Shown: positions 1-64,000 of the stretch, piece after piece
How positions within the stretch are numbered: the stretch's first letter is position 1
Layout of the letters: the number at the start of each line of letters is the position of its first letter
NCBI RefSeq assembly: GCF_037976825.1
Contig: NZ_CP150269.1
Span: 455,001-519,000 of the forward strand
DNA: 64,000 bases
Direction of reading: 5' to 3'
Source: Paenibacillus sp. FSL K6-1330
Lineage (GTDB): Bacteria; Bacillota; Bacilli; Paenibacillales; Paenibacillaceae
The notes under the pieces: model-generated
Told to the model about the DNA's origin: nothing
Database searches by the model: none
The model's input: only the letters and a program-made list of their open reading frames with translations
Translations under genes and position numbers: made by a program

Positions 1-331
1 GGGTGCTTTTTCCGGACTTGGGGGGGCTGTCATTCTGTTGACGTATTCCGGTGAATTTACGGGGAACGTAGCGGGACTAGGGTTCCTGGCGCTGGCGTCC
101 CTCATCTTCGGACAATGGAAGCCGCTCGGCATCCTGCTGGCCACCTTGTTCTTCGGATTTGCCACGACGGTAGCCAACGTATCGCAGGTGATCCCGTCAT
201 TGGCGGTGATCCCGCCGGTCATTCTCAAGATTTTCCCTTATGTTGTCACGCTGATCGCACTCGTGATTTTCTCCAAATCCTCGAATGCGCCGAAAGCCGT
301 AGGGGAGCCGTTCGATTCAGGTAAACGGTAA
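1..331 (+). CDS. Nucleoside/simple-sugar ABC transporter permease, C-terminal part (NupQ/YufQ-like)
   Basis: Reading frame is open from base 2, so the start lies before the window; 110 codons are visible. The fragment is strongly hydrophobic, with about two to three membrane segments, and ends in a polar tail with APKAVGEPFDSGKR. That tail and the preceding LIFGQW...GILLATLFFGFA stretch resemble the ends of NupQ/YufQ-type permeases of BmpA-linked nucleoside importers. Such permeases form the membrane channel with a second permease and an ATPase and take up nucleosides. A hairpin follows the stop, so the gene probably ends its operon. The next gene encodes a surface nuclease/5'-nucleotidase, which would supply nucleosides; that link is inference. 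Other simple-sugar permeases of the family remain possible. Confidence 0.75.
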   Translation, partial: GAFSGLGGAVILLTYSGEFTGNVAGLGFLALASLIFGQWKPLGILLATLFFGFATTVANVSQVIPSLAVIPPVILKIFPYVVTLIALVIFSKSSNAPKAVGEPFDSGKR

Positions 332-360
332 CGGATTGCGCAAGTCGATGTAAGACATCT

Positions 361-416
361 AGAACCTCTGATATGCCTATGCCCACTTAGGGTTAGGTCT
401 ATTGGAGGTTTTTTTA
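361..416 (+). terminator. Terminator after the permease gene
   Basis: An imperfect inverted repeat, AACCTC near 362 pairing with GAGGTT near 405, with further pairing inside (ATGCCTAT.. with ..TAGGTCTAT), is followed by a run of seven T. It lies 30 nt after the permease stop and before the ribosome site of the next gene. Confidence 0.6.
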
Positions 417-513
417 CATTTAGCATACTTTAGGTTAGAACTCCCAAAACATCTCTGGTATATATAGTAAATAAGGCTACAGAATTTAATAGAATAGAGG
501 AGTGAAAACCTGA

Positions 514-3500
514 ATGCGCATTCGGTTACATAGGTGCCAAAAGCAGCTAAGTATGTTTATGGCTATTGTAATGCTTCTGAGTCTCATCGTTCCTTTCAGT
601 CCCGTGAAGGTGGCGGAGGCTGCTCCCCAACATGATCAGGTTGTAATCAGCCAAGTGTATGGCGGCGGCGGGAATGGCGGGGCAGTGTATACGCATGATT
701 TTATCGAATTGTTCAATCCGACCGGCAGTCCGGTTGACCTTACAGGCTGGAAGGTACGTTATGCAAGCGCAGCAGGCAGTTTTAACGGCACGACCTCTTT
801 AACTGGTATTATAGAGCCTTATTCTTATTATTTAATCCAACAACAGAGTAGTGGCTCGGTAGGTGCTACTTTGCCGACAGCTGATGCTGCAGGAACACTG
901 AACTTAAGCGGCTCTAACGGCAAAGTAGATCTGGTAAACGCCGCGGGCGATCGTATCGACCTCATTGGCTATGGATCGGCTTCGGAATCTGAGACGAGTC
1001 CGACCGCAGCTTTATCTAACAGTACGGCTGCGGTCCGCAAGGAATTGACCGTTGGTCAAAATGACCGCGGCCACGACAGGGATAACAATGCAGCGGATTT
1101 TGCGGTTACGACACCGGATCCCCGGAACAGCTCGAGCCCCGCTACGCCGGTCACTCCGGGCACGGGCTTGGGAATGGTAACGGCTAATCCGGAGCCTAAC
1201 GCCTGGCCTGCCGGTACGAAGATTACGCTGAATCCGCCTACGGTAGGGGCTTCAGTCTATGCGGATGTGTATCTGTCCGGCGGAAACGGCTCCGGCTTCC
1301 AGCTCGTCAACGGCCCGATCACCATAAACGAGCCTACGAGAGTGGATGCCTATGCAGTCCAGGATGGCCAGCCGGATGGTCCGGTATCCTCTTTCCAATA
1401 TGATATTTTAACGCAAACGTCTGTCGCTGAAGCCCGCAGCAAGGCAAAAGGCGAGCATGTGTGGACGGAAGGCATCATTACGCATATCGAAGGCAGAGAA
1501 ACCTACATTCAAGACGACGCGGCAGGTATTGTTCTCTATGACTATCCCCTCAATGCCAGCGTTGGCGATCGGGTGAGCGTGGCCGGCGTGATGGAGATTT
1601 ACAACAATCTTCAGGAAATCAAACCGCACGCCTTGCTGCCGCATGACGTGACGGGGAACCAAGTCGGAGTGCCGCAGGCTCTCCCAATTACCGGAGCTGA
1701 TCTATCTGCAGCTGCAGGGGAGAATTATGAGGCAAGACTAGTCTCCCTGAATGATGTCACCATCAAGTCCGAGAATAGACCTGGGGAATACACAGCCGAG
1801 CAAGGCGGGCATGAATTCATCATCTATTCCGGCTTGTCCAAGCTGAAGACGGTGAAAACCTTTAGCCGCATCACGGGCGTGGTGAAGCAGTTCGGCAACA
1901 TCTATGAGCTGATTCCTCTCGGCGAGCATGCCTTAATCGAGGAGATGTTCTCCGTGATTGCCAGTCCGGGTGCGGGACCGATCATCATCGGGGGAACGGT
2001 GACGCTGTCCAGCCCTACGCAAGGGGCGAGCATTTATTATACGCTCGATGGGTCAGACCCGACGCAAGCTAGTACACAGTACAGCTCGCCGATTCAAATA
2101 GACCGTGACACAACCATCAAAGCGGTTGTTGTCTCGGGTGCAGATGTGAGCAAGGTATACGAATTTGCTTATAAAGCTACTCAGCAGCCGCGCATCGCGG
2201 ATATTCAAGGCGAGGACCATACTTCGCCGTATACAGGACAGACGGTAACCGATATTGAAGGTGTTGTAACCCAATATGGTTATACGTTCTCTAACGGCAA
2301 TATCAAGGGATTCTATATCCAGGATTCGAAGCCGGATTCCAATCCGAATACCTCGGATGCGATTTTTGTGTATTCCACAGATCCAATCCGGCCTCAAATC
2401 GGAGATCTGGTGAGCGTAACCGGAAAAGTGGCCGAGTTTAACGAGGGAAGCTCCAGCAACTTGACCTCCACCCAAATCGAGCTGCAATCCATCAAGAAGC
2501 TTGATCAGGCTCAGCAGCTGCCCGAACCGGTTACCTTAGGTAAAGGCGGGCGCCCGATACCTGCCGCCATTATCGATAATGACAGCATGACAACGTTCGA
2601 TCCGGGCGAAGATGCCATCGACTTCTACGAATCTCTGGAGGGCATGCTGGTCAGACTTCCGCAGCCAACGATCATTAGTCCGTATTGGACAAGCAGCGGA
2701 ACCTACAACATTGCGACCCGGGTCGAGAATGATACCGCGGATGTCATTACGCCTGCGGGCGGTCTCGTTCTGAAAGAACAAGGCAATTTCAACCCGCAGC
2801 GTCTTATCATTGCTTACGGCAATCCGGGGCAAGAAGTAAGCACCGGCGATACGTTTGCCGATGATGTGATCGGCGTAATCGGTTATAACAGTGGCAATTT
2901 CAAGGTGATTCCGGCTAAAGGAGAGTTGCCTGCAATCCACAGCAGCTCTTTTAAGCAAGAGGTATCCACTATCGACGTGAATGATGAACAGCTCAGAGTG
3001 GCGACGTATAATATCGAGAATTTCTATCCGGGTGTTAGCTCCGCTAAAATCAACAAGCTGGCGGAGTCGATCGTAAACAACATCAAGTCTCCGGATATTA
3101 TCGGTCTCGTAGAAGTACAGGATAACAACGGAGAGCAGAACAATGGAACTACCGCGGCAGACCAAAGCTACCAGACCTTGATTAACGCCATCAAGGCAGC
3201 GGGAGGACCCACGTACAGCTTTACCGATATTGATCCGGTGAATAATAACGATGGGGGAGCGCCGGGAGCGAACATTCGGGTCGGATTCCTCTATAACGCC
3301 GATCGTGTCCAGTTATCGGACAGTGTAAAAGGCAAGAAGGGGTTGCCGACGGAATCGGTTGCGTATGATGCGGCAGAGGATCAGTTAACCCTGAATCCGG
3401 GCCGGATTGATCCGCTGAATTCAGCATTCAACGCATCGCGTAAGCCTCTGGCCGCACAGTTCGAATTCCAGGGCGAGAAAGTGATCGTCATCGCGAATCA

Positions 3501-6500
3501 TTTTAACTCGAAATCCGGGGACCAAGGACCATTCGGCAATACCCAGCCGCCGGTTCTCTCCAGCGAAACGCAGCGCCATCAGATTGCAGCGGTCGTGAAC
3601 GGGTTCGTGAAAGACGTTGTGTCCGCTAATCCTGATGCGAACGTCGTCGTTCTGGGAGATTTGAATGATTTCCAATTTACCGAGACGGCGAACATTTTGA
3701 AAGGCAACGAATTAGACAATCTGATCGATACGCTTCCGCTTAAGGAGCGGTATACCTACACGTATGACGGGAACTCGCAGGTACTGGATCATATTCTCGT
3801 CAGCAAGAATCTGACCCGTTCTACGCAAGCCGATGTCGTGCATCTGAACGCCGACTTCCCGGCTTCCAAGGGCCGCGTATCGGATCATGATCCGGTTGTC
3901 GCGCAGATCGACCTGAAGGGAGAAGCCGTGAACGGCTTCCCGCTGACGATTTTGCATACCAATGACACGCATGCCAATCTGGATACTGTAAGCTCACCGG
4001 ATAACATTGCGCGCCGGGTGACGGCGATCAAGGAAGCCAGAGTAAACGCGATCAATCCTCTGCTTGTGGATGCAGGGGACGTATTCTCCGGCACGCTGTA
4101 TTTTAATCAATATTTGGGACTGGCGGATCTGGAGTTCATGAACCTGGTTCAATATGATGCCATGACCTTCGGTAACCATGAGTTCGATAAAGGATCTGAG
4201 GTGCTGAACGATTTCATTGAGCATGCGGAATTCCCGTTTGTTTCCTCGAACGTGAATTTTTCGGCCGATGCTATATTGACCCAGAAATTCAAGAATGAAG
4301 TGACCCGGGATGCCAAGGATGCAACCATCTACCCGGCCATCATCATGGAGGTAGACGGGGAGCAGGTTGGCCTCATTGGACTTACAACCGAAGACACGGC
4401 GAACATCGCTTCGCCTGGAGACGTCACCTTCGATGATGCGGTGCAAAAGACAAGAGACACCGTGGCGATGCTGCAGAAGGAAAGCATTAACAAAATCGTC
4501 GTGCTGTCGCACCTCGGTTATGACGTGGACGTTAACCTTGCTAAGGAAGTTGAAGGCATCGACATCATCGTGGGCGGTCACAGTCATACCAAGCTGGATC
4601 AAGCAGTCGTGGACAGGTCGGACAGTGAACCGAAGCTGATCGTGCAGACAGGGGAAAAAGGACAATTCTTAGGTCGGCTTGAGGTCGTATTTGACGACGA
4701 GGGTGTTCTGCAGGAGTGGAACAGTAACCTCATTTCCGTTGACGAGAAAGATAGTGCCGGCCAATACGTGGTACAGCCGGATCCCGAAGCCTTGCAAATT
4801 CTGAACACCAAATATAAGCCGGGCGTGGAGGAACTAAAACAAACGGAAGTCGGTTTGACCGAAGTGAAGCTGAACGGCGTTCGTGCCGACGTGCGGACGA
4901 AGGAAACGAATCTTGGCAACCTGATTGCCGATGGCATGCTGGATGCGGCGCAAGCGGCCGGCACGAATGCGGTCATCGCCTTGCAGAACGGCGGCGGCAT
5001 ACGCGAATCTATTGAGGCAGGCAAAGTCACAATGGGTGACGTGATGACGGTGCTTCCGTTTAACAATGATCTGGTCACGATTACGTTAACGGGCGCCGAG
5101 ATTAAAGAAGCCATGGAGAACGGGGTTTCCAAGACGCCGGCACAGGACGGGCGCTTCCCGCATATCGCGGGCATGAAGTTTATCTATGACTCCACCAAGC
5201 CGGTTGGATCACGCGTCCTGCGTATCGAGGTCAAAGGCAAGAACGGATACGAGCCGATCGATATGAATAAATCCTACGAGGTAGCGACGAACGCGTTTAC
5301 CGCTAAAGGCGGCGACTTCTATGCTTCGCTCGAGAAGGCTTATCTGGAAGGACGTGTGAACCTGCTCTATAAGCCTGACTATGAAGTATTCTCGAACTAT
5401 GTGAAAAGAGTAGGCACCATCACAGCCAAAACCTCCGCCGTCGAAGGACGGATTACGGACTTGAAGGGAGCGCCGCTTCCAGGAGGACCTGATCCGGGCG
5501 GACCGGGAGAACCTGGACCGGGGAACCCTGGGAACCCGGGCACCCCTGGAACTCCAGGACCGACGACGCCTCCCGTGAATCCTTCGAATCCTGGCACGAC
5601 CCCGCCGGTCGAACCAGGCAAGGTAAAGGTTCCGGTTAAGGTGGAGAATGGTGTGGCAACAGGCAGCGTCACTGGGGCTGCCATGAAGGAAGCCCTGAAA
5701 CAGCCTGTTGGCGGAAAAATTACCGCAGAGGTAACAAGCACGCAGCCAATCACTTCTTCATCCGTTACCATCGAGAATGAAGCGCTCCAGGCCTGGCTTG
5801 ATCAAACAAGCGCACAGGTGCTGGTGGTAGCGACGCTTTACGGAAGCTATGAGCTTCCGAAGAAGGAGATCAATCTCCAAGCTCTGGCTGCGCAAACCGG
5901 CTCGGATATTAGCGGCCTTCACTTGGTCATTCAGCTTGCAGTGGATTCGGATGCTCTTAAATCAGCAGCTTCCAAAGGATATCATGCGCTGCAGGCTGTG
6001 AGCTACACCGTGACAGCGAAGTCCAGTAATGGCAAGACCATCACGCTCGGTTCATTCCAATCGTATGTGAAGCGGTCCCTGAATGTCGACAAAGCGCATG
6101 CTTTGACCGATATTGCGGTTGTTCGAGTGGGCGGAAACGGCAATGAATATACGCCGGTACCATTCAAGGTGAATGGTCAACGAATCGATATCTATAGCCG
6201 TACCAACAGCACGTACCTGGTGCTGCAGAACCCGGTAACGTTCCAGGATATTGCTACGCATTGGTCCAAGGCAGACGTTGAATCGCTTGCGGCCAAAATG
6301 ATCGTAACCGGACGCACAGAGCAGACCTTTGTTCCGAACGCATCGGTCACTCGAGCCGAGTTCGCAGCGCTTGTCGTCCGGGCATTGGGCCTTTCTGCAG
6401 ACGCTGCGTCAGGCAGCTTCCAGGACGTGGTGTCATCCGATTGGTATGCCGGAGCTGTCCAGGCAGCGGTCGATTCCGGTATCATTACTGGCTACACGGA

Positions 6501-6786
6501 CGGCACCTTTAAGCCGAACCGGACGATCACGCGCGAAGAGATGGCCGTGATGGCCTACAACGCGCTGGAGTATGCCGGATACAACCAAGCCGACGCGGCA
6601 AAAGCCCATTTTGCCGATGCGACCTCGATCGGTGGTTGGTCCAAGACAGCGGTGTATGAATTGGCGGCTCTTGGTATTCTGAACGGAGACCAGAATCAGC
6701 GCTTCAACCCTAAATCGAGTGCCACCCGCGGCGAAAGCGCCGCTGTGCTCCATCGTTTGATGCAGGATTTGACGTACGCAAAATGA
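514..6786 (+). CDS. Giant surface-anchored nuclease and 5'-nucleotidase with three SLH domains (ExeM/NucH plus UshA/YhcR-like)
   Basis: A 2090-residue secreted enzyme that should cut extracellular DNA and then dephosphorylate the nucleotides. Order: signal peptide (about 1-36); lamin-tail domain (about 43-155); OB-fold-like domain (about 304-375); chitobiase-type C-terminal-like domain (about 480-555); second OB-like domain (about 562-640); endonuclease/exonuclease/phosphatase domain (about 826-1125) with TYNIENF, GLVEVQD, NHFNSK, LGDLNDF and SDHDPVV; metallophosphatase (from about 1145) with ILHTNDTHA, DAGDVFSG, GNHEFDKG and GGHSH; 5'-nucleotidase C-terminal domain with NGGGIRES (about 1489); Pro/Gly linker (about 1656-1703); three SLH domains (about 1910-2087). 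All metal and catalytic motifs look intact. Start ATG 514 follows AGAGGAG. B. subtilis YhcR is a smaller relative that ends differently. The protein should sit on secondary cell wall polymer. Confidence 0.9.
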   Translation: MRIRLHRCQKQLSMFMAIVMLLSLIVPFSPVKVAEAAPQHDQVVISQVYGGGGNGGAVYTHDFIELFNPTGSPVDLTGWKVRYASAAGSFNGTTSLTGIIEPYSYYLIQQQSSGSVGATLPTADAAGTLNLSGSNGKVDLVNAAGDRIDLIGYGSASESETSPTAALSNSTAAVRKELTVGQNDRGHDRDNNAADFAVTTPDPRNSSSPATPVTPGTGLGMVTANPEPNAWPAGTKITLNPPTVGASVYADVYLSGGNGSGFQLVNGPITINEPTRVDAYAVQDGQPDGPVSSFQYDILTQTSVAEARSKAKGEHVWTEGIITHIEGRETYIQDDAAGIVLYDYPLNASVGDRVSVAGVMEIYNNLQEIKPHALLPHDVTGNQVGVPQALPITGADLSAAAGENYEARLVSLNDVTIKSENRPGEYTAEQGGHEFIIYSGLSKLKTVKTFSRITGVVKQFGNIYELIPLGEHALIEEMFSVIASPGAGPIIIGGTVTLSSPTQGASIYYTLDGSDPTQASTQYSSPIQIDRDTTIKAVVVSGADVSKVYEFAYKATQQPRIADIQGEDHTSPYTGQTVTDIEGVVTQYGYTFSNGNIKGFYIQDSKPDSNPNTSDAIFVYSTDPIRPQIGDLVSVTGKVAEFNEGSSSNLTSTQIELQSIKKLDQAQQLPEPVTLGKGGRPIPAAIIDNDSMTTFDPGEDAIDFYESLEGMLVRLPQPTIISPYWTSSGTYNIATRVENDTADVITPAGGLVLKEQGNFNPQRLIIAYGNPGQEVSTGDTFADDVIGVIGYNSGNFKVIPAKGELPAIHSSSFKQEVSTIDVNDEQLRVATYNIENFYPGVSSAKINKLAESIVNNIKSPDIIGLVEVQDNNGEQNNGTTAADQSYQTLINAIKAAGGPTYSFTDIDPVNNNDGGAPGANIRVGFLYNADRVQLSDSVKGKKGLPTESVAYDAAEDQLTLNPGRIDPLNSAFNASRKPLAAQFEFQGEKVIVIANHFNSKSGDQGPFGNTQPPVLSSETQRHQIAAVVNGFVKDVVSANPDANVVVLGDLNDFQFTETANILKGNELDNLIDTLPLKERYTYTYDGNSQVLDHILVSKNLTRSTQADVVHLNADFPASKGRVSDHDPVVAQIDLKGEAVNGFPLTILHTNDTHANLDTVSSPDNIARRVTAIKEARVNAINPLLVDAGDVFSGTLYFNQYLGLADLEFMNLVQYDAMTFGNHEFDKGSEVLNDFIEHAEFPFVSSNVNFSADAILTQKFKNEVTRDAKDATIYPAIIMEVDGEQVGLIGLTTEDTANIASPGDVTFDDAVQKTRDTVAMLQKESINKIVVLSHLGYDVDVNLAKEVEGIDIIVGGHSHTKLDQAVVDRSDSEPKLIVQTGEKGQFLGRLEVVFDDEGVLQEWNSNLISVDEKDSAGQYVVQPDPEALQILNTKYKPGVEELKQTEVGLTEVKLNGVRADVRTKETNLGNLIADGMLDAAQAAGTNAVIALQNGGGIRESIEAGKVTMGDVMTVLPFNNDLVTITLTGAEIKEAMENGVSKTPAQDGRFPHIAGMKFIYDSTKPVGSRVLRIEVKGKNGYEPIDMNKSYEVATNAFTAKGGDFYASLEKAYLEGRVNLLYKPDYEVFSNYVKRVGTITAKTSAVEGRITDLKGAPLPGGPDPGGPGEPGPGNPGNPGTPGTPGPTTPPVNPSNPGTTPPVEPGKVKVPVKVENGVATGSVTGAAMKEALKQPVGGKITAEVTSTQPITSSSVTIENEALQAWLDQTSAQVLVVATLYGSYELPKKEINLQALAAQTGSDISGLHLVIQLAVDSDALKSAASKGYHALQAVSYTVTAKSSNGKTITLGSFQSYVKRSLNVDKAHALTDIAVVRVGGNGNEYTPVPFKVNGQRIDIYSRTNSTYLVLQNPVTFQDIATHWSKADVESLAAKMIVTGRTEQTFVPNASVTRAEFAALVVRALGLSADAASGSFQDVVSSDWYAGAVQAAVDSGIITGYTDGTFKPNRTITREEMAVMAYNALEYAGYNQADAAKAHFADATSIGGWSKTAVYELAALGILNGDQNQRFNPKSSATRGESAAVLHRLMQDLTYAK

Positions 6787-7278
6787 ACATGTTGCATAGC
6801 GGCAGGATGTATATTGGATTTGCATCTGCATCTTTGTAGTATACGGGGGGGGCAACAGCAAATCTGCTGAAGATCGCTCCAATTGATCAAAAAGTGGAAA
6901 ATAGAAATGGCGGTACTAGGGATGATTCCTAGCGCCGCCATTTCTTGCTTCTTGGTACGTTGCCACCGTTCCGTCCCTTTCGTAAATGGGTAGTGGATCG
7001 CACATCCATTTTGTGAACATGTGGTTTCTCTTCTTATGTCTAAAGGATGTGCTTGCTCATGGTAGCGGAGAGGACGAAACGGTTCCGGACAAGCGGCAGC
7101 GGTCGCCTTTGTCCGCCGAATTTCCTCCTTGATTAAAATATATCTAAGAAATTTGGGGACAACAGCGATGGGAGGAACGATTCGTACACGGAGCGTCTCC
7201 TATCAGAAAGAGGGGCACGCCAGATCTAAGATCTTTTGGGACATTCTCTTTTTTATGCCGAAAAAACTATAAACAAAA
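6787..7278. other. Intergenic stretch with one long hairpin
   Basis: About 490 nt without a convincing gene. The one clear element is a hairpin at 6904-6943 (GAAATGGCGG paired with CCGCCATTTC, plus CTAGG/CCTAG inside), 118 nt after the nuclease stop and without a strong T-run. The rest holds no recognised RNA motif. Confidence 0.5.
6904..6943 (+). terminator. Hairpin, possible terminator of the nuclease gene
   Basis: Ten-base stem GAAATGGCGG/CCGCCATTTC with additional inner pairing and a short loop, followed by TTGCTTCTT. It could end the nuclease transcript, but its distance from the stop and weak T-run make it uncertain. Confidence 0.45.
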
Positions 7279-7309
7279 TGTGACCGATTCGCGTCCATAA
7301 CTGTGTTAA
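7279..7309 (+). promoter_or_regulatory. Candidate ECF-type promoter of the sigma gene
   Basis: TGTGACC (7279-7285), a 16-nt spacer, then TGTGTTAA (7302-7309). The spacing and the AAC-like -35 resemble ECF promoters, which often autoregulate. The match is by eye; the -10 departs from the usual CGTC/CGTA. Confidence 0.35.
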
Positions 7310-7332
7310 GGGTAAAAGGAGGTCTAAAGGCG

Positions 7333-7821
7333 ATGCAGATCGATTCGCTCCGGCCGGGCGGAGATATTACGGAAACCTACGAATTATATGGCGACATGCT
7401 TTTCAAAATAGCGATGGTGTACCTTGGAAACAAACAGGATGTAGAAGAAGCTATTCAGGAGACGTTTATGAAGCTGATATATAAATCACCTGAATTCAGC
7501 AATCAGGAGCATAAGAAAGCTTGGCTCATTCGGGTGATTACGAACCACTGCAAGAACATGCAAGGGAGCCTGTGGCGCAAGCGGGTAACCAAGATGGAGC
7601 ATATGAACGATTATTTTGTCGAACCGTCGGAACGGACCCTGATGGATAGCGTCATGAGTTTGCCGTTCAAGTATAAGTCGGTGATCCATCTGTTTTATTA
7701 CGAGGATTATTCCGTTAAGGAAATCGCCGGAATTTTGCAGATTAACGAGTCTGCGGTCAAGATGCGTCTTCAGCGCGGCAGGAAGCTGCTGCGCATGGAC
7801 TTGGAAGGAGAGGACGATTGA
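7333..7821 (+). CDS. ECF RNA polymerase sigma factor
   Basis: A 162-residue sigma-70-family factor of ECF size. Region 2 is visible around YLGNKQDVEEAIQETFMKL (about 30-50), region 4 near the end with YEDYSVKEIAGIL...ESAVKMRLQRGRKLL. It would direct RNA polymerase to a small stress regulon. ATG 7333 is chosen because AAAGGAGGT (7315-7323) sits 9 nt before it; a GTG at 7303 lies inside the likely promoter. The stop overlaps the next start in TGATG, the usual sigma/anti-sigma coupling. The stimulus and regulon cannot be told from the sequence. It belongs to the SigV/SigY-like group of small Firmicute ECFs rather than ECF41, which appears elsewhere in the window. Confidence 0.88.
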   Translation: MQIDSLRPGGDITETYELYGDMLFKIAMVYLGNKQDVEEAIQETFMKLIYKSPEFSNQEHKKAWLIRVITNHCKNMQGSLWRKRVTKMEHMNDYFVEPSERTLMDSVMSLPFKYKSVIHLFYYEDYSVKEIAGILQINESAVKMRLQRGRKLLRMDLEGEDD

Positions 7822-8807
7822 TGAATCGGAATGACTACAAATCATTGATAGATCGAATAGAACCTGACAAGGGATTGGAGGAGCGGATCATGAAAGGAAT
7901 GAAACAAAATCAGTATCAAACGACAAGAAGGAATCGATGGGGTATGGTAGGCGTTAGCGCGGCCATCATGCTGGGGCTGGTGGTGGTGGCTTCGCTGGTA
8001 TTGAATCTTGAGAACGAGCCAGCGGTTAGCGATATCCCGGTTGCTCAACAAGGGGTGGGGGAGAATACCCCGCCGACCGCCCAGGCCGGTCATGACCCGG
8101 TAACCATCCCGAAAATCGAGCTTCCGGGCGAGAGCAACGTCAAAGCCGACATGATCGGTTTGGTTGTGTACCAGGGCAATATCTACACCCAAACCGGTAC
8201 GCAAATCACGCCGGAAATTGCCAAGCAGCTGCGGGGCGACAAGCTCGGTCGGTCGAAATCGGGGATTACGGAATGGAGCTCCTCCGATGATTACACGGAG
8301 CTTGCTTCGACAATCGGCGAAATGGACATCTTCACGGTTAAGGGATATGACGCCGATTTTAGAATCATGTCCTACATGGAGCACGACGGGGAAGTCTACG
8401 CCGAATTGTATGAGCATCTGAACGGAATTACGGTGACCAAGGGCGAGGATATCATCGGCAAGCTGAATTTAATGGGGAACATGACTTCGGTTAAATGGCA
8501 GGATTTCGACAGCTGGAACATGGGTGAGAATAAGCAACACAAGCTTTCCGGTGATGCGGCGGTGCAAGCTTTCGTCGAGGCGTTATACGAGGCGAAGCCG
8601 GTAGCGGCCGAACCTTTGTTTGAGCAAGGGATCTACGAGACCGGGGCGGGCGAGCAGAAGTTTCTATATATCCAGTTGCAGGACGGGACGGAGGTCCAGT
8701 TAAGATTGTTTAAAGGCGGCCAATATGTGCGATATGCCAACGCGCCTGTATTCTTTCAATTGGAGGACGAGGCGTTCACCACGCTGTGGAAGCTGATGGA
8801 GGAGTAG
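7821..8807 (+). CDS. Membrane protein, probable anti-sigma factor partner
   Basis: 328 residues: a short charged cytoplasmic N-terminus (1-39), one transmembrane helix (about 40-63), then a roughly 265-residue outside domain with no motif I recognise. ATG 7821 overlaps the sigma stop (TGATG) and follows GGAAGGAG. Topology and translational coupling point to an anti-sigma factor that binds the sigma factor through the N-terminal segment and senses something outside. The N-terminal segment is short and lacks an evident zinc-binding His/Cys motif, so it is not a classical ZAS anti-sigma. A terminator follows closely, so this is a two-gene operon. Confidence 0.65.
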   Translation: MNRNDYKSLIDRIEPDKGLEERIMKGMKQNQYQTTRRNRWGMVGVSAAIMLGLVVVASLVLNLENEPAVSDIPVAQQGVGENTPPTAQAGHDPVTIPKIELPGESNVKADMIGLVVYQGNIYTQTGTQITPEIAKQLRGDKLGRSKSGITEWSSSDDYTELASTIGEMDIFTVKGYDADFRIMSYMEHDGEVYAELYEHLNGITVTKGEDIIGKLNLMGNMTSVKWQDFDSWNMGENKQHKLSGDAAVQAFVEALYEAKPVAAEPLFEQGIYETGAGEQKFLYIQLQDGTEVQLRLFKGGQYVRYANAPVFFQLEDEAFTTLWKLMEE

Positions 8808-8852
8808 GTCGTCCTACCGTTTATACAACGAAAAAAAGGTAATGTAAAAAAC

Positions 8853-8882
8853 TAGAGGCTATCCCTAATCTGATGGCCTCTA
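8853..8882. terminator. Terminator after the sigma/anti-sigma operon
   Basis: TAGAGGC pairs with GCCTCTA around a 15-nt loop; an A-rich tract precedes it and the convergent AraC gene ends nearby, so it may work from both sides. Confidence 0.55.
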
Positions 8883-8936
8883 ATCATTGATGTAGGGTCG
8901 CTAATGGCGCCCCCTTTATCGCATGGCGGTCCCTTG

Positions 8937-9794
8937 CTATTCGCGTTCCGTCGATGATGGGCGGTTCGCTTTCACGAATGCACTCGGCGTCATTCCGAAA
9001 TACCGGGTAAAGGCGCGGGAAAACGTGAACAAATCCGAATAGCCCAGGGATAAAGCGGTCTGCGTGATGCTGATGCCCTCGGCATATAATAGGCGGGTCG
9101 CTTTCTCCATGATCAACTGCTGCATGTAGCGGGACGGAGAGATGCCGTATCGGCGGGTAAACGCGCGGGTGAAGTGACTGCGATGCACGCCGGCCCACGC
9201 GGCAAGCTCCTCCACGGACAGGTTCTCGGTACAGTGAAGCTGCATATACCTGGGGATGGATCCGAGCCAGTCGGATGCAGCAGAAGAAGGTGATTGGTGC
9301 CGGTTCGAATTGATGCTGTGGATCAATTGGAATCCCAATGACATCAGCTGAAGACTGTGGTCTAGCTGGGGCTGCCGGAGCAATCTCTGAATCTCCTTGA
9401 TGATCGCCAGGGTATCGTCCCCGAAGGCGTTTTGTCGATAGGGCCGCTCCGGACATAAATCGATATGCTTCAATATGGATGGCATCAACTCGCCCATAAA
9501 AGCCGTCCAGGTGATCGTGGTAGACGGCTGCTCGCAGTCCTTGACATAGGTATAGACCGAGCCGGGGAAGAGGCAGAACAAGTCGCCTTCCGAGAGGGAG
9601 ACGCTGCTGCCGTCCCATCCGAATTGCACCTTGCCGCTGGCAACGAAATGTATACTGTAAAATCCGACGGACCGGGGACCGACTTTTTCGGTGAAAAAGG
9701 GGTGCGTACCGGATTTGTATATCCACAATCCCATTTTTGTCTCAAATGGAACCGGATTGTTAAAGTATTCTTCTCTGGATAGTTTTGGGTTCAC
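8937..9794 (-). CDS. AraC family transcriptional regulator
   Basis: 285 residues with a cupin-like effector domain (about 30-170; SVSLSEGDLFCLFPG is typical) and two helix-turn-helix motifs at the C-terminus (about 190-280; LSVEELAAWAGVHRSHFTRAF and ISITQTALSLGYSDLFTFSRAF). It should bind DNA as an activator responding to a sugar-like ligand. The start is GTG at 9794, just behind GGAGGAGG. It is transcribed away from the sulfatase gene, and the 159-nt gap carries inverted repeats, so the sulfatase is the obvious target; the GH20 gene beyond may belong to the same regulon. The ligand is not predictable. Confidence 0.87.
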   Translation of the reverse strand: MNPKLSREEYFNNPVPFETKMGLWIYKSGTHPFFTEKVGPRSVGFYSIHFVASGKVQFGWDGSSVSLSEGDLFCLFPGSVYTYVKDCEQPSTTITWTAFMGELMPSILKHIDLCPERPYRQNAFGDDTLAIIKEIQRLLRQPQLDHSLQLMSLGFQLIHSINSNRHQSPSSAASDWLGSIPRYMQLHCTENLSVEELAAWAGVHRSHFTRAFTRRYGISPSRYMQQLIMEKATRLLYAEGISITQTALSLGYSDLFTFSRAFTRYFGMTPSAFVKANRPSSTERE

Positions 9795-9837
9795 TGTTAC
9801 GCCTCCTCCTGCCAGCTGTTCCTGACATTTTTCTTGT

Positions 9838-9855
9838 TGTTGCTACTATGCAACA
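9838..9855. promoter_or_regulatory. Inverted repeat between AraC regulator and sulfatase
   Basis: Perfect 6-6-6 inverted repeat TGTTGC-TACTAT-GCAACA in the divergent promoter region; a second, CAAGGA...TCCTTG, lies at 9872-9891. Candidate operator for the AraC regulator or another factor. Confidence 0.4.
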
Positions 9856-9953
9856 TATTGTATAACGATTGCAAGGATTGAGCATTCCTTGTGGGCCTGT
9901 CAAAGGGTACGATGATGAGGAACAAGTCGAACATAGTAGAGGTGAATTAAGAT

Positions 9954-11273
9954 ATGAAACAACCGAATTTTATCGTCGTATATTGCGATGATCTAGGGTA
10001 TGGGGACCTTGGGTGTTACGGTTCGGAAACCGTGAAAACCCCGCACCTGGACGGATTGGCTGATGAAGGCATTCGTTTTACAAATTGGTATTCCAACTCT
10101 CCGGTCTGCTCTCCGTCACGAGCCTCTTTATTGACAGGCAAGTATCCGGTCAGAGCGGGAGTCGGTGAAATCCTGGGGGCGAAGCGCGGCTCCCATGGCC
10201 TGCCTGCCGCCGAGGTAACGTTGGCGAAGGCGCTTAAACCCGCCGGCTACAGAACGGCATTGTATGGAAAATGGCATCTGGGTCTGTCAGAGGCAACCAG
10301 TCCGAACGCGCATGGGTTTGATGAGTTTTTCGGATTTAAGGCGGGCTGCGTCGATTTTTACTCGCACATCTTTTATTGGGGCCAAGCCCATGGAGTCAAT
10401 CCCCTTCATGATCTATGGGAAAACGAAACGGAGGTTTGGGAGAACGGCCGGTATATGACCGAACTGATTACGGAACGATCCGTTGATTTCATTAAGCGGT
10501 CTCGGGAGCAGAAGGCTCCGTTCTTCTTGTTTACGTCATACAATGCGCCGCATTATCCGATGCATGCACCACAGGAATACATGAACCGGTTTGCGCATTT
10601 GCCTTGGGATCGGCAGGTCATGGCCGCCATGATTGCAGCGGTGGATGACGGCGTCGGGGAGATCGTGAAGGCGCTGAAGGAAGCGGGTTGTTATGAGGAT
10701 ACGGTCATCTTTTTCTCCAGCGATAACGGACCGTCCTCCGAGAGCCGGAACTGGCTGGACGGGACAGAAGACGTTTATTACGGCGGGAGCGCGGGGATCT
10801 TTCGCGGGCATAAAGCAAGTCTGTTTGAAGGTGGAATCCGCGAACCTGCCATACTAAGCTGGCCGAACGGATTGGAGGGCGGACAAGTACGCGATGAGGT
10901 GGCGGCCATGATGGACATCGTACCGACCTTTCTGGATCTGGCGGGCGTCGATCCGGCGGCGGCACCGCTTCAAGGCGTTGCACTGGATGGAAGCAGCCTG
11001 AAGGGGATGCTGCGAATGGGCGAGCCGTCGCCGCATAAGCAATTGTTCTGGGAGTATCAAGGCCAACTGGCTGTCCGGGAAGGGAAATGGAAGCTGGTGC
11101 TGAACGGGAAACTTGATTTCGACCGCGTGGTTCCGGATCAGGTTCATCTGTCCGATCTGTCCAAGGATCCCGGGGAGCGCTCCAACCTGGCGGACCATTA
11201 CCCCGAGATCGTGGAACGGCTTAGCCGGGATGTGCGAGCCTGGTACGAGGAAGTGCAAAGTAACGGATCATAA
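9954..11273 (+). CDS. Cytosolic Cys-type sulfatase (arylsulfatase family)
   Basis: 439 residues of the formylglycine-dependent sulfatase family. The N-terminus has the metal-binding CDDLGYGDLGCYG; the activation motif CSPSRASLLTG starts at Cys52, which must be oxidised to formylglycine before the enzyme can hydrolyse sulfate esters. A second metal site is DNGPSSE. There is no signal peptide, so it acts inside the cell on imported sulfated sugars. No formylglycine-generating enzyme or anSME is visible in the window, so maturation must come from elsewhere. It lies between an AraC regulator and a convergent GH20 hexosaminidase, which suggests sulfated amino-sugar glycans such as mucin or glycosaminoglycan fragments; the exact substrate is unknown. 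A strong terminator follows. Confidence 0.88.
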   Translation: MKQPNFIVVYCDDLGYGDLGCYGSETVKTPHLDGLADEGIRFTNWYSNSPVCSPSRASLLTGKYPVRAGVGEILGAKRGSHGLPAAEVTLAKALKPAGYRTALYGKWHLGLSEATSPNAHGFDEFFGFKAGCVDFYSHIFYWGQAHGVNPLHDLWENETEVWENGRYMTELITERSVDFIKRSREQKAPFFLFTSYNAPHYPMHAPQEYMNRFAHLPWDRQVMAAMIAAVDDGVGEIVKALKEAGCYEDTVIFFSSDNGPSSESRNWLDGTEDVYYGGSAGIFRGHKASLFEGGIREPAILSWPNGLEGGQVRDEVAAMMDIVPTFLDLAGVDPAAAPLQGVALDGSSLKGMLRMGEPSPHKQLFWEYQGQLAVREGKWKLVLNGKLDFDRVVPDQVHLSDLSKDPGERSNLADHYPEIVERLSRDVRAWYEEVQSNGS

Positions 11274-11317
11274 GCGTGGATTAGAGCGAATCATATAAAC
11301 CTTAGCGATTATGCAAA

Positions 11318-11343
11318 AAAAAGCCCCGGCATCGGGGCTTTTT
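11318..11343. terminator. Bidirectional terminator between sulfatase and GH20
   Basis: A-run, GCCCCG, GCAT loop, CGGGGC, T-run: a textbook symmetrical intrinsic terminator between two convergent genes. Confidence 0.9.
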
Positions 11344-11390
11344 CATATATGTTGGTGACAGGTATCAGCAGATTCCGGTAGCTGGGACCC

Positions 11391-13307
11391 TTAAAAAGGA
11401 TTCAGCACATGGTAGAACACGTTCGGCGAAGCCATGCGATAATAATGACTGCACCAGCCGACCCCTTTGTGGTTGTCGCGGTTGGTCGTGCTGAACACCA
11501 GCCGTTCCTGCTCAAGCTCCTCAATGTTTGCCATCCGTCCCTCAACGTATTCTAGAATGCGGAACGATGCGCTATCCAGGCGGGTGATGACGCCGCCATA
11601 GCGGATGTCGATGACCTCCCAGCCGAAGGGCTTGAACATCCGGTGCCACTGCGTGCGGTGGACAATGCGCAGCTCTTGCACGGCTTTGGAAATGGCAGGG
11701 AGCACGACCTTGGCCATATGCCTTAAGGTATCGGTGTCCTTGGTGTCATAGGCTTTCTTCAGCAAAATGCCAATCTCGCTTTTGCGTTTGAGGACGGCGC
11801 TCAACTTCTCCGGCATATCGAACAGATAGTCCAGCTCGGCGCTGCTATCGCGCTTCGCTCGCAGGTTTTGCTCCAGTTCGGCATAGTGGTTCGAGAGGTC
11901 CAGGCCTTCGATCTGTTTGTCGAACATCCCAAGGAGCACGTCCTGATACAGCAAAAATTTCGACGGGTTGCTCTGCTTGGCGTTGTTCGGCTCCTGGCCG
12001 GGGATTTCGTCCAGATCCTTAAGCAGGAGGAATGTATCCATATCGATGCCCGTACAGAATTTCACCCGTTCCGCCAACTGAACCGGGGACGGCTTCTGTT
12101 CCGAGTAGGCATGCTCGGCATAGAGCTGCAGACCAAGCAGCGCCGCGAACGGATTTCCTTCGTTGCCGTCATCGCCCCACATCGTGGCGTATACCTCGCG
12201 GATTCCCTCCTGCTTGCACACTTGAAGCGCAACATCCGAAGCGTTCAGGGACAAACCGTAGTTGACGCCGAAGGTGTTGAAAATCCAGACGGCTCCCGCA
12301 AACACGAGGTTGCACCCCAGCGGACGGTGATTGGCGATCAGCTTCTTATAGTCCTCCGGCTCCATGTGGGTATAGTCCCAGTACACCATGTCCACGTCCT
12401 TCGGGATGCGGCGGGCCATATCCTCTGGAATCGACGTTTCCTTATCGTAATATGCCGCATCGCCGCCTCCGCCGGCAGCGAGCTTCAGAAACATGTCGCT
12501 CCACATCATCGGCTTCAGGCCGCGTTTGCGAACGGCAGCCAGGACTTTGTTTAGATGGGTGATCATGATGTCGAAACGGCTCACATAACCGTTGTGATCC
12601 AAATATTTTCCCCGACCAAGCTCCTCCGCTTCGTCCATCCCGATATGAATCTTGTTGCTGCGGAACGGAGCGCTGGCTGCCTCGATCATCCGTTCAATCA
12701 GGGAATCTGTCTGCTCGCTGCCGACAAGAAGGGCCCCCTTCGTATCACGGTAATGTTTGATGGGCTCCCACTTCAGAAACTCCTCCAGGTGCGCCAAGGT
12801 TTGGATGCTTGGAAAAGCCTCGATGCCGAATTGGTCGGCATAATCGTCAATGGCTTTCAGTTCCGCCTGCGTGTAGCGACCGCGCATATAACCGAAATAC
12901 GGCTCGCCTTCGATTTGGTAGGTATCCTCCATGTATAACATCACGCTGTTCATTCCCATCAGGGCCATCTTGTTCAGCATGAGTTTGAAGCTGTCCACGG
13001 TCAGCACGGCGTTGCGGGACAGGTCGAACATCGGGCCGATCCGGTCAAATTGCTGACGTTCGTGAAGGTGGAACGTATCGCTTTGGCGGCTATGTTGAAC
13101 CAGCAAGCCGAGTCCCCGGAAAAATTGATGTTTTCGTCCGTAACGAATATAGGCGTGAGTCCGGTCCCTGCCGACCTCCAGATCTCCATCCGACAAGGCT
13201 ACCTCTACGGGGACTCCGTCCTCCCCAAGCTCTACGCCAAGCTCATCCAGCAGCAGCTGAATGCCGGGCATGACATCCGTAACAACGCCCTCAAAACGAA
13301 ATTTCAT
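11391..13307 (-). CDS. GH20-type beta-N-acetylhexosaminidase, cytosolic
   Basis: 638 residues without a signal peptide. A GH20-like barrel spans roughly 90-420: VDSFKLMLNKMALMGMNSVMLY is the family's opening strand region, and IHIGMDEAEELG carries the catalytic Asp225-Glu226 pair used for substrate-assisted cleavage of terminal GlcNAc or GalNAc. A helical C-terminal region follows (about 420-600). ATG 13307 is preferred over an in-frame ATG at 13397 because AGGGGGAT lies 6-8 nt before it and the longer start reads through the operator. It converges on the sulfatase and probably removes amino sugars from imported oligosaccharides. Its own promoter region holds a striking 36-nt inverted repeat. 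Confidence 0.85.
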   Translation of the reverse strand: MKFRFEGVVTDVMPGIQLLLDELGVELGEDGVPVEVALSDGDLEVGRDRTHAYIRYGRKHQFFRGLGLLVQHSRQSDTFHLHERQQFDRIGPMFDLSRNAVLTVDSFKLMLNKMALMGMNSVMLYMEDTYQIEGEPYFGYMRGRYTQAELKAIDDYADQFGIEAFPSIQTLAHLEEFLKWEPIKHYRDTKGALLVGSEQTDSLIERMIEAASAPFRSNKIHIGMDEAEELGRGKYLDHNGYVSRFDIMITHLNKVLAAVRKRGLKPMMWSDMFLKLAAGGGGDAAYYDKETSIPEDMARRIPKDVDMVYWDYTHMEPEDYKKLIANHRPLGCNLVFAGAVWIFNTFGVNYGLSLNASDVALQVCKQEGIREVYATMWGDDGNEGNPFAALLGLQLYAEHAYSEQKPSPVQLAERVKFCTGIDMDTFLLLKDLDEIPGQEPNNAKQSNPSKFLLYQDVLLGMFDKQIEGLDLSNHYAELEQNLRAKRDSSAELDYLFDMPEKLSAVLKRKSEIGILLKKAYDTKDTDTLRHMAKVVLPAISKAVQELRIVHRTQWHRMFKPFGWEVIDIRYGGVITRLDSASFRILEYVEGRMANIEELEQERLVFSTTNRDNHKGVGWCSHYYRMASPNVFYHVLNPF

Positions 13308-13337
13308 ATGAAATCCCCCTGCATCCATGATTTTGCG

Positions 13338-13373
13338 AACATTAAACATTATATCATTATAATGTTTAATGTT
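13338..13373. promoter_or_regulatory. 36-nt perfect inverted repeat, probable operator of the GH20 gene
   Basis: AACATTAAACATTATA (13338-13353), TCAT spacer, then its exact reverse complement TATAATGTTTAATGTT (13358-13373). It lies 31 nt upstream of the GH20 start and overlaps a possible minus-strand -10 (TAACAT, 17 nt from TTGATT). A 16-bp perfect arm is long for a single dimer and suggests two nested or adjacent sites. The regulator is not identified. Confidence 0.7.
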
Positions 13374-13481
13374 ATGGGAATCGTCGTGGGAAATCAATCA
13401 TTAGTTTGCGAAAGTATGCTTCCAATTCATTTTACTAGAAACAACAATCAGTAACACCTTAAACGGATGAAGCGCGCGTGG

Positions 13482-13515
13482 AAGGGAATCATTCATTCCG
13501 ATGGTTGATTCCCTT
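13482..13515. terminator. Hairpin between GH20 and pullulanase promoters
   Basis: Perfect 10-bp stem AAGGGAATCA/TGATTCCCTT followed by TATTTGTT on the plus strand. No gene ends just before it on that strand, so it may be a terminator of an unseen transcript or an operator. Confidence 0.35.
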
Positions 13516-13593
13516 TATTTGTTAGAGCCAGATCTGATGGTGAGAGTCTCACTTGAGCCGCAAAATAGTTCTTGAAAACAGGCCAAAATGTGG

Positions 13594-13622
13594 TTGACGG
13601 CAAGGAACCTCGATACTACAAT
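13594..13622 (+). promoter_or_regulatory. Sigma-A promoter of the pullulanase gene
   Basis: TTGACG (13594-13599), 17-nt spacer, TACAAT (13617-13622): close to consensus with ideal spacing. The leader to the start codon is about 200 nt. Confidence 0.75.
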
Positions 13623-13628
13623 AAAGAA

Positions 13629-13657
13629 TGCAAACGTTTCCATTGTAATCGCTTTCA
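13629..13657. promoter_or_regulatory. Tandem CcpA (cre) sites just downstream of the pullulanase promoter
   Basis: TGCAAACGTTTCCA (13629-13642) and TGTAATCGCTTTCA (13644-13657), one base apart. The second fits the cre consensus TGWAANCGNTNWCA fully; the first differs at two positions. A third near-match begins at 13750 (TGCAAGCGTTTGCG). Their place at about +1 to +30 predicts glucose repression by blocking transcription. Confidence 0.75.
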
Positions 13658-13828
13658 TCTATCTTTGTTTCATTCTATATTTCGAACCATTTCTCTAACC
13701 ATTGTCAGTTATTGTCGTGCTTTACTTGATGGAAGCTCAAACCTATTTATGCAAGCGTTTGCGCAATGATTGGCATTAAAATAGCATCAACTGTACCTAA
13801 TTCAAGAACCGAAGGAGGTTATTTGTTC

Positions 13829-16800
13829 ATGAGAATGACTGTTTTAAGCAAACGAACGTGGTCCGTCATCATGATTTTTTCGTTGATTTTCTCCATGCTT
13901 GGCATTCCGCCATCACCGGCCAGTGCCAATAACGCGCCAAACCAGGTTACGCTGGTAGGAAGTCTGCAATCCGAACTAGGCCATAGCGGAGATTGGGACC
14001 CGGCCGCCGCCGCGACAACCATGCACGATACGGGGAACGGAGAATACAGGTTTACCGGCCACTTGCCCGCGGGATCGTACGAGTACAAGATCGCGATTGA
14101 TGGCAATTGGAACGAGAATTACGGCTCCGCCCATTATTCCAATCCCAGCGGAGCGAACAAGGATGGCAACATCCTCATAACGCTCGCCCAAGACTCCCAG
14201 GTTACCTTTTATTACAATCATGGGACCCACCGGATCGCGGATTCTACATACTACGCTCCGATTGAGGCGGATAAGCTTCCCCGTGTGATCGGCAGCTTCC
14301 AATCGGGCATCGGCGAAGCAGCCGACTGGTCGCCTGCGGATGCAAGATTAATTATGCAGGATTCCGATTATGACAATGTATACACGGTGACAGCCGACGT
14401 GTACGAAGGGGATCATGAGTATCAAATCGCTTTGGGCAGCGATGCGGCAAGCGCGGTTCACCCCGCTAATCGGGAAGCGCTTCAGCTGCCGCAAGATGTG
14501 AAGGTTACATTCAGCTATAATGCGAACGATCATGGTGTTGCCGCTCGTTTCACGGTGCCTGCAGATCCGGGAACGCCGGTTCCCGCTAACCATCTGCGCG
14601 TCCATTACAACCGGGCAGACGTGAATTACGGCAGCATTGGTCTGTGGATTTTTGATGACGTTGCAGTTCCGTCAGCCAACTGGCCGACAGGCGCAACGCC
14701 ATTCCCGAGCGGTCAGCAGGACAGCTACGGCACCTTCGTCGACATTCCGCTCAAGGACGGCGCCCAAAAAGTCGGGATCGTCGTTGTCGACCGCATTAGC
14801 GGCAACAAAGACGGCGGCGACAAAAAATTTGCCTTAACCTCGCCGGACATGAACGAAGTATGGCTCAAGGAAGGCTCCGATACGGTATATAGCTTTGAGC
14901 CTGTTGAGCTGCCGGCAGATACCGTGCGTATCCACTATCAAAGACAGGATCAGAACTACGATCCGTACGGTTTGTGGATATGGGGTGATGATGTCGCTGC
15001 GCCTTCGAAAGACTGGCCGACAGGAGCCACCATGTTCCCGGCAGATCAAACCGACCGTTACGGCACTTACGTGGACGTGCCGATGAAGCCGGGGGCCCAG
15101 AAGATTAATTTCCTCGTGCTGGATCCGTCCAAGGGAGATGCCGGGAAAGACGGCGGCGACAAGGGTTTTACCCTGATAGACCGATACCAGCATTTGTTTA
15201 TTAAAGAAGGCGACAATACCGTCTACACATCTCCGCATGGGGAGGTGCCTACGGGGTTAGTCTCGGCAGAGGTATTGTCTCCCGGAAAGCTCCAGCTCGG
15301 ATTTACGATGACCGATGGTTTGGAAGCGGATATGCTGAAGAATGAGCTGCAGATCAAGGATAAGGCCGACAACACGGTTACCATTCAAGACGTGAAGATT
15401 GTCGGAAAAACCACCATCGAAGTGTCGGCATTATTCCAGTTGGATCAGACTCCGCTTAAGGTAACCTACGCCGGAAAAACCGTATCGGCTTCGACCGGCT
15501 GGAGAATGCTGGATGAGATGTACGCGTACGACGGCGATGATCTCGGGGCGACTTATCAGTCCGGTGGGGCCGAGCTCAAGCTGTGGGCACCGACGGCAAC
15601 CGAGGTCACCGCGAATGTGTACAGCAAGGATGATGCAACGCAGTTGATTGGCAATGTAACCCTGCAAAAAGGCGATAAAGGGGTTTGGTCGGTTCATTTG
15701 AAACCGGGAGATCTCGGAATTCAGGATTTTAGAGGATATTTTTATCAATACGAAGTGACCAACAACGGTGTGACGAAAGCCGTGCTGGATCCATATGCCA
15801 AATCCATGGCGCAATTTAGAGTGAACACCAAAGGTGAAGCAGGACCGGACGGTGATACCGTCGGCAAAGCGGCTATCGTCGACTTGAGTCAAACGGATCC
15901 TGCCGGCTTCGGTTTTGCGGACATTCCTGGTTATGAGCAGCGGGAAGACGCCATCATCTGGGAGATTCACGTCCGGGATTTTACGTCGGATCCGACGATT
16001 GAGAACGATCTGCATAACGCGACTTGGGGATCCTACGACGCATTCAAAGAGAAGCTCAAATACATCAAGTCCCTAGGCGTTACCCATGTTCAGCTGCTGC
16101 CCGTGATGGCGTGGTATTACGGGGACGAAGCTGCCATGAAGAACAGGGAGCTGGAATATTCGGCAAAAGACAATGAGTACAACTGGGGATATGATCCGCA
16201 CAGTTATTTCTCGCCTGATGGTGCTTACTCCGAGGATCCTACGGATCCGGAATTGCGAATCAAGGAACTGAAAGCGATGATTAACGCCATCCACGAGGCG
16301 GACATGGGCGTCGTATTGGACGTGGTATACACCCATATGGCCAAGGCAGAATTCCTGAATGATATCGTGCCAAACTATTATGCCTTCCAGGACGCCAACG
16401 GCAATTTCATCGGCGGCTTCGGCAACAACCTGGCAACCAACCATAAGATGGCCGAGAAGCTGATGGTAGACTCCGTGAAATACTGGTTCGACGAATACAA
16501 AATCGACGGCATGCGCTGGGACATGATGGGCGACGCCACGTATGAGGCTGTACAGAACGCCTATGATGCCGCAGCCTCCATTAACCCGAACGCTCTGTTT
16601 ATCGGCGAGGGCTGGGTCACCTTCGGCGGACATCTGTCGGATCCTTCCCTGGCAGGCAAGGGGGCAGACCAGAATTGGATGGATAAGACGGACGACGTCG
16701 GCGTCTTCTCGGATGAGTTCCGCAACGAGCTGAAATCCGGCTTCGGCAATGAAGGTGAGCCTAGATTCATTACGGGCGGCGCACGCGACATCCAAACGAT

Positions 16801-18790
16801 TTTCAACAATATCAAGGCCCAGCCTAGCAACACGAAGGAAGATGACCCGGGCGACATCGTTCAATACATTGAAGCCCATGACAATCTGCCGCTGTACGAC
16901 ATCATTGCGCAGTCTATCAAGAAGGACCCTTCGATAGCAACGAATGATCTGGAGATTCATAAACGCATTCGTCTGGGCAACCTGATTACTTTGACTTCGC
17001 AAGGAACGGCTTTCCTCCATGCAGGACAGGAATACGGGCGGACTAAGCAATGGCTGGGTCTGGGTGTGCCCGAGCAAAAATATCACGAATTAGAGGACGA
17101 GGCGGGAAACCGTTTCGGTTATTTCATCCACGACTCCTACGACTCCTCTGATGCCATCAACATGTTTGATTGGGAAAAGGCAACGGATGAAACCAAGTAT
17201 CCGGAGAACAACAAGACGCGGGAATATACGACCGGATTGATCGAGTTAAGAAAATCGTCCGACGCCTTCCGCCTTGGCGATCAGTCCATAGTGAATTCGA
17301 ATGTGACCCTGCTGCAGATTCCCGAGGTGAAAGCGCAGGATCTGGTTATTGCTTATAAAAATAAAGCCACGGACGGAACCGGCACTTATTATGTATTCGT
17401 TAATGCCGATAACCAGTCAAGACGATTGACGCTTAGCGAGGATCTAACCTCCGGCACGGTGGTGGTTGATAACGACGAAGCGGGCACGACCGGCGTCAAG
17501 GCGAAGTCCGGATTTACGTTATCCTCCGGCTCGATTACGCTTGAACCTCTGACGGCCGTTGTAATTAAAATGAAAGCTAAGATCGATGACGGTGGCAACG
17601 GCAGCAACCCTGGCAGTGGAAATGGAAATGGAAGCGGAGGCGGGGGAGCAGGCGGCAATCCGGCGACCGATCCGGGAACGAAGCCAAATCAGGGTCAGCG
17701 GATCATCAACGAAGAATCGCTGCGCGGCGGGCAAGAGAAAGTGACGATTCAGCTCGGTGCCGAGGATATCGAAGTTCTCCTGCCGCTGACGGCAGGGGAT
17801 ATTCTGGGGACGAAGCCGTTAGAACTGAAACAGGACGGCGTGATGGTACAGCTTCCATCCGCGCTGCTCAAAGCGCTGCGCCAACTCGTACCGGCCGATC
17901 AGGCTAAGGATGCGGTTATCTCGTTTAAGCTGGAGGAGATTGGATCGCAGACGGCTGCCTCTCTTATAGCCAAAGCAGCTGCTTCCGAGAAGGCTAAACT
18001 GAAGCAGGGCAGCAAGCTGTATGATTTCCAGCTTTCCGTCCGCACGAAAGATGGCAAGGCATATAAACTGGAGCGTTTCATAGCACCCGCAACGATTGGA
18101 TTTGCAGTCGACAGCGCCATTCACGGCAAACTGGCCGGTATCTACCATATCTCAGATCAAGGCCAACTGAAATATGCTGGCGGCAAGCTGGTAAACGGGC
18201 TGCTGACGGCCGAAGTCAGCCAATTCAGCACATATGCTGCATTGGAATATGATAAATCGTTTGTGGACCTTACCGGCCATTGGGCCGAGCAAGCGGTAAA
18301 AGAGCTTTCCGCGAAGCATATTGTAAATGGCACCGGCGATACGAAATTCAGCCCGAATCAGTCGCTGACACGCGCGCAGTTCGCTGCAATGCTCGTTCGT
18401 GCCCTGAGTCTTGAAAGTACGCAAGGCACGGCCTTCACTGATGTGGACGGCGAAGCGTGGTATGCTTCGGCGATTGCGGCAGCTTATCAGCATGGACTGG
18501 TGAATGGCAGAGGCAAGGACACCTTCTCGCCGAACGCGGCCATCACCCGCGAAGAGCTGGCTGTGATGCTTTATCGTGCATACCGGACCAGGGGGAACGC
18601 CTCTTCTTTAGCAGAAGCACCGGACCTGAAGGATAAGCAGCAAATTTCTCCATGGGCAGTCCAAGCGGTGAATGAAGCCTTGTCCCTTGGCTTGATGAAG
18701 GGGCAGGCCAATGGCACGTTTACGCCGAATGCCAAGACCACCCGTGCTGAAAGCGCACAAGCCATGCTGAATCTGTTGGACCGACTCTGA
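13829..18790 (+). CDS. Surface-anchored pullulanase (GH13) with CBM41 and SLH domains
   Basis: 1653 residues: signal peptide (about 1-32); two X25-type beta domains (about 40-240); two CBM41 modules (about 260-460; HYNRADVNYGSIGLWIF and HYQRQDQNYDPYGLWIW); CBM48-like part and GH13 barrel with the pullulanase signature YNWGYDPHSYFSP (about 786). Catalytic residues by motif are Asp898 (DGMRWD), Glu927 (IGEGW) and Asp1018 (EAHD). Region I reads DVVYTHM. A Gly/Asn/Ser linker (about 1255-1288), another domain and three SLH domains (about 1478-1650) follow. It hydrolyses alpha-1,6 links of pullulan, amylopectin or glycogen outside the cell. ATG 13829 follows GAAGGAGGT by 10 nt; an upstream ATG at 13766 lacks a ribosome site. 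A promoter with tandem cre sites precedes it. Confidence 0.93.
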   Translation: MRMTVLSKRTWSVIMIFSLIFSMLGIPPSPASANNAPNQVTLVGSLQSELGHSGDWDPAAAATTMHDTGNGEYRFTGHLPAGSYEYKIAIDGNWNENYGSAHYSNPSGANKDGNILITLAQDSQVTFYYNHGTHRIADSTYYAPIEADKLPRVIGSFQSGIGEAADWSPADARLIMQDSDYDNVYTVTADVYEGDHEYQIALGSDAASAVHPANREALQLPQDVKVTFSYNANDHGVAARFTVPADPGTPVPANHLRVHYNRADVNYGSIGLWIFDDVAVPSANWPTGATPFPSGQQDSYGTFVDIPLKDGAQKVGIVVVDRISGNKDGGDKKFALTSPDMNEVWLKEGSDTVYSFEPVELPADTVRIHYQRQDQNYDPYGLWIWGDDVAAPSKDWPTGATMFPADQTDRYGTYVDVPMKPGAQKINFLVLDPSKGDAGKDGGDKGFTLIDRYQHLFIKEGDNTVYTSPHGEVPTGLVSAEVLSPGKLQLGFTMTDGLEADMLKNELQIKDKADNTVTIQDVKIVGKTTIEVSALFQLDQTPLKVTYAGKTVSASTGWRMLDEMYAYDGDDLGATYQSGGAELKLWAPTATEVTANVYSKDDATQLIGNVTLQKGDKGVWSVHLKPGDLGIQDFRGYFYQYEVTNNGVTKAVLDPYAKSMAQFRVNTKGEAGPDGDTVGKAAIVDLSQTDPAGFGFADIPGYEQREDAIIWEIHVRDFTSDPTIENDLHNATWGSYDAFKEKLKYIKSLGVTHVQLLPVMAWYYGDEAAMKNRELEYSAKDNEYNWGYDPHSYFSPDGAYSEDPTDPELRIKELKAMINAIHEADMGVVLDVVYTHMAKAEFLNDIVPNYYAFQDANGNFIGGFGNNLATNHKMAEKLMVDSVKYWFDEYKIDGMRWDMMGDATYEAVQNAYDAAASINPNALFIGEGWVTFGGHLSDPSLAGKGADQNWMDKTDDVGVFSDEFRNELKSGFGNEGEPRFITGGARDIQTIFNNIKAQPSNTKEDDPGDIVQYIEAHDNLPLYDIIAQSIKKDPSIATNDLEIHKRIRLGNLITLTSQGTAFLHAGQEYGRTKQWLGLGVPEQKYHELEDEAGNRFGYFIHDSYDSSDAINMFDWEKATDETKYPENNKTREYTTGLIELRKSSDAFRLGDQSIVNSNVTLLQIPEVKAQDLVIAYKNKATDGTGTYYVFVNADNQSRRLTLSEDLTSGTVVVDNDEAGTTGVKAKSGFTLSSGSITLEPLTAVVIKMKAKIDDGGNGSNPGSGNGNGSGGGGAGGNPATDPGTKPNQGQRIINEESLRGGQEKVTIQLGAEDIEVLLPLTAGDILGTKPLELKQDGVMVQLPSALLKALRQLVPADQAKDAVISFKLEEIGSQTAASLIAKAAASEKAKLKQGSKLYDFQLSVRTKDGKAYKLERFIAPATIGFAVDSAIHGKLAGIYHISDQGQLKYAGGKLVNGLLTAEVSQFSTYAALEYDKSFVDLTGHWAEQAVKELSAKHIVNGTGDTKFSPNQSLTRAQFAAMLVRALSLESTQGTAFTDVDGEAWYASAIAAAYQHGLVNGRGKDTFSPNAAITREELAVMLYRAYRTRGNASSLAEAPDLKDKQQISPWAVQAVNEALSLGLMKGQANGTFTPNAKTTRAESAQAMLNLLDRL

Positions 18791-18830
18791 AGTAGCACCA
18801 GATATTCTTAAGCAAGAATATTAAATCGGG

Positions 18831-18863
18831 AAAAGAGCCCTGGATAATTCAGTGGCTCTTTTT
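18831..18863 (+). terminator. Terminator of the pullulanase gene
   Basis: AAAAGAGCC pairs with GGCTCTTTT around a 14-nt loop and ends in a T-run, 40 nt after the stop. Confidence 0.8.
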
Positions 18864-19002
18864 ACCGTCATATGACAGTGTTTTCTTTTTCCTTCCTCAT
18901 CCGCTTATAAATAGTAAGTATGCATTCCTTGCCTACCGTCAACTCTAGTACGTAGAGTTATATGAGTGGCCTTGGTTGGTTCGTTGATCATTTATAATTT
19001 AG

Positions 19003-19037
19003 AAGTCCTTCAGGCAATCCCTGAAGGACTTTTTTTG
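19003..19037 (+). terminator. Orphan intrinsic terminator
   Basis: AAGTCCTTCAGG, CAATC loop, CCTGAAGGACTT, then seven T: a perfect 12-bp stem. No gene on the plus strand ends within 200 nt before it apart from the already terminated pullulanase. Confidence 0.85.
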
Positions 19038-19397
19038 TGTCTTTTGTCGCAGAACCATTGGATTATTTATGTAATTTTGATATAGTAACCCTACCTCTAT
19101 GATCTTGCTTGCCTCGGCTTGGCGCCTCTATTCTTACAACAATTCTCTGCGTTCCACCATGGCTTTCCAGACACGGGACGATCATGCCCGTATCATATTA
19201 GCAAGGCGAGTTATCTGATACCAAATGGAATGAATTGTGAATCGGCAGGCCTATCGCGTGAGGAAAATGCATCTAACTTCGAAATGAGACGTAGTATGTG
19301 TTATATCCTTCATTTACCTATGTTTTACGGATATTTTAAAAGGCGGTTATAAGTCGAATCAGTCATCGCTCTATAGGAGTAAGGGAGGTGTTAATTC

Positions 19398-20141
19398 TTG
19401 AATGGCTCGAAATCCGTAAAACTGCTCCTGCTTATGGCGGTTATCGCGATCGTAAATATTGTGCTGGTTTCGCCCGGGCTGCTCGGATTCCATATTGGCG
19501 GCGATAGCGCCTTCCAGTCGGCATCGGTCATTACCGTATGGATTGTTAGTGTTCTTGCACTCTTTTATGGCAGTTATGTTTTGTTATTCAAGCCTCCGGC
19601 TGTGAAGGCGATCCAAACGATTCAGACCCGTGAGGATTACATAGACGCGCTTCATCATTATCGCAACGTGAAAGTGCTGAAGAATGATATCGCCCTTGCC
19701 CTGGACCAGTTGGAACGAATCGAGAAAAAGAGAAACGCACTGCTGGATGTCCTGGGTCAGCGTTTTGAGCAAACGGAGCTCAGTTACAAGAAATTCATTG
19801 CGGTCATCGATGAGGTTGAGAAGCTGTTCTATCTCAATATCCGAGGGATTCTGAACAAGCTGGGCGTCTTCGCCGCATCCGATTTCAACCGCATGGCCGA
19901 TCAGCCCAAAGCATCCCAGCTATCCAGCAAGGTGGCGCAGAAAAAAACAGCCTTATACCAAGAGTATCTGGCATACGTGACCGGTTATCTGGAAGCGAAT
20001 GAAGAAATCATGCTCAAGCTCGATAAACTGCTGCTGGAGATTTCCTTGCTTGGCAGCACCGATTACCGGGATGTGGAGGAGATGCCATGCATGAAGGAAA
20101 TCGATACGTTAATCAAGCAAACCAAACTATATAAGCAATAA
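19398..20141 (+). CDS. Two-helix membrane protein of a TelA/VWA operon, function unknown
   Basis: 247 residues: two transmembrane helices (about 7-30 and 43-64), then a cytoplasmic, mainly alpha-helical and probably coiled-coil region rich in Lys/Glu/Leu. I do not recognise a catalytic motif. The start is TTG 19398, 7 nt after AAGGGAGGTG; an ATG at 19402 is out of frame. It is the first gene of a tight three-gene operon with a VWA protein (15-nt gap to that start) and a TelA protein. The order suggests that it anchors or assists a membrane-associated complex with them. XpaC-like helper proteins occur beside TelA elsewhere, but I see no specific similarity. Confidence 0.7.
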   Translation: MNGSKSVKLLLLMAVIAIVNIVLVSPGLLGFHIGGDSAFQSASVITVWIVSVLALFYGSYVLLFKPPAVKAIQTIQTREDYIDALHHYRNVKVLKNDIALALDQLERIEKKRNALLDVLGQRFEQTELSYKKFIAVIDEVEKLFYLNIRGILNKLGVFAASDFNRMADQPKASQLSSKVAQKKTALYQEYLAYVTGYLEANEEIMLKLDKLLLEISLLGSTDYRDVEEMPCMKEIDTLIKQTKLYKQ

Positions 20142-20156
20142 GAGAGGGAGATGATT

Positions 20157-21845
20157 ATGCGAAGCAAAGGGAGTGCCTTTGTCGTATTAGTGGCCATTGC
20201 AGTGGTCGTGTTTGTTCTGGTGTATGCGGGGATCACGTTAACCTCCAATCTGGGCAAGAGCCAGTCTGAGGTCGATTCGGAAGGCGCGGCTAAGAAAATC
20301 AACAAAATCTACAAGGACATTGTGGTCACGACGGCGGATCCCATAAAAGGCCAAGTCGATCTGGACCCGGTTGCCGTAGCCGACTCTCTGCCCGATATAT
20401 CCAAGTTTCCGATCTCGGTCGAGAATACGACGGACTTGTATGTTGAGATCTTCTCCTCGCCCGAGAAGGCAGGGCCTGGTATTGACGGTTGGTTGAATGA
20501 AGTGGCAGCGGAGTTCAACAACTCCAAGCCGGTGGTGAACGGCAAGCCGGTATCGGTGAAAATCCGTAATATCGCGTCGGGAACCGCAACCGATTACATA
20601 ACATCCGGAAAGTACGTGCCGGACGCTTTTACGCCTTCTAATGAACTGTGGGGGGAGATGGTTAAGGAATATGGCGTCAAGGCCGAGCTTGTATCCAAGC
20701 GCCTCACGGGGAACGTGACCGGCGTTGTCACTCGAAAGGCCAAATACGATGAATTGGTGGAGAAGTACGGCTCCTTGAACGTCAAGACGCTGACGGATGC
20801 GATATCGAATAACGAATTGGCGATGGGTTACACAGATCCTTTTGCGAGCTCCACGGGTCTAAACTTCCTGATCACGGCCCTTGAAACGTTTGACAGCTCC
20901 GATCTGCTTAGTGAAAAAGCGGTACAGGGCTTCGAGAAATTCCAGGCGAACGTCCCTTTCACGGCTTCGACCACGATCCAGATGCGCGATGCGGCGAAGT
21001 CCGGCATGCTGGATGCCTTTGTCCTGGAGTATCAGACCTATGTCAACGCGGCGGACATGAAGAGCGGTTACGTCTTTACCCCGTTTGGCGTAAGGCACGA
21101 CAGTCCCTTGTATGCGCTCGGGAAAGTACCGAAGGAGAAGCTGGACATCATTAAGAAATTCGCGGCGTTTGTTGGGCAGGACAAATACCAGAAGTTAGCC
21201 GACAAAAAAGGGTTCAATGGTCTTAACGATTATCAATCCGAGCTTGAAGTTGTCGACAGCAGTCTGCTGCCTTCTGCGCAGAAGCTTTGGAAAGAGAAAA
21301 AAGATGGCAACAAGCCGGTTGCGGCTGTGTTTGTAGCGGACGTGTCGGGAAGCATGGACGGCGAGCCGTTAAACCGCCTCAAGGAATCGCTGTTGACCGG
21401 GCAGAAATATTTGGGCCGGGACAACAGTATCGGCTTTGTATCGTATTCCACGGATGTCACGATTAATCTTCCGATCGGCAAGTACGACTTGAATCAGCAG
21501 TCGATGTTTGTCGGGGCGATCAACAGCCTTGAAGCCAGCGGGAATACCGCGACCTTTGACGGCATTGTGGTGGCAATGAAGATGCTTCAGGACGAGATGG
21601 CGGCGAATCCGGACGTGAAACCTCTGATTTTTGTGCTGAGTGACGGGGAGACGAACGTTGGGCACTCCCTGGATGACATCCGGGAACTGATCAAAGCGTA
21701 TAAAATCCCAGTATACACGATCGGCTATAATGCCAACATTCAGGCGCTCCAGAGCATATCCAGCATCAATGAAGCAGCCAGCATCAACGCGGATACCGAC
21801 GATGTCGTATACAAAATCGGCCAGCTGCTGAATGTGCAGATGTAG
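20157..21845 (+). CDS. Secreted or membrane-anchored solute-binding-like protein with VWA domain
   Basis: 562 residues: an N-terminal hydrophobic anchor or signal (about 6-27); a region (about 75-350) resembling an extracellular solute-binding protein fold (TTDLYVEIFSSPEKAG...NGKPVSVKIRNIASG); and a C-terminal von Willebrand A domain (about 385-560) with the metal-ion site DVSGSMDGE and a second loop LSDGETN. VWA domains bind proteins or ligands through a divalent metal. ATG 20157 is chosen over ATG 20151 because GAGGGAG ends directly before 20151. It lies between a small membrane protein and TelA. Similar VWA plus binding-domain proteins accompany TelA in Firmicutes; their role is unsettled, with tellurite or toxic-anion and envelope-stress links proposed. 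Confidence 0.75.
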   Translation: MRSKGSAFVVLVAIAVVVFVLVYAGITLTSNLGKSQSEVDSEGAAKKINKIYKDIVVTTADPIKGQVDLDPVAVADSLPDISKFPISVENTTDLYVEIFSSPEKAGPGIDGWLNEVAAEFNNSKPVVNGKPVSVKIRNIASGTATDYITSGKYVPDAFTPSNELWGEMVKEYGVKAELVSKRLTGNVTGVVTRKAKYDELVEKYGSLNVKTLTDAISNNELAMGYTDPFASSTGLNFLITALETFDSSDLLSEKAVQGFEKFQANVPFTASTTIQMRDAAKSGMLDAFVLEYQTYVNAADMKSGYVFTPFGVRHDSPLYALGKVPKEKLDIIKKFAAFVGQDKYQKLADKKGFNGLNDYQSELEVVDSSLLPSAQKLWKEKKDGNKPVAAVFVADVSGSMDGEPLNRLKESLLTGQKYLGRDNSIGFVSYSTDVTINLPIGKYDLNQQSMFVGAINSLEASGNTATFDGIVVAMKMLQDEMAANPDVKPLIFVLSDGETNVGHSLDDIRELIKAYKIPVYTIGYNANIQALQSISSINEAASINADTDDVVYKIGQLLNVQM

Positions 21846-21912
21846 CAGCATTACAAGCGTTTTTCACATATAACGAAATGGTTCACACAAGAAACTTGTA
21901 GGAGGGGTTATA

Positions 21913-23052
21913 TTGTCATTTACGATGGAAGTCATTAGTCCCGAAGAGATTAAGACGGCGATTGAAGAGCAGGTGAAGCCTGAGCCGGAAGAAGTCACGC
22001 AGCTGAAGGAGCTGGCGGCTAACAATGTGCAGGCCATCATGGAGCTGGATATCGAATCGCTCGAGAAGCGAAGACAGGTGCTGCAATCCATCGAGAGCTT
22101 TGGCATCAGCTCGATGAGATCCTCCTCGGAGAAGAATGCGCTTCTGCAGGTTCAGGTGGGAAGATTATCGAAAACCGGGGATGAAGGCGGTCAAGTGGCC
22201 AAAGGGTTAACGGAGCTGCAGCTGCAGCTGAAGGATTTGGACCCGAGCGTTGTGGATTTTGCGAAAAGCGGGCTGCTGGGCATGGTGTTTAACCCGCTGC
22301 GCCGATATTTTGCCAAGTTTCAAAAGGCGGATGCCGTCATTTCAGATATCATCATTTCTCTTGATAAAGGCAAAACCGTATTAAAGAACGACAACACCAC
22401 GCTGGAGATTGAACAGCAAACCCTCCGTGAGCTCACCAAAAAGCTGCAAAAGGAAATTCAGCTGGGCATGCTCATGGACGCAGAGATCGAATCCCAGGTC
22501 GAGGCGGCCAAAATGCGGCAGGAGTCGGAGGATAAAATCCGGTTTATTACCGAAGAGGTGTTGTTCCCGCTGCGCCAGCGCGTGATGGACCTGCAGCAGA
22601 TGCTGGTCGTAAACCAGCAGGGGATTATGGCGATTGAAGTGGTCATTCGGAACAACAAAGAATTAATTCGCGGCGTAGATCGGGCGAGAAACGTGACGGT
22701 AACGGCGCTGAAAATCTCGGTCACGGTGGCTAGTGCCCTGTACAACCAGAAGATTGTCCTGAAGAAAATCGAGCTGCTGAACGAAACCACGAACAATCTG
22801 ATCAGCGCTACCTCCAAAATGCTGAAGGATCAAGGTGCGGCAATCCACAAGCAGTCGCTGGAAACGAGTATCTCCGTCGATACCTTGAAGCAAGCGTTCA
22901 CGGATGTGCTGTCGGCGCTCGATTCCATCAGCACTTACAAGCAGGAGGCGCTCCCGCGGATGCGTGAGACGATCCATCAATTCAGTGAGCTGGCGGTAAC
23001 AGGCGAGCAGCAGATCCAGCGCTTGGAGCGGGGGCAGAAGCTGGGACTGTAG
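21913..23052 (+). CDS. TelA family toxic anion resistance protein
   Basis: 379 residues, almost all alpha-helical, matching the TelA/KlaA family throughout, for example NPLRRYFAKFQKADAVISDII and the LDKGKTVLKNDNTTL region. The family is tied to tellurite and other toxic-anion resistance and to envelope-acting antibiotics; its biochemistry is unknown. The start is TTG 21913, 6 nt after AGGAGGGG; the internal ATG 21925 is too far from that site. Gene order membrane protein, VWA protein, TelA suggests a shared complex. A strong terminator ends the operon. Confidence 0.88.
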   Translation: MSFTMEVISPEEIKTAIEEQVKPEPEEVTQLKELAANNVQAIMELDIESLEKRRQVLQSIESFGISSMRSSSEKNALLQVQVGRLSKTGDEGGQVAKGLTELQLQLKDLDPSVVDFAKSGLLGMVFNPLRRYFAKFQKADAVISDIIISLDKGKTVLKNDNTTLEIEQQTLRELTKKLQKEIQLGMLMDAEIESQVEAAKMRQESEDKIRFITEEVLFPLRQRVMDLQQMLVVNQQGIMAIEVVIRNNKELIRGVDRARNVTVTALKISVTVASALYNQKIVLKKIELLNETTNNLISATSKMLKDQGAAIHKQSLETSISVDTLKQAFTDVLSALDSISTYKQEALPRMRETIHQFSELAVTGEQQIQRLERGQKLGL

Positions 23053-23069
23053 GTTTGGTTATAACAAAT

Positions 23070-23106
23070 AAAGAGTGTGCGGTTACGAGACTGCACACTC
23101 TTTTTA
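23070..23106. terminator. Terminator of the TelA operon
   Basis: AAAGAGTGTGC pairs perfectly with GCACACTCTTT, with a T-run after; A-rich on the other side, so it may also stop minus-strand transcription. Confidence 0.88.
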
Positions 23107-23119
23107 TTTGGCCAAAGCC

Positions 23120-23431
23120 TTAGGCGCGCATCTGCTTGAGGATGCCAGCTGTTTCTCGGGCGCGAGGTCCGGCTCGACCACCAGGATTTTTTTTGGAGGG
23201 ACAGCTTTCTGGCGAAAATGCCGAACGTAGCCGTTCCGCGATGGAACGGAAGGTTTTGAGAACGGTTTCCAGCTTTTTCGTAGCGATGGCAACGACGAGT
23301 TTTTCCTTACGCGGAAAAAACCGAAAAATGGTGGCAATGCCCATTTTGGCCTCGGTGGCGACATCCTGCATGGTGGCTGTTTCAATGCCTTTATGGGTAA
23401 ATACGCACTCTGCCACTTTTGACCACAACAA
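23120..23431 (-). pseudogene. TetR family regulator remnant
   Basis: About 103 codons whose first half clearly looks like a TetR helix-turn-helix (VAECVFTHKGIETATMQDVA...MGIATIFRFFPRKEKLV), but the usual opening residues and ribosome site are missing and the sequence after about residue 70 turns into low-similarity Pro/Arg/Ser-rich text. TetR proteins are normally near 190 residues with a ligand domain, absent here. A truncated relic is the best reading. The DNA-binding part could still be translated from a TTG near 23431, but it would lack dimerisation helices. Confidence 0.65.
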
Positions 23432-23450
23432 AGTGTGTATACATTGGCGG

Positions 23451-23480
23451 AAACAGCGGCCCGCAAAAGGACCGCTGTTT
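23451..23480 (-). terminator. Terminator of the toxin-antitoxin operon
   Basis: AAACAGCGG (23451-23459) pairs with CCGCTGTTT (23472-23480). The hairpin overlaps the toxin stop codon; T-rich on the minus-strand exit. Confidence 0.6.
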
Positions 23481-23884
23481 TATGGCGTTATTTCAATGGA
23501 ATATTCCTTAATGAGGGACGTAAGTTCTTGGAAGGTGAATTTATGATTTACCATATCGACCGTAAAATCCTCTGCTTGTTTTTGTTCCATGATAAATCGA
23601 TAACCGTTATAACGTAGAAACAGGAGAAGAGCCGTGAAGGCTGTTCTTTTGTTGGCATTTTGAAATGGGTGATTTTGTCCCAGTGATTCAAATAATGCAG
23701 CTGACTTTTCCCAGATGGATAAATAAGCGTCTTCTCCAAAAGCTGATGATTGAGGCCGATGGAGGGCGGACTCCAGTAAATGTGAATTTTTCACGCCGAT
23801 ATGCTCGCCAATACTATATTTCTGTATCATCGCAACGTTTATGGCGATAACCTCTTGAGAGGTTAGATAACGTATAGGGCTCAT
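23480..23884 (-). CDS. doc: Doc/Fic-family toxin
   Basis: 134 residues matching death-on-curing proteins. The Fic-fold active-site motif reads HPFQNANKRTAF (about 72-83), as in Doc, where the His and NKRT loop transfer phosphate to elongation factor Tu. TSQEVIAIN and GVKNSHLLESAL are also typical. The start ATG overlaps the stop of the upstream antitoxin in ATGA, giving translational coupling. The partner is an AbrB/MazE-fold protein rather than the Phd/YefM type of phage P1. Toxin activity is inferred from the family. Confidence 0.87.
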   Translation of the reverse strand: MSPIRYLTSQEVIAINVAMIQKYSIGEHIGVKNSHLLESALHRPQSSAFGEDAYLSIWEKSAALFESLGQNHPFQNANKRTAFTALLLFLRYNGYRFIMEQKQAEDFTVDMVNHKFTFQELTSLIKEYSIEITP

Positions 23885-24144
23885 CGATCTTTTAACCCTT
23901 TTAAGGTCTGGTCGTATTCACTCATGATCTCAGACAAAGTATCTAAGAAATCAGGGCTGAGGCCATCAGGAAGGGAGACCTTATTAGCTTTTTTAATGAT
24001 GATCTCTCCATTTGTTTGATTAACATCAATTTGTACCGTATCGCCTAGTTCTAGACCAATCTGTTTGAGGGCATCCGTCATTGTAATTCCCAGGCTGTTG
24101 CCGAACTTAGTGACTTTCCGTTCCATTTCGTTCACCCTGCTCAT
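23881..24144 (-). CDS. AbrB/MazE-fold antitoxin
   Basis: 87 residues. The N-terminal half has the swapped-hairpin AbrB DNA-binding pattern (KVTKFGNSLGITMTDAL...LELGDTVQID), the C-terminal half is acidic and probably disordered until it binds the toxin. ATG 24144 follows AAAGGAGG by 9-10 nt. It lies directly before the Doc toxin with ATGA overlap, so it should neutralise Doc and repress the shared promoter. A TGTTATAACA palindrome just upstream is a likely operator. Confidence 0.85.
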   Translation of the reverse strand: MSRVNEMERKVTKFGNSLGITMTDALKQIGLELGDTVQIDVNQTNGEIIIKKANKVSLPDGLSPDFLDTLSEIMSEYDQTLKGLKDR

Positions 24145-24177
24145 ATAAAGTTTGCCTCCTTTATTATATTATTCAAC

Positions 24178-24187
24178 TGTTATAACA
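24178..24187. promoter_or_regulatory. Palindrome upstream of the toxin-antitoxin operon
   Basis: TGTTATAACA, a 10-bp perfect palindrome in an imperfect larger repeat, about 35 nt upstream of the antitoxin start and next to a minus-strand TATAAT. Likely autoregulatory operator. Confidence 0.45.
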
Positions 24188-24323
24188 ATTATACATTGAT
24201 TGAGAAATAAGATAAATCTCGATTCTTATAGTAGTGGTTAAATGCAGGAGCCGGCTATCCATATGCAGAAATCAATGCTCAGTGAATGCTTGATCATCCG
24301 GATGGTGAAGGGAGGTGATGCAA

Positions 24324-25271
24324 TTGGAACGAAGAAGGGAACTTATGGCCGCCGCTGTAAGCAGGTTCGGACTCTTGGAGAGGGATAGACTCCAGACGCA
24401 TTTTTCCGAACACAGCCTTGTCTGTTCTTATCGAAGGGGTGCGGAGACCGTGTATGTACGCTTGACCGACGAGTCCCATAAACCATATGCGAAAATTGAG
24501 GGCGAGGTGCAGTGGGCCGAGTTTCTTGGAAGTAAGGGAGTGTGCGTTTCGAGACCGCTTTTTTCAGTGGAAGGGAATCTGGCGGAACGTATCCGGATGG
24601 AGGACCGTGAATATACGGCGGTGTGTTACGAGGAGGCCAAGGGGCGTCCGGTCGGAGAGAACGATGCCAATGAGCGATTATACAAGCGAATGGGCCAATT
24701 CATGGGCTCCATGCACCGCATCACCAAAGGGTACACCCATCGGGATCCCGTTACAAGACGCCCTGATTGGTCGGATGAGGCGGAAAAGGTTTGGTATATC
24801 GATTTACCGCTAACCGAGAAAGGCGTCACCCGTCGTTACGAGGTTTTGCTCCATTATATTTCGGAGCTTCCGATTGCTGCGGACGCTTACGGACTGATCC
24901 ATGCGGATTTTCATTACGGTAATTTTTTTGTGAATGGGGATACGTTGTGTCTGATTGATTTTGATGCAAGCCGGTATTCATGGTTCATTGATGATATTGC
25001 GGTCGCCGCGTTTTTCTCGAGTTTAACCGAAGGGGCAGATGCGGAGCCGGATCAGTTTCTGACCCCGTTTCTAGAAGGATACCGTCTGGAGCATCATCTG
25101 GAGGATAAGTGGTTTCGAGAAATTCCGTATTTCATGAAGCTGCGAGAAATGGGGCGTTATATCAAGCTATTCCATGCTTGTAGCGGGAAGCTTGATAAAC
25201 TCCATCCGTGGGGGCAATGGTATATGAGGGGACGCAAGGAAAAGATTTTGGGAAGTTTCCCGGCTATTTAA
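24324..25271 (+). CDS. Aminoglycoside phosphotransferase/homoserine kinase-like protein
   Basis: 315 residues of the APH kinase-like fold. The catalytic loop reads HADFHYGNFFV (HxDxxxxN) and the metal-binding motif IDFDASRYSWFIDD follows about 15 residues later. Members phosphorylate small molecules such as antibiotics, choline, homoserine or fructosamines; the substrate is not predictable. The start is probably TTG 24324, 7 nt after GGAGGT (24311-24316); the GTG 24315 and ATG 24318 overlap that site. The gene stands alone, with a terminator behind it. Confidence 0.8.
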   Translation: MERRRELMAAAVSRFGLLERDRLQTHFSEHSLVCSYRRGAETVYVRLTDESHKPYAKIEGEVQWAEFLGSKGVCVSRPLFSVEGNLAERIRMEDREYTAVCYEEAKGRPVGENDANERLYKRMGQFMGSMHRITKGYTHRDPVTRRPDWSDEAEKVWYIDLPLTEKGVTRRYEVLLHYISELPIAADAYGLIHADFHYGNFFVNGDTLCLIDFDASRYSWFIDDIAVAAFFSSLTEGADAEPDQFLTPFLEGYRLEHHLEDKWFREIPYFMKLREMGRYIKLFHACSGKLDKLHPWGQWYMRGRKEKILGSFPAI

Positions 25272-25278
25272 TAAACGC

Positions 25279-25309
25279 AGCCTTGGTTAGAAAGATGGAG
25301 CCAAGGCTT
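25279..25309 (+). terminator. Terminator of the phosphotransferase gene
   Basis: AGCCTTGG pairs with CCAAGGCT, followed by a long T-rich tract. Confidence 0.85.
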
Positions 25310-25339
25310 TTTTATTTTGTAAAAACCTGCCGCGGTTGA

Positions 25340-25548
25340 TTCTATCGTGAAGGCGAAGCTCTTGTAAGAAGGAACTATGTGCCTGCACCATCGGCAATAC
25401 GCTGAAGGATGAGACCGTTGTTGAACTGATCGAAGTGAATGAACCCATCGAAACGAGCAGCAATGCGTAATGGGTACGCTTTTATGTTAATCTTTTAAGC
25501 GAATCCAACAACAGCCTTAGTCCAGGATTCATCGCGGACTAAGGCTGT
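25340..25548 (+). pseudogene. Possible 3' end of a lost gene with its terminator
   Basis: A frame ending at TAA 25468-25470 encodes about 35 residues with a normal-looking composition (CTIGNTLKDETVVELIEVNE...) but no start. A perfect 13-bp hairpin, ACAGCCTTAGTCC/GGACTAAGGCTGT (25511-25548), follows 40 nt later. This looks like the tail of a deleted gene and its terminator. I do not recognise the family. The rest of the 358-nt gap is featureless. Confidence 0.35.
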
Positions 25549-25629
25549 TCTGTTCTTAAGGGAATCATACAATGCAATATTATGAGTACGTGCTGCATCT
25601 ATTTTCGCCGTATGCCTTATGGCGTTTAG

Positions 25630-26043
25630 TTACGACTGCGGCTGCACATCCCGCTCAAAAGCGATGATCCAATCGCCCTGAATGGCGGCATAGCCGGTGT
25701 CTCCCTCCACAACAAGACCGTACAGATTCTTGACATCGAGATATTCCTTCCGCTCCCCATTATCAAATTCGAGGGTGATGTAGTAATATGTTCGGGAAGA
25801 ATTGCTGGAATGCATCATGCCGTTATTCCCGTTGTGATGATTGCTGTGATGACGGATGTCCATGCGTTTGGAGACAACCCGGGCAAACTCGGACGTGCGA
25901 GGTGACTTGGCGTTCTTAACATAACGGGCGCCATTAGAGATGAAGCCCACAATCACAATCACGAATACAATTCCAATCAGAATGGGAACCAGCGTAAACA
26001 TAAAATCAAATCCTCCGCCAAAAGACGTTCCTTGCGGCATCAT
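25630..26043 (-). CDS. DUF2500 domain membrane protein
   Basis: 137 residues: one N-terminal transmembrane helix (about 13-36), a His/Asn-rich linker (MDIRHHSNHHNGNN), then a beta-rich domain with YYYITLEFDNGERKEY, as in DUF2500 proteins. The function of the family is unknown. ATG 26043 is chosen because AGAGGAG lies 9 nt before it; the upstream GTG at 26052 is too close. Transcribed alone, apparently. Confidence 0.78.
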   Translation of the reverse strand: MMPQGTSFGGGFDFMFTLVPILIGIVFVIVIVGFISNGARYVKNAKSPRTSEFARVVSKRMDIRHHSNHHNGNNGMMHSSNSSRTYYYITLEFDNGERKEYLDVKNLYGLVVEGDTGYAAIQGDWIIAFERDVQPQS

Positions 26044-26129
26044 CGACTGCACTCCTCTCTGTCCGTTATTTTTTCATTGTATATATGTACGGTAAAATGG
26101 ATTGAAATGTTTCAATCTTAAAGAATCAG

Positions 26130-26723
26130 TCATTTCACGCTTACTCCAGAGTCAGCATAATGCAATCCCAGCTGATAAGCACGCTCGAGCAAACTCTCCA
26201 TATGCTCCGGTCTACCCTCCAACGTATCATAGAAGAATTCCACACGGGAATTCTTGATTCCGGAGTAGTCGGCCATCCCAATATTGAGGGAAAGGGATAA
26301 CATCTGATCATAGCCCCGCTTGGCAAAATGATCTTCCGAAGCTCCCGCGAGCGCCAGCCATAATACCTGTTGGTGATGAAGCTTTGAGCCGCCGCCGTAA
26401 GCGAAGCCATGATTCCAGACACGGTCGATATACCCTTTCAGCATGGCCGGGATTCCGTACCACCACACCGGGAAGATATAGGCCAGCGCGTCGTGTTCCT
26501 TCATTCGTGCAATTTCGGCTTCTACTTCAGGAGAATAGATCTTGGTAGGATTAGACCAATCAGGTTCGTCTGCCTCCCACAGGACCGGATCGAAACCGAT
26601 GCGGTGGAGGTCCAGAATCTCCGCTTCATGCCCGGAGTCCCGAAGCCCTTGTACAAACTTCTCGGTAATTGCAAATGTAAAGGAATTTTCGCGTGGATGC
26701 GTAACAACCGTTAATACCTTCAT
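26130..26723 (-). CDS. NAD(P)H-dependent quinone/flavodoxin-fold oxidoreductase
   Basis: 197 residues of the NAD(P)H:quinone oxidoreductase family (KefF/MdaB type). The N-terminus VLTVVTHPRENSFTFAITEKF binds FMN/FAD phosphate, and FPVWWYGIPAMLKGYIDRV is the conserved flavin-contact segment. It reduces quinones or nitro compounds in two-electron steps, which protects from quinone stress. The start overlaps the stop of the upstream saccharopine-dehydrogenase-like gene by ATGA, so both form one operon. A divergent HxlR-type regulator sits at its head, a common arrangement for electrophile-induced quinone reductases. Confidence 0.85.
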   Translation of the reverse strand: MKVLTVVTHPRENSFTFAITEKFVQGLRDSGHEAEILDLHRIGFDPVLWEADEPDWSNPTKIYSPEVEAEIARMKEHDALAYIFPVWWYGIPAMLKGYIDRVWNHGFAYGGGSKLHHQQVLWLALAGASEDHFAKRGYDQMLSLSLNIGMADYSGIKNSRVEFFYDTLEGRPEHMESLLERAYQLGLHYADSGVSVK

Positions 26724-27724
26724 GAGGGTTCACCGTCTCTTTCTTCTCTTCGAATTTGAATGCCAAATTGTTCAATACGTGTCATTGCAGTTACAAGAGG
26801 AACCAGCGTTTCAGGTAGATAGAAGCCTCCGGGAGCAGGAGGTGAGCCATCCCAGCCCAGAATACGCTCAATGGAAAGGAGGATACCGAGGGCCGTAAAA
26901 TGCGCCTGTCCCTTCGGATCGGTCAACGTGATTCTCCGTTTCGCGGAACGGCCGTCAAGAAGAACACCTTCAATATCAATGTAGAGGTCTTGAGAGGCCG
27001 TGCCTCCAGCCCGTGTCCCTATAGAGTCATGAATGGCGAAATCGAATCGAATATTAGGCGCTCCCGTAACAGCAGCGAGGCTTGGAACATCCAATAAACT
27101 CATGGGATGGCCCTCTACCCGGGAACCGTTTGAAAGACTTATGCTTCTCGGATACTTCGTAGCCTCAACCCATTTCCATATCCCGTTTTCCCGGATGAGG
27201 GCACGGTTGATAAATCCCTCGGTTTCCTCAAGCGTCATAGGCCCCATTGGATCGCGTTCATCATAGTGACCCGCCAAGCCGATCGATTGGATGCTTCGGA
27301 AAGACTTCGCCTCCTGATACGCGACCAAGGTCAGGATTCCCGCTTGCGAATGTCCCAGAGGCACAATCGGTGCTTGAGGGGGATGGCTTTGCATGGCGAA
27401 TAGAATAGGTGTCAATTCGTCGGCAAGCTTGGTGATCCCGATATGCGCAATTCCTTTTGCAAGGGCCTCTTGCATGAGGAGGTCGGCCGGATCCTGGATG
27501 GTAGAAACGATAAGGTCGGCTTGATCCAGCTCTGTTGGAGACAGACCCTGGCGGATATCTAAAAAAGCGGTACGGGCGTTTCCTAGTTCTTGTACTAGTA
27601 AGCTCCCCTTCGCGGGATGCCTTCCGGCGAGTATAATCTCGGCATCTTGATTGATCGTTCGGATATGCCGGGCAACGGCACTCCCGATTACGCCATAACC
27701 TCCGGCAATGTATATACGCTGCAT
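26720..27724 (-). CDS. Saccharopine-dehydrogenase-like NAD(P)-binding protein
   Basis: 334 residues with an N-terminal Rossmann motif IAGGYGVIGSAVARHI and a C-terminal domain like saccharopine dehydrogenase/trans-acting enoyl-reductase relatives. The substrate is unknown. It is the first gene of a two-gene operon with the quinone reductase (ATGA overlap), so it may act on the same reactive compound. The HxlR regulator begins 127 nt away in the opposite direction. Confidence 0.75.
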   Translation of the reverse strand: MQRIYIAGGYGVIGSAVARHIRTINQDAEIILAGRHPAKGSLLVQELGNARTAFLDIRQGLSPTELDQADLIVSTIQDPADLLMQEALAKGIAHIGITKLADELTPILFAMQSHPPQAPIVPLGHSQAGILTLVAYQEAKSFRSIQSIGLAGHYDERDPMGPMTLEETEGFINRALIRENGIWKWVEATKYPRSISLSNGSRVEGHPMSLLDVPSLAAVTGAPNIRFDFAIHDSIGTRAGGTASQDLYIDIEGVLLDGRSAKRRITLTDPKGQAHFTALGILLSIERILGWDGSPPAPGGFYLPETLVPLVTAMTRIEQFGIQIRREERDGEPS

Positions 27725-27830
27725 GCCATTTCACCTCCAATTTTTATGCTTAAGCACTGGTATAAGGGGATTATGTAACATATAATGACGGAAAGGAAGT
27801 ACGCACTTAATTGTTCTATAGGTACCTAAA

Positions 27831-27845
27831 AGTATCATTAATACT
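27831..27845. promoter_or_regulatory. Inverted repeat in the HxlR divergent region
   Basis: AGTAT-CATTA-ATACT lies between the regulator and the oxidoreductase operon; AAGT-ACGC-ACTT (27798-27809) is a second imperfect repeat. HxlR-family proteins bind short inverted repeats with TA-rich arms, so this is the likely operator. Confidence 0.45.
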
Positions 27846-27868
27846 CCAAAGTGCCTGTTATCAGTCAT

Positions 27869-28246
27869 ATGCCAATTACGTCCGAAAAGGAGAGAAGATC
27901 TTATGAATGGAATGGGGAGCGACAATACAATATTCCGTCTGAGGCGACCATGGATGTAATCGGCGGCAAGTGGAAGGTCATTGTGCTGTGCCACTTAAGT
28001 TATGGACCCAAGCGAACGAGTGAAATTAAGAAGCAGATGCCGGATATTACGCAGAAAATGTTAACCCAGACGCTGCGGGAGCTGGAGGAGGATGGGATTA
28101 TCACGCGAACGGTCTTTAATCAAGTGCCGCCTAAGGTCGTGTATGAGCTGAGTGAAATGGGCGTTTCGCTGCAACCGATCCTTGACCAAATCTGTGAATG
28201 GGGCGAGAAGTACTTGAATGGGAAATCGAAGGTAATTACACCTTGA
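27869..28246 (+). CDS. HxlR family transcriptional regulator
   Basis: 125 residues from ATG 27869. The winged-helix signature is clear: YNIPSEATMDVIGGKWKVIVLCHL, then KMLTQTLRELEEDGIITRTV and PKVVYELSEMGVSLQPIL. Relatives such as YodB and HypR sense electrophiles or formaldehyde through Cys; a Cys lies in VLCHLS at the usual place and another in QICEWG. It should control the divergent quinone reductase pair. The start is uncertain: no good ribosome site precedes ATG 27869 or GTG 27851, while a strong AAAAGGAGAG precedes an out-of-frame ATG at 27903 that opens only 18 codons. A terminator follows. Confidence 0.83.
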   Translation: MPITSEKERRSYEWNGERQYNIPSEATMDVIGGKWKVIVLCHLSYGPKRTSEIKKQMPDITQKMLTQTLRELEEDGIITRTVFNQVPPKVVYELSEMGVSLQPILDQICEWGEKYLNGKSKVITP

Positions 28247-28259
28247 GGACAGACAAAAT

Positions 28260-28297
28260 AAAAGCTGCTGACCTAATAAGGGTCCGTAGCTTTTTTA
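28260..28297 (+). terminator. Terminator of the HxlR gene
   Basis: AAAGCT...GACC pairs with GGTC...AGCTTT, followed by TTTTTTATTTTTT. Confidence 0.75.
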
Positions 28298-28621
28298 TTT
28301 TTTGAAATAGATTGTTGTCGCTCATAATTTCCATAGGGTAGAGGAAAAGCCAAGATATCCGCAGAATATTTAGTGCTTTAGACTCATTAAAATCCGGGTG
28401 ATTTGAGCAATTTCTATGTTTGTCGAGAAATTGAATAGTTACTATAGATATAATAATGGATAGGGTGTAGGGCTGGGGAGGCCGTAAATATAAGGATTAT
28501 CAATTTCTGACATGCAGCGGGACGAGTCACCCATGAATTAATAGAAACGTTTGTCCATTAGGAAACGTATGATCTTCATAGGACCTAAGGATTACTCACA
28601 AAAGGAGTGTGTACAGCTCAG
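28298..28621 (+). other. Long leader region of the c-di-GMP enzyme gene
   Basis: A possible promoter is TTGTCG (about 28418) with 17-nt spacing to TATAGA. The roughly 170-nt leader downstream contains GGGTG (28463-28467) that could pair with CACCC (28528-28532) around a G-rich inner segment. I looked for a c-di-GMP riboswitch and see none of its conserved cores. Nothing else is visible. Confidence 0.3.
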
Positions 28622-30637
28622 ATGGAAGGCAATTATAACTTATATATTGTTGGGCTTTCAATTGCGATTGCTATACTTGCTTCATACTCGGCTTTGAATA
28701 TTACCTCTAAAATTTCGGATGCGAACGGAAAATCCAAGTTTTTTTGGCTTTGCGGTGGCGCCATGGTCATGGGAAGCGGCATTTGGTCCATGCATTTTGT
28801 CGGCATGCTGGCCATGCACATGAATATGAATGTGAGGTACGATGTCTTTCTGACCATCATGTCGATGCTCGTCAGCGTGGTTTCCTCCTTCATTGCGTTT
28901 TATATCACGATGCCCAAAAACATTAACTGGTCCAAAATCGCCATTGGCGGCTTCATTATGGGAAGCGGCATCGTCACCATGCATTACATGGGAATGGAAG
29001 CCATGGTCATCCATGCCGAAATTAGTTATGATCCCGGCATTTGGGTTCTGTCCGCCATCATTGCATTGGTTGCTTCCTATGCGGCTTTATTATTGTTTCT
29101 CCGTTTTCGGAATCATCCCAAGTCCAGCTTTCTTAAGTGGGGCTCGGCGGTTGTCATGGGATTTGCCGTATGCGGGATGCATTATACAGGCATGAAAGCT
29201 GCACGGTTTGAGGCGCATGCCGGTATGATCACACAGCCGCCGCAGTCTGTCGATTTTCTTCTTCTGTATGGTGTGACGGTCACGATTTTTGCTATCCTGC
29301 TGGTTTCTTGGGGGGCGATGTTCTTTGATCGGCATGTGCTGGAAAAGCTGGCCTATCAGGATACGATCACGGGATTGCCTAACCGCAATGAAATGAACCG
29401 ATTCTTTGAGACGAATGCCGAGACAGAGAAGATTACGATCCTGTTTCTGGATTTGGACCAATTCAAGGCTATCAACGATACGCTGGGCCATAATGTCGGG
29501 GATTTGCTGGTCCAGGAAGTGGGTAAGCGACTGCGTCAATTCATTCGAGGCGGCCAGCAGGTATTCCGGATCGGCGGGGACGAATTTCTGGTTATTTTGA
29601 AGCAAAGCGACCCGAATTATGCCCAGCGCTTAGCCGACGATATACTTCAACAAATAAAAAACGTGTACCATATCGACGGCAACGAATTGTACGTGACGGC
29701 AAGCATCGGAATCAGCATCGGTTCCGTCCATAGCTCTGACCGTACGACGCTGCTGAAGAATGCGGATACCGCAATGTATAAAGCGAAGGGACTGGGCAAG
29801 AACCAGCAATGCCTCTATGACGAGGAGATGGGTCTTCAAGAGGTTCGCAAAATGGAATTGGAGAAGGACCTGCAACGAGCGTTTGAGCTGAAGGAGTTCT
29901 TCATTGTATATCAGCCCAAATGGAATGTGCAAAGTGATCGCTTGGTCGGATTCGAGGCGCTGCTTCGCTGGAAGCATCCCAGATTAGGCGTGATATCGCC
30001 GCTTGAATTCATTCCGATTGCCGAAGAGACGGGGCTGATTATACCAATGACCCGATGGACGCTTGAGGAAGCATGCAAACAGTGCAGAATTTGGCAGGAG
30101 AGAGGAATTGTCCAGCCGGTTTCGGTAAATTTATCGATTCGTTTATTTCATGGTGACAATCTGCTTGAGCTTATTCAAAACGTTCTGGATCAGGCGAATT
30201 TGGAGCCTCGCTTGTTAGAACTGGAAATAGCAGAGTCCATGGTGCTGCATGATGTGAATGATATTATCCGCCAGCTTGGGAATATCAGGTCCTTGGGGGT
30301 TAAGGTCTCCATGGATGATTTCGGAACCGGTTATTCCTCGATTGGTCTATTGGACCGGATTCCGATTGATGCTTTAAAGCTGGACCGCCAGTTCACCAAT
30401 GATTTGGACACGCCCAGCAAACGCGCCATTGTCAACGCCATCGTTCTTATGGCAGAGAATTTGAATCTGGATGTAATCGCGGAAGGTGTCGAGAACAAGG
30501 AGCATATCGACTTTTTGACCGGACTTGGCTGCCACGTCATGCAAGGTTATTATTACGGAAAGCCGATGGATATCGATGAGATTAAGGTCTGGATGTACGA
30601 ACATAATCACAAAACAGAAGAGATCGAGATCCTCTGA
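28622..30637 (+). CDS. MHYT-GGDEF-EAL c-di-GMP turnover protein
   Basis: 671 residues. An integral-membrane MHYT sensor (about 5-235) shows three repeats of the signature, SMHFVGM (56-62), TMHYMGM (119-125) and GMHYTGM (185-191), thought to bind copper and sense O2, CO or NO. Then a GGDEF domain with an intact GGDEF at 318-322 and an EAL domain with EALLRW (445-450), DDFGTGYSS and the DALKLDRQF loop. Both cyclase and phosphodiesterase sites look complete, so it may make or break c-di-GMP. The inhibitory I-site position reads RGGQ (309-312) instead of RxxD, so product inhibition is probably lost. ATG 28622 follows AAAGGAG by about 14 nt, a rather long spacing. Confidence 0.92.
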   Translation: MEGNYNLYIVGLSIAIAILASYSALNITSKISDANGKSKFFWLCGGAMVMGSGIWSMHFVGMLAMHMNMNVRYDVFLTIMSMLVSVVSSFIAFYITMPKNINWSKIAIGGFIMGSGIVTMHYMGMEAMVIHAEISYDPGIWVLSAIIALVASYAALLLFLRFRNHPKSSFLKWGSAVVMGFAVCGMHYTGMKAARFEAHAGMITQPPQSVDFLLLYGVTVTIFAILLVSWGAMFFDRHVLEKLAYQDTITGLPNRNEMNRFFETNAETEKITILFLDLDQFKAINDTLGHNVGDLLVQEVGKRLRQFIRGGQQVFRIGGDEFLVILKQSDPNYAQRLADDILQQIKNVYHIDGNELYVTASIGISIGSVHSSDRTTLLKNADTAMYKAKGLGKNQQCLYDEEMGLQEVRKMELEKDLQRAFELKEFFIVYQPKWNVQSDRLVGFEALLRWKHPRLGVISPLEFIPIAEETGLIIPMTRWTLEEACKQCRIWQERGIVQPVSVNLSIRLFHGDNLLELIQNVLDQANLEPRLLELEIAESMVLHDVNDIIRQLGNIRSLGVKVSMDDFGTGYSSIGLLDRIPIDALKLDRQFTNDLDTPSKRAIVNAIVLMAENLNLDVIAEGVENKEHIDFLTGLGCHVMQGYYYGKPMDIDEIKVWMYEHNHKTEEIEIL

Positions 30638-30671
30638 TGAAAAGTAAATGGAATAGATACAGAGCATACGA

Positions 30672-30699
30672 ATAACGGGCACCGTGAGGTGTCCGTTAT
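30672..30699. terminator. Hairpin between convergent genes
   Basis: ATAACGG-GCACC, GTGA loop, GGTG-T-CCGTTAT between the convergent c-di-GMP enzyme and splB. No long T-run, so weak as a terminator by itself. Confidence 0.5.
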
Positions 30700-30750
30700 G
30701 CTGTTAGTGGAGACATATAATAACCGCCTGGGCCCCTCAAGTCTCTGCAA

Positions 30751-31776
30751 TTAAACAAAATAGGCAATTTTCGCGCGAGGGAAATATTCTTGGATCCCCT
30801 TCTCGAACAACTGCTGGAACTCCTCGACGGTTTCAGCCTTATAGACATATTTAAACTTTCCGTACCTTCCCCATTTTAACTGCCGATCTTCCTCGTCCAT
30901 ATTCAGTTTGGTTTTGGGGTAACGCTTTAAAATGGTGCTTTTGGCCGTTTTGGTAAAACGGTGTTGAATGAGCTCGAACGTCAGATCCTTTACCTCCACA
31001 TGGCTCAATCGCTCATGAAGCTTCTCTAACAAATGCCAGTATCCCTCTTGCCATCCGTCATATTTAACGATCGGGGCAATGATGAAACCTAACGGATATC
31101 CGGCTTCGGCAATTTTGCCCGCGGCTTCAATCCGTTCTTCGAAGGAAGAGGTGCCCGGCTCGAAATAACGGATGACATAATCGGAATTGATGGAGAAGCG
31201 GACCCTGGTATGGCCGCCGTGATCGATATTCAGAAGGGAATCGATGTTGGCGAATTTCGTCACGAATCGCAGTCGGCCATATTCCTGCTTGGCCATAAAT
31301 TCAATGTAATAGGCAAGTGCTCCGGTCAAATGCTCAAGCGATACGGGATCCCCCGTGCAAGCAGCTTCGAAACGCGTAATTTCCGGGGTCCGATCCGCGA
31401 TATAGGCCTTTGCTTTATCCAGGATTTGATCCAGGTTCACGTAAATCCGCACATAAGGTTTCGAACTCATCGTCGTTTGCAGGTAGCAGTAATGACAATG
31501 TCCCGCACATCCGGTAGTTAGCGGGATGGCATATTCCGCTGACGGCTTGGAGGTATCGAAGTCCAATGTTTTCCTGATCCCGACAACCAGGGTTCTCTTG
31601 GCGTTGCGGTATTTTTCAGTTTCCGATTCTCCTGGAATACCGGTCACCCTATTATGAGATGTTGTCATTTTAATGGGGGTACCTAATTCTTCAAACCATG
31701 CTTGCAGCTTTTTTCCAAGCGGATACTCCAACGCGTCCGGCTCAAAAAAGACCAGTTCCGGGTCAAAACGCTCCAA
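30751..31776 (-). CDS. splB: Spore photoproduct lyase
   Basis: 341 residues, the same size as B. subtilis SplB, a radical-SAM enzyme that repairs the thymine dimer of UV-exposed spores during germination. The cluster motif CAGHCHYC (C-x3-C-x2-C) sits in the conserved context SAEYAIPLTTGCAGHCHYCYLQ. TTG 31776 is preferred: GGGAGGGAG lies 5 nt before it and the protein then starts as family members do (ERFDPELVFFEPDALEYPLG). An in-frame ATG at 31845 would add a His/Cys-rich 23-residue extension and has no ribosome site. No splA is next to it, unlike in B. subtilis. The gene marks the host as a spore former. Confidence 0.93.
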   Translation of the reverse strand: MERFDPELVFFEPDALEYPLGKKLQAWFEELGTPIKMTTSHNRVTGIPGESETEKYRNAKRTLVVGIRKTLDFDTSKPSAEYAIPLTTGCAGHCHYCYLQTTMSSKPYVRIYVNLDQILDKAKAYIADRTPEITRFEAACTGDPVSLEHLTGALAYYIEFMAKQEYGRLRFVTKFANIDSLLNIDHGGHTRVRFSINSDYVIRYFEPGTSSFEERIEAAGKIAEAGYPLGFIIAPIVKYDGWQEGYWHLLEKLHERLSHVEVKDLTFELIQHRFTKTAKSTILKRYPKTKLNMDEEDRQLKWGRYGKFKYVYKAETVEEFQQLFEKGIQEYFPRAKIAYFV

Positions 31777-32006
31777 ATAATCTCCCTCCCCGCTAAATAA
31801 AGAATATGATGTATAGGATTGGCAACAGTCGTGATGATCATGCATAGTTCAAGTTATCAAAAGGGGAAACGGATAAGCAGGTTTAAGTATGATTATGAAA
31901 GCCCTTTCGGAAATCTATGATATACTACGACATAACAGGCATACCATTTATAACAACCTATATTTTCCTATATTAGCCTCATACTTTCACAAGCAAAGGA
32001 GATTTC

Positions 32007-32762
32007 ATGATGTTTAATGTTCTTGTTGTTGACGATGAGTCCGTTCAAAGAGAAGGCATTAAGGATTTGATCTCTCAGTACCGCTTTCCCTTTCAAGTAC
32101 TGGAAGCCGAGAACGGAATGAGCGCGGAGCGGATTCTGGTTCAGAACGCGATTGATATCCTCATCACCGATGTCAGAATGCCTCTGATGGACGGACTTGC
32201 GCTAAGCAAACAAGCCCGAAAGATGCAGCAGGATCTAAAGATTGTCATCTGCAGCGGTTATGACGAATTTGAATATGCCCGCAGCGCCATCCGGCTGGGC
32301 GTGGTAAATTACTTGCTGAAGCCGCTGGTCAGGGAGGAGTTTCTGGAGGTGATGGAGGATATTACGCAGATCAGTCCTTATGGTGGGGATCTTGAGCAGG
32401 AGACGGTGGAATCCAAGGTCATCCTTCAGGTCAAGGATTATGTGAAGGATCATTACCAGCGGGACATTTCGTTGTCGGATGCAGCCCACGATGTATACCT
32501 GTCCCCGGGGTATTTGAGTATTTTGTTCAAGAAAGAGACCGGCGAGAACTTCTCGAAGTATTTAACCGATTACCGCTTGCGACGGGCAAGCCATCTGCTC
32601 CTGAACTCCAATATGAAGGTAAATGATATTGCCGGAGCGGTTGGCATCGATAACCATTCGTATTTTGCCAAGCTGTTCAAAAGCAAGTTCGGCGTCAGTC
32701 CCTTACAGTACAGAGAGTGCGGGGTGCTCCATGATCGGATGGATCAAGAACAAGTTCAATGA
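32007..32762 (+). CDS. YesN-type response regulator with AraC DNA-binding domain
   Basis: 251 residues: receiver domain (about 4-120, phosphoacceptor Asp55 in ITDVRMPLMDG, Lys at NYLLKPL) and a C-terminal AraC double helix-turn-helix (about 148-245; ISLSDAAHDVYLSPGYLSILFKKETG). It is compact: most YesN regulators exceed 500 residues because of a middle region missing here. ATG 32007 (or 32010) follows AAAGGAG. The gene for its kinase starts 32 nt inside its 3' end, and the sugar ABC operon downstream is the likely target. Confidence 0.9.
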   Translation: MMFNVLVVDDESVQREGIKDLISQYRFPFQVLEAENGMSAERILVQNAIDILITDVRMPLMDGLALSKQARKMQQDLKIVICSGYDEFEYARSAIRLGVVNYLLKPLVREEFLEVMEDITQISPYGGDLEQETVESKVILQVKDYVKDHYQRDISLSDAAHDVYLSPGYLSILFKKETGENFSKYLTDYRLRRASHLLLNSNMKVNDIAGAVGIDNHSYFAKLFKSKFGVSPLQYRECGVLHDRMDQEQVQ

Positions 32763-34380
32763 TATCAGGTTCCGCAACAAGCTGCTGCTGTCCCACTTGG
32801 TGATTGCACTCATTCCCATTCTTCTGCTCGGGCTGCTTTCCTTCATTCAGTCCTACCGCATTCAGATGAAAGAACTGCGGAGCGAAGCTAAAGCCAGCCT
32901 GGAGCAGGTGGCTAACATTATGGATTACAAGATCAACCGGTACAATACGCTGAGCGAGTTCATGGTGCTAAATCGGGAGTTGTCGCAGATATTTATTAAG
33001 GATTACGAAGAGAACTATTTTAACATGTACCTGGATTTCCGTGACATTCTGGAGCCGTTAATCTCGAATATCCGGCTGATGGATGATGATATTGAGGCCA
33101 TCACCTTTTATACATCCGGAGAGCTGCTGGGGATTCGCGACAATATTTTGCCGATCGGGGATCTTAAGAGCAAGTCTTGGTACGATGGATTTCGGGGCAG
33201 GCGCTGGATTGTGGACGGGGAGAAGCTTTATCTCGTTCAGGAACTGATCAGCAATCCGAAGGACAGCAATTTCATGGTCATTTCCATTCAGCATGACAGC
33301 ATCTTTGCAGACCTGGACAAGCTGTCGGAGCATGTGGCGGTTCATATCGAGGATGCTGAGCAGCGGGTGATATTCAAGGAAAGCAAGGCGCCGGATGCAT
33401 CTGCCGGTTTGGAGGATGGGGAGCCGAGCGGGCTAAGCCTAAGCCGATCACTCGCTAACAATGGCTGGACGGTTCACTATCATTTGCTGAACACGAATGC
33501 ATACGCCAATGCGCTCGGTATTTTTCAAATTACGTTGTTTGTCATTATCCTCAGCTTGATCATTACCTTCCTGCTCATTTATGTGATCTCCAACAATTTC
33601 ACGCGCAGAATTATCCATATCAAGAACAAGGTAGACAAGGTGGAGCAGAACAATCTGGATGTCATTATCCAAAGCTCGTCCAGGGATGAATTCGGTGAGC
33701 TGACCAACGGCATCGGCAAAATGCTGAAACGGATTAACAGCCTTATCTCCCAGGTGTATCAAGCGGAAATCGCCAAGAGGGAAAGCGAATATAACAAGCT
33801 AATCAATCAGATTAATCCGCACTTTCTATACAACACCCTCTCCTTTATCCGGTGGAGGGCCGAGAAGAAGGCGGATATCGAAACGAGTTATATGGTATCG
33901 GCATTGGCCCGGTTCTATAGAACGACGCTGAATCAGGGGAGGCATATGGCAACGATCAAGGATGAGGTGCAGCACATCAAAGCTTACCTGGATTTGCAGC
34001 TTATTATGAATGATGGCCGGTTTGATGTGGATTACCATATTGATGAGAGAGTGTTACATACCGAGGTCATCCATTTTATTCTGCAGCCGATTGTGGAAAA
34101 TGCCATCAAACACGGATTTGTGGAGGCAGGAGGGGCAGATTACCAGATCTACATTGGGGTCAGCCAGGTCGAAGGGGGAATTAAACTAATCGTCAGCGAT
34201 AACGGGGTGGGCATGACTCCCGTGCAGGCGGCGAGGCTGCTGGCCGGAGAGAGCGGGGGCTGCGGCGTTCGGAACGTGAATGACCGGATCAAGCTGTATT
34301 ACGGACAGGATTACGGACTCGATATTCATAGTGAGTCAGGCAGCGGAACGGAAGTATCGATGGTCATTCCAGCCTCCTGA
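32731..34380 (+). CDS. YesM-type sensor histidine kinase
   Basis: 549 residues: transmembrane helix 1 (about 18-38), outside sensor region (about 40-260), transmembrane helix 2 (about 262-288), HAMP linker, His-kinase domain of the LytS/YesM type with QINPHFLYNTLS (phosphoacceptor about His364), and an ATPase domain with PIVENAIKHG and DNGVGMT. It should sense an extracellular sugar, perhaps through the solute-binding protein, and phosphorylate the response regulator. ATG 32731 fits the family N-terminus and overlaps the regulator gene by 32 nt, implying coupled translation. A terminator follows, so the pair is separate from the transport operon. Confidence 0.9.
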   Translation: MIGWIKNKFNDIRFRNKLLLSHLVIALIPILLLGLLSFIQSYRIQMKELRSEAKASLEQVANIMDYKINRYNTLSEFMVLNRELSQIFIKDYEENYFNMYLDFRDILEPLISNIRLMDDDIEAITFYTSGELLGIRDNILPIGDLKSKSWYDGFRGRRWIVDGEKLYLVQELISNPKDSNFMVISIQHDSIFADLDKLSEHVAVHIEDAEQRVIFKESKAPDASAGLEDGEPSGLSLSRSLANNGWTVHYHLLNTNAYANALGIFQITLFVIILSLIITFLLIYVISNNFTRRIIHIKNKVDKVEQNNLDVIIQSSSRDEFGELTNGIGKMLKRINSLISQVYQAEIAKRESEYNKLINQINPHFLYNTLSFIRWRAEKKADIETSYMVSALARFYRTTLNQGRHMATIKDEVQHIKAYLDLQLIMNDGRFDVDYHIDERVLHTEVIHFILQPIVENAIKHGFVEAGGADYQIYIGVSQVEGGIKLIVSDNGVGMTPVQAARLLAGESGGCGVRNVNDRIKLYYGQDYGLDIHSESGSGTEVSMVIPAS

Positions 34381-34416
34381 ACAGCGTATGTTATTCGGTC
34401 CATAGCATTGGTAATG

Positions 34417-34449
34417 AAAGCGGTGTGCTGAGGCAGCCGCTTTTTTTTG
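34417..34449 (+). terminator. Terminator of the two-component operon
   Basis: AAAGCGG pairs with CCGCTTT around an inner CTG/CAG pairing, and eight T follow. Confidence 0.85.
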
Positions 34450-34578
34450 TAGTTTGAAGTGGAGAACAAGAAGGTCATGAAAAAAGTGATACATATCCGA
34501 AAAATGTTGCATATACGCCAATTTTGAAACCGCATACAATTTGATTATCAACCAAAACGAGAAGAAGGGGATGACAGG

Positions 34579-36216
34579 ATGAACAAACGCAGAAAGATGG
34601 CTTCTCTGCTGCTCAGCTGTATGATACTGGCCGTATTCAGCGGCTGCGGCGGGGGCAAGAGTGATAACGTGCAGCCGGAAATTTCAGAGCAGGATTATGA
34701 GCCTTACGGAAAATATGAGACGCCGGTGGAATTTACGATCGGCCGGAATACCAATCATGTGAACAACCTGCCATCAGGCGATACGATTGAGGACAATTTG
34801 GCTACCCGTTACGTGGAGGACCGGGTGAATGTGAAAGCCAAGGTGGCTTGGGAGACGGATGATATGGATCAGAAGCTCTCGCTATCGATGACAACGGGCG
34901 ATCTGCCGGACGTTATGCTGGTTAGCCGCGATATTTTCAACCAACTGGTGGATAATGACCTGATTGCCGATATGACGGAGGTGTACGAGAAGACCGCATC
35001 CGACGGGGTCAAGAATATCTACGCTTCCTATGGCGACTTGCTGCTGAACCAGGTGAAGGTCGACGGTAAAATCATGGGCCTTCCGATGACGAATATCGGC
35101 AACCAGCACCAGCTGCTGTGGGTTCGGAAGGACTGGGTGGATAAGGTCGGCGCGAAGATGCCGGAATCCGTCGAGGATGTATGGAACCTCGCCAGAACAT
35201 TCGTGGAGCAGGACGCCTCGGGAACAGGCAAGACGGTCGGAATGGTGATGGATTCCAATGCCATGAACTTTACGCCGGTTTTCGCTGCGCATGGCGCCTT
35301 TCCGATGAACTGGATCGAGAAGGACGGCCAGGTTGTATATGGTTCGGTCCAGCCCGAGATGAAGCAAGCGCTGACGGAGCTGAGCGCCATGTACAAGGAA
35401 GGTTTGATTGATAAACAGTTCGCCGTCCGGTCGAATGAAGAGAAGGAAGCGCTTGTGATCAACGGTCAGGTAGGCATGCTGTTTAATCCATGGTGGATCG
35501 GCTACACCAACTACAAGGACTCGATCAAGCAAGATCCCGATGCTGTCTGGGTTGCCGTATCGGCACCGGTAGACGAGAACGGCAAATTCAAAACGATCCG
35601 TCAGGATCCGGTGGGCGGCGGTATCGTTGTGGTGAAGAAGGATTTTGCCCATCCCGAAGCGATCATGAAGTCGGTCAATCTGACTACGGATTTCCTGTAC
35701 TCCTTAACGGATGATGCAATTAACTACAAGAAAGAGCATCCGGACGAGATGCTGACCGATGCCAGTCGTTGGAACAATGATCCGACGCAAATTCCGATGC
35801 AAGTGGATTATGACGACGTGTTGAAGCGTTATTACGACGATCTGATGAAGGCGGATCAATCCGGGGATGCTTCGGCCGTTCAGGAGGACCGGGTGGTATC
35901 CTTCAAGGCATATCAGGAGTTTAAGGAGAAAGGCAATGCCGTCGATGTGAACACCTATGGCGAATACCTCTCCCGTATCGAGGGTCAACGCGAAGCGAAC
36001 AATCCGAATCTGGAAGTGATTCCTGCAGGCTTCTACGGAACCACCGAGACGATGAAGCTGAAGTGGGCCAATCTCCAAAAGCTCGAAGAAGAGACGATAT
36101 TGAAAATCATCATGGGCCAAGCCCCCGTTGATGAATTCGATAAGTTTGTGGACACCTGGAAGCGTACCGGCGGCGATGAGATTACGGAAGAGGTCAACCA
36201 GATGAGCAGCAGATAA
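34579..36216 (+). CDS. Lipoprotein solute-binding protein of a sugar ABC importer (LplA/family 1)
   Basis: 545 residues. A lipoprotein signal ends in VFSGC with Cys23, so the mature protein is tethered to the outer face of the membrane. The rest is a two-lobed family-1 type carbohydrate-binding protein of the large LplA kind common in Paenibacillus (DMDQKLSLSMTTGDLPDVMLV and RKDWVDKVGAKMPESVEDVW are typical). Two permeases follow in the same direction, but no ATPase is in the operon, as is usual when a shared MsmX-type ATPase is used. The preceding YesMN pair probably induces it. The ligand, likely an oligosaccharide, is unknown. Confidence 0.9.
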   Translation: MNKRRKMASLLLSCMILAVFSGCGGGKSDNVQPEISEQDYEPYGKYETPVEFTIGRNTNHVNNLPSGDTIEDNLATRYVEDRVNVKAKVAWETDDMDQKLSLSMTTGDLPDVMLVSRDIFNQLVDNDLIADMTEVYEKTASDGVKNIYASYGDLLLNQVKVDGKIMGLPMTNIGNQHQLLWVRKDWVDKVGAKMPESVEDVWNLARTFVEQDASGTGKTVGMVMDSNAMNFTPVFAAHGAFPMNWIEKDGQVVYGSVQPEMKQALTELSAMYKEGLIDKQFAVRSNEEKEALVINGQVGMLFNPWWIGYTNYKDSIKQDPDAVWVAVSAPVDENGKFKTIRQDPVGGGIVVVKKDFAHPEAIMKSVNLTTDFLYSLTDDAINYKKEHPDEMLTDASRWNNDPTQIPMQVDYDDVLKRYYDDLMKADQSGDASAVQEDRVVSFKAYQEFKEKGNAVDVNTYGEYLSRIEGQREANNPNLEVIPAGFYGTTETMKLKWANLQKLEEETILKIIMGQAPVDEFDKFVDTWKRTGGDEITEEVNQMSSR

Positions 36217-36321
36217 GGAAAGCATGAGCCTTGGCGCGGAGGGCTATTGGTGGTCATCCGCGCGGGCTTTTCATTCGATAAGGCCTGTCCTGACAGGGAC
36301 ATGATGGAGGTGGAGCGGACG

Positions 36322-37272
36322 ATGGCGCAAGTGGAAACAACCGTCAATTCAGAGCGGGAAGTACGATACCGGAGGAAAAAGAAACGAAGAACCTTTGACG
36401 AAATGACCTATCATGCGATGCTGCTGCCCGGCATGGTCATGCTGTTCATTTTCTCGATTGTTCCGATGTTCGGGGTGGTCATGGCTTTTCAAAAGTTCAT
36501 CCCTGCGAAAGGGATATTCGGCTCCGCATGGGCAGGACTCGACAATTTCACGTATATGTTTCAACTGCCGGATGCCAAACAGATTTTTGTGAATACGCTG
36601 GTCATCGCGGTCGGGAAGATTGTTCTCGGATTGATTGTACCGATCGTGTTCGCCCTGCTGCTAAATGAGGTGCGTCTGAAGCTCTTCAAAAGCACGATTC
36701 AAACCATCGTGTATTTGCCGCATTTTATGTCATGGGTGGTCTTGGGTACGATGTTGACCATGATCTTTTCCTTTGACGGCATGATTAACAATTTCCTTGA
36801 GTTTCTGGGGCTGGAGCGGATCATGTTTCTGGCAAGCAACGACTGGTTCAGGCCGCTGCTCATCGTGACGGATACCTGGAAGGAATTCGGCTACGGGACG
36901 ATTGTGTATTTGGCTGCGTTGACGGCGATTAACCCGGCTTTGTATGAATCGGCCGCAATGGACGGCGCAAGCCGCTGGAAACAGACGCTGAATATCACAC
37001 TGCCGGGCATGTTTCCGACGATCATCCTGCTGGGCACGCTGAGTCTCGGCAATGTGTTGAATGCAGGATTTGACCAGGTGTTCAACCTGTATAATCCGCT
37101 GGTATATGAGACAGGTGATATTATCGATACGTTTGTGTACCGCATGGGTCTGATCAATATGCAGTATTCGTTCGCAACGGCGATCGGACTGATGAAATCG
37201 GTCATCAGCTTTATTCTGATCGTTATATCCTACAGGCTGGCCTCGAGGTATGCGGGGTACAGGATTTTCTAG
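36322..37272 (+). CDS. Sugar ABC transporter permease (LplB type)
   Basis: 316 residues with six predicted membrane helices and the ATPase-contact loop YESAAMDGASRWKQTLNITLP. A basic cytoplasmic N-terminus (RRKKKRRTFDEM) precedes the first helix, as in LplB proteins. ATG 36322 lies 10 nt after GGAGGT; in-frame ATGs at 36301 and 36304 precede that ribosome site. It pairs with the next permease (starts 11 nt after this stop) and the upstream binding protein. Confidence 0.9.
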   Translation: MAQVETTVNSEREVRYRRKKKRRTFDEMTYHAMLLPGMVMLFIFSIVPMFGVVMAFQKFIPAKGIFGSAWAGLDNFTYMFQLPDAKQIFVNTLVIAVGKIVLGLIVPIVFALLLNEVRLKLFKSTIQTIVYLPHFMSWVVLGTMLTMIFSFDGMINNFLEFLGLERIMFLASNDWFRPLLIVTDTWKEFGYGTIVYLAALTAINPALYESAAMDGASRWKQTLNITLPGMFPTIILLGTLSLGNVLNAGFDQVFNLYNPLVYETGDIIDTFVYRMGLINMQYSFATAIGLMKSVISFILIVISYRLASRYAGYRIF

Positions 37273-37282
37273 GAGGGTTAGC

Positions 37283-38170
37283 ATGATTCAATCCAAAACG
37301 CTGGGCTCAAGGCTATCCCGCCTGATGATTATGCTCGCGCTCGTTCTGATTACATTTGTGTCGCTAGCCCCCATCGTCAATACGATTATGGTGTCTGTCA
37401 GCAGCAGCACGGCTGTTAATGCGGGCAAGGTCTACTTTTTTCCGGTAGAGCTGAATTTCTCATCCTACGGGCAGATACTGAATGACACGAAGTTTTGGAA
37501 GGCGTTTCTAATATCCGTGGAACGGGTGCTGCTTGGGGGCGCGATCAACATGATATTGACCATCCTCATGGCCTATCCATTGTCGCGGAGCGTCACGCAG
37601 TTCCGATCGAGAAATAAATATATGTGGATTATCGTGTTTACGATGCTCTTCAGCGGCGGGATCGTTCCCTGGTATATGGTGATCAGCAAGCTGGGGTTGA
37701 TCAACAGCATCTGGGCACTGGTTCTGCCGGGTGCGGTTCCTGTCTTCAACGTGATTCTCCTGATGAACTTCTTCAAGGGCATTCCGAAGGAGCTGGAGGA
37801 GGCCGCATTCATTGATGGTGCCGGTCCGCTGAAGATCCTGCTCAAGATCTTTATCCCGATTTCCATGCCCAGTCTGGCAACCATTACCCTGTTTGTCATC
37901 GTCGGTCACTGGAACAACTTCTTTGACGGAATCATCCTGATCAATGACAGCGAAAAAATACCGCTTCAAACCTATCTGCAGCAGCTCAGTCTGACGCGCG
38001 ACCAGATGCAGAATCTCTCCGTCGAACAGCTGCAGCAATTCAATAAAATTTCCAACACGACCCTGAACTCAGCCAAAATTCTGGTTTCCATGATTCCAAT
38101 TCTGCTCATCTATCCGTTTCTGCAGCGTTACTTAATCCACGGAATCGTTCTGGGGGCCGTGAAGGAATAG
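37283..38170 (+). CDS. Sugar ABC transporter permease (LplC type)
   Basis: 295 residues with six membrane helices and the EAA loop EEAAFIDGAGPLKILLKIFIP. ATG 37283 follows AGGAGGG by 6 nt; that ribosome site overlaps the end of the preceding permease, so translation is coupled. It forms the heterodimeric channel with the preceding permease. No glycoside hydrolase lies in the operon to reveal the substrate. Confidence 0.9.
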   Translation: MIQSKTLGSRLSRLMIMLALVLITFVSLAPIVNTIMVSVSSSTAVNAGKVYFFPVELNFSSYGQILNDTKFWKAFLISVERVLLGGAINMILTILMAYPLSRSVTQFRSRNKYMWIIVFTMLFSGGIVPWYMVISKLGLINSIWALVLPGAVPVFNVILLMNFFKGIPKELEEAAFIDGAGPLKILLKIFIPISMPSLATITLFVIVGHWNNFFDGIILINDSEKIPLQTYLQQLSLTRDQMQNLSVEQLQQFNKISNTTLNSAKILVSMIPILLIYPFLQRYLIHGIVLGAVKE

Positions 38171-38256
38171 AACAGCTCAGCCGGTCAGGCTTATTAGCGT
38201 GCTCTGCTTGAGCGGGTACATCCAGTACCGGCAAATGGAATAGGTAGTCGACAGAG

Positions 38257-38312
38257 AACAGCGCCTCCAGCATGAGTCTTTCCGGCGAAAGACTATCCTG
38301 CGGCGCTGTTTT
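38257..38312 (+). terminator. Terminator of the ABC importer operon
   Basis: AACAGCGCC pairs with GGCGCTGTT; an inner AGTCTTTC/GAAAGACT stem extends it; TTTTG follows. Confidence 0.8.
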
Positions 38313-38444
38313 GTCATGGTTGGGACTGTTCAGATTGTATTTAATTTGTAAGCGGTATTCGTTCAACATGGACAATTTAAATATATCATGTTATATTGTT
38401 ATATAAATTAGTAGGTTTTGGAGTACCGTTGGAGGGATATCAAT

Positions 38445-39605
38445 TTGAAAGATGCAGCTTCCACGAAGCCGATGTATGAACAAATTTTTAATGAGATGAA
38501 GCGAAAGATCTCAACCCATATTTTTCGGATAGGCGATAAAGTCCCTTCGGAGAAGGAACTCGCGGATGAATACGGAGTTAGTCGAATCACAAGCAAAAAA
38601 GCATTGGATCTGCTGGCGGCCGAAGGCGTGATTGTACGCAAGCCGGGCAAGGGATCGTTCGTAGCTGATCCGGATGAGCCTGTGGTACACAGGGAACCTC
38701 TCTCCTCAGAGAGCACAGATGCTGCAGCGGCCAGCCGGGAGAAGATGATCGGCCTCGTCATTACAGACTTTTCTTCAAGCTATGGAACGCGTCTTATCTA
38801 CAGCATGGAGCAGTATTCCAGGGACAATGACTGTTTTCTGGTGCTGCGCAGAACGTTTGGAGACCAGGATAATGAGGAATTATCCATTCAGAAGCTGCGT
38901 AATCTCGGAGTGAACGGACTCATTGTATTTCCCGCTCAGGGGGAATATTTCAATGCTGAAATATTGAAGATGGTCATTGCCCGTTTCCCGCTTGTTCTGA
39001 TTGATCGCAAGCTGAAGGGAGTTGCAGCGGCTTCCATTAGTACAGATAATCTTGGGGCAGCCGTGCAGGCGGTGGAGCATTTATTCGATTTGGGTCACCG
39101 TCATATTTCCTTGCTGTCTCCTCCGCCGAGAGATACGACAGCGGTTGAAGAGCGGATTGAAGGGTTCGTGCAGGCTCATGCCGCCCGGGGCATCGCGTCT
39201 GATAAGGAAATCTGGATTAGCGACGTGACGGCCACTTTGCCCAATGCCTTCCACGAGAGTAATATTGAACGCGAAATCCAGCGGATCGTACAGCATTTGC
39301 AGGATCACCCGTCGATTACTGCCTTTTTTGCGATCGAATATAACATTGCTTTGCTAGCCAAGGTTGCGGCAGAGCGCCTCGGTCTGCGGGTGCCGGAGGA
39401 CGTATCCATCATATGCTTCGACAGTCCGCAGCTAAATATCGGCGAGGGTTATTTGTTTACCCATATGCGGCAGAACGAGGAAGAGATGGGCAGGCTGGCG
39501 ATCGAGACGGTATTGGGCATCATGAATCACGATGATGTAGCCGTTGAGAAGCGATTGCCGGCGGAATTGGTGGCTGGAGCATCTACCGGGCCTGTAAAGA
39601 AATAA
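38445..39605 (+). CDS. GntR/LacI hybrid transcriptional regulator (AraR-like)
   Basis: 386 residues: N-terminal GntR winged helix (about 5-75; PMYEQIFNEMKRKI, KVPSEKELADEYGVSRITSKKALDLL, GKGSFV) joined to a LacI-type sugar-binding domain (about 95-380; IGLVITDFSSSYG, NGLIVFPAQGEY, FDLGHRHISLLSPP). AraR of B. subtilis has this architecture. It should be a repressor released by a sugar. TTG 38445 is the likely start, 8 nt after GGAGGGA; the TTG at 38418 lies before that site. It follows the sugar importer but has its own AT-rich promoter region, so control of the importer is plausible, not shown. Confidence 0.88.
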   Translation: MKDAASTKPMYEQIFNEMKRKISTHIFRIGDKVPSEKELADEYGVSRITSKKALDLLAAEGVIVRKPGKGSFVADPDEPVVHREPLSSESTDAAAASREKMIGLVITDFSSSYGTRLIYSMEQYSRDNDCFLVLRRTFGDQDNEELSIQKLRNLGVNGLIVFPAQGEYFNAEILKMVIARFPLVLIDRKLKGVAAASISTDNLGAAVQAVEHLFDLGHRHISLLSPPPRDTTAVEERIEGFVQAHAARGIASDKEIWISDVTATLPNAFHESNIEREIQRIVQHLQDHPSITAFFAIEYNIALLAKVAAERLGLRVPEDVSIICFDSPQLNIGEGYLFTHMRQNEEEMGRLAIETVLGIMNHDDVAVEKRLPAELVAGASTGPVKK

Positions 39606-40097
39606 CCAGCTAAACTTTGTCTAAACTTCTGTGCGGTGACGCGCAGCAACATATGCATATATGCACGATCTAACGTAATCTACCTGATACTGCTATATCG
39701 CCGAATTGAATTTTGAATTCGTAGACGGTGCGTGATCGAGCACGGAATCGAACCGGATTTGGGGAAGAACAAATACAAACCATGCGCTCATGAATAGATG
39801 AGTGCATGGTTTTTGTACTTCTTCTGAATGAATGATGGATTAGACATGATGTGGAGATCGCGGGAATTTGATATAACATTTAAAATTTATTATATATTGA
39901 CATATTAACTAGAGGTTGAAAGGGATTGAGTGACTGTAGGTTATACTATCCACTGAAATGTGCGTAAACTATTTTTTTATGTAGAAATATCCCTATAAAA
40001 CTCAAGCCTTTGTATCACATGTCATTATTTCTCGGGAAATAGCAGCTGTTAGCGAAATAGCCGAAATAAATTGTAGTCACATCTAAATAATTCCACT
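39606..40097. other. 492-nt gap with a strong terminator and an AT-rich stretch
   Basis: Contains the terminator at 39777-39815 and, beyond 39870, a very AT-rich segment with TTGACA at about 39897 but no well-spaced -10. No credible gene. The A+T-rich character continues into the glycosyltransferase gene. Confidence 0.4.
39777..39815 (+). terminator. Terminator downstream of the GntR/LacI gene
   Basis: AAACCATGC-G-CTCAT, GAATAG loop, ATGAG-T-GCATGGTTT then T-run. It lies 170 nt after the regulator stop. Confidence 0.85.
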
Positions 40098-41345
40098 CTA
40101 ATCTTCTACTTCAATATCGCTCAAATGTATAGCTCGTGTATGCTTTGTAGGATTCCAATTTACGTTCTTCATTGTAATGAGTGACCAAAGGAACAGTGGT
40201 ACGTAAGTTAGATTGAAGAAGTACAGGTACACATAGTTCCGGAAGATGCTTACTTTGTTTTTCGAATCAAGAAACTGTGCGTACCCTACGTAAATGAATT
40301 GGAATAACAAGCATATCATCCAAATTTGCCAAGGAATCAAATGATGAGCATCTAATAAGTCGGTAGCCATGGATATGAAAATAAGGAGACCTGTTGCAGC
40401 ACTTAAAACAATCTTGCCAGGATTAATAAGGTACATAAAACCATCAAAAGCTTTGAAGTCTAGCTTGCTAATGAATCTCCAAATTAATCGGTGAGCGTAT
40501 TTAAAGCAAACATCCCAATGCCCTCTTGCCCATCGGAGACGTTGAATGCAGGAAGATTTGAAACTTTCCGGCTTCTCGTCGTACACACGCGCAAAGTGAC
40601 ACCATTTAGCGGGTACACCTTCAAGCAAACACTGCATCGTAAACTCAAGGTCTTCTGTTAAGGAACGAGCGGTCCAACCGATGGTTTTGAACAGAGTCGT
40701 GTCTACGCAGAACCCAGTTCCACCGATCGCGTTACCTAAGCCTAATCTGGACTTAGCCAGCTGCCAAGAGCGGTTCATGAAAATGTAGCTTACAGAGTAA
40801 CCTATTGTCACCCAGTTGTCATTGGGATTCTTAGAATCCAGGTAACATTGTATTAATTGATCCCCGTTCAACAAGTGGTTATTCATTTCCCTTAAATAGT
40901 TCAACGAGACCAAGTTGTCGGCATCGAAGAAGGCAATACCGTCAAAATCATCGATTAACCTATCTCCATACTGCTCAATGGCGTATTTGATTCCATATGG
41001 CTTCCCTTTTTGTTGACCTGGCAGGTAGGTATGTTCAATAACGGTAGCACCAAGTTTTCTAGCGATTTCACTAGTTTTATCTTTACATCCATCAGCAATA
41101 ACGCACACTTCATAGAGCTCCCTCGGGTAGTCCATTTTATGAAGGTTCTCGACAAGGTGTCCGATAACCGCTTCTTCGTTGTGCGCAGGAATCATGAGAA
41201 GAAATCTTTTCAAAGGTTTATATTCCTTGAGTCTCTTTGGTTTTCCAAAGCCAAAGAGACTGATGAGCATCCAATATGCCCAGAAAAACAGTAGGAGGCA
41301 TTGAATGAAGGTCAATCCAACACCAAATACATACTCAAAACTCAT
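40098..41345 (-). CDS. Membrane glycosyltransferase family 2
   Basis: 415 residues: an N-terminal membrane helix (about 8-32), a GT2 catalytic domain (about 45-290) with IAFFDADN (DxD), the acidic SLTEDLEF and the processive-type QRLRWARGHW, then three or so C-terminal membrane helices. Such enzymes polymerise or transfer sugars from UDP donors at the inner membrane face and export polysaccharide, as IcaA, hyaluronan or cellulose synthases do. The gene is visibly more A+T-rich (one sampled line 37% G+C, another 45%) than flanking genes near 53%, a hint of recent acquisition. It stands alone. Start ATG 41345 has only a weak AAAGGG upstream. Confidence 0.87.
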   Translation of the reverse strand: MSFEYVFGVGLTFIQCLLLFFWAYWMLISLFGFGKPKRLKEYKPLKRFLLMIPAHNEEAVIGHLVENLHKMDYPRELYEVCVIADGCKDKTSEIARKLGATVIEHTYLPGQQKGKPYGIKYAIEQYGDRLIDDFDGIAFFDADNLVSLNYLREMNNHLLNGDQLIQCYLDSKNPNDNWVTIGYSVSYIFMNRSWQLAKSRLGLGNAIGGTGFCVDTTLFKTIGWTARSLTEDLEFTMQCLLEGVPAKWCHFARVYDEKPESFKSSCIQRLRWARGHWDVCFKYAHRLIWRFISKLDFKAFDGFMYLINPGKIVLSAATGLLIFISMATDLLDAHHLIPWQIWMICLLFQFIYVGYAQFLDSKNKVSIFRNYVYLYFFNLTYVPLFLWSLITMKNVNWNPTKHTRAIHLSDIEVED

Positions 41346-41411
41346 TACTTGCTCAACCCTTTAACTGAAATTTTTCTAGATGGTGATGCGGGAGCACAAT
41401 TAAATCCGGAT

Positions 41412-41457
41412 AAAAAAGGCAACCCCATTCGTCCCGTGTGACGATGAGATTGCCTTT
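41412..41457 (-). terminator. Terminator of the symporter gene
   Basis: AAAGGCAA (41415-41422) pairs with TTGCCTTT (41450-41457) with inner ATCGTC-type pairing; on the minus strand it exits into TTTTTT. Confidence 0.75.
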
Positions 41458-41470
41458 GCCTTGGCTACAA

Positions 41471-42826
41471 TTAATCGAACTTGATCACACCCGTGGTATG
41501 AAGCAGCACCAAAAATACGAGTACTGGCGCGATATAACGGAGCATGAATAGCCATACCCGGAACCAGCCGGCTTTCAGGCCAGCGGCATCTGCCGCCTTC
41601 TTCCAGAAGTATCCTGCAAAGAGAGTGGTGATCAGACCCCCGACCGGAAGCAGAATATTGGATGTGATGAAATCCAGCCAATCGAAGAAGTTTTTGCCGC
41701 CGATATCGGAAAGCCCAGGTACGATGCCGAATGACAACGCGGAGGGTAGACCGATCAGCATAACCAGTACGCTAATGGCGATTACGGCTTTAGTCCGTCC
41801 CCAATGCCAGCGGTCCATGACATACGAGGTTGGGACCTCCAGCAATGAGACGGAAGATGTTAATGCGGCGATGGCTAGAAGAATAAAGAACAATCCCCCG
41901 AAAAAAGAACCCAGCGGCATGGCCGAGAAGGCAGCTGGCAAGGCAATGAAGACAAGAGAAGGTCCGGCATTCGGTTCAATCCCGAAAGAAGCGGTTGTCG
42001 GGAATATAATGAGCCCGGCAATAAACGCATAAATCAGGTCACCCGCGCCGATGGCAAGGGTTGCGGGACCTAGCGATTGTCGCTTATCCACATAAGCGCC
42101 GTAGGTCAACAGAATCCCCATCCCCAGCGAGAGGGAGAAGAAGGCATGCCCCAGCGCGACCAGCGCTGCTTCCGGGCTCAGCTTCGAGAAGTCAGGATTC
42201 AAGAAGAAGGAAACGCCCGCGCCAGCTCCTGGCAAGGTTACCGCACGGATCATTAGTACGATCAACAGAATGATTAGGCCCGGAATCAGAACCTTGTTGA
42301 ATTTCTCGATCCCTCCGGAGATTCCTTTAGCTACAACCAATCCGGTAATAATAATAGCGGCGAATTGCCATATAATCGGCATGTAGCCTTCCGTAAACGT
42401 AGTAAATTGACCACCGAAATCGGTATTGTTGTACAGATTGCCGCTAAACGACATGACCGCATAATGTAGCGTCCAGCCTGCCACAATAACATAGAAGGTC
42501 AGAATGAGAAACGGTGCAATGACCTGGAGCAATCCAAGATGACCGAAAACTTTCGGTCCGCCCGCTTTAACGAAGGAAGTTGCAGCACTCCCGCGGCCAG
42601 CTCGTCCGATGGCAAGCTCGGCCAACAGGACGGGCAGACCGATCACGATGAGACAGATAATAAAGAGCAGGAAGAAAGCTGCGCCGCCGTGTTCTCCCGT
42701 AATGTAAGGAAACTTCCACATGTTTCCGAGGCCGACAGAGCTCCCGATCGCGGCCAGAATAAATCCAGCAGAGGAAAAACGATCATTTTTCCCCGTTGAA
42801 GCTGGGTTGTTGAGCTGAGATTTCAT
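41471..42826 (-). CDS. Sodium-dependent transporter, NSS/SNF family
   Basis: 451 residues with about 11 to 12 membrane helices. The N-terminal signature SVGLGNMWKFPYITGEHGGAAF is diagnostic for the neurotransmitter:sodium symporter family, where it forms the Na+ and substrate site. Bacterial members (LeuT, MhsT, YocR) import amino acids with Na+. The substrate is unknown. ATG 42826 follows TGGGGGA. Single gene with its own terminator. Confidence 0.92.
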   Translation of the reverse strand: MKSQLNNPASTGKNDRFSSAGFILAAIGSSVGLGNMWKFPYITGEHGGAAFFLLFIICLIVIGLPVLLAELAIGRAGRGSAATSFVKAGGPKVFGHLGLLQVIAPFLILTFYVIVAGWTLHYAVMSFSGNLYNNTDFGGQFTTFTEGYMPIIWQFAAIIITGLVVAKGISGGIEKFNKVLIPGLIILLIVLMIRAVTLPGAGAGVSFFLNPDFSKLSPEAALVALGHAFFSLSLGMGILLTYGAYVDKRQSLGPATLAIGAGDLIYAFIAGLIIFPTTASFGIEPNAGPSLVFIALPAAFSAMPLGSFFGGLFFILLAIAALTSSVSLLEVPTSYVMDRWHWGRTKAVIAISVLVMLIGLPSALSFGIVPGLSDIGGKNFFDWLDFITSNILLPVGGLITTLFAGYFWKKAADAAGLKAGWFRVWLFMLRYIAPVLVFLVLLHTTGVIKFD

Positions 42827-43080
42827 AGATGTTCCCCCAGTTGATTAAAGTTAAGTTCCTCTATTATATTTCAAGTTCTGCCAGAAAGGCATAAGTAATT
42901 TTTCCTAAGGGATGAGGACCTGCTTTTTTTATTATGCTGCGAACACAAAGGTTTCAATACTAACAATAACCACGATTTGTAAATAAATAAACCTTAAACA
43001 CCAAGTTTAGGGAAATGAAGAGGGTTTGGGTAGGGAAAAAATCACAAATTCAACCCTTTCGGAAGCGAAAGTTGGCGGGG

Positions 43081-43109
43081 TTGACAAACATCTTATATTG
43101 TTATATCTT
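43081..43109 (+). promoter_or_regulatory. Promoter of the DUF896 gene
   Basis: TTGACA (43081-43086), 17-nt spacer, TATCTT (43104-43109): perfect -35, fair -10, ending 42 nt before the start codon. Confidence 0.7.
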
Positions 43110-43151
43110 TATATTAAGATAAATGAAAATCAAATGGAAAAGAGGGATATC

Positions 43152-43376
43152 ATGATCAAAAGCTTAACCCGGATTAATGAATTGGCTAAAAAACAGCGGG
43201 AGGGGGTACTTACTGCCGCGGAAAAAGCCGAACAGCAAGTTTTGCGCACGGACTATCTGCGTGAAATTCGCGGACAGGTGCTAAGCACCTTTTCGGGATT
43301 AAGCATCGTGGATCCCAACGGAAATGACGTGACACCTGAAAAACTTCGTCATGAGCAGAAGAAGCTGAGAGAATAG
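43152..43376 (+). CDS. DUF896 protein (YnzC-like)
   Basis: 74 residues, a small helical protein. The opening IKSLTRINELAKKQREG.LTAAE and the RTDYLREIRGQV stretch are typical of DUF896, whose members fold as a helix-loop-helix hairpin; some are induced by SOS or stress, with no known activity. ATG 43152 follows AGAGGGA and lies 42 nt after a good promoter. An upstream extension to 43026 is unlikely because it would include that promoter. Confidence 0.88.
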   Translation: MIKSLTRINELAKKQREGVLTAAEKAEQQVLRTDYLREIRGQVLSTFSGLSIVDPNGNDVTPEKLRHEQKKLRE

Positions 43377-43388
43377 TAAATTGCCGTG

Positions 43389-43411
43389 ACTGTGTAACGA
43401 CTTTACACAGT
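43389..43411 (+). repeat. Short inverted repeat after DUF896
   Basis: ACTGTGTAA-CGACT-TTACACAGT, perfect 9-bp arms, 12 nt after the stop. No T-run; possibly RNA-stabilising or a protein site. Confidence 0.45.
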
Positions 43412-43425
43412 ATGGTGAGCATAAT

Positions 43426-43472
43426 AATACAAAGAAGGGATCGCCATGTCATGGTGATCCCTTCTTTGTATT
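43426..43472. terminator. Bidirectional terminator between DUF896 and glycosyltransferase
   Basis: AATACAAAGAAGGGATC pairs with its exact complement GATCCCTTCTTTGTATT (17 bp) around a 13-nt loop. Very stable, between convergent genes. Confidence 0.8.
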
Positions 43473-43496
43473 AAACACAGTTGCCTGAGGGTGACT

Positions 43497-44792
43497 CTAT
43501 CCAAACCGCTCCGTCTTGTACCACTTGGATTCCCTGCCCGTAATTTTATCCACGATCAAGGAGTAGAAGGCTTTAATGGATATGACGAGGAACAGCTGGG
43601 CGTAGGTGAAGTACGACACGCATGAGAGAATGAAGTTACGTGTGTGGCTCTGCCCGATGTCCGTTGCGAGCGCCAGGTTAATCTGCAGGACATAGATGTA
43701 ATACATTAAGGCCCAAGCAATGATGAGATACATATACACATCGCCTTCAAACCGGAAAGGGGAGACGACGGCCGGGTTAAACAGGCCGATGATCTGATAC
43801 ACGATGTTGGCGACAAAAATAATATCCGAGATGATAATGGCAATCATAAACCAGAAGTAACTGGCGGCATAATATAACACATGCAGCTTAATCCGCCAGC
43901 TTGTCCGGTCAAACAGATGATGAATGTTATCCGTGACAACGCTGTAGTTCCCCTTAGCCCAGCGTTCGCGCTGTTTCATATAGACCTTCAGATCCTCTGG
44001 CTCCTGCTGATAAGCTTCGGCTTGGGGAGCCAGCGCAATAAGCTGCCCTCTCGTCAGGATCTCGAACGAGATCGCGGTATCTTCCGTGATCGCATGCTCA
44101 TCCCATCCGCCGATGTCCTGAATGAGCGCGGTTTTCACGATAAAGTTCGTGCCCGGAATGGTGCCCAGCTTAAATAGCTGCCATAGTCCGGTATGATGTA
44201 CACGCTGTATGGTCACCAGCTCCAGATTGATGCAGCGGGACAGAAAATTCTGTCCACGGTTTCGGGCCTTGTTGCGTCCGAAGACGGCCCCGTAGCGTTC
44301 GGGCTGCTCCATCGCCTTCTGCGTCAGGAACAACAGGGCATTTTTCTCGGGTGCGGCATCCGCGTCGTAGACACAGATCCATTCGCCCGTTGCCTGCTTG
44401 AGCGCGTCGTTTAGGGCACCTGATTTGCCGCCGGTTCCGGTTCTCTCCAAAATAAGAAAGTCGCGGTCCCGGTAACGCTCATTCGCTTCGAGCGCTTTTA
44501 ACCGCTCGGCCGTATGATCCTTGCAATTGTCAGCGATGACAATCACCTGCATCTTGTGATGCGGGTAATTCATCTGCAGAATATGCTCTACCGTTGCCTG
44601 GATGACCAATTCCTCGTTATGCGCGGGCACCATGACCGACACGGTAGGAAAATCCTCCAGATTGCTCGGATTCACCAGCTTCTGCCGGCTTTGTTTATGA
44701 ATGAACACGATGGCCCCGGCCATAATAATGATCGATTCCAGTACGGCAATCCATATACTGATAATAGAGATGACCAGGAAAAAGTCAGTCAC
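43497..44792 (-). CDS. Glycosyltransferase family 2 of a YdaM-like exopolysaccharide operon
   Basis: 431 residues: N-terminal membrane helix (about 5-30), GT2 domain with ICVYDADA (DxD), HAITEDTAIS and QRERWAKGNY (QxxRW), then about four C-terminal membrane helices. The processive motifs point to polysaccharide synthesis from UDP-sugars at the membrane. Gene order, a degenerate GGDEF membrane protein, a tiny membrane protein and this enzyme, resembles ydaK-ydaL-ydaM of B. subtilis, where c-di-GMP binding to YdaK switches on exopolysaccharide. The start is GTG 44792, behind GGGGGAAG and overlapping the small gene by 8 nt. Confidence 0.88.
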   Translation of the reverse strand: MTDFFLVISIISIWIAVLESIIIMAGAIVFIHKQSRQKLVNPSNLEDFPTVSVMVPAHNEELVIQATVEHILQMNYPHHKMQVIVIADNCKDHTAERLKALEANERYRDRDFLILERTGTGGKSGALNDALKQATGEWICVYDADAAPEKNALLFLTQKAMEQPERYGAVFGRNKARNRGQNFLSRCINLELVTIQRVHHTGLWQLFKLGTIPGTNFIVKTALIQDIGGWDEHAITEDTAISFEILTRGQLIALAPQAEAYQQEPEDLKVYMKQRERWAKGNYSVVTDNIHHLFDRTSWRIKLHVLYYAASYFWFMIAIIISDIIFVANIVYQIIGLFNPAVVSPFRFEGDVYMYLIIAWALMYYIYVLQINLALATDIGQSHTRNFILSCVSYFTYAQLFLVISIKAFYSLIVDKITGRESKWYKTERFG

Positions 44793-44928
44793 TGAACTTC
44801 CCCCGATCGTATTTTCGTTTGACCTTTGAACGGAAGCTTAAGGTGGCAATCGTCAGAATAACGATGGCTATGGAGAACATGATGCTGACTCCGATGCACA
44901 GAGGGATAAACCAGCTGGTATACGACAT
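44785..44928 (-). CDS. Small membrane protein in the c-di-GMP exopolysaccharide operon
   Basis: 47 residues with one long hydrophobic helix (about 6-32) and a basic tail (RSKVKRKYDRGKFSD). ATG 44928 lies 10 nt after AAAAGGAGG, a very good site; an in-frame ATG at 44973 overlaps the preceding stop. It sits between the c-di-GMP receptor and the glycosyltransferase with overlapping ends, so it is probably a subunit linking the two. I know no family. Confidence 0.75.
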   Translation of the reverse strand: MSYTSWFIPLCIGVSIMFSIAIVILTIATLSFRSKVKRKYDRGKFSD

Positions 44929-44972
44929 CGGCTGCAAGCCTCCTTTTGATTGATGATGGTAACTTAACTTCA

Positions 44973-45848
44973 TTAAATATATTCCCCGATGAGGTCGGTT
45001 TCGGTATTCCGTTCTAATGCAGAGATGACGTCATCGATATTTTCGTATCGGCTAAATTGCTCCTTCTGAAATACGAGGCCGCCGGCGCGGACCACAAGCT
45101 TGAGGGACATCCCTTTTTTGTCACGGAAGGGGACGTTCATCATAGCAACTTTGATGCGTTCCATAAGACTTTTGAGATATTCCGGCTTGGTGAGCGGGCA
45201 CAGAATGATAAAGCGTCCTTCTCCAATGGAGAATTTATAGTCCTCATAACGAATCTGATTTTGAATCGTGCTCGACAGTTCCATAATCAGCTTGGCAAAA
45301 CGGTGTGATCCGACAGACTCCCTGGTTAGAGGGAGAAAATCGAGCTTAAACATCATGATGCAGAAGCTGTACTGATCCGAATACCGATTGGCCAGATTGG
45401 ATTGTTTCACCAGCGTATCTTCGAAAGCATCCTTGCTGCCAAGAGAGGTGTCGATGTCGATATCCGGGTTGGTTTTCCTCAATTGCTCGAGACGCCTTAT
45501 GAACCTTCGGCTTCGCACCAGAGCTAGCTTGATGAAGATAGCAATGGCGGTATTGGCGGGCAGCAGCAGAATCCAGGAGAGTGTGAGTGCATTGACCGGG
45601 GCCAGAGTGGACAACCATACGAAATAAGTGACCGAATACACAAACACCGTGACCGTCGAAACGCCTACCGGAAGAAAGAAGCCGATCAATAAGGCAGCCA
45701 GTGTACCCATACTGAACAAGAATTCCGTGAAAGTAAATCTTTGGTTTACATAGATGTTCCAGAATATGAACAACTGCTGGACCATGGCGAGAGCAATCAG
45801 CAGAAAATAACCGAGTTCGACGCGACGTAAAGGGGTGGACTTTTTCAT
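44973..45848 (-). CDS. Degenerate GGDEF membrane protein, probable c-di-GMP receptor (YdaK-like)
   Basis: 291 residues: about four membrane helices (11-33, 42-62, 65-80, 88-110), then a GGDEF-fold domain (about 135-285). The active-site position reads GEGRF (209-213) instead of GGDEF, so it cannot make c-di-GMP. The inhibitory I-site RxxD is kept as R200-Y-E-D203, exactly five residues before it, the canonical spacing. This matches the logic of B. subtilis YdaK, a catalytically dead receptor that activates a neighbouring synthase. It leads an operon with a 47-residue membrane protein and a GT2 enzyme. Confidence 0.85.
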   Translation of the reverse strand: MKKSTPLRRVELGYFLLIALAMVQQLFIFWNIYVNQRFTFTEFLFSMGTLAALLIGFFLPVGVSTVTVFVYSVTYFVWLSTLAPVNALTLSWILLLPANTAIAIFIKLALVRSRRFIRRLEQLRKTNPDIDIDTSLGSKDAFEDTLVKQSNLANRYSDQYSFCIMMFKLDFLPLTRESVGSHRFAKLIMELSSTIQNQIRYEDYKFSIGEGRFIILCPLTKPEYLKSLMERIKVAMMNVPFRDKKGMSLKLVVRAGGLVFQKEQFSRYENIDDVISALERNTETDLIGEYI

Positions 45849-46070
45849 GTTTTACCTACTTTCTAATCTCTTAAACCTTTTATCGCAGTAGTTAGGCCAT
45901 TCCATATGTTATTTAAAAATTACCCAAATGTCGATAGATTTATCGAACGTTGACATAATCTACACATTGGATAACGAATTTAATGTCCACTGACCCTGGA
46001 ATTCTCCTTTCAACTGACCCTTACGGAAATCTTGGCATATGGGGTAGAGTAGAGAATAACGTCTTCATGA

Positions 46071-46100
46071 TGTCACAGGTGGTATATCCCGTTTGTCTTA
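46071..46100 (+). promoter_or_regulatory. ECF41-type promoter upstream of the sigma gene
   Basis: TGTCACA (46071-46077), 16-nt spacer, TGTCTTA (46094-46100). ECF41 factors recognise TGTCACA-N16-CGTC; only the first -10 base differs. It lies 54 nt before the sigma start and implies autoregulation. Confidence 0.75.
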
Positions 46101-46153
46101 TAAGTGGTGTAGCTTTCATGCTAGAGAATATACAGAATAAGAAGGTGTGCCTG

Positions 46154-47053
46154 ATGTTATTGGATCAAATCTATACCGAATACAAGCCGATGATGTTCGG
46201 CCTGGCCTATCGGATGCTGGGGAGTGTGGCGGATGCGGAGGACATTGTGCAGGATGTTTTTTCCCAATTCGTGCAGATGGATCGGGGAGAAGTACTGAAC
46301 GAGAAGGCATATTTGGCCAAAATGACAACGAATCGCTGCATCAACCTGTTGAAATCGTCCAGACGCCAGCGCGAAACGTATACCGGTCCCTGGCTCCCGG
46401 AGCCGATGCCGGACTATGACATGCTGACGCGGTCCGATCCTGCGGAGCGCCGTGAAACGATAGGTTATGCCTATCTGGTGCTGCTTCAACGGTTAACGCC
46501 ACTGGAACGTGCCATTTATATCGCCAAGGATACGCTGGGGCTTGAATATCAGGTTATAGCGGAGATGCTTGGAAAGACGGAGATCAGCTGCCGCAAGACC
46601 TTCAGTCGTGCCAAGCGGAAAATGGATCATCATTCGGAGAGGTCAATAGGAGAAAACGCCCGGACGGAAACACAGGAACGCTTCGTTGAAGCATTCCTGC
46701 GGGCGTCCGATATGGGGAATTTCAAGCCGCTGCTGTCATTTCTGAAGGAAGAGGTTACGCTACTATCGGATGGGGGCGGCAAAGCGAGGGCAGCCATCAA
46801 TCCGATATTAGGCGTAGAAAGGGTACGTGCTTTCTTTGAGGGGTTATCTGCCAAAGGCTCGTTTCGGGAAGGGTTTGAACCTGTCACCGTAAACGGAGAG
46901 CCCGGCTTATTGCTAAAGCGGGACGGCCGGGTCTCCATGGTGCTGACGGTAGAGTGGGAACCCGACTTATCCCGCATCCGTCAGATTTTTCTTGTGGTGA
47001 ATCCGGATAAATTGCAGCTATTTAATCAAAACAGCCCGGGAACAGACCTGTAG
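46154..47053 (+). CDS. ECF41 family sigma factor with SnoaL-like C-terminal domain (SigJ-like)
   Basis: 299 residues: sigma region 2 (about 10-75; AYRMLGSVADAEDIVQDVFSQF), region 4 (about 110-165; RLTPLERAIYIAKDTLG...IAEMLGKTEISCRKTFSRAKRKM), then a roughly 115-residue SnoaL-like C-terminal domain that in ECF41 replaces a separate anti-sigma and tunes activity. ATG 46154 follows AGAAGGTG and lies downstream of an ECF41-type promoter, which rules out the longer frame from 45983. It converges on and overlaps by 32 nt a carboxymuconolactone-decarboxylase gene, the usual ECF41 target class. Confidence 0.9.
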   Translation: MLLDQIYTEYKPMMFGLAYRMLGSVADAEDIVQDVFSQFVQMDRGEVLNEKAYLAKMTTNRCINLLKSSRRQRETYTGPWLPEPMPDYDMLTRSDPAERRETIGYAYLVLLQRLTPLERAIYIAKDTLGLEYQVIAEMLGKTEISCRKTFSRAKRKMDHHSERSIGENARTETQERFVEAFLRASDMGNFKPLLSFLKEEVTLLSDGGGKARAAINPILGVERVRAFFEGLSAKGSFREGFEPVTVNGEPGLLLKRDGRVSMVLTVEWEPDLSRIRQIFLVVNPDKLQLFNQNSPGTDL

Positions 47054-47468
47054 CGACACCGATCCGGTTCCAGGCATTAATCGTTGTGATCGCCATGATC
47101 AGATCGACGAATTGCTTCTCGTCAAAATGCTTGCGCACGCGTTCGTACACCTCTGTAGGAACACCGGCCTCGGATAGCTTAGTCACGCACTCCGTCAATT
47201 CGATGACGGCCCGTTCCTCGTCCGAATAAATCGGGACTTCCCGCCACATCGGCAGAAGGAGGAGGCGGTCCACGCTTTCGCCCATGGAGAGCAGATCCTT
47301 GGAATGCATATCCACGCAGAAGGAGCAGCCGTTGATCTGGGATGCCCGGAGCTTAATGATCTCGTACAGCTTGTGATCGAGGCCGCTTTTTTGGGCGGCT
47401 TGCTCCAGGGCAAGCAGGGTTTTGAAAGCTTCGGGATTGGCCGATCGGTAATTCATTCGCAGTTCCAT
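47022..47468 (-). CDS. Carboxymuconolactone decarboxylase/AhpD-like protein
   Basis: 148 residues with the AhpD-type redox motif GCSFCVDMHS (C-x2-C-x3-H) in the helical CMD fold. Members act as peroxide- or thiol-dependent reductases or of unknown role. ATG 47468 follows AAAAAGGGGA. Its promoter matches the ECF41 consensus, so it is controlled by the convergent sigma factor whose 3' end it overlaps by 32 nt, an arrangement in which transcription of each could interfere with the other. Confidence 0.88.
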   Translation of the reverse strand: MELRMNYRSANPEAFKTLLALEQAAQKSGLDHKLYEIIKLRASQINGCSFCVDMHSKDLLSMGESVDRLLLLPMWREVPIYSDEERAVIELTECVTKLSEAGVPTEVYERVRKHFDEKQFVDLIMAITTINAWNRIGVATGLFPGCFD

Positions 47469-47510
47469 ATTCAGTTCCCCTTTTTGGTATGATTTTTGAT
47501 GTTCACCCAT

Positions 47511-47539
47511 ATGACAGTTGGCCGTGCAGAATTGTGACA
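47511..47539 (-). promoter_or_regulatory. ECF41-type promoter of the decarboxylase gene
   Basis: On the minus strand TGTCACA (47539-47533), 16-nt spacer, TGTCAT (47516-47511). It is the same pattern as upstream of the sigma gene, 43 nt from the start codon. Confidence 0.78.
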
Positions 47540-47601
47540 TGTCCCAACGGAAAAAAGAAAGAAACCCTTCAAAGGTGGAGAACGAAAGACCGAAAAAGAT
47601 G

Positions 47602-47623
47602 GGCGCTTCTTGGCAGAAGCGCC
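47602..47623 (-). terminator. Terminator downstream of the GH3 gene
   Basis: GGCGCTTC pairs with GAAGCGCC; on the minus strand ATCTTTTT follows. A longer outer pairing, AAAGAAACCCT (about 47558) with AGGGTTTCTTT (about 47651), encloses it. Confidence 0.6.
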
Positions 47624-47750
47624 GTTCCGGGCAGCATTCATGTTCATCCAGAGGGTTTCTTTGTCATTTATAACGTTTTATATGTTATTTTCCGGCCCTA
47701 AGCGGAATGCGTAATACATCGTCACGCTTATAGAGGGTTATCGTTTTGGC

Positions 47751-50555
47751 TTAAGCTATACGGAACCAGCTGATTTGCACTTCACCTTTTATGATGAGGA
47801 ATACGTTAGCCCGTCCTGTTAATCCCGTCAGTTTGGCCTGGACTGTCGTCCAGGCTTGGCGTCCTCCGGTCGGCAGAACCTTGCAGCTTCCGGCTGCAGG
47901 GCCATCCGGGCTGCCGGTCGTAATGAGGATATCGCCGCCCTTGATATGTCCGCTCACCCTGGCTTCGAACGTTACCGAAGCGTCGCCGAGAGCTACGTCA
48001 TGGAAAGCGATCCATCCCGTCTCGTCGGTTAAACGAATGCTTTCGCCGCCTTCACGGCATTCATCCAGGAAGACACCCTGGTAGTCGTCATAATTCACCG
48101 CTCGAACAGGCTCTCGCAGAGTGCGTGGAGGGATCGTCTCACCTTCGACTTGAAGGACTGCGGTTTCCGGCAATTGGCTGGAGGACGGTCCAGCCATGAG
48201 CGTGTAAGTCCCCTTTTCAACGCAGTAGCGATCCCGGGTGACATCCCAGAACGCCAGATCCTCCGCTTTGAGCTCAAAGCTTACCGTTTTCGAAGCTCCC
48301 GGGGCCAGATGGATGCGATGGAAGCCTTTCAACGTTTTGGAAGGGCGAATGATGCGGGAGGAATCAGCCTTCACATACAGCTGAACCACCTCATCTCCGG
48401 CCAACGTGCCCTCATTCCTGACGGTAACGTTGACAGTTACGCTACCATCGGTGGTAATTTCCGACTGGCTTAGCGACAGACCGCTGTAATGGAAGCGGGA
48501 ATAGCCGAGACCATGACCGAACGGATACAGCACATCCCCGTTGAAATATTGATAGGTCCGTTTCCCTTTGATAATGTCGTAATCCATGAGGTCTGGAAGC
48601 TGTTCGATTGACTTATACCACGTCATATTTAAGCGACCGCCCGGATTGAAATCTCCGTACAGAACGTCGGCAACCGCATGACCCAGCTCCTGTCCGGCAT
48701 GAGACGTAAAGAGGATGGATGGCACATGCTCCTGTTCCCAGTTCACGGCGAACGGATATCCGCCTACGATGACAACCACCGTATTGGGATTGGCTTCATA
48801 GATCCCCTGAATTAAGGCTTGCTGGGCAGGCGGGAGGGTGATGTCGGGACGGTCGATCGTTTCCTTGCCGTTAATGAACGGACTGTTTCCCACGAAGACT
48901 ATGGCGGTTTCAGCCGATGCTGCTGCCGCGACGGCTTCAGCGATGCCGTCCTGAACCGTCTCGATGGCCATTGGCGTTCCCGCATCTTCGCTGCTGCCTA
49001 CCACAAGCCGTCCGTGCTCATCCAGTAGGATCGGTTTGCCCTCCCAATTGTTCATTACAAAGCTTCCATCTGGTAACACCTCGAAGCTGAAAGTCTCTTT
49101 AACGAACCAGCCGCGAGCCTCGTCGGCCGTTGCTTGCAGTCCCGTCTCGGTTTCAGTTACGAATTTGCCGCTGCTGGCGAGCCGAAGCGTCACGGAGCCC
49201 CACCCCCAGTCGTTCCGCTCGAACACCGCCGCTCCGGAGGGCTCAGCTGTGCTTGCAAACAGCCCGCCATTCTCTTCCGAAGATAAGGCGATATATTTGC
49301 CGCTAACAGCAGAACGAAGACGTACCTGGTCTAATCCCGTATGAAAATGGACGCTGCGTTCCCCCATTTTCTCCTGCACGCCCTGAAGCGGCGTTATTCG
49401 GTATGGAGGCGTACCGCTGTACCAATCCGTAAATGCTTCGTTAGCCAGGGGACCGATGACAGCAGCGGACTTCAACTGATCACGCTTAAGGGGCAGTAAT
49501 CCGTCGTTTTTCAGGAGGACGATCGATTCCCGGGCGGCTCGAAGAGATAATTCGGCATGCTCGGGCGCGCAGAGCTTCGACTCCGGCACATGGCTGTAAG
49601 GATTCCGTTCTTCCGGATCGAATTCCCCTAGACGGAAGCGGACGCGGAAAGTATTGCGCAGGGCATGATCCAGATCCTGCTCCTCAAGCAATCCTTGCTC
49701 TAATGCGTCGCGAAGAGCACGGAAGGAGATGTCCTGATCATCGGTAATGCTGTCGATACCGGCTTTAACGGAGCCGGCAACGGCCTCTGCATAGGAGGAT
49801 ACATATTGATGGTCCATGACAGTGCCCAGAACGTCACCCGCGTCCCCTACCACGAATCCGTCCATGCCCCATTCCTGTTTGACGATGTCGTTCACTTCAT
49901 GGTTCAGGTTGCACGGCGTGCCGTTGATGCCGTTATACGCGGTCATCATGGAACCGGCTTTCCCTTCCCGGAACGGTGCCTCGAAAGCCTTCAGATAATA
50001 CTCGCGTTTGTTTCTCGGATCGATGCTTACCGATGCGCTGCCGCGGTCAACTTCGTTGTTATTGCCGTAGAAGTGCTTCAGGGTAGCTACCGTTTTGTAG
50101 TAGAAGGGATGGTCTCCCTGCATGCCCTTCACAAGCCCGGTGGAGAGTTCCCCGGTCAGGTGCGGGTCTTCCCCGTAGGCTTCTTCCGTGCGTCCCCAGC
50201 GAGGGTCGCGTTCCAGATCCACCGTGGGTGCCCAGATGGTCAGTCCGTTGATGGCGCGGTCGCGCTGGTAATAGACGCGGGCTTCGTCCGCAATGACCGA
50301 TCCGATCTCCCGCATCAGCTCGGGATTCCAGGTACACGCAAGCCCGGTATTTTGCGGAAATACGGTCGCTTCGCCAAGCCATGCCACGCCGTGAGCACCT
50401 TCGGTGCCATGCTTATATTTTTGCACGCCGAGGCGGGGGATTTCCGCCTGGTATTGGCACATTAATTCGATTTTTTCGTCCAAGGTCAATCGGGATACAA
50501 GATCATTAACCCGTTCTTCCAGCGGAAGATCCGGATTCTGGAATGGATATTTCAT
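47751..50555 (-). CDS. GH3 beta-glycosidase with inserted beta-trefoil-like and C-terminal CBM6-like domains
   Basis: 934 residues without a signal peptide. GH3 barrel (about 1-330) with KHGTEGAHGVA, DPRWGRTEEAYGEDP and the nucleophile loop GFVVGDAGDV (about Asp238); a segment at about 408-530 looks like a fascin-type beta-trefoil (VRLRSAVSGKYIALSS, LRLASSGKFVTET); then the GH3 C-terminal sandwich (AIVFVGNSPFINGKETIDRP), an Fn3-like domain and a C-terminal CBM6-like domain (about 800-934). It should remove beta-linked glucose, xylose or related sugars in the cytosol. ATG 50555 lies 9 nt after GAGGTT. A cre site 34 nt upstream suggests CcpA repression. Confidence 0.88.
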   Translation of the reverse strand: MKYPFQNPDLPLEERVNDLVSRLTLDEKIELMCQYQAEIPRLGVQKYKHGTEGAHGVAWLGEATVFPQNTGLACTWNPELMREIGSVIADEARVYYQRDRAINGLTIWAPTVDLERDPRWGRTEEAYGEDPHLTGELSTGLVKGMQGDHPFYYKTVATLKHFYGNNNEVDRGSASVSIDPRNKREYYLKAFEAPFREGKAGSMMTAYNGINGTPCNLNHEVNDIVKQEWGMDGFVVGDAGDVLGTVMDHQYVSSYAEAVAGSVKAGIDSITDDQDISFRALRDALEQGLLEEQDLDHALRNTFRVRFRLGEFDPEERNPYSHVPESKLCAPEHAELSLRAARESIVLLKNDGLLPLKRDQLKSAAVIGPLANEAFTDWYSGTPPYRITPLQGVQEKMGERSVHFHTGLDQVRLRSAVSGKYIALSSEENGGLFASTAEPSGAAVFERNDWGWGSVTLRLASSGKFVTETETGLQATADEARGWFVKETFSFEVLPDGSFVMNNWEGKPILLDEHGRLVVGSSEDAGTPMAIETVQDGIAEAVAAAASAETAIVFVGNSPFINGKETIDRPDITLPPAQQALIQGIYEANPNTVVVIVGGYPFAVNWEQEHVPSILFTSHAGQELGHAVADVLYGDFNPGGRLNMTWYKSIEQLPDLMDYDIIKGKRTYQYFNGDVLYPFGHGLGYSRFHYSGLSLSQSEITTDGSVTVNVTVRNEGTLAGDEVVQLYVKADSSRIIRPSKTLKGFHRIHLAPGASKTVSFELKAEDLAFWDVTRDRYCVEKGTYTLMAGPSSSQLPETAVLQVEGETIPPRTLREPVRAVNYDDYQGVFLDECREGGESIRLTDETGWIAFHDVALGDASVTFEARVSGHIKGGDILITTGSPDGPAAGSCKVLPTGGRQAWTTVQAKLTGLTGRANVFLIIKGEVQISWFRIA

Positions 50556-50588
50556 GGAGCAAAACCTCATTTCTATGCATAGTTGGAA

Positions 50589-50602
50589 TGGAAACGCTCT
50601 CA
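50589..50602. promoter_or_regulatory. CcpA (cre) site upstream of the GH3 gene
   Basis: TGGAAACGCTCTCA, one mismatch from the cre consensus TGWAANCGNTNWCA, between the GH3 start and its promoter region. Confidence 0.55.
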
Positions 50603-50622
50603 GTTATACATGTGATAAGTTC

Positions 50623-51027
50623 ATGCTTCTCTTAAGCCAGTTAGACCAATTCCATCATAGCGTGCAAAGCGGAGCCGTAATACACCGAGAATTAGTGCAG
50701 TTTTCATGTGGGAATTTCGAATTCGAAGACCAAAATGAAGAGCTTAATCAATTGATGAACATTTTTGACTCCGTTTCGTATACGAGGTCGCCGAGATCGT
50801 TTTTCAGCAAAAACATAAGAAATGATGGGGGGCCAACGTTTGCATTCATTATTTTTTACCGTGATCGTGACGGAGAAATAGATGATTATTTTTTGGATAT
50901 CAATCAAAAAGGTTATGTTCTAAGGGGAGGGAAGAAAATATATAAAATGGTTGATCGGGAAGAGGAGGTCTTTGATCAGCTTTCCAGATGGCTGTTTGAA
51001 AGAGCTGTTAGAATGCCAGCAACTTAA
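50623..51027 (+). CDS. Hypothetical protein
   Basis: 134 residues if it starts at ATG 50623; the frame continues upstream across the GH3 promoter and start, with another ATG at 50575, so the start is unsure and neither has a strong ribosome site. The body looks like a real soluble protein (FAFIIFYRDRDGEIDDYFLDI, GYVLRGGKKIYKMVDREEEVF) but matches no family I know. It lies on the opposite strand from its neighbours and a hairpin follows it. Confidence 0.5.
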   Translation: MLLLSQLDQFHHSVQSGAVIHRELVQFSCGNFEFEDQNEELNQLMNIFDSVSYTRSPRSFFSKNIRNDGGPTFAFIIFYRDRDGEIDDYFLDINQKGYVLRGGKKIYKMVDREEEVFDQLSRWLFERAVRMPAT

Positions 51028-51068
51028 AAGCTGAAAGAAATGAACACGGAATAGAACGAAGGATTTAT

Positions 51069-51125
51069 GAAACCTCTCCGATGAAAGGGATGCTTAGGCG
51101 CCTCCGTTTCTTCGTGAGAGGTTTC
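51069..51125. terminator. Terminator between hypothetical gene and fnr
   Basis: GAAACCTCTC pairs with GAGAGGTTTC across a 37-nt loop; T-rich exit on the plus strand. It probably serves both convergent genes. Confidence 0.55.
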
Positions 51126-51141
51126 TGTTTTCTTTCGTCCG

Positions 51142-51891
51142 CTACATTCGGCAAATCTCTTTGGGGCAGTCCTCGCAGTGGCAAATATTCCGCAAATAGT
51201 CGGGATCATTCAGAACGATGCGTCCCCGTTCGGTAGAAATCACGCCTTGATCCTTAAGCTCGTTCAATATCCGGTTAACGCTTTCACGGGTGGAGCCAAT
51301 CATCTCCGCCATTTCCAAATTCGTAATCCGCTTGCCAATGATAGATCGTCCATCCTTGATTGTCCCACTCGTGCCGTACATATTGTACAGTCGCAGCAGC
51401 AGTGAGCATAGAGCCCCGGATTTACCATGGAGCAGCAGGTCGCGTAATTTGCTCTGCGCGGTGCGCTGCATGAGTGCCATCCAGCCCATATATTCCACGG
51501 CAAAGTCCCCGTTAGTGCGGATGACTTTATCCAGTTCGGCCTGCGGCACAATTCCGACCTCACTATCCTCCAAGGCTTTGGCTTCGAATTGATGAACGGC
51601 TCGTCCGAACGGATCGGGTTCACCGAACAGATCGCCGGGGATGTGAAGCGATAAGGTGGCCGACAATCCGTCTTCCAGCAGCTTGGATACCTTCAAGCTT
51701 CCACGGTTTACAAAGTACAGCCGATCCGCAGGATCATTCTCCTGGTATAGATAATCGCCGGCAAACAAACGGACAGGCTCAGCCATCTCCCGGATCAGAG
51801 CGAGATGCGGTTGTGAATAGACAGAGGAAGTACCCGCTGGAAACAACCCTCCATACCATGTTTCGGACCTTGCAGCTCGATTCTGTTTCAT
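51142..51891 (-). CDS. fnr: Fnr-type Crp/Fnr regulator with C-terminal Fe-S cysteine motif
   Basis: 249 residues: cyclic-nucleotide-binding-like sensor domain (about 25-140) and a Crp helix-turn-helix (about 185-235; NLEMAEMIGSTRESVNRILNEL). The last residues carry Cys237, Cys239, Cys242 and Cys247, so that CEDCPKEIC gives C-x2-C-x4-C. B. subtilis Fnr holds its [4Fe-4S] cluster with the same C-terminal pattern, so this is probably an oxygen- or NO-sensitive activator of anaerobic genes. ATG 51891 lies 9 nt after AAGGAG. It follows the FMN transferase gene by 22 nt in one operon. Fnr boxes occur in this cluster. Reading frame and motif are seen; oxygen sensing is inferred. Confidence 0.88.
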   Translation of the reverse strand: MKQNRAARSETWYGGLFPAGTSSVYSQPHLALIREMAEPVRLFAGDYLYQENDPADRLYFVNRGSLKVSKLLEDGLSATLSLHIPGDLFGEPDPFGRAVHQFEAKALEDSEVGIVPQAELDKVIRTNGDFAVEYMGWMALMQRTAQSKLRDLLLHGKSGALCSLLLRLYNMYGTSGTIKDGRSIIGKRITNLEMAEMIGSTRESVNRILNELKDQGVISTERGRIVLNDPDYLRNICHCEDCPKEICRM

Positions 51892-51913
51892 ACGATCTTC
51901 TCCTTCCATAAGT

Positions 51914-52978
51914 TTATTCGGCAAGCTGATAATCGTCATTGGTCAGCTTAAATGCATGGGTCAGACCTGAGGTGAGATAGATTTGATGATCGGTGGTGAC
52001 AAAAATGGCTTCGGCATCGTCGCGGCTCTCGACGAACTGCCGTCCTTCCGTTAGTCCAAGCGAGAAGACGGAAGTTGACATGGCGTCGGCGTCCATGGAC
52101 GTGTCGGTCACAATCGTTACGCTGAGCAGGTCATTATCGACCGGATAACCGGTGAAGGGGCTCAGAATATGGTGATACACCTTCCCTTCTGCTTCGAAGA
52201 AGCGCTCGTACACGCCGGAGGTTACGATTGTCTTATTGACGACCTTCAGTGTTCCCAGATGCTGCCCGCGCTTTTCTCCGGGATCCTGGATGCCGATATT
52301 CCACGGTGAACCGTTCGGTTTCGAGCCCATGGCAAGGATATTGCCCCCAAGATCGATGATGGCCGAATGAAAATCCTGCTGCTGCAAATAATCCGCGATG
52401 ACGTCCGCTGCATATCCTTTGGCGATGGCCCCCAGATCCAGCGACATTCCTTCTTTCTTCAGCAGAATGGCATGGGATGCAGGATTCAAAATGACATCCT
52501 TGTAATTCATTCGCTTCATGGCAGCATCCAGCTCATCCTCTTCCGGCACAGCGGGGTGTTCACCGCCAATGCCCCAGAGGTCTACAAGCGGGCCTACGGT
52601 CGGTTCGAAATGTCCGCCGGAAGCCGCCGCATAATCGATGGCGGTTTGGACAACCTTGAAGGTTTCCTCGGATACGCTCACTTCGGACTTGCCCGCCGCT
52701 TGATTGACCCGATCAATCTCGCTGTCCGCCAGCTGCCGGTTCATGCGTTGGTCGATCCGATCCAGCAGTGCGCCTACCTCATCGAAATGCTGGGACGTCA
52801 TCCGTTCATCGTAAACGCGGAGACTTACAATGGTATCGAATATAAAGTAACGTTCGGTTGCCGGTTCGTTGCTGGCGGCTACCTTCTGATCTGCTGTGGT
52901 TGTGCAGCCAATCGATCCCGTCATCAACAGGGTGAGCATGATCAACAGGCTGCTGTAGGAAAGAAGCTTCCTATACAT
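51914..52978 (-). CDS. apbE: ApbE-family FAD:protein FMN transferase, lipoprotein (FmnB)
   Basis: 354 residues. The lipoprotein signal ends in SIGC with Cys25. The ApbE body shows GHFEPTVGPLVDLWGIG, SLDLGAIAKGYAAD, IIDLGGNI, the metal-site SPFTGYPV and TDTSMDADAMSTSVFSLG. Such enzymes move FMN from FAD onto a Thr or Ser of target proteins outside the cell with Mg2+. Its likely substrate is the lipoprotein PplA, encoded 8.5 kb away, which has two acceptor motifs. Start ATG 52978 follows GAGGAGG. It leads an operon with fnr and is divergent from eetA over a region holding an Fnr box. In Listeria the equivalent FmnB serves extracellular electron transfer. Confidence 0.92.
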   Translation of the reverse strand: MYRKLLSYSSLLIMLTLLMTGSIGCTTTADQKVAASNEPATERYFIFDTIVSLRVYDERMTSQHFDEVGALLDRIDQRMNRQLADSEIDRVNQAAGKSEVSVSEETFKVVQTAIDYAAASGGHFEPTVGPLVDLWGIGGEHPAVPEEDELDAAMKRMNYKDVILNPASHAILLKKEGMSLDLGAIAKGYAADVIADYLQQQDFHSAIIDLGGNILAMGSKPNGSPWNIGIQDPGEKRGQHLGTLKVVNKTIVTSGVYERFFEAEGKVYHHILSPFTGYPVDNDLLSVTIVTDTSMDADAMSTSVFSLGLTEGRQFVESRDDAEAIFVTTDHQIYLTSGLTHAFKLTNDDYQLAE

Positions 52979-53062
52979 GACAGTGCCTCCTCTTTTCAGT
53001 TCTGGTGCTGTTCTCAATCGAGTTCCGATGATCTCAGCGTATCAGACCATTCCCTTGCTGAA

Positions 53063-53078
53063 TGTGAGAAAAATCATT
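53063..53078. promoter_or_regulatory. Fnr box between fmnB and eetA
   Basis: TGTGA-GAAAAA-TCATT, three of five right-arm bases matching TGTGA-N6-TCACA. With a -10 GATAAT at 53100-53105 the predicted start is 53112 and the box centre lies at -41.5, the class II activation position. On the other side a -10 TGATAC (53044-53039) puts the same box near -38.5. Confidence 0.6.
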
Positions 53079-53137
53079 TCTGGCACTTGGTGCAGCCCTG
53101 ATAATGAAGATAAGCAAAGCGAAGTGGAGAGATGCTG

Positions 53138-53518
53138 ATGAAACGCGGAGATATTGGAATAGCGCTCGTGCTGATAGTGGTTGTCGCCTGGTTTGGAATA
53201 TCCAAGTTTATGGGAGAAGACGGAGCGGCGCAGGGAAACTATGCCATGATCGAGGTGAATGGAAAGCATTATGATACGGTGGCGCTTACGGAAGAGCCCC
53301 GAGATATAGAAATCCGGACAGAACGGGGATATAACCTCTTGAGGGTCTCCCGCGAGGGGATCGAGATGGTGGAGTCGGATTGTCCGGATCAGCTCTGCAT
53401 TGGGTTCGGTCACGTTCACGATGTTCATGGCACCATAGTATGTTTGCCCAATCGGGTGTTTGTAGAAGTGACTGGAGATCAAGTTGAAGGAAGTGAGCCG
53501 GATGCCGTTGTCTCCTGA
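53138..53518 (+). CDS. eetA: EetA: membrane-anchored NusG domain II protein
   Basis: 126 residues: one N-terminal transmembrane helix (about 6-24) and an outside NusG domain II-like fold with Cys82-PDQL-Cys87 and Cys102 (VCLPNRVFVEV). That Cys pattern is conserved in EetA proteins of flavin-based electron transfer loci. It is proposed to pass electrons from demethylmenaquinone to extracytoplasmic flavoproteins with EetB; the chemistry is not proven. ATG 53138 lies 6 nt after GGAGAG. It starts an operon eetA-eetB-ecfA-ecfA'-ecfT and reads away from fmnB. Confidence 0.88.
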   Translation: MKRGDIGIALVLIVVVAWFGISKFMGEDGAAQGNYAMIEVNGKHYDTVALTEEPRDIEIRTERGYNLLRVSREGIEMVESDCPDQLCIGFGHVHDVHGTIVCLPNRVFVEVTGDQVEGSEPDAVVS

Positions 53519-54047
53519 TCCCCATGCGCTCCGCAAGCTGGTCGTAATCGCCATCTGCGCTTCCTTATCGGTGGTGCTTGGCATTGTGGAAGCCCTGATT
53601 CCATTTGCGGTCACGATACCCGGTGCCAAGCTGGGACTTGGCAATATTTTGGTGCTGACCTGTCTAGTCTGCCTAGGGGGCAGAGATGCCCTGTGGCTTA
53701 TTGTTTTAAAGACATTGCTGACTGCCTTTATACTGGGAAGCTTTTCGACCTTTCTGTTCAGTATGTTCGGCGCGCTGGCGAGTTTTTTGGTGATGTATGT
53801 CATGCTTAGGCTCGGGGGCCATAATTTCAGTTTAACCGGCGTGAGCATCGCAGGTGGCATTGCTCATAATATTGGCCAATTAACGGCAGCTTCGCTGGTA
53901 TTGGGAACAACCAAAATTTATTATTACTTGCCATTTTTGCTCGGAGCGGGTGTCGTGACGGGGATCTTTGTGGGATGGGCTGCAAAACATCTGATCGAAT
54001 CCCTGCGACGTATCGATCCGTTTGGCATGTTTCACACGGAAAGTTAA
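53502..54047 (+). CDS. eetB: EetB: Gx transporter/heptaprenyl diphosphate synthase component I-like membrane protein
   Basis: 181 residues, five to six membrane helices; PGAKLGLGNILVLTCL and GGIAHNIGQLTAASLVLG are hallmark stretches. The family is distantly related to substrate-binding S components of ECF transporters. In Listeria EetB is required for extracellular electron transfer with EetA. ATG 53502 follows AAGGAAG; TTG 53484 is an alternative. It overlaps eetA by 17 nt and lies 16 nt before ecfA, so it may be the S component served by the adjoining EcfAA'T, a hypothesis from gene order. Confidence 0.88.
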   Translation: MPLSPDPHALRKLVVIAICASLSVVLGIVEALIPFAVTIPGAKLGLGNILVLTCLVCLGGRDALWLIVLKTLLTAFILGSFSTFLFSMFGALASFLVMYVMLRLGGHNFSLTGVSIAGGIAHNIGQLTAASLVLGTTKIYYYLPFLLGAGVVTGIFVGWAAKHLIESLRRIDPFGMFHTES

Positions 54048-54063
54048 GGAGGAGGCGTTAGGC

Positions 54064-54939
54064 ATGGTGGACATAACCGATAAGTCAGAGCACGCGGTCC
54101 AACTCAAGCATGTATATTACGGACAGGGCTGTACGAACGTGCTCAAAGACGTCTCGCTGGCGATCCCTCATGGGCAATGGGTATGCATCGCCGGAAGGAA
54201 CGGGGCAGGCAAGTCCACGCTGATTCGCCTGTTAAACGGACTTCTCCTCATGAGTCGGGGACGGATTCTTATTGATGGGCTGGAATTGAACGGCCGTACG
54301 CTGGGTGAAATTCGCCGTCATATTGGCATGGTGTTTGCTAATCCTGACGATCAGTTTGTTGGCCTAACCGTAGAGGATGATATTGCGTTTGGCCTGGAAA
54401 ATCTGTGTCTGAGCCGGGAAGAGATGCTGCAGCGGATTCGGATCTATGCGGAGCGGCTGGATATCGTCCATCTGCTCCACCGCCATCCGGCTACTTTGTC
54501 CGGTGGACAGAAGCAGCGCGCTGCCATTGCTGCCGTGCTGGCGATGGAGCCTTCTATCATTGTCTTGGACGAGGCAGCTTCCATGCTGGATGAGAAGGCT
54601 AAGAATGAGCTGCTGGGTTTCATGCGAACCATGCATGCCGAAGGCCGATATACCATCATCTCCATCACCCATGACGTAGAGGAGATGGCCGAAGCAGACC
54701 GGATGATCGTGTTGGATGGCGGAATGGTCACGGCAGACGGAAGTCCAAGGGAGCTGCTGCTGCAGGAAGAGCTGCTCCAGCGTTGCAGGCTAAAGGTTCC
54801 TTTTGCCCTCCAGCTATGCAGGGAGCTGAAGGCGCGGGGGATTGATATCGGTGAGCTGGTTAGGGAGAAGGAGGTGCTGGAGGCGTTATGGTCATATCAT
54901 TCGAAGAGGTTTCTTACCGCTACCGGGACCGGGGGATGA
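54064..54939 (+). CDS. ecfA1: ECF transporter ATPase EcfA1
   Basis: 291 residues with Walker A GRNGAGKST, LSGGQKQR signature, Walker B IIVLDEAASMLD and switch His in ITHD. It forms the energising heterodimer with the next gene. ATG 54064 follows GGAGGAGG by 8 nt. Within the eet operon it is a second ECF ATPase pair, distinct from the housekeeping one normally found with ribosomal protein genes, and would power EetB or a riboflavin/FAD transporter S unit. Confidence 0.92.
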   Translation: MVDITDKSEHAVQLKHVYYGQGCTNVLKDVSLAIPHGQWVCIAGRNGAGKSTLIRLLNGLLLMSRGRILIDGLELNGRTLGEIRRHIGMVFANPDDQFVGLTVEDDIAFGLENLCLSREEMLQRIRIYAERLDIVHLLHRHPATLSGGQKQRAAIAAVLAMEPSIIVLDEAASMLDEKAKNELLGFMRTMHAEGRYTIISITHDVEEMAEADRMIVLDGGMVTADGSPRELLLQEELLQRCRLKVPFALQLCRELKARGIDIGELVREKEVLEALWSYHSKRFLTATGTGG

Positions 54940-55745
54940 GCCCTATTCTTGGACTCGACGGTCTTAATCTGGAGCTGGAGGAAGGCGGAATGATTGCCGT
55001 CCTCGGTGCGCCGGGTTCGGGAAAATCAACGCTTCTCCAGCATATGAACGGATTGATACGGGCAGATGAGGGCTTGGTTCGCATATTGGATTTCCGCCTT
55101 GAATCGGGTGACAGCAAGAAAGTCCCTGCCGGTCTGCGGCAGCGCGTCGGCCTGGTGTTCCAATACCCGGAGCAGCAGCTGTTTGAAGAGACGGTGGAGA
55201 AAGATCTGCTGTTCGGGCCGCTTAACTTCGGGCGGAGTCCAGCCGAAGCTGCCGAGGCGGTCCGCAGAGTGGCTTCCTTCGTCGGATTAGACGAGGAGCT
55301 GCTGGCGCAGAGTCCATTCAAGTTAAGCTCGGGCCAGATGCGAAAAGCGGCCGTGGCTGCGGTATTGGCGGCTGACCCCGACATTTTGGCTTTGGATGAG
55401 CCTACGGCCTCCCTCGACCCTGCCAGCCGTGAGGATTTGATGGGGCGGCTGCATGGATTAACGAGGACCCAAGGCAAGACGGTTCTCATCGTCACCCACC
55501 GGCTGGAAGAAGTCGTGGCCTACGCGGACGAGTTCGTTGTAATTAAAGATGGCAGCATCGTATTTCAAGGAACTGCCAAAGAGTTGGTTCACCGGCAGGA
55601 GGTGCTGGAGCAGGCGGGACTGATGGCTCCGTCGTCCGTGCGGATGGCGGGCAAGCTGGCAGCTCAGCTTGGAGTACAGCCTCCGGAGATGCCACCGGAT
55701 GCGGCGGCGCTGGCGGATTGGTACGCAAGCCAGCTTGAAATATAG
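54888..55745 (+). CDS. ecfA2: ECF transporter ATPase EcfA2
   Basis: 285 residues with Walker A GAPGSGKST, the FQYPEQQLFEETVEKD Q-helix typical of EcfA', a signature LSSGQMRK, Walker B ILALDEPTASLD and THRLEE. The switch and Q motifs are those of the second EcfA subunit. It overlaps ecfA1 by 52 nt, which indicates coupled synthesis of the pair. ATG 54888 has CTGGAGG 5 nt before it. Confidence 0.92.
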   Translation: MVISFEEVSYRYRDRGMSPILGLDGLNLELEEGGMIAVLGAPGSGKSTLLQHMNGLIRADEGLVRILDFRLESGDSKKVPAGLRQRVGLVFQYPEQQLFEETVEKDLLFGPLNFGRSPAEAAEAVRRVASFVGLDEELLAQSPFKLSSGQMRKAAVAAVLAADPDILALDEPTASLDPASREDLMGRLHGLTRTQGKTVLIVTHRLEEVVAYADEFVVIKDGSIVFQGTAKELVHRQEVLEQAGLMAPSSVRMAGKLAAQLGVQPPEMPPDAAALADWYASQLEI

Positions 55746-55781
55746 GGCAGGGCGAAGCAGAGGCGAAAGGAGGAAGCATGG

Positions 55782-56573
55782 ATGAAGCAAAAAATCATCC
55801 TGGGCCGATATATGGAAGGTGATTCATGGGTTCACCGTCTGGATCCGCGTGCCAAGACGGCTGCCATGCCGCTCTTTATGGTAGCCGTGTTCCTGGTAGA
55901 CGGATATATGGGGGTGCTCGCGCTGCTGCTGTTCACTGCGGCGGTGATCCGGGCTACGAGAATCCCGTACCGTTATTTCATTAGAGCCATGAAGCCGCTG
56001 ATGTTCCTAATATTGTTCATCCTGGTATTTCATCTTCTCTATGACGCGGGAGGCGGGAAACTGCTGGATGTGGGCGCGTTCAAGGTGTATACCGGCGGAT
56101 TGGAAAAAGGCATCGTGTCCGCATCACGGATGGCGCTCTTCATCATGTTGGCGGCGGTGCTGACCTTCACGACCCAGCCAGAGCAGCTGGCCCAGGGGCT
56201 CGGCAGCCTTCTGCGGCCCCTGACCTATATCGGCGTGCCGACCGATCGGCTGGTGCTGATGCTCGGCATTGCCCTCCGGTTTATTCCGACCATTTTCGAA
56301 GAAGCGGAGCGGCTGTGGAAGGCACAGCAGTCCAGGGGACTGGACCTGTCGTCGCGGTCGCTGAAGGAAAAGGCGCGGCTGATCATTGCCCTGCTGGTGC
56401 CTGTAACGACAGGCGCATTCCGGCGCGCCATCGGGCTTGCCGATTCCATGGAAGCCAGAGGCTACCGGCTGGGTGCGCCGCGAAGCAGGTTCAGGGCCTC
56501 TGTATGGAAGCGGGCGGACACGCTGTTTGTTGCATTGTTCCTGCTGCCTGTGGCCGCAGCCGCGCTGCTGTAG
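55782..56573 (+). CDS. ecfT: ECF transporter transmembrane subunit EcfT
   Basis: 263 residues with five to six membrane helices and the coupling motif ADSMEARGYRLG (AxR-G pattern) that contacts the ATPases; also LDPRAKTAAMPLF at the N-terminus, conserved in EcfT. ATG 55782 follows AAAGGAGG. Last gene of the eet operon; a terminator is 20 nt behind. No separate riboflavin S component (RibU/FmnA) is present in the window. Confidence 0.92.
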   Translation: MKQKIILGRYMEGDSWVHRLDPRAKTAAMPLFMVAVFLVDGYMGVLALLLFTAAVIRATRIPYRYFIRAMKPLMFLILFILVFHLLYDAGGGKLLDVGAFKVYTGGLEKGIVSASRMALFIMLAAVLTFTTQPEQLAQGLGSLLRPLTYIGVPTDRLVLMLGIALRFIPTIFEEAERLWKAQQSRGLDLSSRSLKEKARLIIALLVPVTTGAFRRAIGLADSMEARGYRLGAPRSRFRASVWKRADTLFVALFLLPVAAAALL

Positions 56574-56593
56574 TTTGGGGATTGAAGGAAAGA

Positions 56594-56629
56594 AAACCGC
56601 AGTCAATCTTTACGGACTGACTGCGGTTT
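56594..56629. terminator. Terminator of the eet-ecf operon
   Basis: AAACCGCAGTC pairs with GACTGCGGTTT, then TATTTTA; convergent with the MORN gene. Confidence 0.85.
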
Positions 56630-56632
56630 ATT

Positions 56633-57556
56633 TTACTCGAATTTTATAGGGAACGCCTCACAAACACTTGTGGACGAGTTGCTGCAGCTTGTTGGCTCTG
56701 ATTCGTTTCCAATGTCTGTTAATAGTTTTGAGAATTCACCCAGATAGGGCTGCAAGACATGTTTATTGTTATTGATTTTCCCTTGAACGATCCCAGCAAA
56801 CCGTCCATTCTCCTTCATGTCTTTTGCGGTAACGAGTTTCCCATTCTTGTAATTCTCTACTCTATAGTATTCTTCATCCTCGAAACGTTGGTTTACTCCA
56901 GTATAGAGCTCCATCACCTCATAGTTATCCATTCGATATACGCCTTCGCTGATGGAACTACCGTAATCCTCCATCGCGCTTGCATAGGCGAACCCTTTGT
57001 AGCCGGGTTTAGACTTTTCCCTTTTGTAATAATTCAGGTCTTGAATGTGGCCGTGAGCCAATTTGGAATGCATCAGTTCATTCGCCTGCTCTCGATCCGA
57101 TACGGAAAAAGCCAAGAAGGTGTTCCCATCCCGATATTCAAACCAAAGGGAGTCCAGGGATTGCATCACGGCATGACCCGACAGCAAGTCATGATCCTTG
57201 AAAATGCCCTCCGAGATTACATAAAATTCAAGATCAGGGTTGCTCTCCTTGCGAACCCCGGTTCCATCGGGCCGGTCGCCCTTCCATTCACCCTCATATA
57301 CGATTTTCATATCCTCTGGAAGCCTGTCCGATATGTATTTGCCTGTGCCGGATCTTTGTCCATTGTACCAATCGCCGCTGTACACTTTGGAAGGTCCCCA
57401 TCTCATGGTGCCTTTACCGTGGGGTTTGTTATTCTTCACTTCTCCGTAATAGGTTGCCCTGTTTGGGAGGGTCAAGCTCACTTTTTGGTTTGAGGCCTCG
57501 GTCTCCTCTACATTTGAATCTTGTCGCTGATCCGTATCTTTATGTATATCATCCAC
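56633..57556 (-). CDS. MORN-repeat protein, N-terminus possibly lost
   Basis: 307 residues: three MORN-like repeats near the start (YYGEVKNNKPHGKGTMRW, YSGDWYNGQRSGTGKY, YEGEWKGDRPDGTGV), then a region I do not recognise (about 110-300). MORN repeats often bind lipids or serve as scaffolds. The start is GTG 57556 with no ribosome site. Upstream, the frame continues through L-G-K-S-S to a TGA, and the polar first 25 residues look like a lipoprotein tail after its signal peptide, so a secretion signal may have been destroyed. It interrupts the electron transfer cluster between ecfT and the polyprenyl synthase and is probably unrelated to it. Confidence 0.65.
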   Translation of the reverse strand: MDDIHKDTDQRQDSNVEETEASNQKVSLTLPNRATYYGEVKNNKPHGKGTMRWGPSKVYSGDWYNGQRSGTGKYISDRLPEDMKIVYEGEWKGDRPDGTGVRKESNPDLEFYVISEGIFKDHDLLSGHAVMQSLDSLWFEYRDGNTFLAFSVSDREQANELMHSKLAHGHIQDLNYYKREKSKPGYKGFAYASAMEDYGSSISEGVYRMDNYEVMELYTGVNQRFEDEEYYRVENYKNGKLVTAKDMKENGRFAGIVQGKINNNKHVLQPYLGEFSKLLTDIGNESEPTSCSNSSTSVCEAFPIKFE

Positions 57557-57606
57557 GGATGATTTACCCAGTCAAATCATAGATGAGAATCATGTCAAAC
57601 GTAAAG

Positions 57607-57927
57607 TTATAATATGGAAATTAAATATGTGAATTGGATATTTGGCCTATCTTTTTTTGTAGGTTTCACAATACAGCTTGTAGAGAATGAAACTATAAGA
57701 AAACACCGTTGCCGTGAAGGAACGATGTTTTCTGTCATCTGCATTAATGCATCGGTATCGGCATATTCGTCGGCTCGATCCCCTGGTAGGCCTGATCCAC
57801 GGACTGCCGGTCCCTTCACGCTGGACATATGCGAAAGAGGCGTATCGGGATTCAGCAGGTAGTCGCTTTTTCCGTCGGATCGGTCTGCAAGCTTTTCCGC
57901 ATACAGGACATGTTCTGCTATATCCTT
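57607..57927 (-). pseudogene. Unidentified coding relic
   Basis: A frame open just after a TGA near 57930 reads about 70 residues of normal composition (HVLYAEKLADRSDGKSDYLL, MSSVKGPAVRGSG, DRADEYADTDALMQMTENIV) with no start or ribosome site, then degrades. It may be the rest of a small gene of unknown family. The 441-nt stretch between the MORN gene and the polyprenyl synthase holds nothing else but the hairpin next to it. Confidence 0.3.
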
Positions 57928-57935
57928 TCATAATC

Positions 57936-57972
57936 GAACAGGGATGCATCCATCATGGATGCATCCCTGTTC
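57936..57972. terminator. Long hairpin beyond the polyprenyl synthase gene
   Basis: GAACAGGGATGCATCCAT, one base, then its exact complement ATGGATGCATCCCTGTTC (18 bp). It lies 26 nt beyond the end of the minus-strand operon and should stop it, although its exit lacks a strong T-run. Confidence 0.65.
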
Positions 57973-57997
57973 ATTTTGAGTATATGGATTCATGTCT

Positions 57998-59008
57998 TTA
58001 GGGCAGAAAATAATGGAGCAGGACCTGCAAATCATGCTGGGCCGGATGATCCGTAAAGTCGCCGATCATTCGCTGAGCCTGTTCCGCATACGATCGGGCA
58101 AGCGCCTCGCTTTGCTCAATGGCGCTGCTAGCGGCAATGCGGTGGATGACTTCATCCATGTCAGCCGCCACAGAGTGGGGGCCAAGCTGTCTGATTCCAG
58201 GTGCAAGGGCTGGATCGTTGAGGGCGTAAATCACCGGCAGCGTAATGTTGCCGTTTCGCAGGTCTGCGCCAGCCGGCTTGCCGATGGCCTCCTTGGGCTT
58301 CGTGAAATCGAGCAGGTCATCCCGGATTTGAAATGCCATGCCGAGCGACTCCCCGAATTGAAACAGCCGTTCAGCGGTTCTCGCATCCGCTTTGGCTGCT
58401 TCCGCGCCCGCTTTCAGGCAGTGGGCCATCAGCAGGGCGGTTTTGCAGCGCGTTTTCTCTAAATACTGCTCCAGCGTCAGTTCATAGTTAAAGCGGTGGT
58501 GCAACTGATCGTATTCTCCCATACAGAGCTCGGTTACCAGAGCCGCAAGTTCGGCTAACCGGTAAGCATCCTCCTCGGAGACGCCATCACTACTCCTGTC
58601 TGACTCGTCATTCGGATTACCTGCGGCCCATTCGATGGCACGGGCAATCATGTAATTGCCGATATGCACGGCTGTCTGGACATCCGTGGTTTCATGCAGG
58701 GTCGGTAGCCCTCGCCGCATATCGGATTGATCGATGATGTCATCGTGTACCAGCGAGGCCATGTGTAAATATTCAAGCAGCACGGCGGTTTTCATTACGG
58801 CTGGATCATGCCCGCTTTCCCCGAAACGGCTGCCGAGCACGACCATGAGCGGACGCAGCCGCTTGCCGCCGGCGTCAATGAGATCTATGACGCTGCTCAG
58901 CACAACAGAGGGAGGAGTGAGGTCACGGTCTGAGGTGACCACCTCCCGGAGCAGGTTGTCGAAGGAAGCGAGATCCACTCCCATTTGGTTATGAATGTTC
59001 ATTTGCAT
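57998..59008 (-). CDS. Polyprenyl (heptaprenyl) diphosphate synthase, DmkB role
   Basis: 336 residues. The two Asp-rich motifs are intact: HDDIIDQSDMRRG (first) and IRDDLLDFT (second), with GGKRLRP at the N-terminus. These enzymes elongate isoprenoid diphosphates to the C30-C40 tail of menaquinone. In Listeria the electron transfer locus has a paralogue, DmkB, that makes the tail of a dedicated demethylmenaquinone; gene position suggests the same here. The start is ATG 59008 or 59011 behind AAAGGAG. A small gene just upstream looks like its regulatory subunit. The DmkA prenyltransferase is not in the window. Confidence 0.87.
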   Translation of the reverse strand: MQMNIHNQMGVDLASFDNLLREVVTSDRDLTPPSVVLSSVIDLIDAGGKRLRPLMVVLGSRFGESGHDPAVMKTAVLLEYLHMASLVHDDIIDQSDMRRGLPTLHETTDVQTAVHIGNYMIARAIEWAAGNPNDESDRSSDGVSEEDAYRLAELAALVTELCMGEYDQLHHRFNYELTLEQYLEKTRCKTALLMAHCLKAGAEAAKADARTAERLFQFGESLGMAFQIRDDLLDFTKPKEAIGKPAGADLRNGNITLPVIYALNDPALAPGIRQLGPHSVAADMDEVIHRIAASSAIEQSEALARSYAEQAQRMIGDFTDHPAQHDLQVLLHYFLP

Positions 59009-59033
59009 CATCGCTCCTTTCCCAGATGGCTCC

Positions 59034-59471
59034 TTACGCGCTCCGTTGCTCCAGATAGCTGCGGATTTCGCGCTTCAGCTCTTTAAGCAGGATTTCGGGT
59101 GAAACGTTCTTCATTAGATTCAGCTGCATGCGTTTATGAAAGGGGAGAAGCCGGGACAGCAGCTTCCATTCCTTCCGTTTGACGGCAATCCGGTACATAA
59201 GCCCGGTTAAATAATCGCCATCCAGCAGCATGCGCGTCAATCTCTCGTTGTCCTGTGCCTGCAGCTTGCCGTGCTTGCTTAGAGCGGAATGAATCAGGAT
59301 GCAGCATGCCAGCACCGTCATTTTCCGGGAATAGGCCAGTTCATAAGCGTTGAGCATATCGGCAATGTCCCTCACCGGCCTGTTATCCATCTCCATCCAA
59401 TCGATATCCGTTCCGGAATCGATATGCGACCGAAGCAGGTCGATCGTATCCTGTAATAGCTTCATATCCAT
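59034..59471 (-). CDS. Small helical protein, probable heptaprenyl diphosphate synthase component I-like subunit
   Basis: 145 residues, all-helical. The stretch CCILIHSALSKHGK and DGDYLTGLMYRIAVKRKEWKLL resemble the small subunit HepS/GerCA of heterodimeric heptaprenyl diphosphate synthases, in which a DY..G/S...Y pattern recurs. It lies 25 nt upstream of the catalytic-subunit gene in the same direction, as hepS does before hepT. I judge this from pattern only. ATG 59471 follows AAGGAG by 9 nt. If correct the pair is a complete two-subunit polyprenyl synthase within the electron transfer cluster. Confidence 0.6.
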   Translation of the reverse strand: MDMKLLQDTIDLLRSHIDSGTDIDWMEMDNRPVRDIADMLNAYELAYSRKMTVLACCILIHSALSKHGKLQAQDNERLTRMLLDGDYLTGLMYRIAVKRKEWKLLSRLLPFHKRMQLNLMKNVSPEILLKELKREIRSYLEQRSA

Positions 59472-59541
59472 CGTTATTGACTCCTTCCGGAAGGCTCGTG
59501 CTGATTAAGAGTGTGAATGACGGCAGAACGGCCTGTGAACC

Positions 59542-59573
59542 GAATCGGCAAGCATGATAAGACAAGCCGATTC
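59542..59573 (-). repeat. Inverted repeat between ndh2 and the polyprenyl synthase genes
   Basis: GAATCGGC pairs with GCCGATTC across a 16-nt loop, without a T-run. It lies 18 nt past the ndh2 stop and may stabilise or partly terminate the transcript. Confidence 0.4.
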
Positions 59574-59590
59574 TCTCGAATGGTGAAGGA

Positions 59591-61474
59591 TTAGTCCGTA
59601 TACACGTACCATCGCCTTACGATCGGAATTCGTTTCCATACCTTCTTCAGCCAAGGATATACATAGTAGTCAAGTCCGAACGTGCTGCCCGATCCGCCGA
59701 TTAAGGCGATCCCAGCTGCCAGATACCACAGCATTTCGTTAGGTGCCATACCTGATACCCAAACCATCGCGCCCATGGCAACGCTAGCTACGGCTGCAGG
59801 TGCCGTGAACAATCCGACGATCAGCAGGATGCCGACGATCAGCTCAGCCAGGACCATCGAGGTCTGAAACACATAGGCGAGCGAAGTATAGCCGCCGTCG
59901 CCGGTGTAAAACATCAGGTCCATCGACCAATCGACAATGGATTTCATGAAACCCGGAACCGGCAGGGCGGATACCGCTTCTGCGGTATAAGCGGAGGCGG
60001 CGGAGACCGCGTCAGCCGCTCCAGCTCCGGCTGCCCCGGCAGCATCGGCGCCGGCAGCAGACGCTGCGCTTACGCCATCGGCTGCTTTGGCAGGAATAAG
60101 GAACACCTTATTCGGATCCTCAATAATCTTGTGGATTTTATCCCATCCCTGAGAGAGCCACATCCATCCGGCAAAAATCCGCAGCGGAACGAGCCAGAAA
60201 TTCGGAGACCGTTTGGCAAAATGTCCCCCCACGAAGCTGCGATTGTTCCGAACATGGAAGAATTCATGCAGCAGGTAATGGTATACCTTGTTGAAGCCGC
60301 AAACCTGGAACAGATAGAGCATATTGATCATATGTTTGACCAGCATAGCCATGAAGCCGCTGAGCCTGAACATGTGGCCAGGAACGCCCACGTTAGCTAC
60401 CCCGTAGCGGCTGCCGATACAGACCATCGTTCCGTGGAACGTCGGTTTGTAGGATTTCATTGGTTTGTTCAATAGTTCAGCCACAATGTTATGTGCGATG
60501 ACTGGGGCTGCGAGTTCCGCATTTTCTACCATTTGAGGTACGGGTGCAGCCGCGCCCTCAGGAATGTAGAAAATATTGTCCCCGACGACATAAACGTTCG
60601 GATGGGCAGGAACTTGAAGCTTGTCGTTGGTCAAAATACGCTTGCGGCCTTTTTGCTCGACATCCATATTGCCAACTACGTCGGAACCCTCAACCCCCGC
60701 GGTCCAGATAACCGTACGGGATTTGATGTCATTGCCGCCGACGGTAACGCCGTCCGGTTTAACTTCTGTAATCTTCGAGCCTGTGATGATATTGACATCC
60801 ATTTTGCGCAGCCGTTTCTCGGCTTTGCGGATTAACGGTTCGGGCAGGATCGGCAGGATCTTGTCGACCATGTCGGCGACATGAAGTGTAACCTCGCTTG
60901 GATCAACGTAGAACTCTTTGCATAATTGTTGAGTGAATTCGGCCAGCTCGCCGATCATTTCGACCCCGGTGAATCCACCGCCGACCACGACAAAGGTCAG
61001 CATTTCTTTGCGGACCTGCGGGTCGCGCTCCAGTACTGCTTTTCGGAACATATTCAGGGTATGTTCCTTCAAGCGGACAGCATCATCATACGACCATAAG
61101 GTAAAGGCGTGTTGATCTGCGCCCGGTATGCCGAAGAAGGTTGGCTTGCTGCCTGTTCCGATGACCAGATAATCATAGTTATAGGTTTGTTTCTCTCCAC
61201 GGAGTGTTTGACCGTCAAAGTCAATGCCGCCGATTTCATCCAGCACCACGTCTACATTGCGGAATCCGGAGAACACTTTTTTCAGATCGATTTTGATGGA
61301 ATCTTCTTCGACCCGATTCGCGGCCACTTCATGCAGCTCGGTCAGCAGTGTATGATACGGCTTGCGGTCGATGAGTGTTATCCGCAAATCTTTCTGTTTG
61401 CGCAGTCGTTTAGCCAGCTTCTTGGCGGTAAGTATACCGCCATATCCGCCGCCCAGCACGATAATCTGTTTCAT
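59591..61474 (-). CDS. ndh2: Ndh2: type II NADH dehydrogenase fused to a DoxX-like membrane domain
   Basis: 627 residues. N-terminal part (1-415): FAD-binding LGGGYGG (7-13), second Rossmann VVVGGGFTGVEMIGEL (162-177) for NADH, and YVVGDN (295-300), as in single-subunit Ndh-2 enzymes. C-terminal part: a DoxX-like membrane domain with helices at about 429-447, 535-556, 559-577 and 580-600, interrupted by an Ala/Gly/Ser-rich linker (463-503). The length and membrane tail match Listeria Ndh2 of the electron transfer locus, which feeds electrons from NADH to demethylmenaquinone. It lies 43 nt behind pplA in one operon. Confidence 0.9.
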   Translation of the reverse strand: MKQIIVLGGGYGGILTAKKLAKRLRKQKDLRITLIDRKPYHTLLTELHEVAANRVEEDSIKIDLKKVFSGFRNVDVVLDEIGGIDFDGQTLRGEKQTYNYDYLVIGTGSKPTFFGIPGADQHAFTLWSYDDAVRLKEHTLNMFRKAVLERDPQVRKEMLTFVVVGGGFTGVEMIGELAEFTQQLCKEFYVDPSEVTLHVADMVDKILPILPEPLIRKAEKRLRKMDVNIITGSKITEVKPDGVTVGGNDIKSRTVIWTAGVEGSDVVGNMDVEQKGRKRILTNDKLQVPAHPNVYVVGDNIFYIPEGAAAPVPQMVENAELAAPVIAHNIVAELLNKPMKSYKPTFHGTMVCIGSRYGVANVGVPGHMFRLSGFMAMLVKHMINMLYLFQVCGFNKVYHYLLHEFFHVRNNRSFVGGHFAKRSPNFWLVPLRIFAGWMWLSQGWDKIHKIIEDPNKVFLIPAKAADGVSAASAAGADAAGAAGAGAADAVSAASAYTAEAVSALPVPGFMKSIVDWSMDLMFYTGDGGYTSLAYVFQTSMVLAELIVGILLIVGLFTAPAAVASVAMGAMVWVSGMAPNEMLWYLAAGIALIGGSGSTFGLDYYVYPWLKKVWKRIPIVRRWYVYTD

Positions 61475-61517
61475 GCGAATCTCCCCTCAAGGAATAGTTG
61501 TCTTATATCTCTTGTTC

Positions 61518-62426
61518 TTATTTGGCGCCTTCGAGCGCTTTCGTTGCCAGCTCTACCAATCCGTTGACGTGGATCGACACACCGGAGATTGCATCGGTTT
61601 TGCCGTCTTCCGCCGTTACGATTGCTTGCGGATCTTGCTTTTCAATCAAATACTGCTCGGCTTGGTAAGCCTGTTCATGCCATTCGGATTGAGCTCCGCC
61701 GTTCTTCATGCCGTATTCACCGGATTTGGAACGGGTAACTTTATCGGTACCGCCATCTTTATGAATGCCGTTCCAGCTGACCGTGGCGATCTTTCCGTTA
61801 ATAACGGTAACGTCGACGGTTTCTTTCCAGCCGGACTTAGCGTCGAAATCAGCCGCTTCTGCGTGATAGCTGCCGTCTTTGTATGGTCCTGCTTCAACAG
61901 GTCCCGCTGCCAGCGCTTTTGCTGCCAGTTCGGTAAATCCGTTGACATGGATCGATACCCCGGATACGGCATCCGTGCGGCCTTCATCGTTCAAGGCCAA
62001 GCCTTCAACCGACTGCTGAGCCACCAGATATTCCTCCATTTTAGCTGCCTGCTCATGCCATTCTGCTTGAGCGCCGCCTTTTTCCTTCATACCGTAGAAG
62101 CCTTTTTCGGAAAATGTCTTTTTGTCCAAGCCGCCGTCCTTATGAAGCCCGTTCCAGTTGGCGCTGACGATCTTGCCGCCTTCGACCTTAATCGCAACGA
62201 GTTCTTTCCAGCCGGAGTCTTCGGCAAACTCGCCTTCAGCGTAATATAAGCCGTCCTGCAGGGTTCCTTCTTGTGCAGGCTGTTCCGCATTACTTGTGTT
62301 ATCCGTGTTTTGGCTCTCTGCTGGTTTGTCCGTATTAACCGGCTCTTTGTCACCGTTGCCTCCGCAGCCGACAAGCAGCGCAAACATCAACATAACGGAG
62401 AGGGATAGAGAGAGTGTCCTTTTCAT
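61518..62426 (-). CDS. pplA: PplA: lipoprotein with two FMN-binding domains
   Basis: 302 residues. The signal ends in LLVGC with Cys21 as lipid anchor. Two tandem FMN-binding domains follow (about 56-172 and 182-298). Each has a covalent FMN acceptor motif: DAVSGVS (152-158) and DAISGVS (278-284), with Ser158 and Ser284 as likely FMN sites, the target of the ApbE enzyme nearby. The protein should shuttle electrons from the membrane to outside acceptors such as ferric iron or free flavin. ATG 62426 follows AGGAGGA. Two Fnr boxes lie upstream. It leads the pplA-ndh2 operon. Confidence 0.93.
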   Translation of the reverse strand: MKRTLSLSLSVMLMFALLVGCGGNGDKEPVNTDKPAESQNTDNTSNAEQPAQEGTLQDGLYYAEGEFAEDSGWKELVAIKVEGGKIVSANWNGLHKDGGLDKKTFSEKGFYGMKEKGGAQAEWHEQAAKMEEYLVAQQSVEGLALNDEGRTDAVSGVSIHVNGFTELAAKALAAGPVEAGPYKDGSYHAEAADFDAKSGWKETVDVTVINGKIATVSWNGIHKDGGTDKVTRSKSGEYGMKNGGAQSEWHEQAYQAEQYLIEKQDPQAIVTAEDGKTDAISGVSIHVNGLVELATKALEGAK

Positions 62427-62447
62427 TCTGATTTCCTCCTATGATTT

Positions 62448-62463
62448 TGTGAATTACTTCACA
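62448..62463. promoter_or_regulatory. Perfect Fnr box upstream of pplA
   Basis: TGTGA-ATTACT-TCACA, the full B. subtilis Fnr consensus and a perfect palindrome in its arms. It lies 22 nt before the start codon, about +20 relative to the predicted start of transcription, a place where binding would repress or block. Confidence 0.8.
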
Positions 62464-62481
62464 AATATTGTTCTTGAGTTC

Positions 62482-62524
62482 ATTTTATTCTTAAAAAGAA
62501 TAGTTATCGGTGAAAAAAATCACA
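62482..62524 (-). promoter_or_regulatory. pplA promoter with Fnr box at -41.5
   Basis: The minus strand has TGTGA-TTTTTT-TCACC (62524-62509), one mismatch from consensus, and a -10 TAAAAT (62487-62482). The predicted start at 62475 puts the box centre at -41.5, the class II activator position. Confidence 0.75.
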
Positions 62525-62583
62525 AATAGTGTCGGTGCTTCATGTTCGAGGTGATCCTGTTGATTTATATGAAGGATCATAGG

Positions 62584-63516
62584 TCAGATAATGCCTCGAA
62601 TGTCATCCAGCGAATGGATGCCTTCGCTTTCCATCAATTCAATCAATTCTTCGGCCAGGGTATCACCGGCCCGCAAGTTGATGAAATTGTAGGTCCCGAT
62701 CTGTACAGCAGCCGCGCCTGCCATGATGAATTCGAGGATATCCTCGGCGCTGCTGATGCCGCCGATTCCAACGACCGGGATGGATACCGACCGTGCCACC
62801 TGATGGACCATGCGGAGCGCGATCGGTTTAATTGCCGGCCCGGACAGCCCGGCGTAGGCTCTGTCAAATACGCTTCGCCGCTCCCGTATATCAATCGCCA
62901 TCGCCTGGATCGTATTGATGAGCGAAAGACCATCAGCGCCTTCAGCTTCACACATGCGGGCCATTTCCTTTAAATCCCTTGCACCGGGAGAGAGTTTAAC
63001 AAGCAGAGGCAGCGTGGTCGCTTTCCGGACTGCGCGAACCACCTCTTGAGCCTGCTCATTCTCAACGCCGAAGGCCAGCCCGCCTTCCTTGATGTTGGGG
63101 CAGGAGATGTTGAGCTCAATCATGTCGACAGCTCGTTTGCCGGATGACCGTAACTTGAGGCTGGCTTCGGTAAGCAGCTCGGCGCCCTCCGTATATTCCC
63201 GTATGGTGCCGCCGCCAAGATTGACAATGACCGCAGCCCCGTGTGAGGTCATCTCGGATAATTCATGCTCCAGAAAAGCGTGGATGCCCGGATTCTCAAG
63301 GCCAATGCTGTTCATGATGCCGGATGGCGTTTCATAAAGCCTTGTTCCAGAATTGCCGATTCGTGGAGTCAGGGTCAGTCCTTTGGAGACAATGCCTCCA
63401 AGCTTGCGAAGCGGATACAGATCCGCATACGGTTTGCCGAATCCGAACGTGCCCGATGCCGCCAAAATCGGATTCGCCAGCGGGACGCCCGCCAGTTCAC
63501 AATCGATGGAGATCAT
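62584..63516 (-). CDS. pyrD: Dihydroorotate dehydrogenase, class 1B catalytic subunit
   Basis: 310 residues, FMN barrel of pyrimidine synthesis. The N-terminal ANPILAASGTFG, the Cys catalytic base at about 139 in LNISCPNIKEGG, and GIGGISSAEDILEFIMAGA are class 1 marks; the Cys and the neighbouring pyrK identify the NAD-linked 1B type. It oxidises dihydroorotate to orotate in the cytosol. ATG 63516 follows AAGGAGGTG; its start overlaps pyrK by 20 nt. It is not part of the electron transfer set, from which it is separated by 157 nt. Confidence 0.95.
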   Translation of the reverse strand: MISIDCELAGVPLANPILAASGTFGFGKPYADLYPLRKLGGIVSKGLTLTPRIGNSGTRLYETPSGIMNSIGLENPGIHAFLEHELSEMTSHGAAVIVNLGGGTIREYTEGAELLTEASLKLRSSGKRAVDMIELNISCPNIKEGGLAFGVENEQAQEVVRAVRKATTLPLLVKLSPGARDLKEMARMCEAEGADGLSLINTIQAMAIDIRERRSVFDRAYAGLSGPAIKPIALRMVHQVARSVSIPVVGIGGISSAEDILEFIMAGAAAVQIGTYNFINLRAGDTLAEELIELMESEGIHSLDDIRGII

Positions 63517-64000
63517 TCCAGTTCACCTCCTTCGCCGGAAATACGGGGCCATCGGTGCATACCTTGCGGCTTGCGCCAGCGGAGGTTAACGTGCAGCTGT
63601 TGCATGCCCCGATGCCGCAGCCCATTCGCTTCTCGATGGAGACGTGAAGCTTGGCGTTAGTACTCTCCGTTTTTTGGGCCAGACTGTGCATCATGCCAAC
63701 CGGTCCGCATGCGAATATCGTGTCATAGCGGCTTGGGTCCACTGCATCTACAATGGTGCCGCCGGATTTGACGGTGACATTGCGGCTTATTTCGTGGAAT
63801 CCGGTGACTCCGAAAGGGACGCTGGTGTATCCCAGATATACGCTGGCATCAGGTATTTCCTTAGCTGCCAGCAGCAGCGGGGCTACTCCAATGCCGCCTC
63901 CTACCAGTGCCGTCCGGCCTTGGGGCTTGGGGAATCCCTGACCGAAAGGTCCTTCCAGCTGAATCTTGTCACCCGCTTGAAGCGCCGATAGCAGCCATGT
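63497..64000 (-). CDS. pyrK: Dihydroorotate dehydrogenase electron transfer subunit, partial
   Basis: The C-terminal 167 codons lie in the window and the start lies beyond base 64000. Visible: FAD/NAD fold with VGGGIGVAPLLLAA, FACGPVGMMHSL, and the 2Fe-2S ligand region MGCGIGACNSC with a fourth Cys in RKVCTDGPVF. It hands electrons from PyrD to NAD+. It overlaps pyrD by 20 nt in the same operon. Confidence 0.93.
   Translation of the reverse strand, partial: TWLLSALQAGDKIQLEGPFGQGFPKPQGRTALVGGGIGVAPLLLAAKEIPDASVYLGYTSVPFGVTGFHEISRNVTVKSGGTIVDAVDPSRYDTIFACGPVGMMHSLAQKTESTNAKLHVSIEKRMGCGIGACNSCTLTSAGASRKVCTDGPVFPAKEVNWNDLHRL

Follow-up and report, generated by a model that had tools for sequence, protein, structure and literature searches.

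Fnr control of pplA, the lipoprotein gene of a flavin-based extracellular electron transfer (FLEET) locus in Paenibacillus sp. FSL K6-1330, is suggested by a conserved class II composite of an Fnr site and a -10 element upstream of the gene, and it is this that constitutes the new part of the finding. Taken as a whole, the locus is probably best explained as an extracellular electron transfer (EET) system that is wired into the oxygen response via Fnr, with a possible Rex operator at pplA.

The locus

The window, a stretch of 64,000 nucleotides from the genome of a near relative of Paenibacillus lautus, had been read in a first-pass annotation as carrying a FLEET set at 51142-62426, of the kind reportedly described by Light et al. 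in 2018 for Listeria monocytogenes. Content, gene order and family models all agree with that reading, and each of the genes it named (Fnr, FmnB, EetA, EetB, EcfA1-A2-T, a synthase pair, Ndh2 and PplA) lies where it had been placed:

51142..51939, minus strand: fnr (EET-Fnr), Crp/Fnr regulator; C-terminal CX2CX4C (C255, C258, C263); recognition helix RESVNR
51914..52978, minus strand: fmnB, ApbE-type FAD:protein FMN transferase, lipoprotein; lipobox-like GSIGC; ApbE 311 bits
53132..53518, plus strand: eetA, NusG domain II (NusG_II), 3.9e-27
53484..54047, plus strand: eetB, Hpre_diP_synt_I, 1.6e-45; ECF-S-like, FAD exporter S subunit by published analogy
54022..54939, plus strand: ecfA1, ABC_tran; TIGR04520 319 bits against a cut-off of 315
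54888..55745, plus strand: ecfA2, ABC_tran; TIGR04521 296 bits, under the cut-off of 330
55782..56573, plus strand: ecfT / fmnA-type T subunit, CbiQ 7.7e-41
56633-57556: MORN-repeat gene, also inside the locus
57998..59011, minus strand: hepT-like polyprenyl diphosphate synthase (dmkB-type), polyprenyl_synt
59034..59471, minus strand: HepS-like small subunit of polyprenyl synthase, 145 aa, by profile comparison
59591..61474, minus strand: ndh2, type II NADH dehydrogenase, Pyr_redox_2 with a C-terminal hydrophobic DoxD-like tail
61518..62426, minus strand: pplA, lipoprotein (lipobox); two FMN_bind-type repeats; motifs DAVSGVS and DAISGVS

This is the known gene set by which Gram-positive bacteria send electrons to outside acceptors, the export itself being predicted from the genes. 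The operational definition of EET flavinylation given in extracts of one study is a type II NADH dehydrogenase with a membrane segment, clustered with ApbE (PMC8238504); in the window Ndh2 combines the homology with a hydrophobic DoxD-like tail, read from the sequence, and fmnB lies in the same cluster. EetA, EetB and the ECF exporter subunits expected of FLEET are present by family matches. The gene order is kept in five named Paenibacillus genomes, which excludes chance assembly of the locus. Neither the window nor a candidate ECF-S locus at 7.297 Mb has a match to any Rfam family, riboswitches included, at gathering score; generic sigma-70 and terminator scans revealed no enrichment, and a search for plasmid carriage of the locus found no near match.

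Matches to pplA were present in 44 of the 118 genomes of the family that were sampled, host included, six of them half-length. This counts against the suggestion that a spore former is a new FLEET host, which is not new in any case, the operon of Paenibacillus sp. Cedars having already been published (PMC10373932). Sporomusa was considered as a further spore-forming precedent and rejected, no clear FLEET set being reported there in the extracts of the relevant account (PMC7901989).

The pplA promoter

The Fnr proteins of B. subtilis and B. cereus have Crp-like TGTGA half-sites, and in class II Fnr spacing the palindrome is centred at about -41.5, that is, 21 bp from the -10 element. The sites and putative promoter elements of the locus are as follows:

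53036..53041, minus strand: TACGCT, putative -10 of fmnB-fnr, 3/6 consensus bases, 21 bp from the common Fnr site
53063..53078: Fnr-type site TGTGAGAAAAATCATT (2 mismatches), common to the divergent fmnB-fnr and eetA promoters
53100..53105, plus strand: GATAAT, putative -10 of the eetA operon, 21 bp from the common Fnr site
62448..62463: exact TGTGAN6TCACA; the 18-mer 62447-62464 is the Rex-type palindrome TTGTGAAGTAATTCACAA
62482..62487, minus strand: TAAAAT, putative -10 of the pplA-ndh2 operon
62509..62524, read on the minus strand: Fnr site TGTGATTTTTTTCACC, 21 bp upstream of the -10, class II geometry

Judged from its putative -10, the pplA promoter of the window is thus predicted to have class II spacing, and of 46 Paenibacillaceae loci examined, 36 have the same Fnr site and -10 at a 21-bp gap ahead of pplA. 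These loci are related, so that the counts are not independent. Outside the P. lautus group the composite was found in 30 of 40 loci, and 10 of the 46 were without it. The sample took in 40 of the 43 other genomes with pplA (G106, G059 and G098 were left out); three loci are short because the contig ends there (L130, L133, L150), and in three more the pplA match starts inside the query, so that their upstream stretches are misplaced (L164, L165, L166). In 200 dinucleotide shuffles the mean was 0.01 and the maximum 1; a 16-bp gap also scores in 20 of the 46 loci. The 310-bp stretches upstream of pplA account for 36 of the 49 composite matches in these loci, which total 877 kb. Across the whole host genome the composite occurs 21 times, compared with once for a reversed control. 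In 14 cases the gene downstream is anaerobic, redox or NO-related (examples are nirB, pflB, adhE, cydA, hmp, hcp, RIC and pplA), and the other seven have no recognised anaerobic neighbour. Loose Fnr sites across the window are at chance level (21 found, 24 expected); the signal is carried only by position, spacing and conservation.

The site at 53063 is symmetric, facing fmnB-fnr one way and eetA the other. Ahead of the putative -10 of fmnB-fnr stands a TGA, a feature of extended -10 elements; this -10 has the same sequence in L128 and six P. lautus-group loci.

A Rex-type palindrome at pplA

Just downstream of the predicted pplA start lies a Rex-type palindrome, the exact 18-mer of which has its single occurrence in the host genome at pplA. 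According to extracts of one report, the Rex operator of Staphylococcus aureus is TTGTGAAW4TTCACAA (PMC2883068); the pplA 18-mer has all 14 of the 14 fixed bases, but one of its four W positions is occupied by G (3/4 W) and the putative site lies upstream of an EET operon. Both pplA sites, Fnr-type and Rex-type, are kept in P. campinasensis although the flanking DNA has diverged. An alternative that is quite plausible, if not favoured, is that the palindrome at 62448 is a second Fnr site, serving tandem activation or Fnr roadblock repression, and not a Rex operator. It fits the Fnr core TGTGAN6TCACA exactly, the Fnr and Rex cores overlap, and at three of the eight Rex-type sites of the genome (254432, 2638228, 3045305) the palindrome coincides with that of an Fnr composite site, so that no clean separation of the two readings can be made. 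Against a second Fnr site stand the outer and inner bases of TTGTGAA-N4-TTCACAA that distinguish Rex from the pplA class II sites (TGTGAT..), which the P. lautus group keeps although its central four bases vary (GTAA, CTTA, CTAA), and the presence of a Rex gene in the genome (PF06971 over cut-off).

The in-cluster Fnr and its lineage

The Fnr gene that the first-pass annotation had noted inside the cluster is real and was seen solely in the P. lautus group, where it occurs in all six loci, as opposed to none of the 40 others; fmnB is in view in only 9 of those 40, and in the rest any fnr next to an fmnB farther away would have escaped notice. A description of an in-cluster Fnr in a FLEET locus was not found in the literature searched. 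The likelier start of the gene is the ATG at 51891, its 17th codon, which has GGAGAAG ahead of it. The product has the C-terminal CX2CX4C cluster ligands given for B. subtilis and B. cereus Fnr in extracts of PMC3520743, and all 20 aligned Fnr rows, none of them from B. subtilis, share D167; in B. subtilis the fourth ligand is an Asp, D141. It differs from those proteins in that its gene lies behind fmnB, apart from the main Fnr of the genome, and in its long branch. In a tree with weak deep nodes and a long-branch warning, the in-cluster Fnr forms its own clade (100/100 support) whereas the other Fnr of the genome (Fnr2, 2.637 Mb) groups with congeners and two other genera; with the two in separate clades of that tree, a recent copy of Fnr2 was ruled out.

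It is possible, if somewhat doubtful, that this is an ordinary FLEET locus under the housekeeping Fnr2, with the in-cluster fnr a passenger or the regulator of something else. Fnr2 shares the RESVNR helix and the cysteine motif, so that it could act alone, and those 30 of 40 loci with the same pplA promoter architecture have no fnr in view. What tells against it, apart from the separate clade, is that fnr has stayed directly behind fmnB in 6/6 P. lautus-group loci, down to an Fnr identity of 66%, and that it lies there under a predicted Fnr-type promoter.

A tree of Ndh2 rejects grouping with congeners (AU test, the clade having been picked after the identity values were known), which suggests that the locus of the P. 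lautus group was acquired horizontally. As a marker of vertical descent pyrD was uninformative; it was matched in 51 of 118 genomes and congeners (61-65%) were hardly closer than most other genera.

Flavinylation, quinone and flavin supply

Among solved structures FmnB is closest in sequence to 7esa, a 'FAD:protein FMN transferase' (E 6.7e-86), which we take to be Listeria FmnB. PplA has FMN_bind matches, a lipobox and two motifs, and the NCBIfam PplA model spans its residues 7-296 yet scores 76 of 325 bits, under the cut-off; together these point to an FMN-carrying lipoprotein. The two FMN-acceptor motifs previously ascribed to it are there, DAVSGVS from residue 152 and DAISGVS from residue 278, but by letter neither is canonical, as both have V for the A of the published consensus D-x-x-[S/T]-G-A-[S/T]. 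V stands at that position in 73 of 76 motif instances from 46 loci, a count that used matched segments only and in which four rows yielded no motif. In one published target, a Klebsiella protein, about half of the flavinylation persisted after the same change, so that the V lowers membership by letter, not likely function. A flavinylation motif ending in GVS would extend the range of targets known for ApbE enzymes.

The annotation of two polyprenyl synthase subunits as a pair is probably correct. The HepT-like partner has another copy in the genome, at 2.77 Mb, which is 40% identical; for the 145-aa partner no Pfam match was found at E 0.001 and the assignment comes from its family profile, which finds HepS (PDB 9kp1, E 1e-8); direct comparison with the HepS of the host genome is weak (probability 29.9, E 0.00056). 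It is true that dmkA is missing from the window, an arrangement already published for Paenibacillus sp. Cedars, and a DHNA prenyltransferase elsewhere in the genome (G000:C1:2767746-2768717, L066:3747-4718; 398 bits, cut-off 289) may be dmkA or the menA of the cell. RibU was not found, a whole-genome model search having given 0 matches over cut-off. The strongest candidate among ECF-S components lies at 7.297 Mb and was rejected as RibU; it fits a CD3073-type S component, below the cut-off of that model. By eye, it adjoins a nucleoside phosphorylase-like gene. EetB is the published exporter subunit, as far as extracts of that work go (PMC9973259).

A proposed mechanism

The genes, their order and the sequences, spacing and conservation of the sites are as observed; transcription starts, protein binding and electron flow are what we infer. 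Ndh2 would pass electrons from NADH to (demethyl)menaquinone, the side chain of which would come from the HepT/HepS-like pair of the locus and be attached by a prenyltransferase encoded elsewhere. FAD would be exported by EetB with EcfA1-A2-T, FmnB would put FMN onto PplA, and PplA would hand electrons to acceptors outside the cell such as ferric iron. At low oxygen, [4Fe-4S] Fnr at about -41.5 would switch on pplA-ndh2, and from the single symmetric site it would also switch on fmnB-fnr on one side and eetA-ecfT on the other. Since fnr follows fmnB directly and in the same orientation, it would boost its own expression, and the Rex-type operator may hold the pplA operon off until NADH accumulates. 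That the main task of the cluster is to maintain quinone or to support flavinylation of other extracytosolic reductases, and not metal or electrode reduction, is unlikely: Listeria FmnB also serves FrdA according to extracts of PMC9094743, and a FAD_binding_2 lipoprotein at 0.254 Mb has an Fnr composite whose site is a one-mismatch Rex-type box, but PplA with a tailed Ndh2 is an EET-type signature and Paenibacillus sp. Cedars, with the same operon, is reported to reduce iron minerals (PMC10373932).

It may tentatively be proposed, as a quite plausible extension, that EET is core to the Fnr regulon of Paenibacillaceae, that the P. lautus-group locus was acquired horizontally with a diverged, self-amplifying Fnr, and that the promoter reads the absence of oxygen (Fnr at -41.5) together with high NADH (Rex at about +20). 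The literature found describes little of the switch that decides outward electron flow in Gram-positive bacteria. If the Fnr-based mechanism is true, that switch becomes directly testable at one promoter carrying an oxygen-sensor site, conserved over much of Paenibacillaceae, and a possible NADH-sensor site. Members of the family that bear pplA with such a promoter would then send electrons out mainly when oxygen is short, which bears on the design of iron reduction assays.

Comparison with known systems

The FLEET locus of Listeria monocytogenes has, in the extracts of its account, the same FmnB, PplA, Ndh2, EetA, EetB, ECF exporter and polyprenyl synthase (PMC9973259). The present locus differs in having its dmkA candidate outside the locus and no RibU found in the genome, in the HepS-like subunit and Fnr gene inside the locus, and in PplA motifs that end in GVS instead of the consensus GA[S/T]. 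To our knowledge the Listeria locus is without a HepS-like subunit and without an Fnr gene.

The closest counterpart is Paenibacillus sp. Cedars, of the same genus and a relative of P. glucanolyticus, the main text of whose description mentions Fnr 0 times; Rex, promoter sites and a HepS-like subunit were not found in extracts of that account (PMC10373932). Iron mineral reduction was measured there. According to the same extracts, 7/8 FLEET genes and ecfA1-ecfA2-ecfT lie in one operon, which brings together fmnB, eetAB, pplA, ndh2 and dmkB much as in the present locus, and dmkA lies elsewhere in the genome, as does the dmkA candidate here (PMC10373932).

Organisation of the locus

The genome is a single contig of 7.43 Mb, in which the window lies at G000:C1:455001-519000, and its gene families and gene order establish that the FLEET locus claimed by the first-pass annotation is a real one, of a sort common in the Paenibacillaceae. 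Three transcription blocks are present:

fmnB-fnr, - strand
eetA-eetB-ecfA1-ecfA2-ecfT, + strand, divergent from fmnB
pplA-ndh2-p145-hepT, - strand, running toward ecfT, from which a MORN-repeat gene separates it

This order, fnr included, is common to five named genomes (Paenibacillus sp. EZ-K15, P. lautus, P. glucanolyticus, P. campinasensis and P. solani), which with the window form the P. lautus group of six loci, and the window Ndh2 is 99% identical to those of P. lautus NBRC 15380 and EZ-K15. The MORN-repeat gene (56633-57556, - strand, between hepT and ecfT), which has terminator-like hairpins nearby at 56594-56629 and 57936-57972, is found in the window and two of the five named genomes, three of the six P. 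lautus-group loci, and in no other locus compared.

Predicted Fnr-type promoters

Three Fnr-type sites flank the genes of the locus:

62448-62463, the sole exact TGTGAN6TCACA of the window, in the 157-bp pplA-pyrD gap
62509-62524, one of the window's two one-mismatch sites, in the same gap, with a TAAAAT box 21 bp away on the pplA side
53063-53078, the single site of the fmnB/eetA gap, with GATAAT toward eetA and TACGCT toward fmnB, each at exactly 21 bp

A spacing of 21 bp between site and -10 box is that expected when the site is centred at -41.5. P. campinasensis keeps both the pplA and the fmnB/eetA arrangements, though the spacers have diverged, and the symmetric fmnB/eetA-type site recurs in one further related locus (L129) and, in weaker form, in another (L128).

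Of 118 genomes, 44 (the present one included) had a pplA match, which in six covered the second half only. Adding the window and the five named loci to 40 of the 43 other pplA genomes gave 46 loci for comparison. The composite of site (at most one mismatch) and -10 box (at most two) at a 21-bp gap lay upstream of pplA in 36 of these, or 30 of 40 when the P. lautus group was left out, though the loci are related and the 36 are not independent events. Shuffling 200 times gave a mean of 0.01 composite loci and a maximum of 1; among alternative gaps from 14 to 28 only 16 scored high (20), all others giving 4 or fewer; and 36 of the 49 composites in 877 kb of loci fell within the 310-bp stretches upstream of pplA.

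Genome-wide, 21 composites with up to two mismatches were found, compared with one for a reversed control. Since 14 of them precede genes related to anaerobic, redox or NO metabolism, the pattern behaves like an Fnr regulon. Family models, applied in some cases to genes cut by the locus end, identify nirB, hmp, pflB, hcp, adhE, RIC, cytochrome bd subunit I, a NarJ-like chaperone and a CoA-disulfide reductase downstream of these composites; the remaining downstream genes, besides pplA, are two DoxX genes (one scanned, the other read as a near copy), a FAD_binding_2 family lipoprotein and a U32-type protein, weakly TrhP/UbiU-like and only loosely redox-related. No such neighbour was recognised for the other seven (L051, L054, L055, L057, L058, L059 and L062), three of which (L051, L057 and L058) lie inside reading frames. 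The DoxX genes (L067:1995-2543 and 4806-5357, - strand, G000:C1 about 1.188-1.192 Mb) both have predicted class II Fnr promoters, with 0 and 1 mismatches, whose spacers contain a further TGTGA-type site; their products are relatives of the Ndh2 tail (residues 535-616).

Rex-type box

The genome also encodes Rex, and an 18-mer at pplA agrees with the S. aureus Rex consensus, as given in PMC2883068, at 14 of 14 fixed bases and three of four W positions. It is the genome's sole exact match; at one mismatch or fewer there are eight sites, one of them between adhE and the genome's other fnr gene, against one in the control. Three of the eight (254432, 2638228 and 3045305) each share their palindrome with an Fnr composite, and therefore Rex and Fnr are not separable by sequence alone. 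Boxes with at most one mismatch occur in 10 of 46 loci (the six of the P. lautus group, L127, L129, L130 and L133), all within a single 12-row branch of the Ndh2 tree. The literature searched, in which subscription papers were mostly outside coverage, gave no recognised description of Fnr or Rex control of FLEET genes, and the predicted regulatory architecture, together with the locus-bound Fnr, is the new part and is well supported by sequence.

In-cluster Fnr and origin of the locus

The claimed Fnr gene was confirmed beside fmnB, and adjoins it in all six P. lautus-group loci; the 40 other loci, of which only nine have fmnB in view, gave no Crp/Fnr match. In a tree of 46 rows (a further row, L176, gave no protein) the in-cluster Fnr forms its own clade on a long branch with 100/100 support, and the other Fnr of the genome groups, with support, with five congeners and two rows from other genera. 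In a quick Ndh2 tree the P. lautus group joins rows carrying five other genus codes (g10, g11, g13, g16 and g17), and constraining it with the ten congeners is rejected (p-AU 1.6e-68). Together with the group's position beside pyrD, which no other fetched locus shows, this suggests horizontal acquisition.

Flavinylation motif

The nearest solved relative of FmnB is 7esa, and the second PplA repeat matches a solved 131-residue protein, 2kzx (E 1.6e-35). Both motifs of the window PplA (61518-62426) read GVS, and across the matched segments of the 46 loci V replaces the consensus A in 73 of 76 instances (GVS/GVT, not GA[S/T]). According to PMC12052999, A to V about halved flavinylation of a Klebsiella target; either GVS is tolerated by the PplA family, or the family's FmnB has adapted to it. 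The FAD_binding_2 lipoprotein (L065:2209-3744, G000:C1:252708-254243, - strand), fumarate/urocanate reductase-like by eye, carries a TAVSGAS stretch behind its lipobox and is possibly a second FmnB client; the Fnr site of its composite promoter is also a one-mismatch Rex-type box.

Quinone and flavin genes

The p145 protein (59034-59471, - strand) has no Pfam match at E 0.001. Among 11 aligned members of its family, drawn from the 42 loci with p145 in view, seven give HEPPP_synt_1 hits with E no higher than 1 (best 5e-5) and an LDGD-L motif is invariant; a profile of the family retrieves HepS 9kp1 (E 1e-8), and direct profile comparison with the genome's own HepS is weak (probability 29.9). 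Another hepS/hepT pair lies at 2.77 Mb, and therefore the EET locus appears to have a synthase pair of its own. The proposed search for dmkA and menA yielded a DHNA prenyltransferase at that second site (398 bits, cut-off 289), a dmkA candidate that could also be the cell's menA. A DoxX-family gene directly precedes it, both lying in L066:3041-4718 (+ strand, G000:C1 about 2.767-2.769 Mb), and a few genes on come hepS, a gene that by eye is menG-like, and hepT. Two UbiA proteins, at 2.771 Mb (L004) and 0.772 Mb (L005), resemble MqnP but score below the MqnP cut-offs, a weak MenA-type prenyltransferase is also present, and quinone biosynthesis may be redundant. RibU, noted as lacking in the window, was not found in the genome as a whole either, where no ECF_trnsprt match exceeded the cut-off.

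Comparison with known systems

FAD export requires EetB and FmnA (a T subunit) according to PMC9973259, and eetB-ecfA1-A2-T of the locus fits this. The cysteines of the in-cluster Fnr (C255, C258 and C263) have the CX2CX4C spacing that PMC3520743 gives for Bacillus Fnr. A spore-forming host, put forward as new, has a precedent in Paenibacillus sp. Cedars, for which PMC10373932 reports iron mineral reduction and an EET operon with dmkA outside it, just as the dmkA candidate here lies outside the locus.
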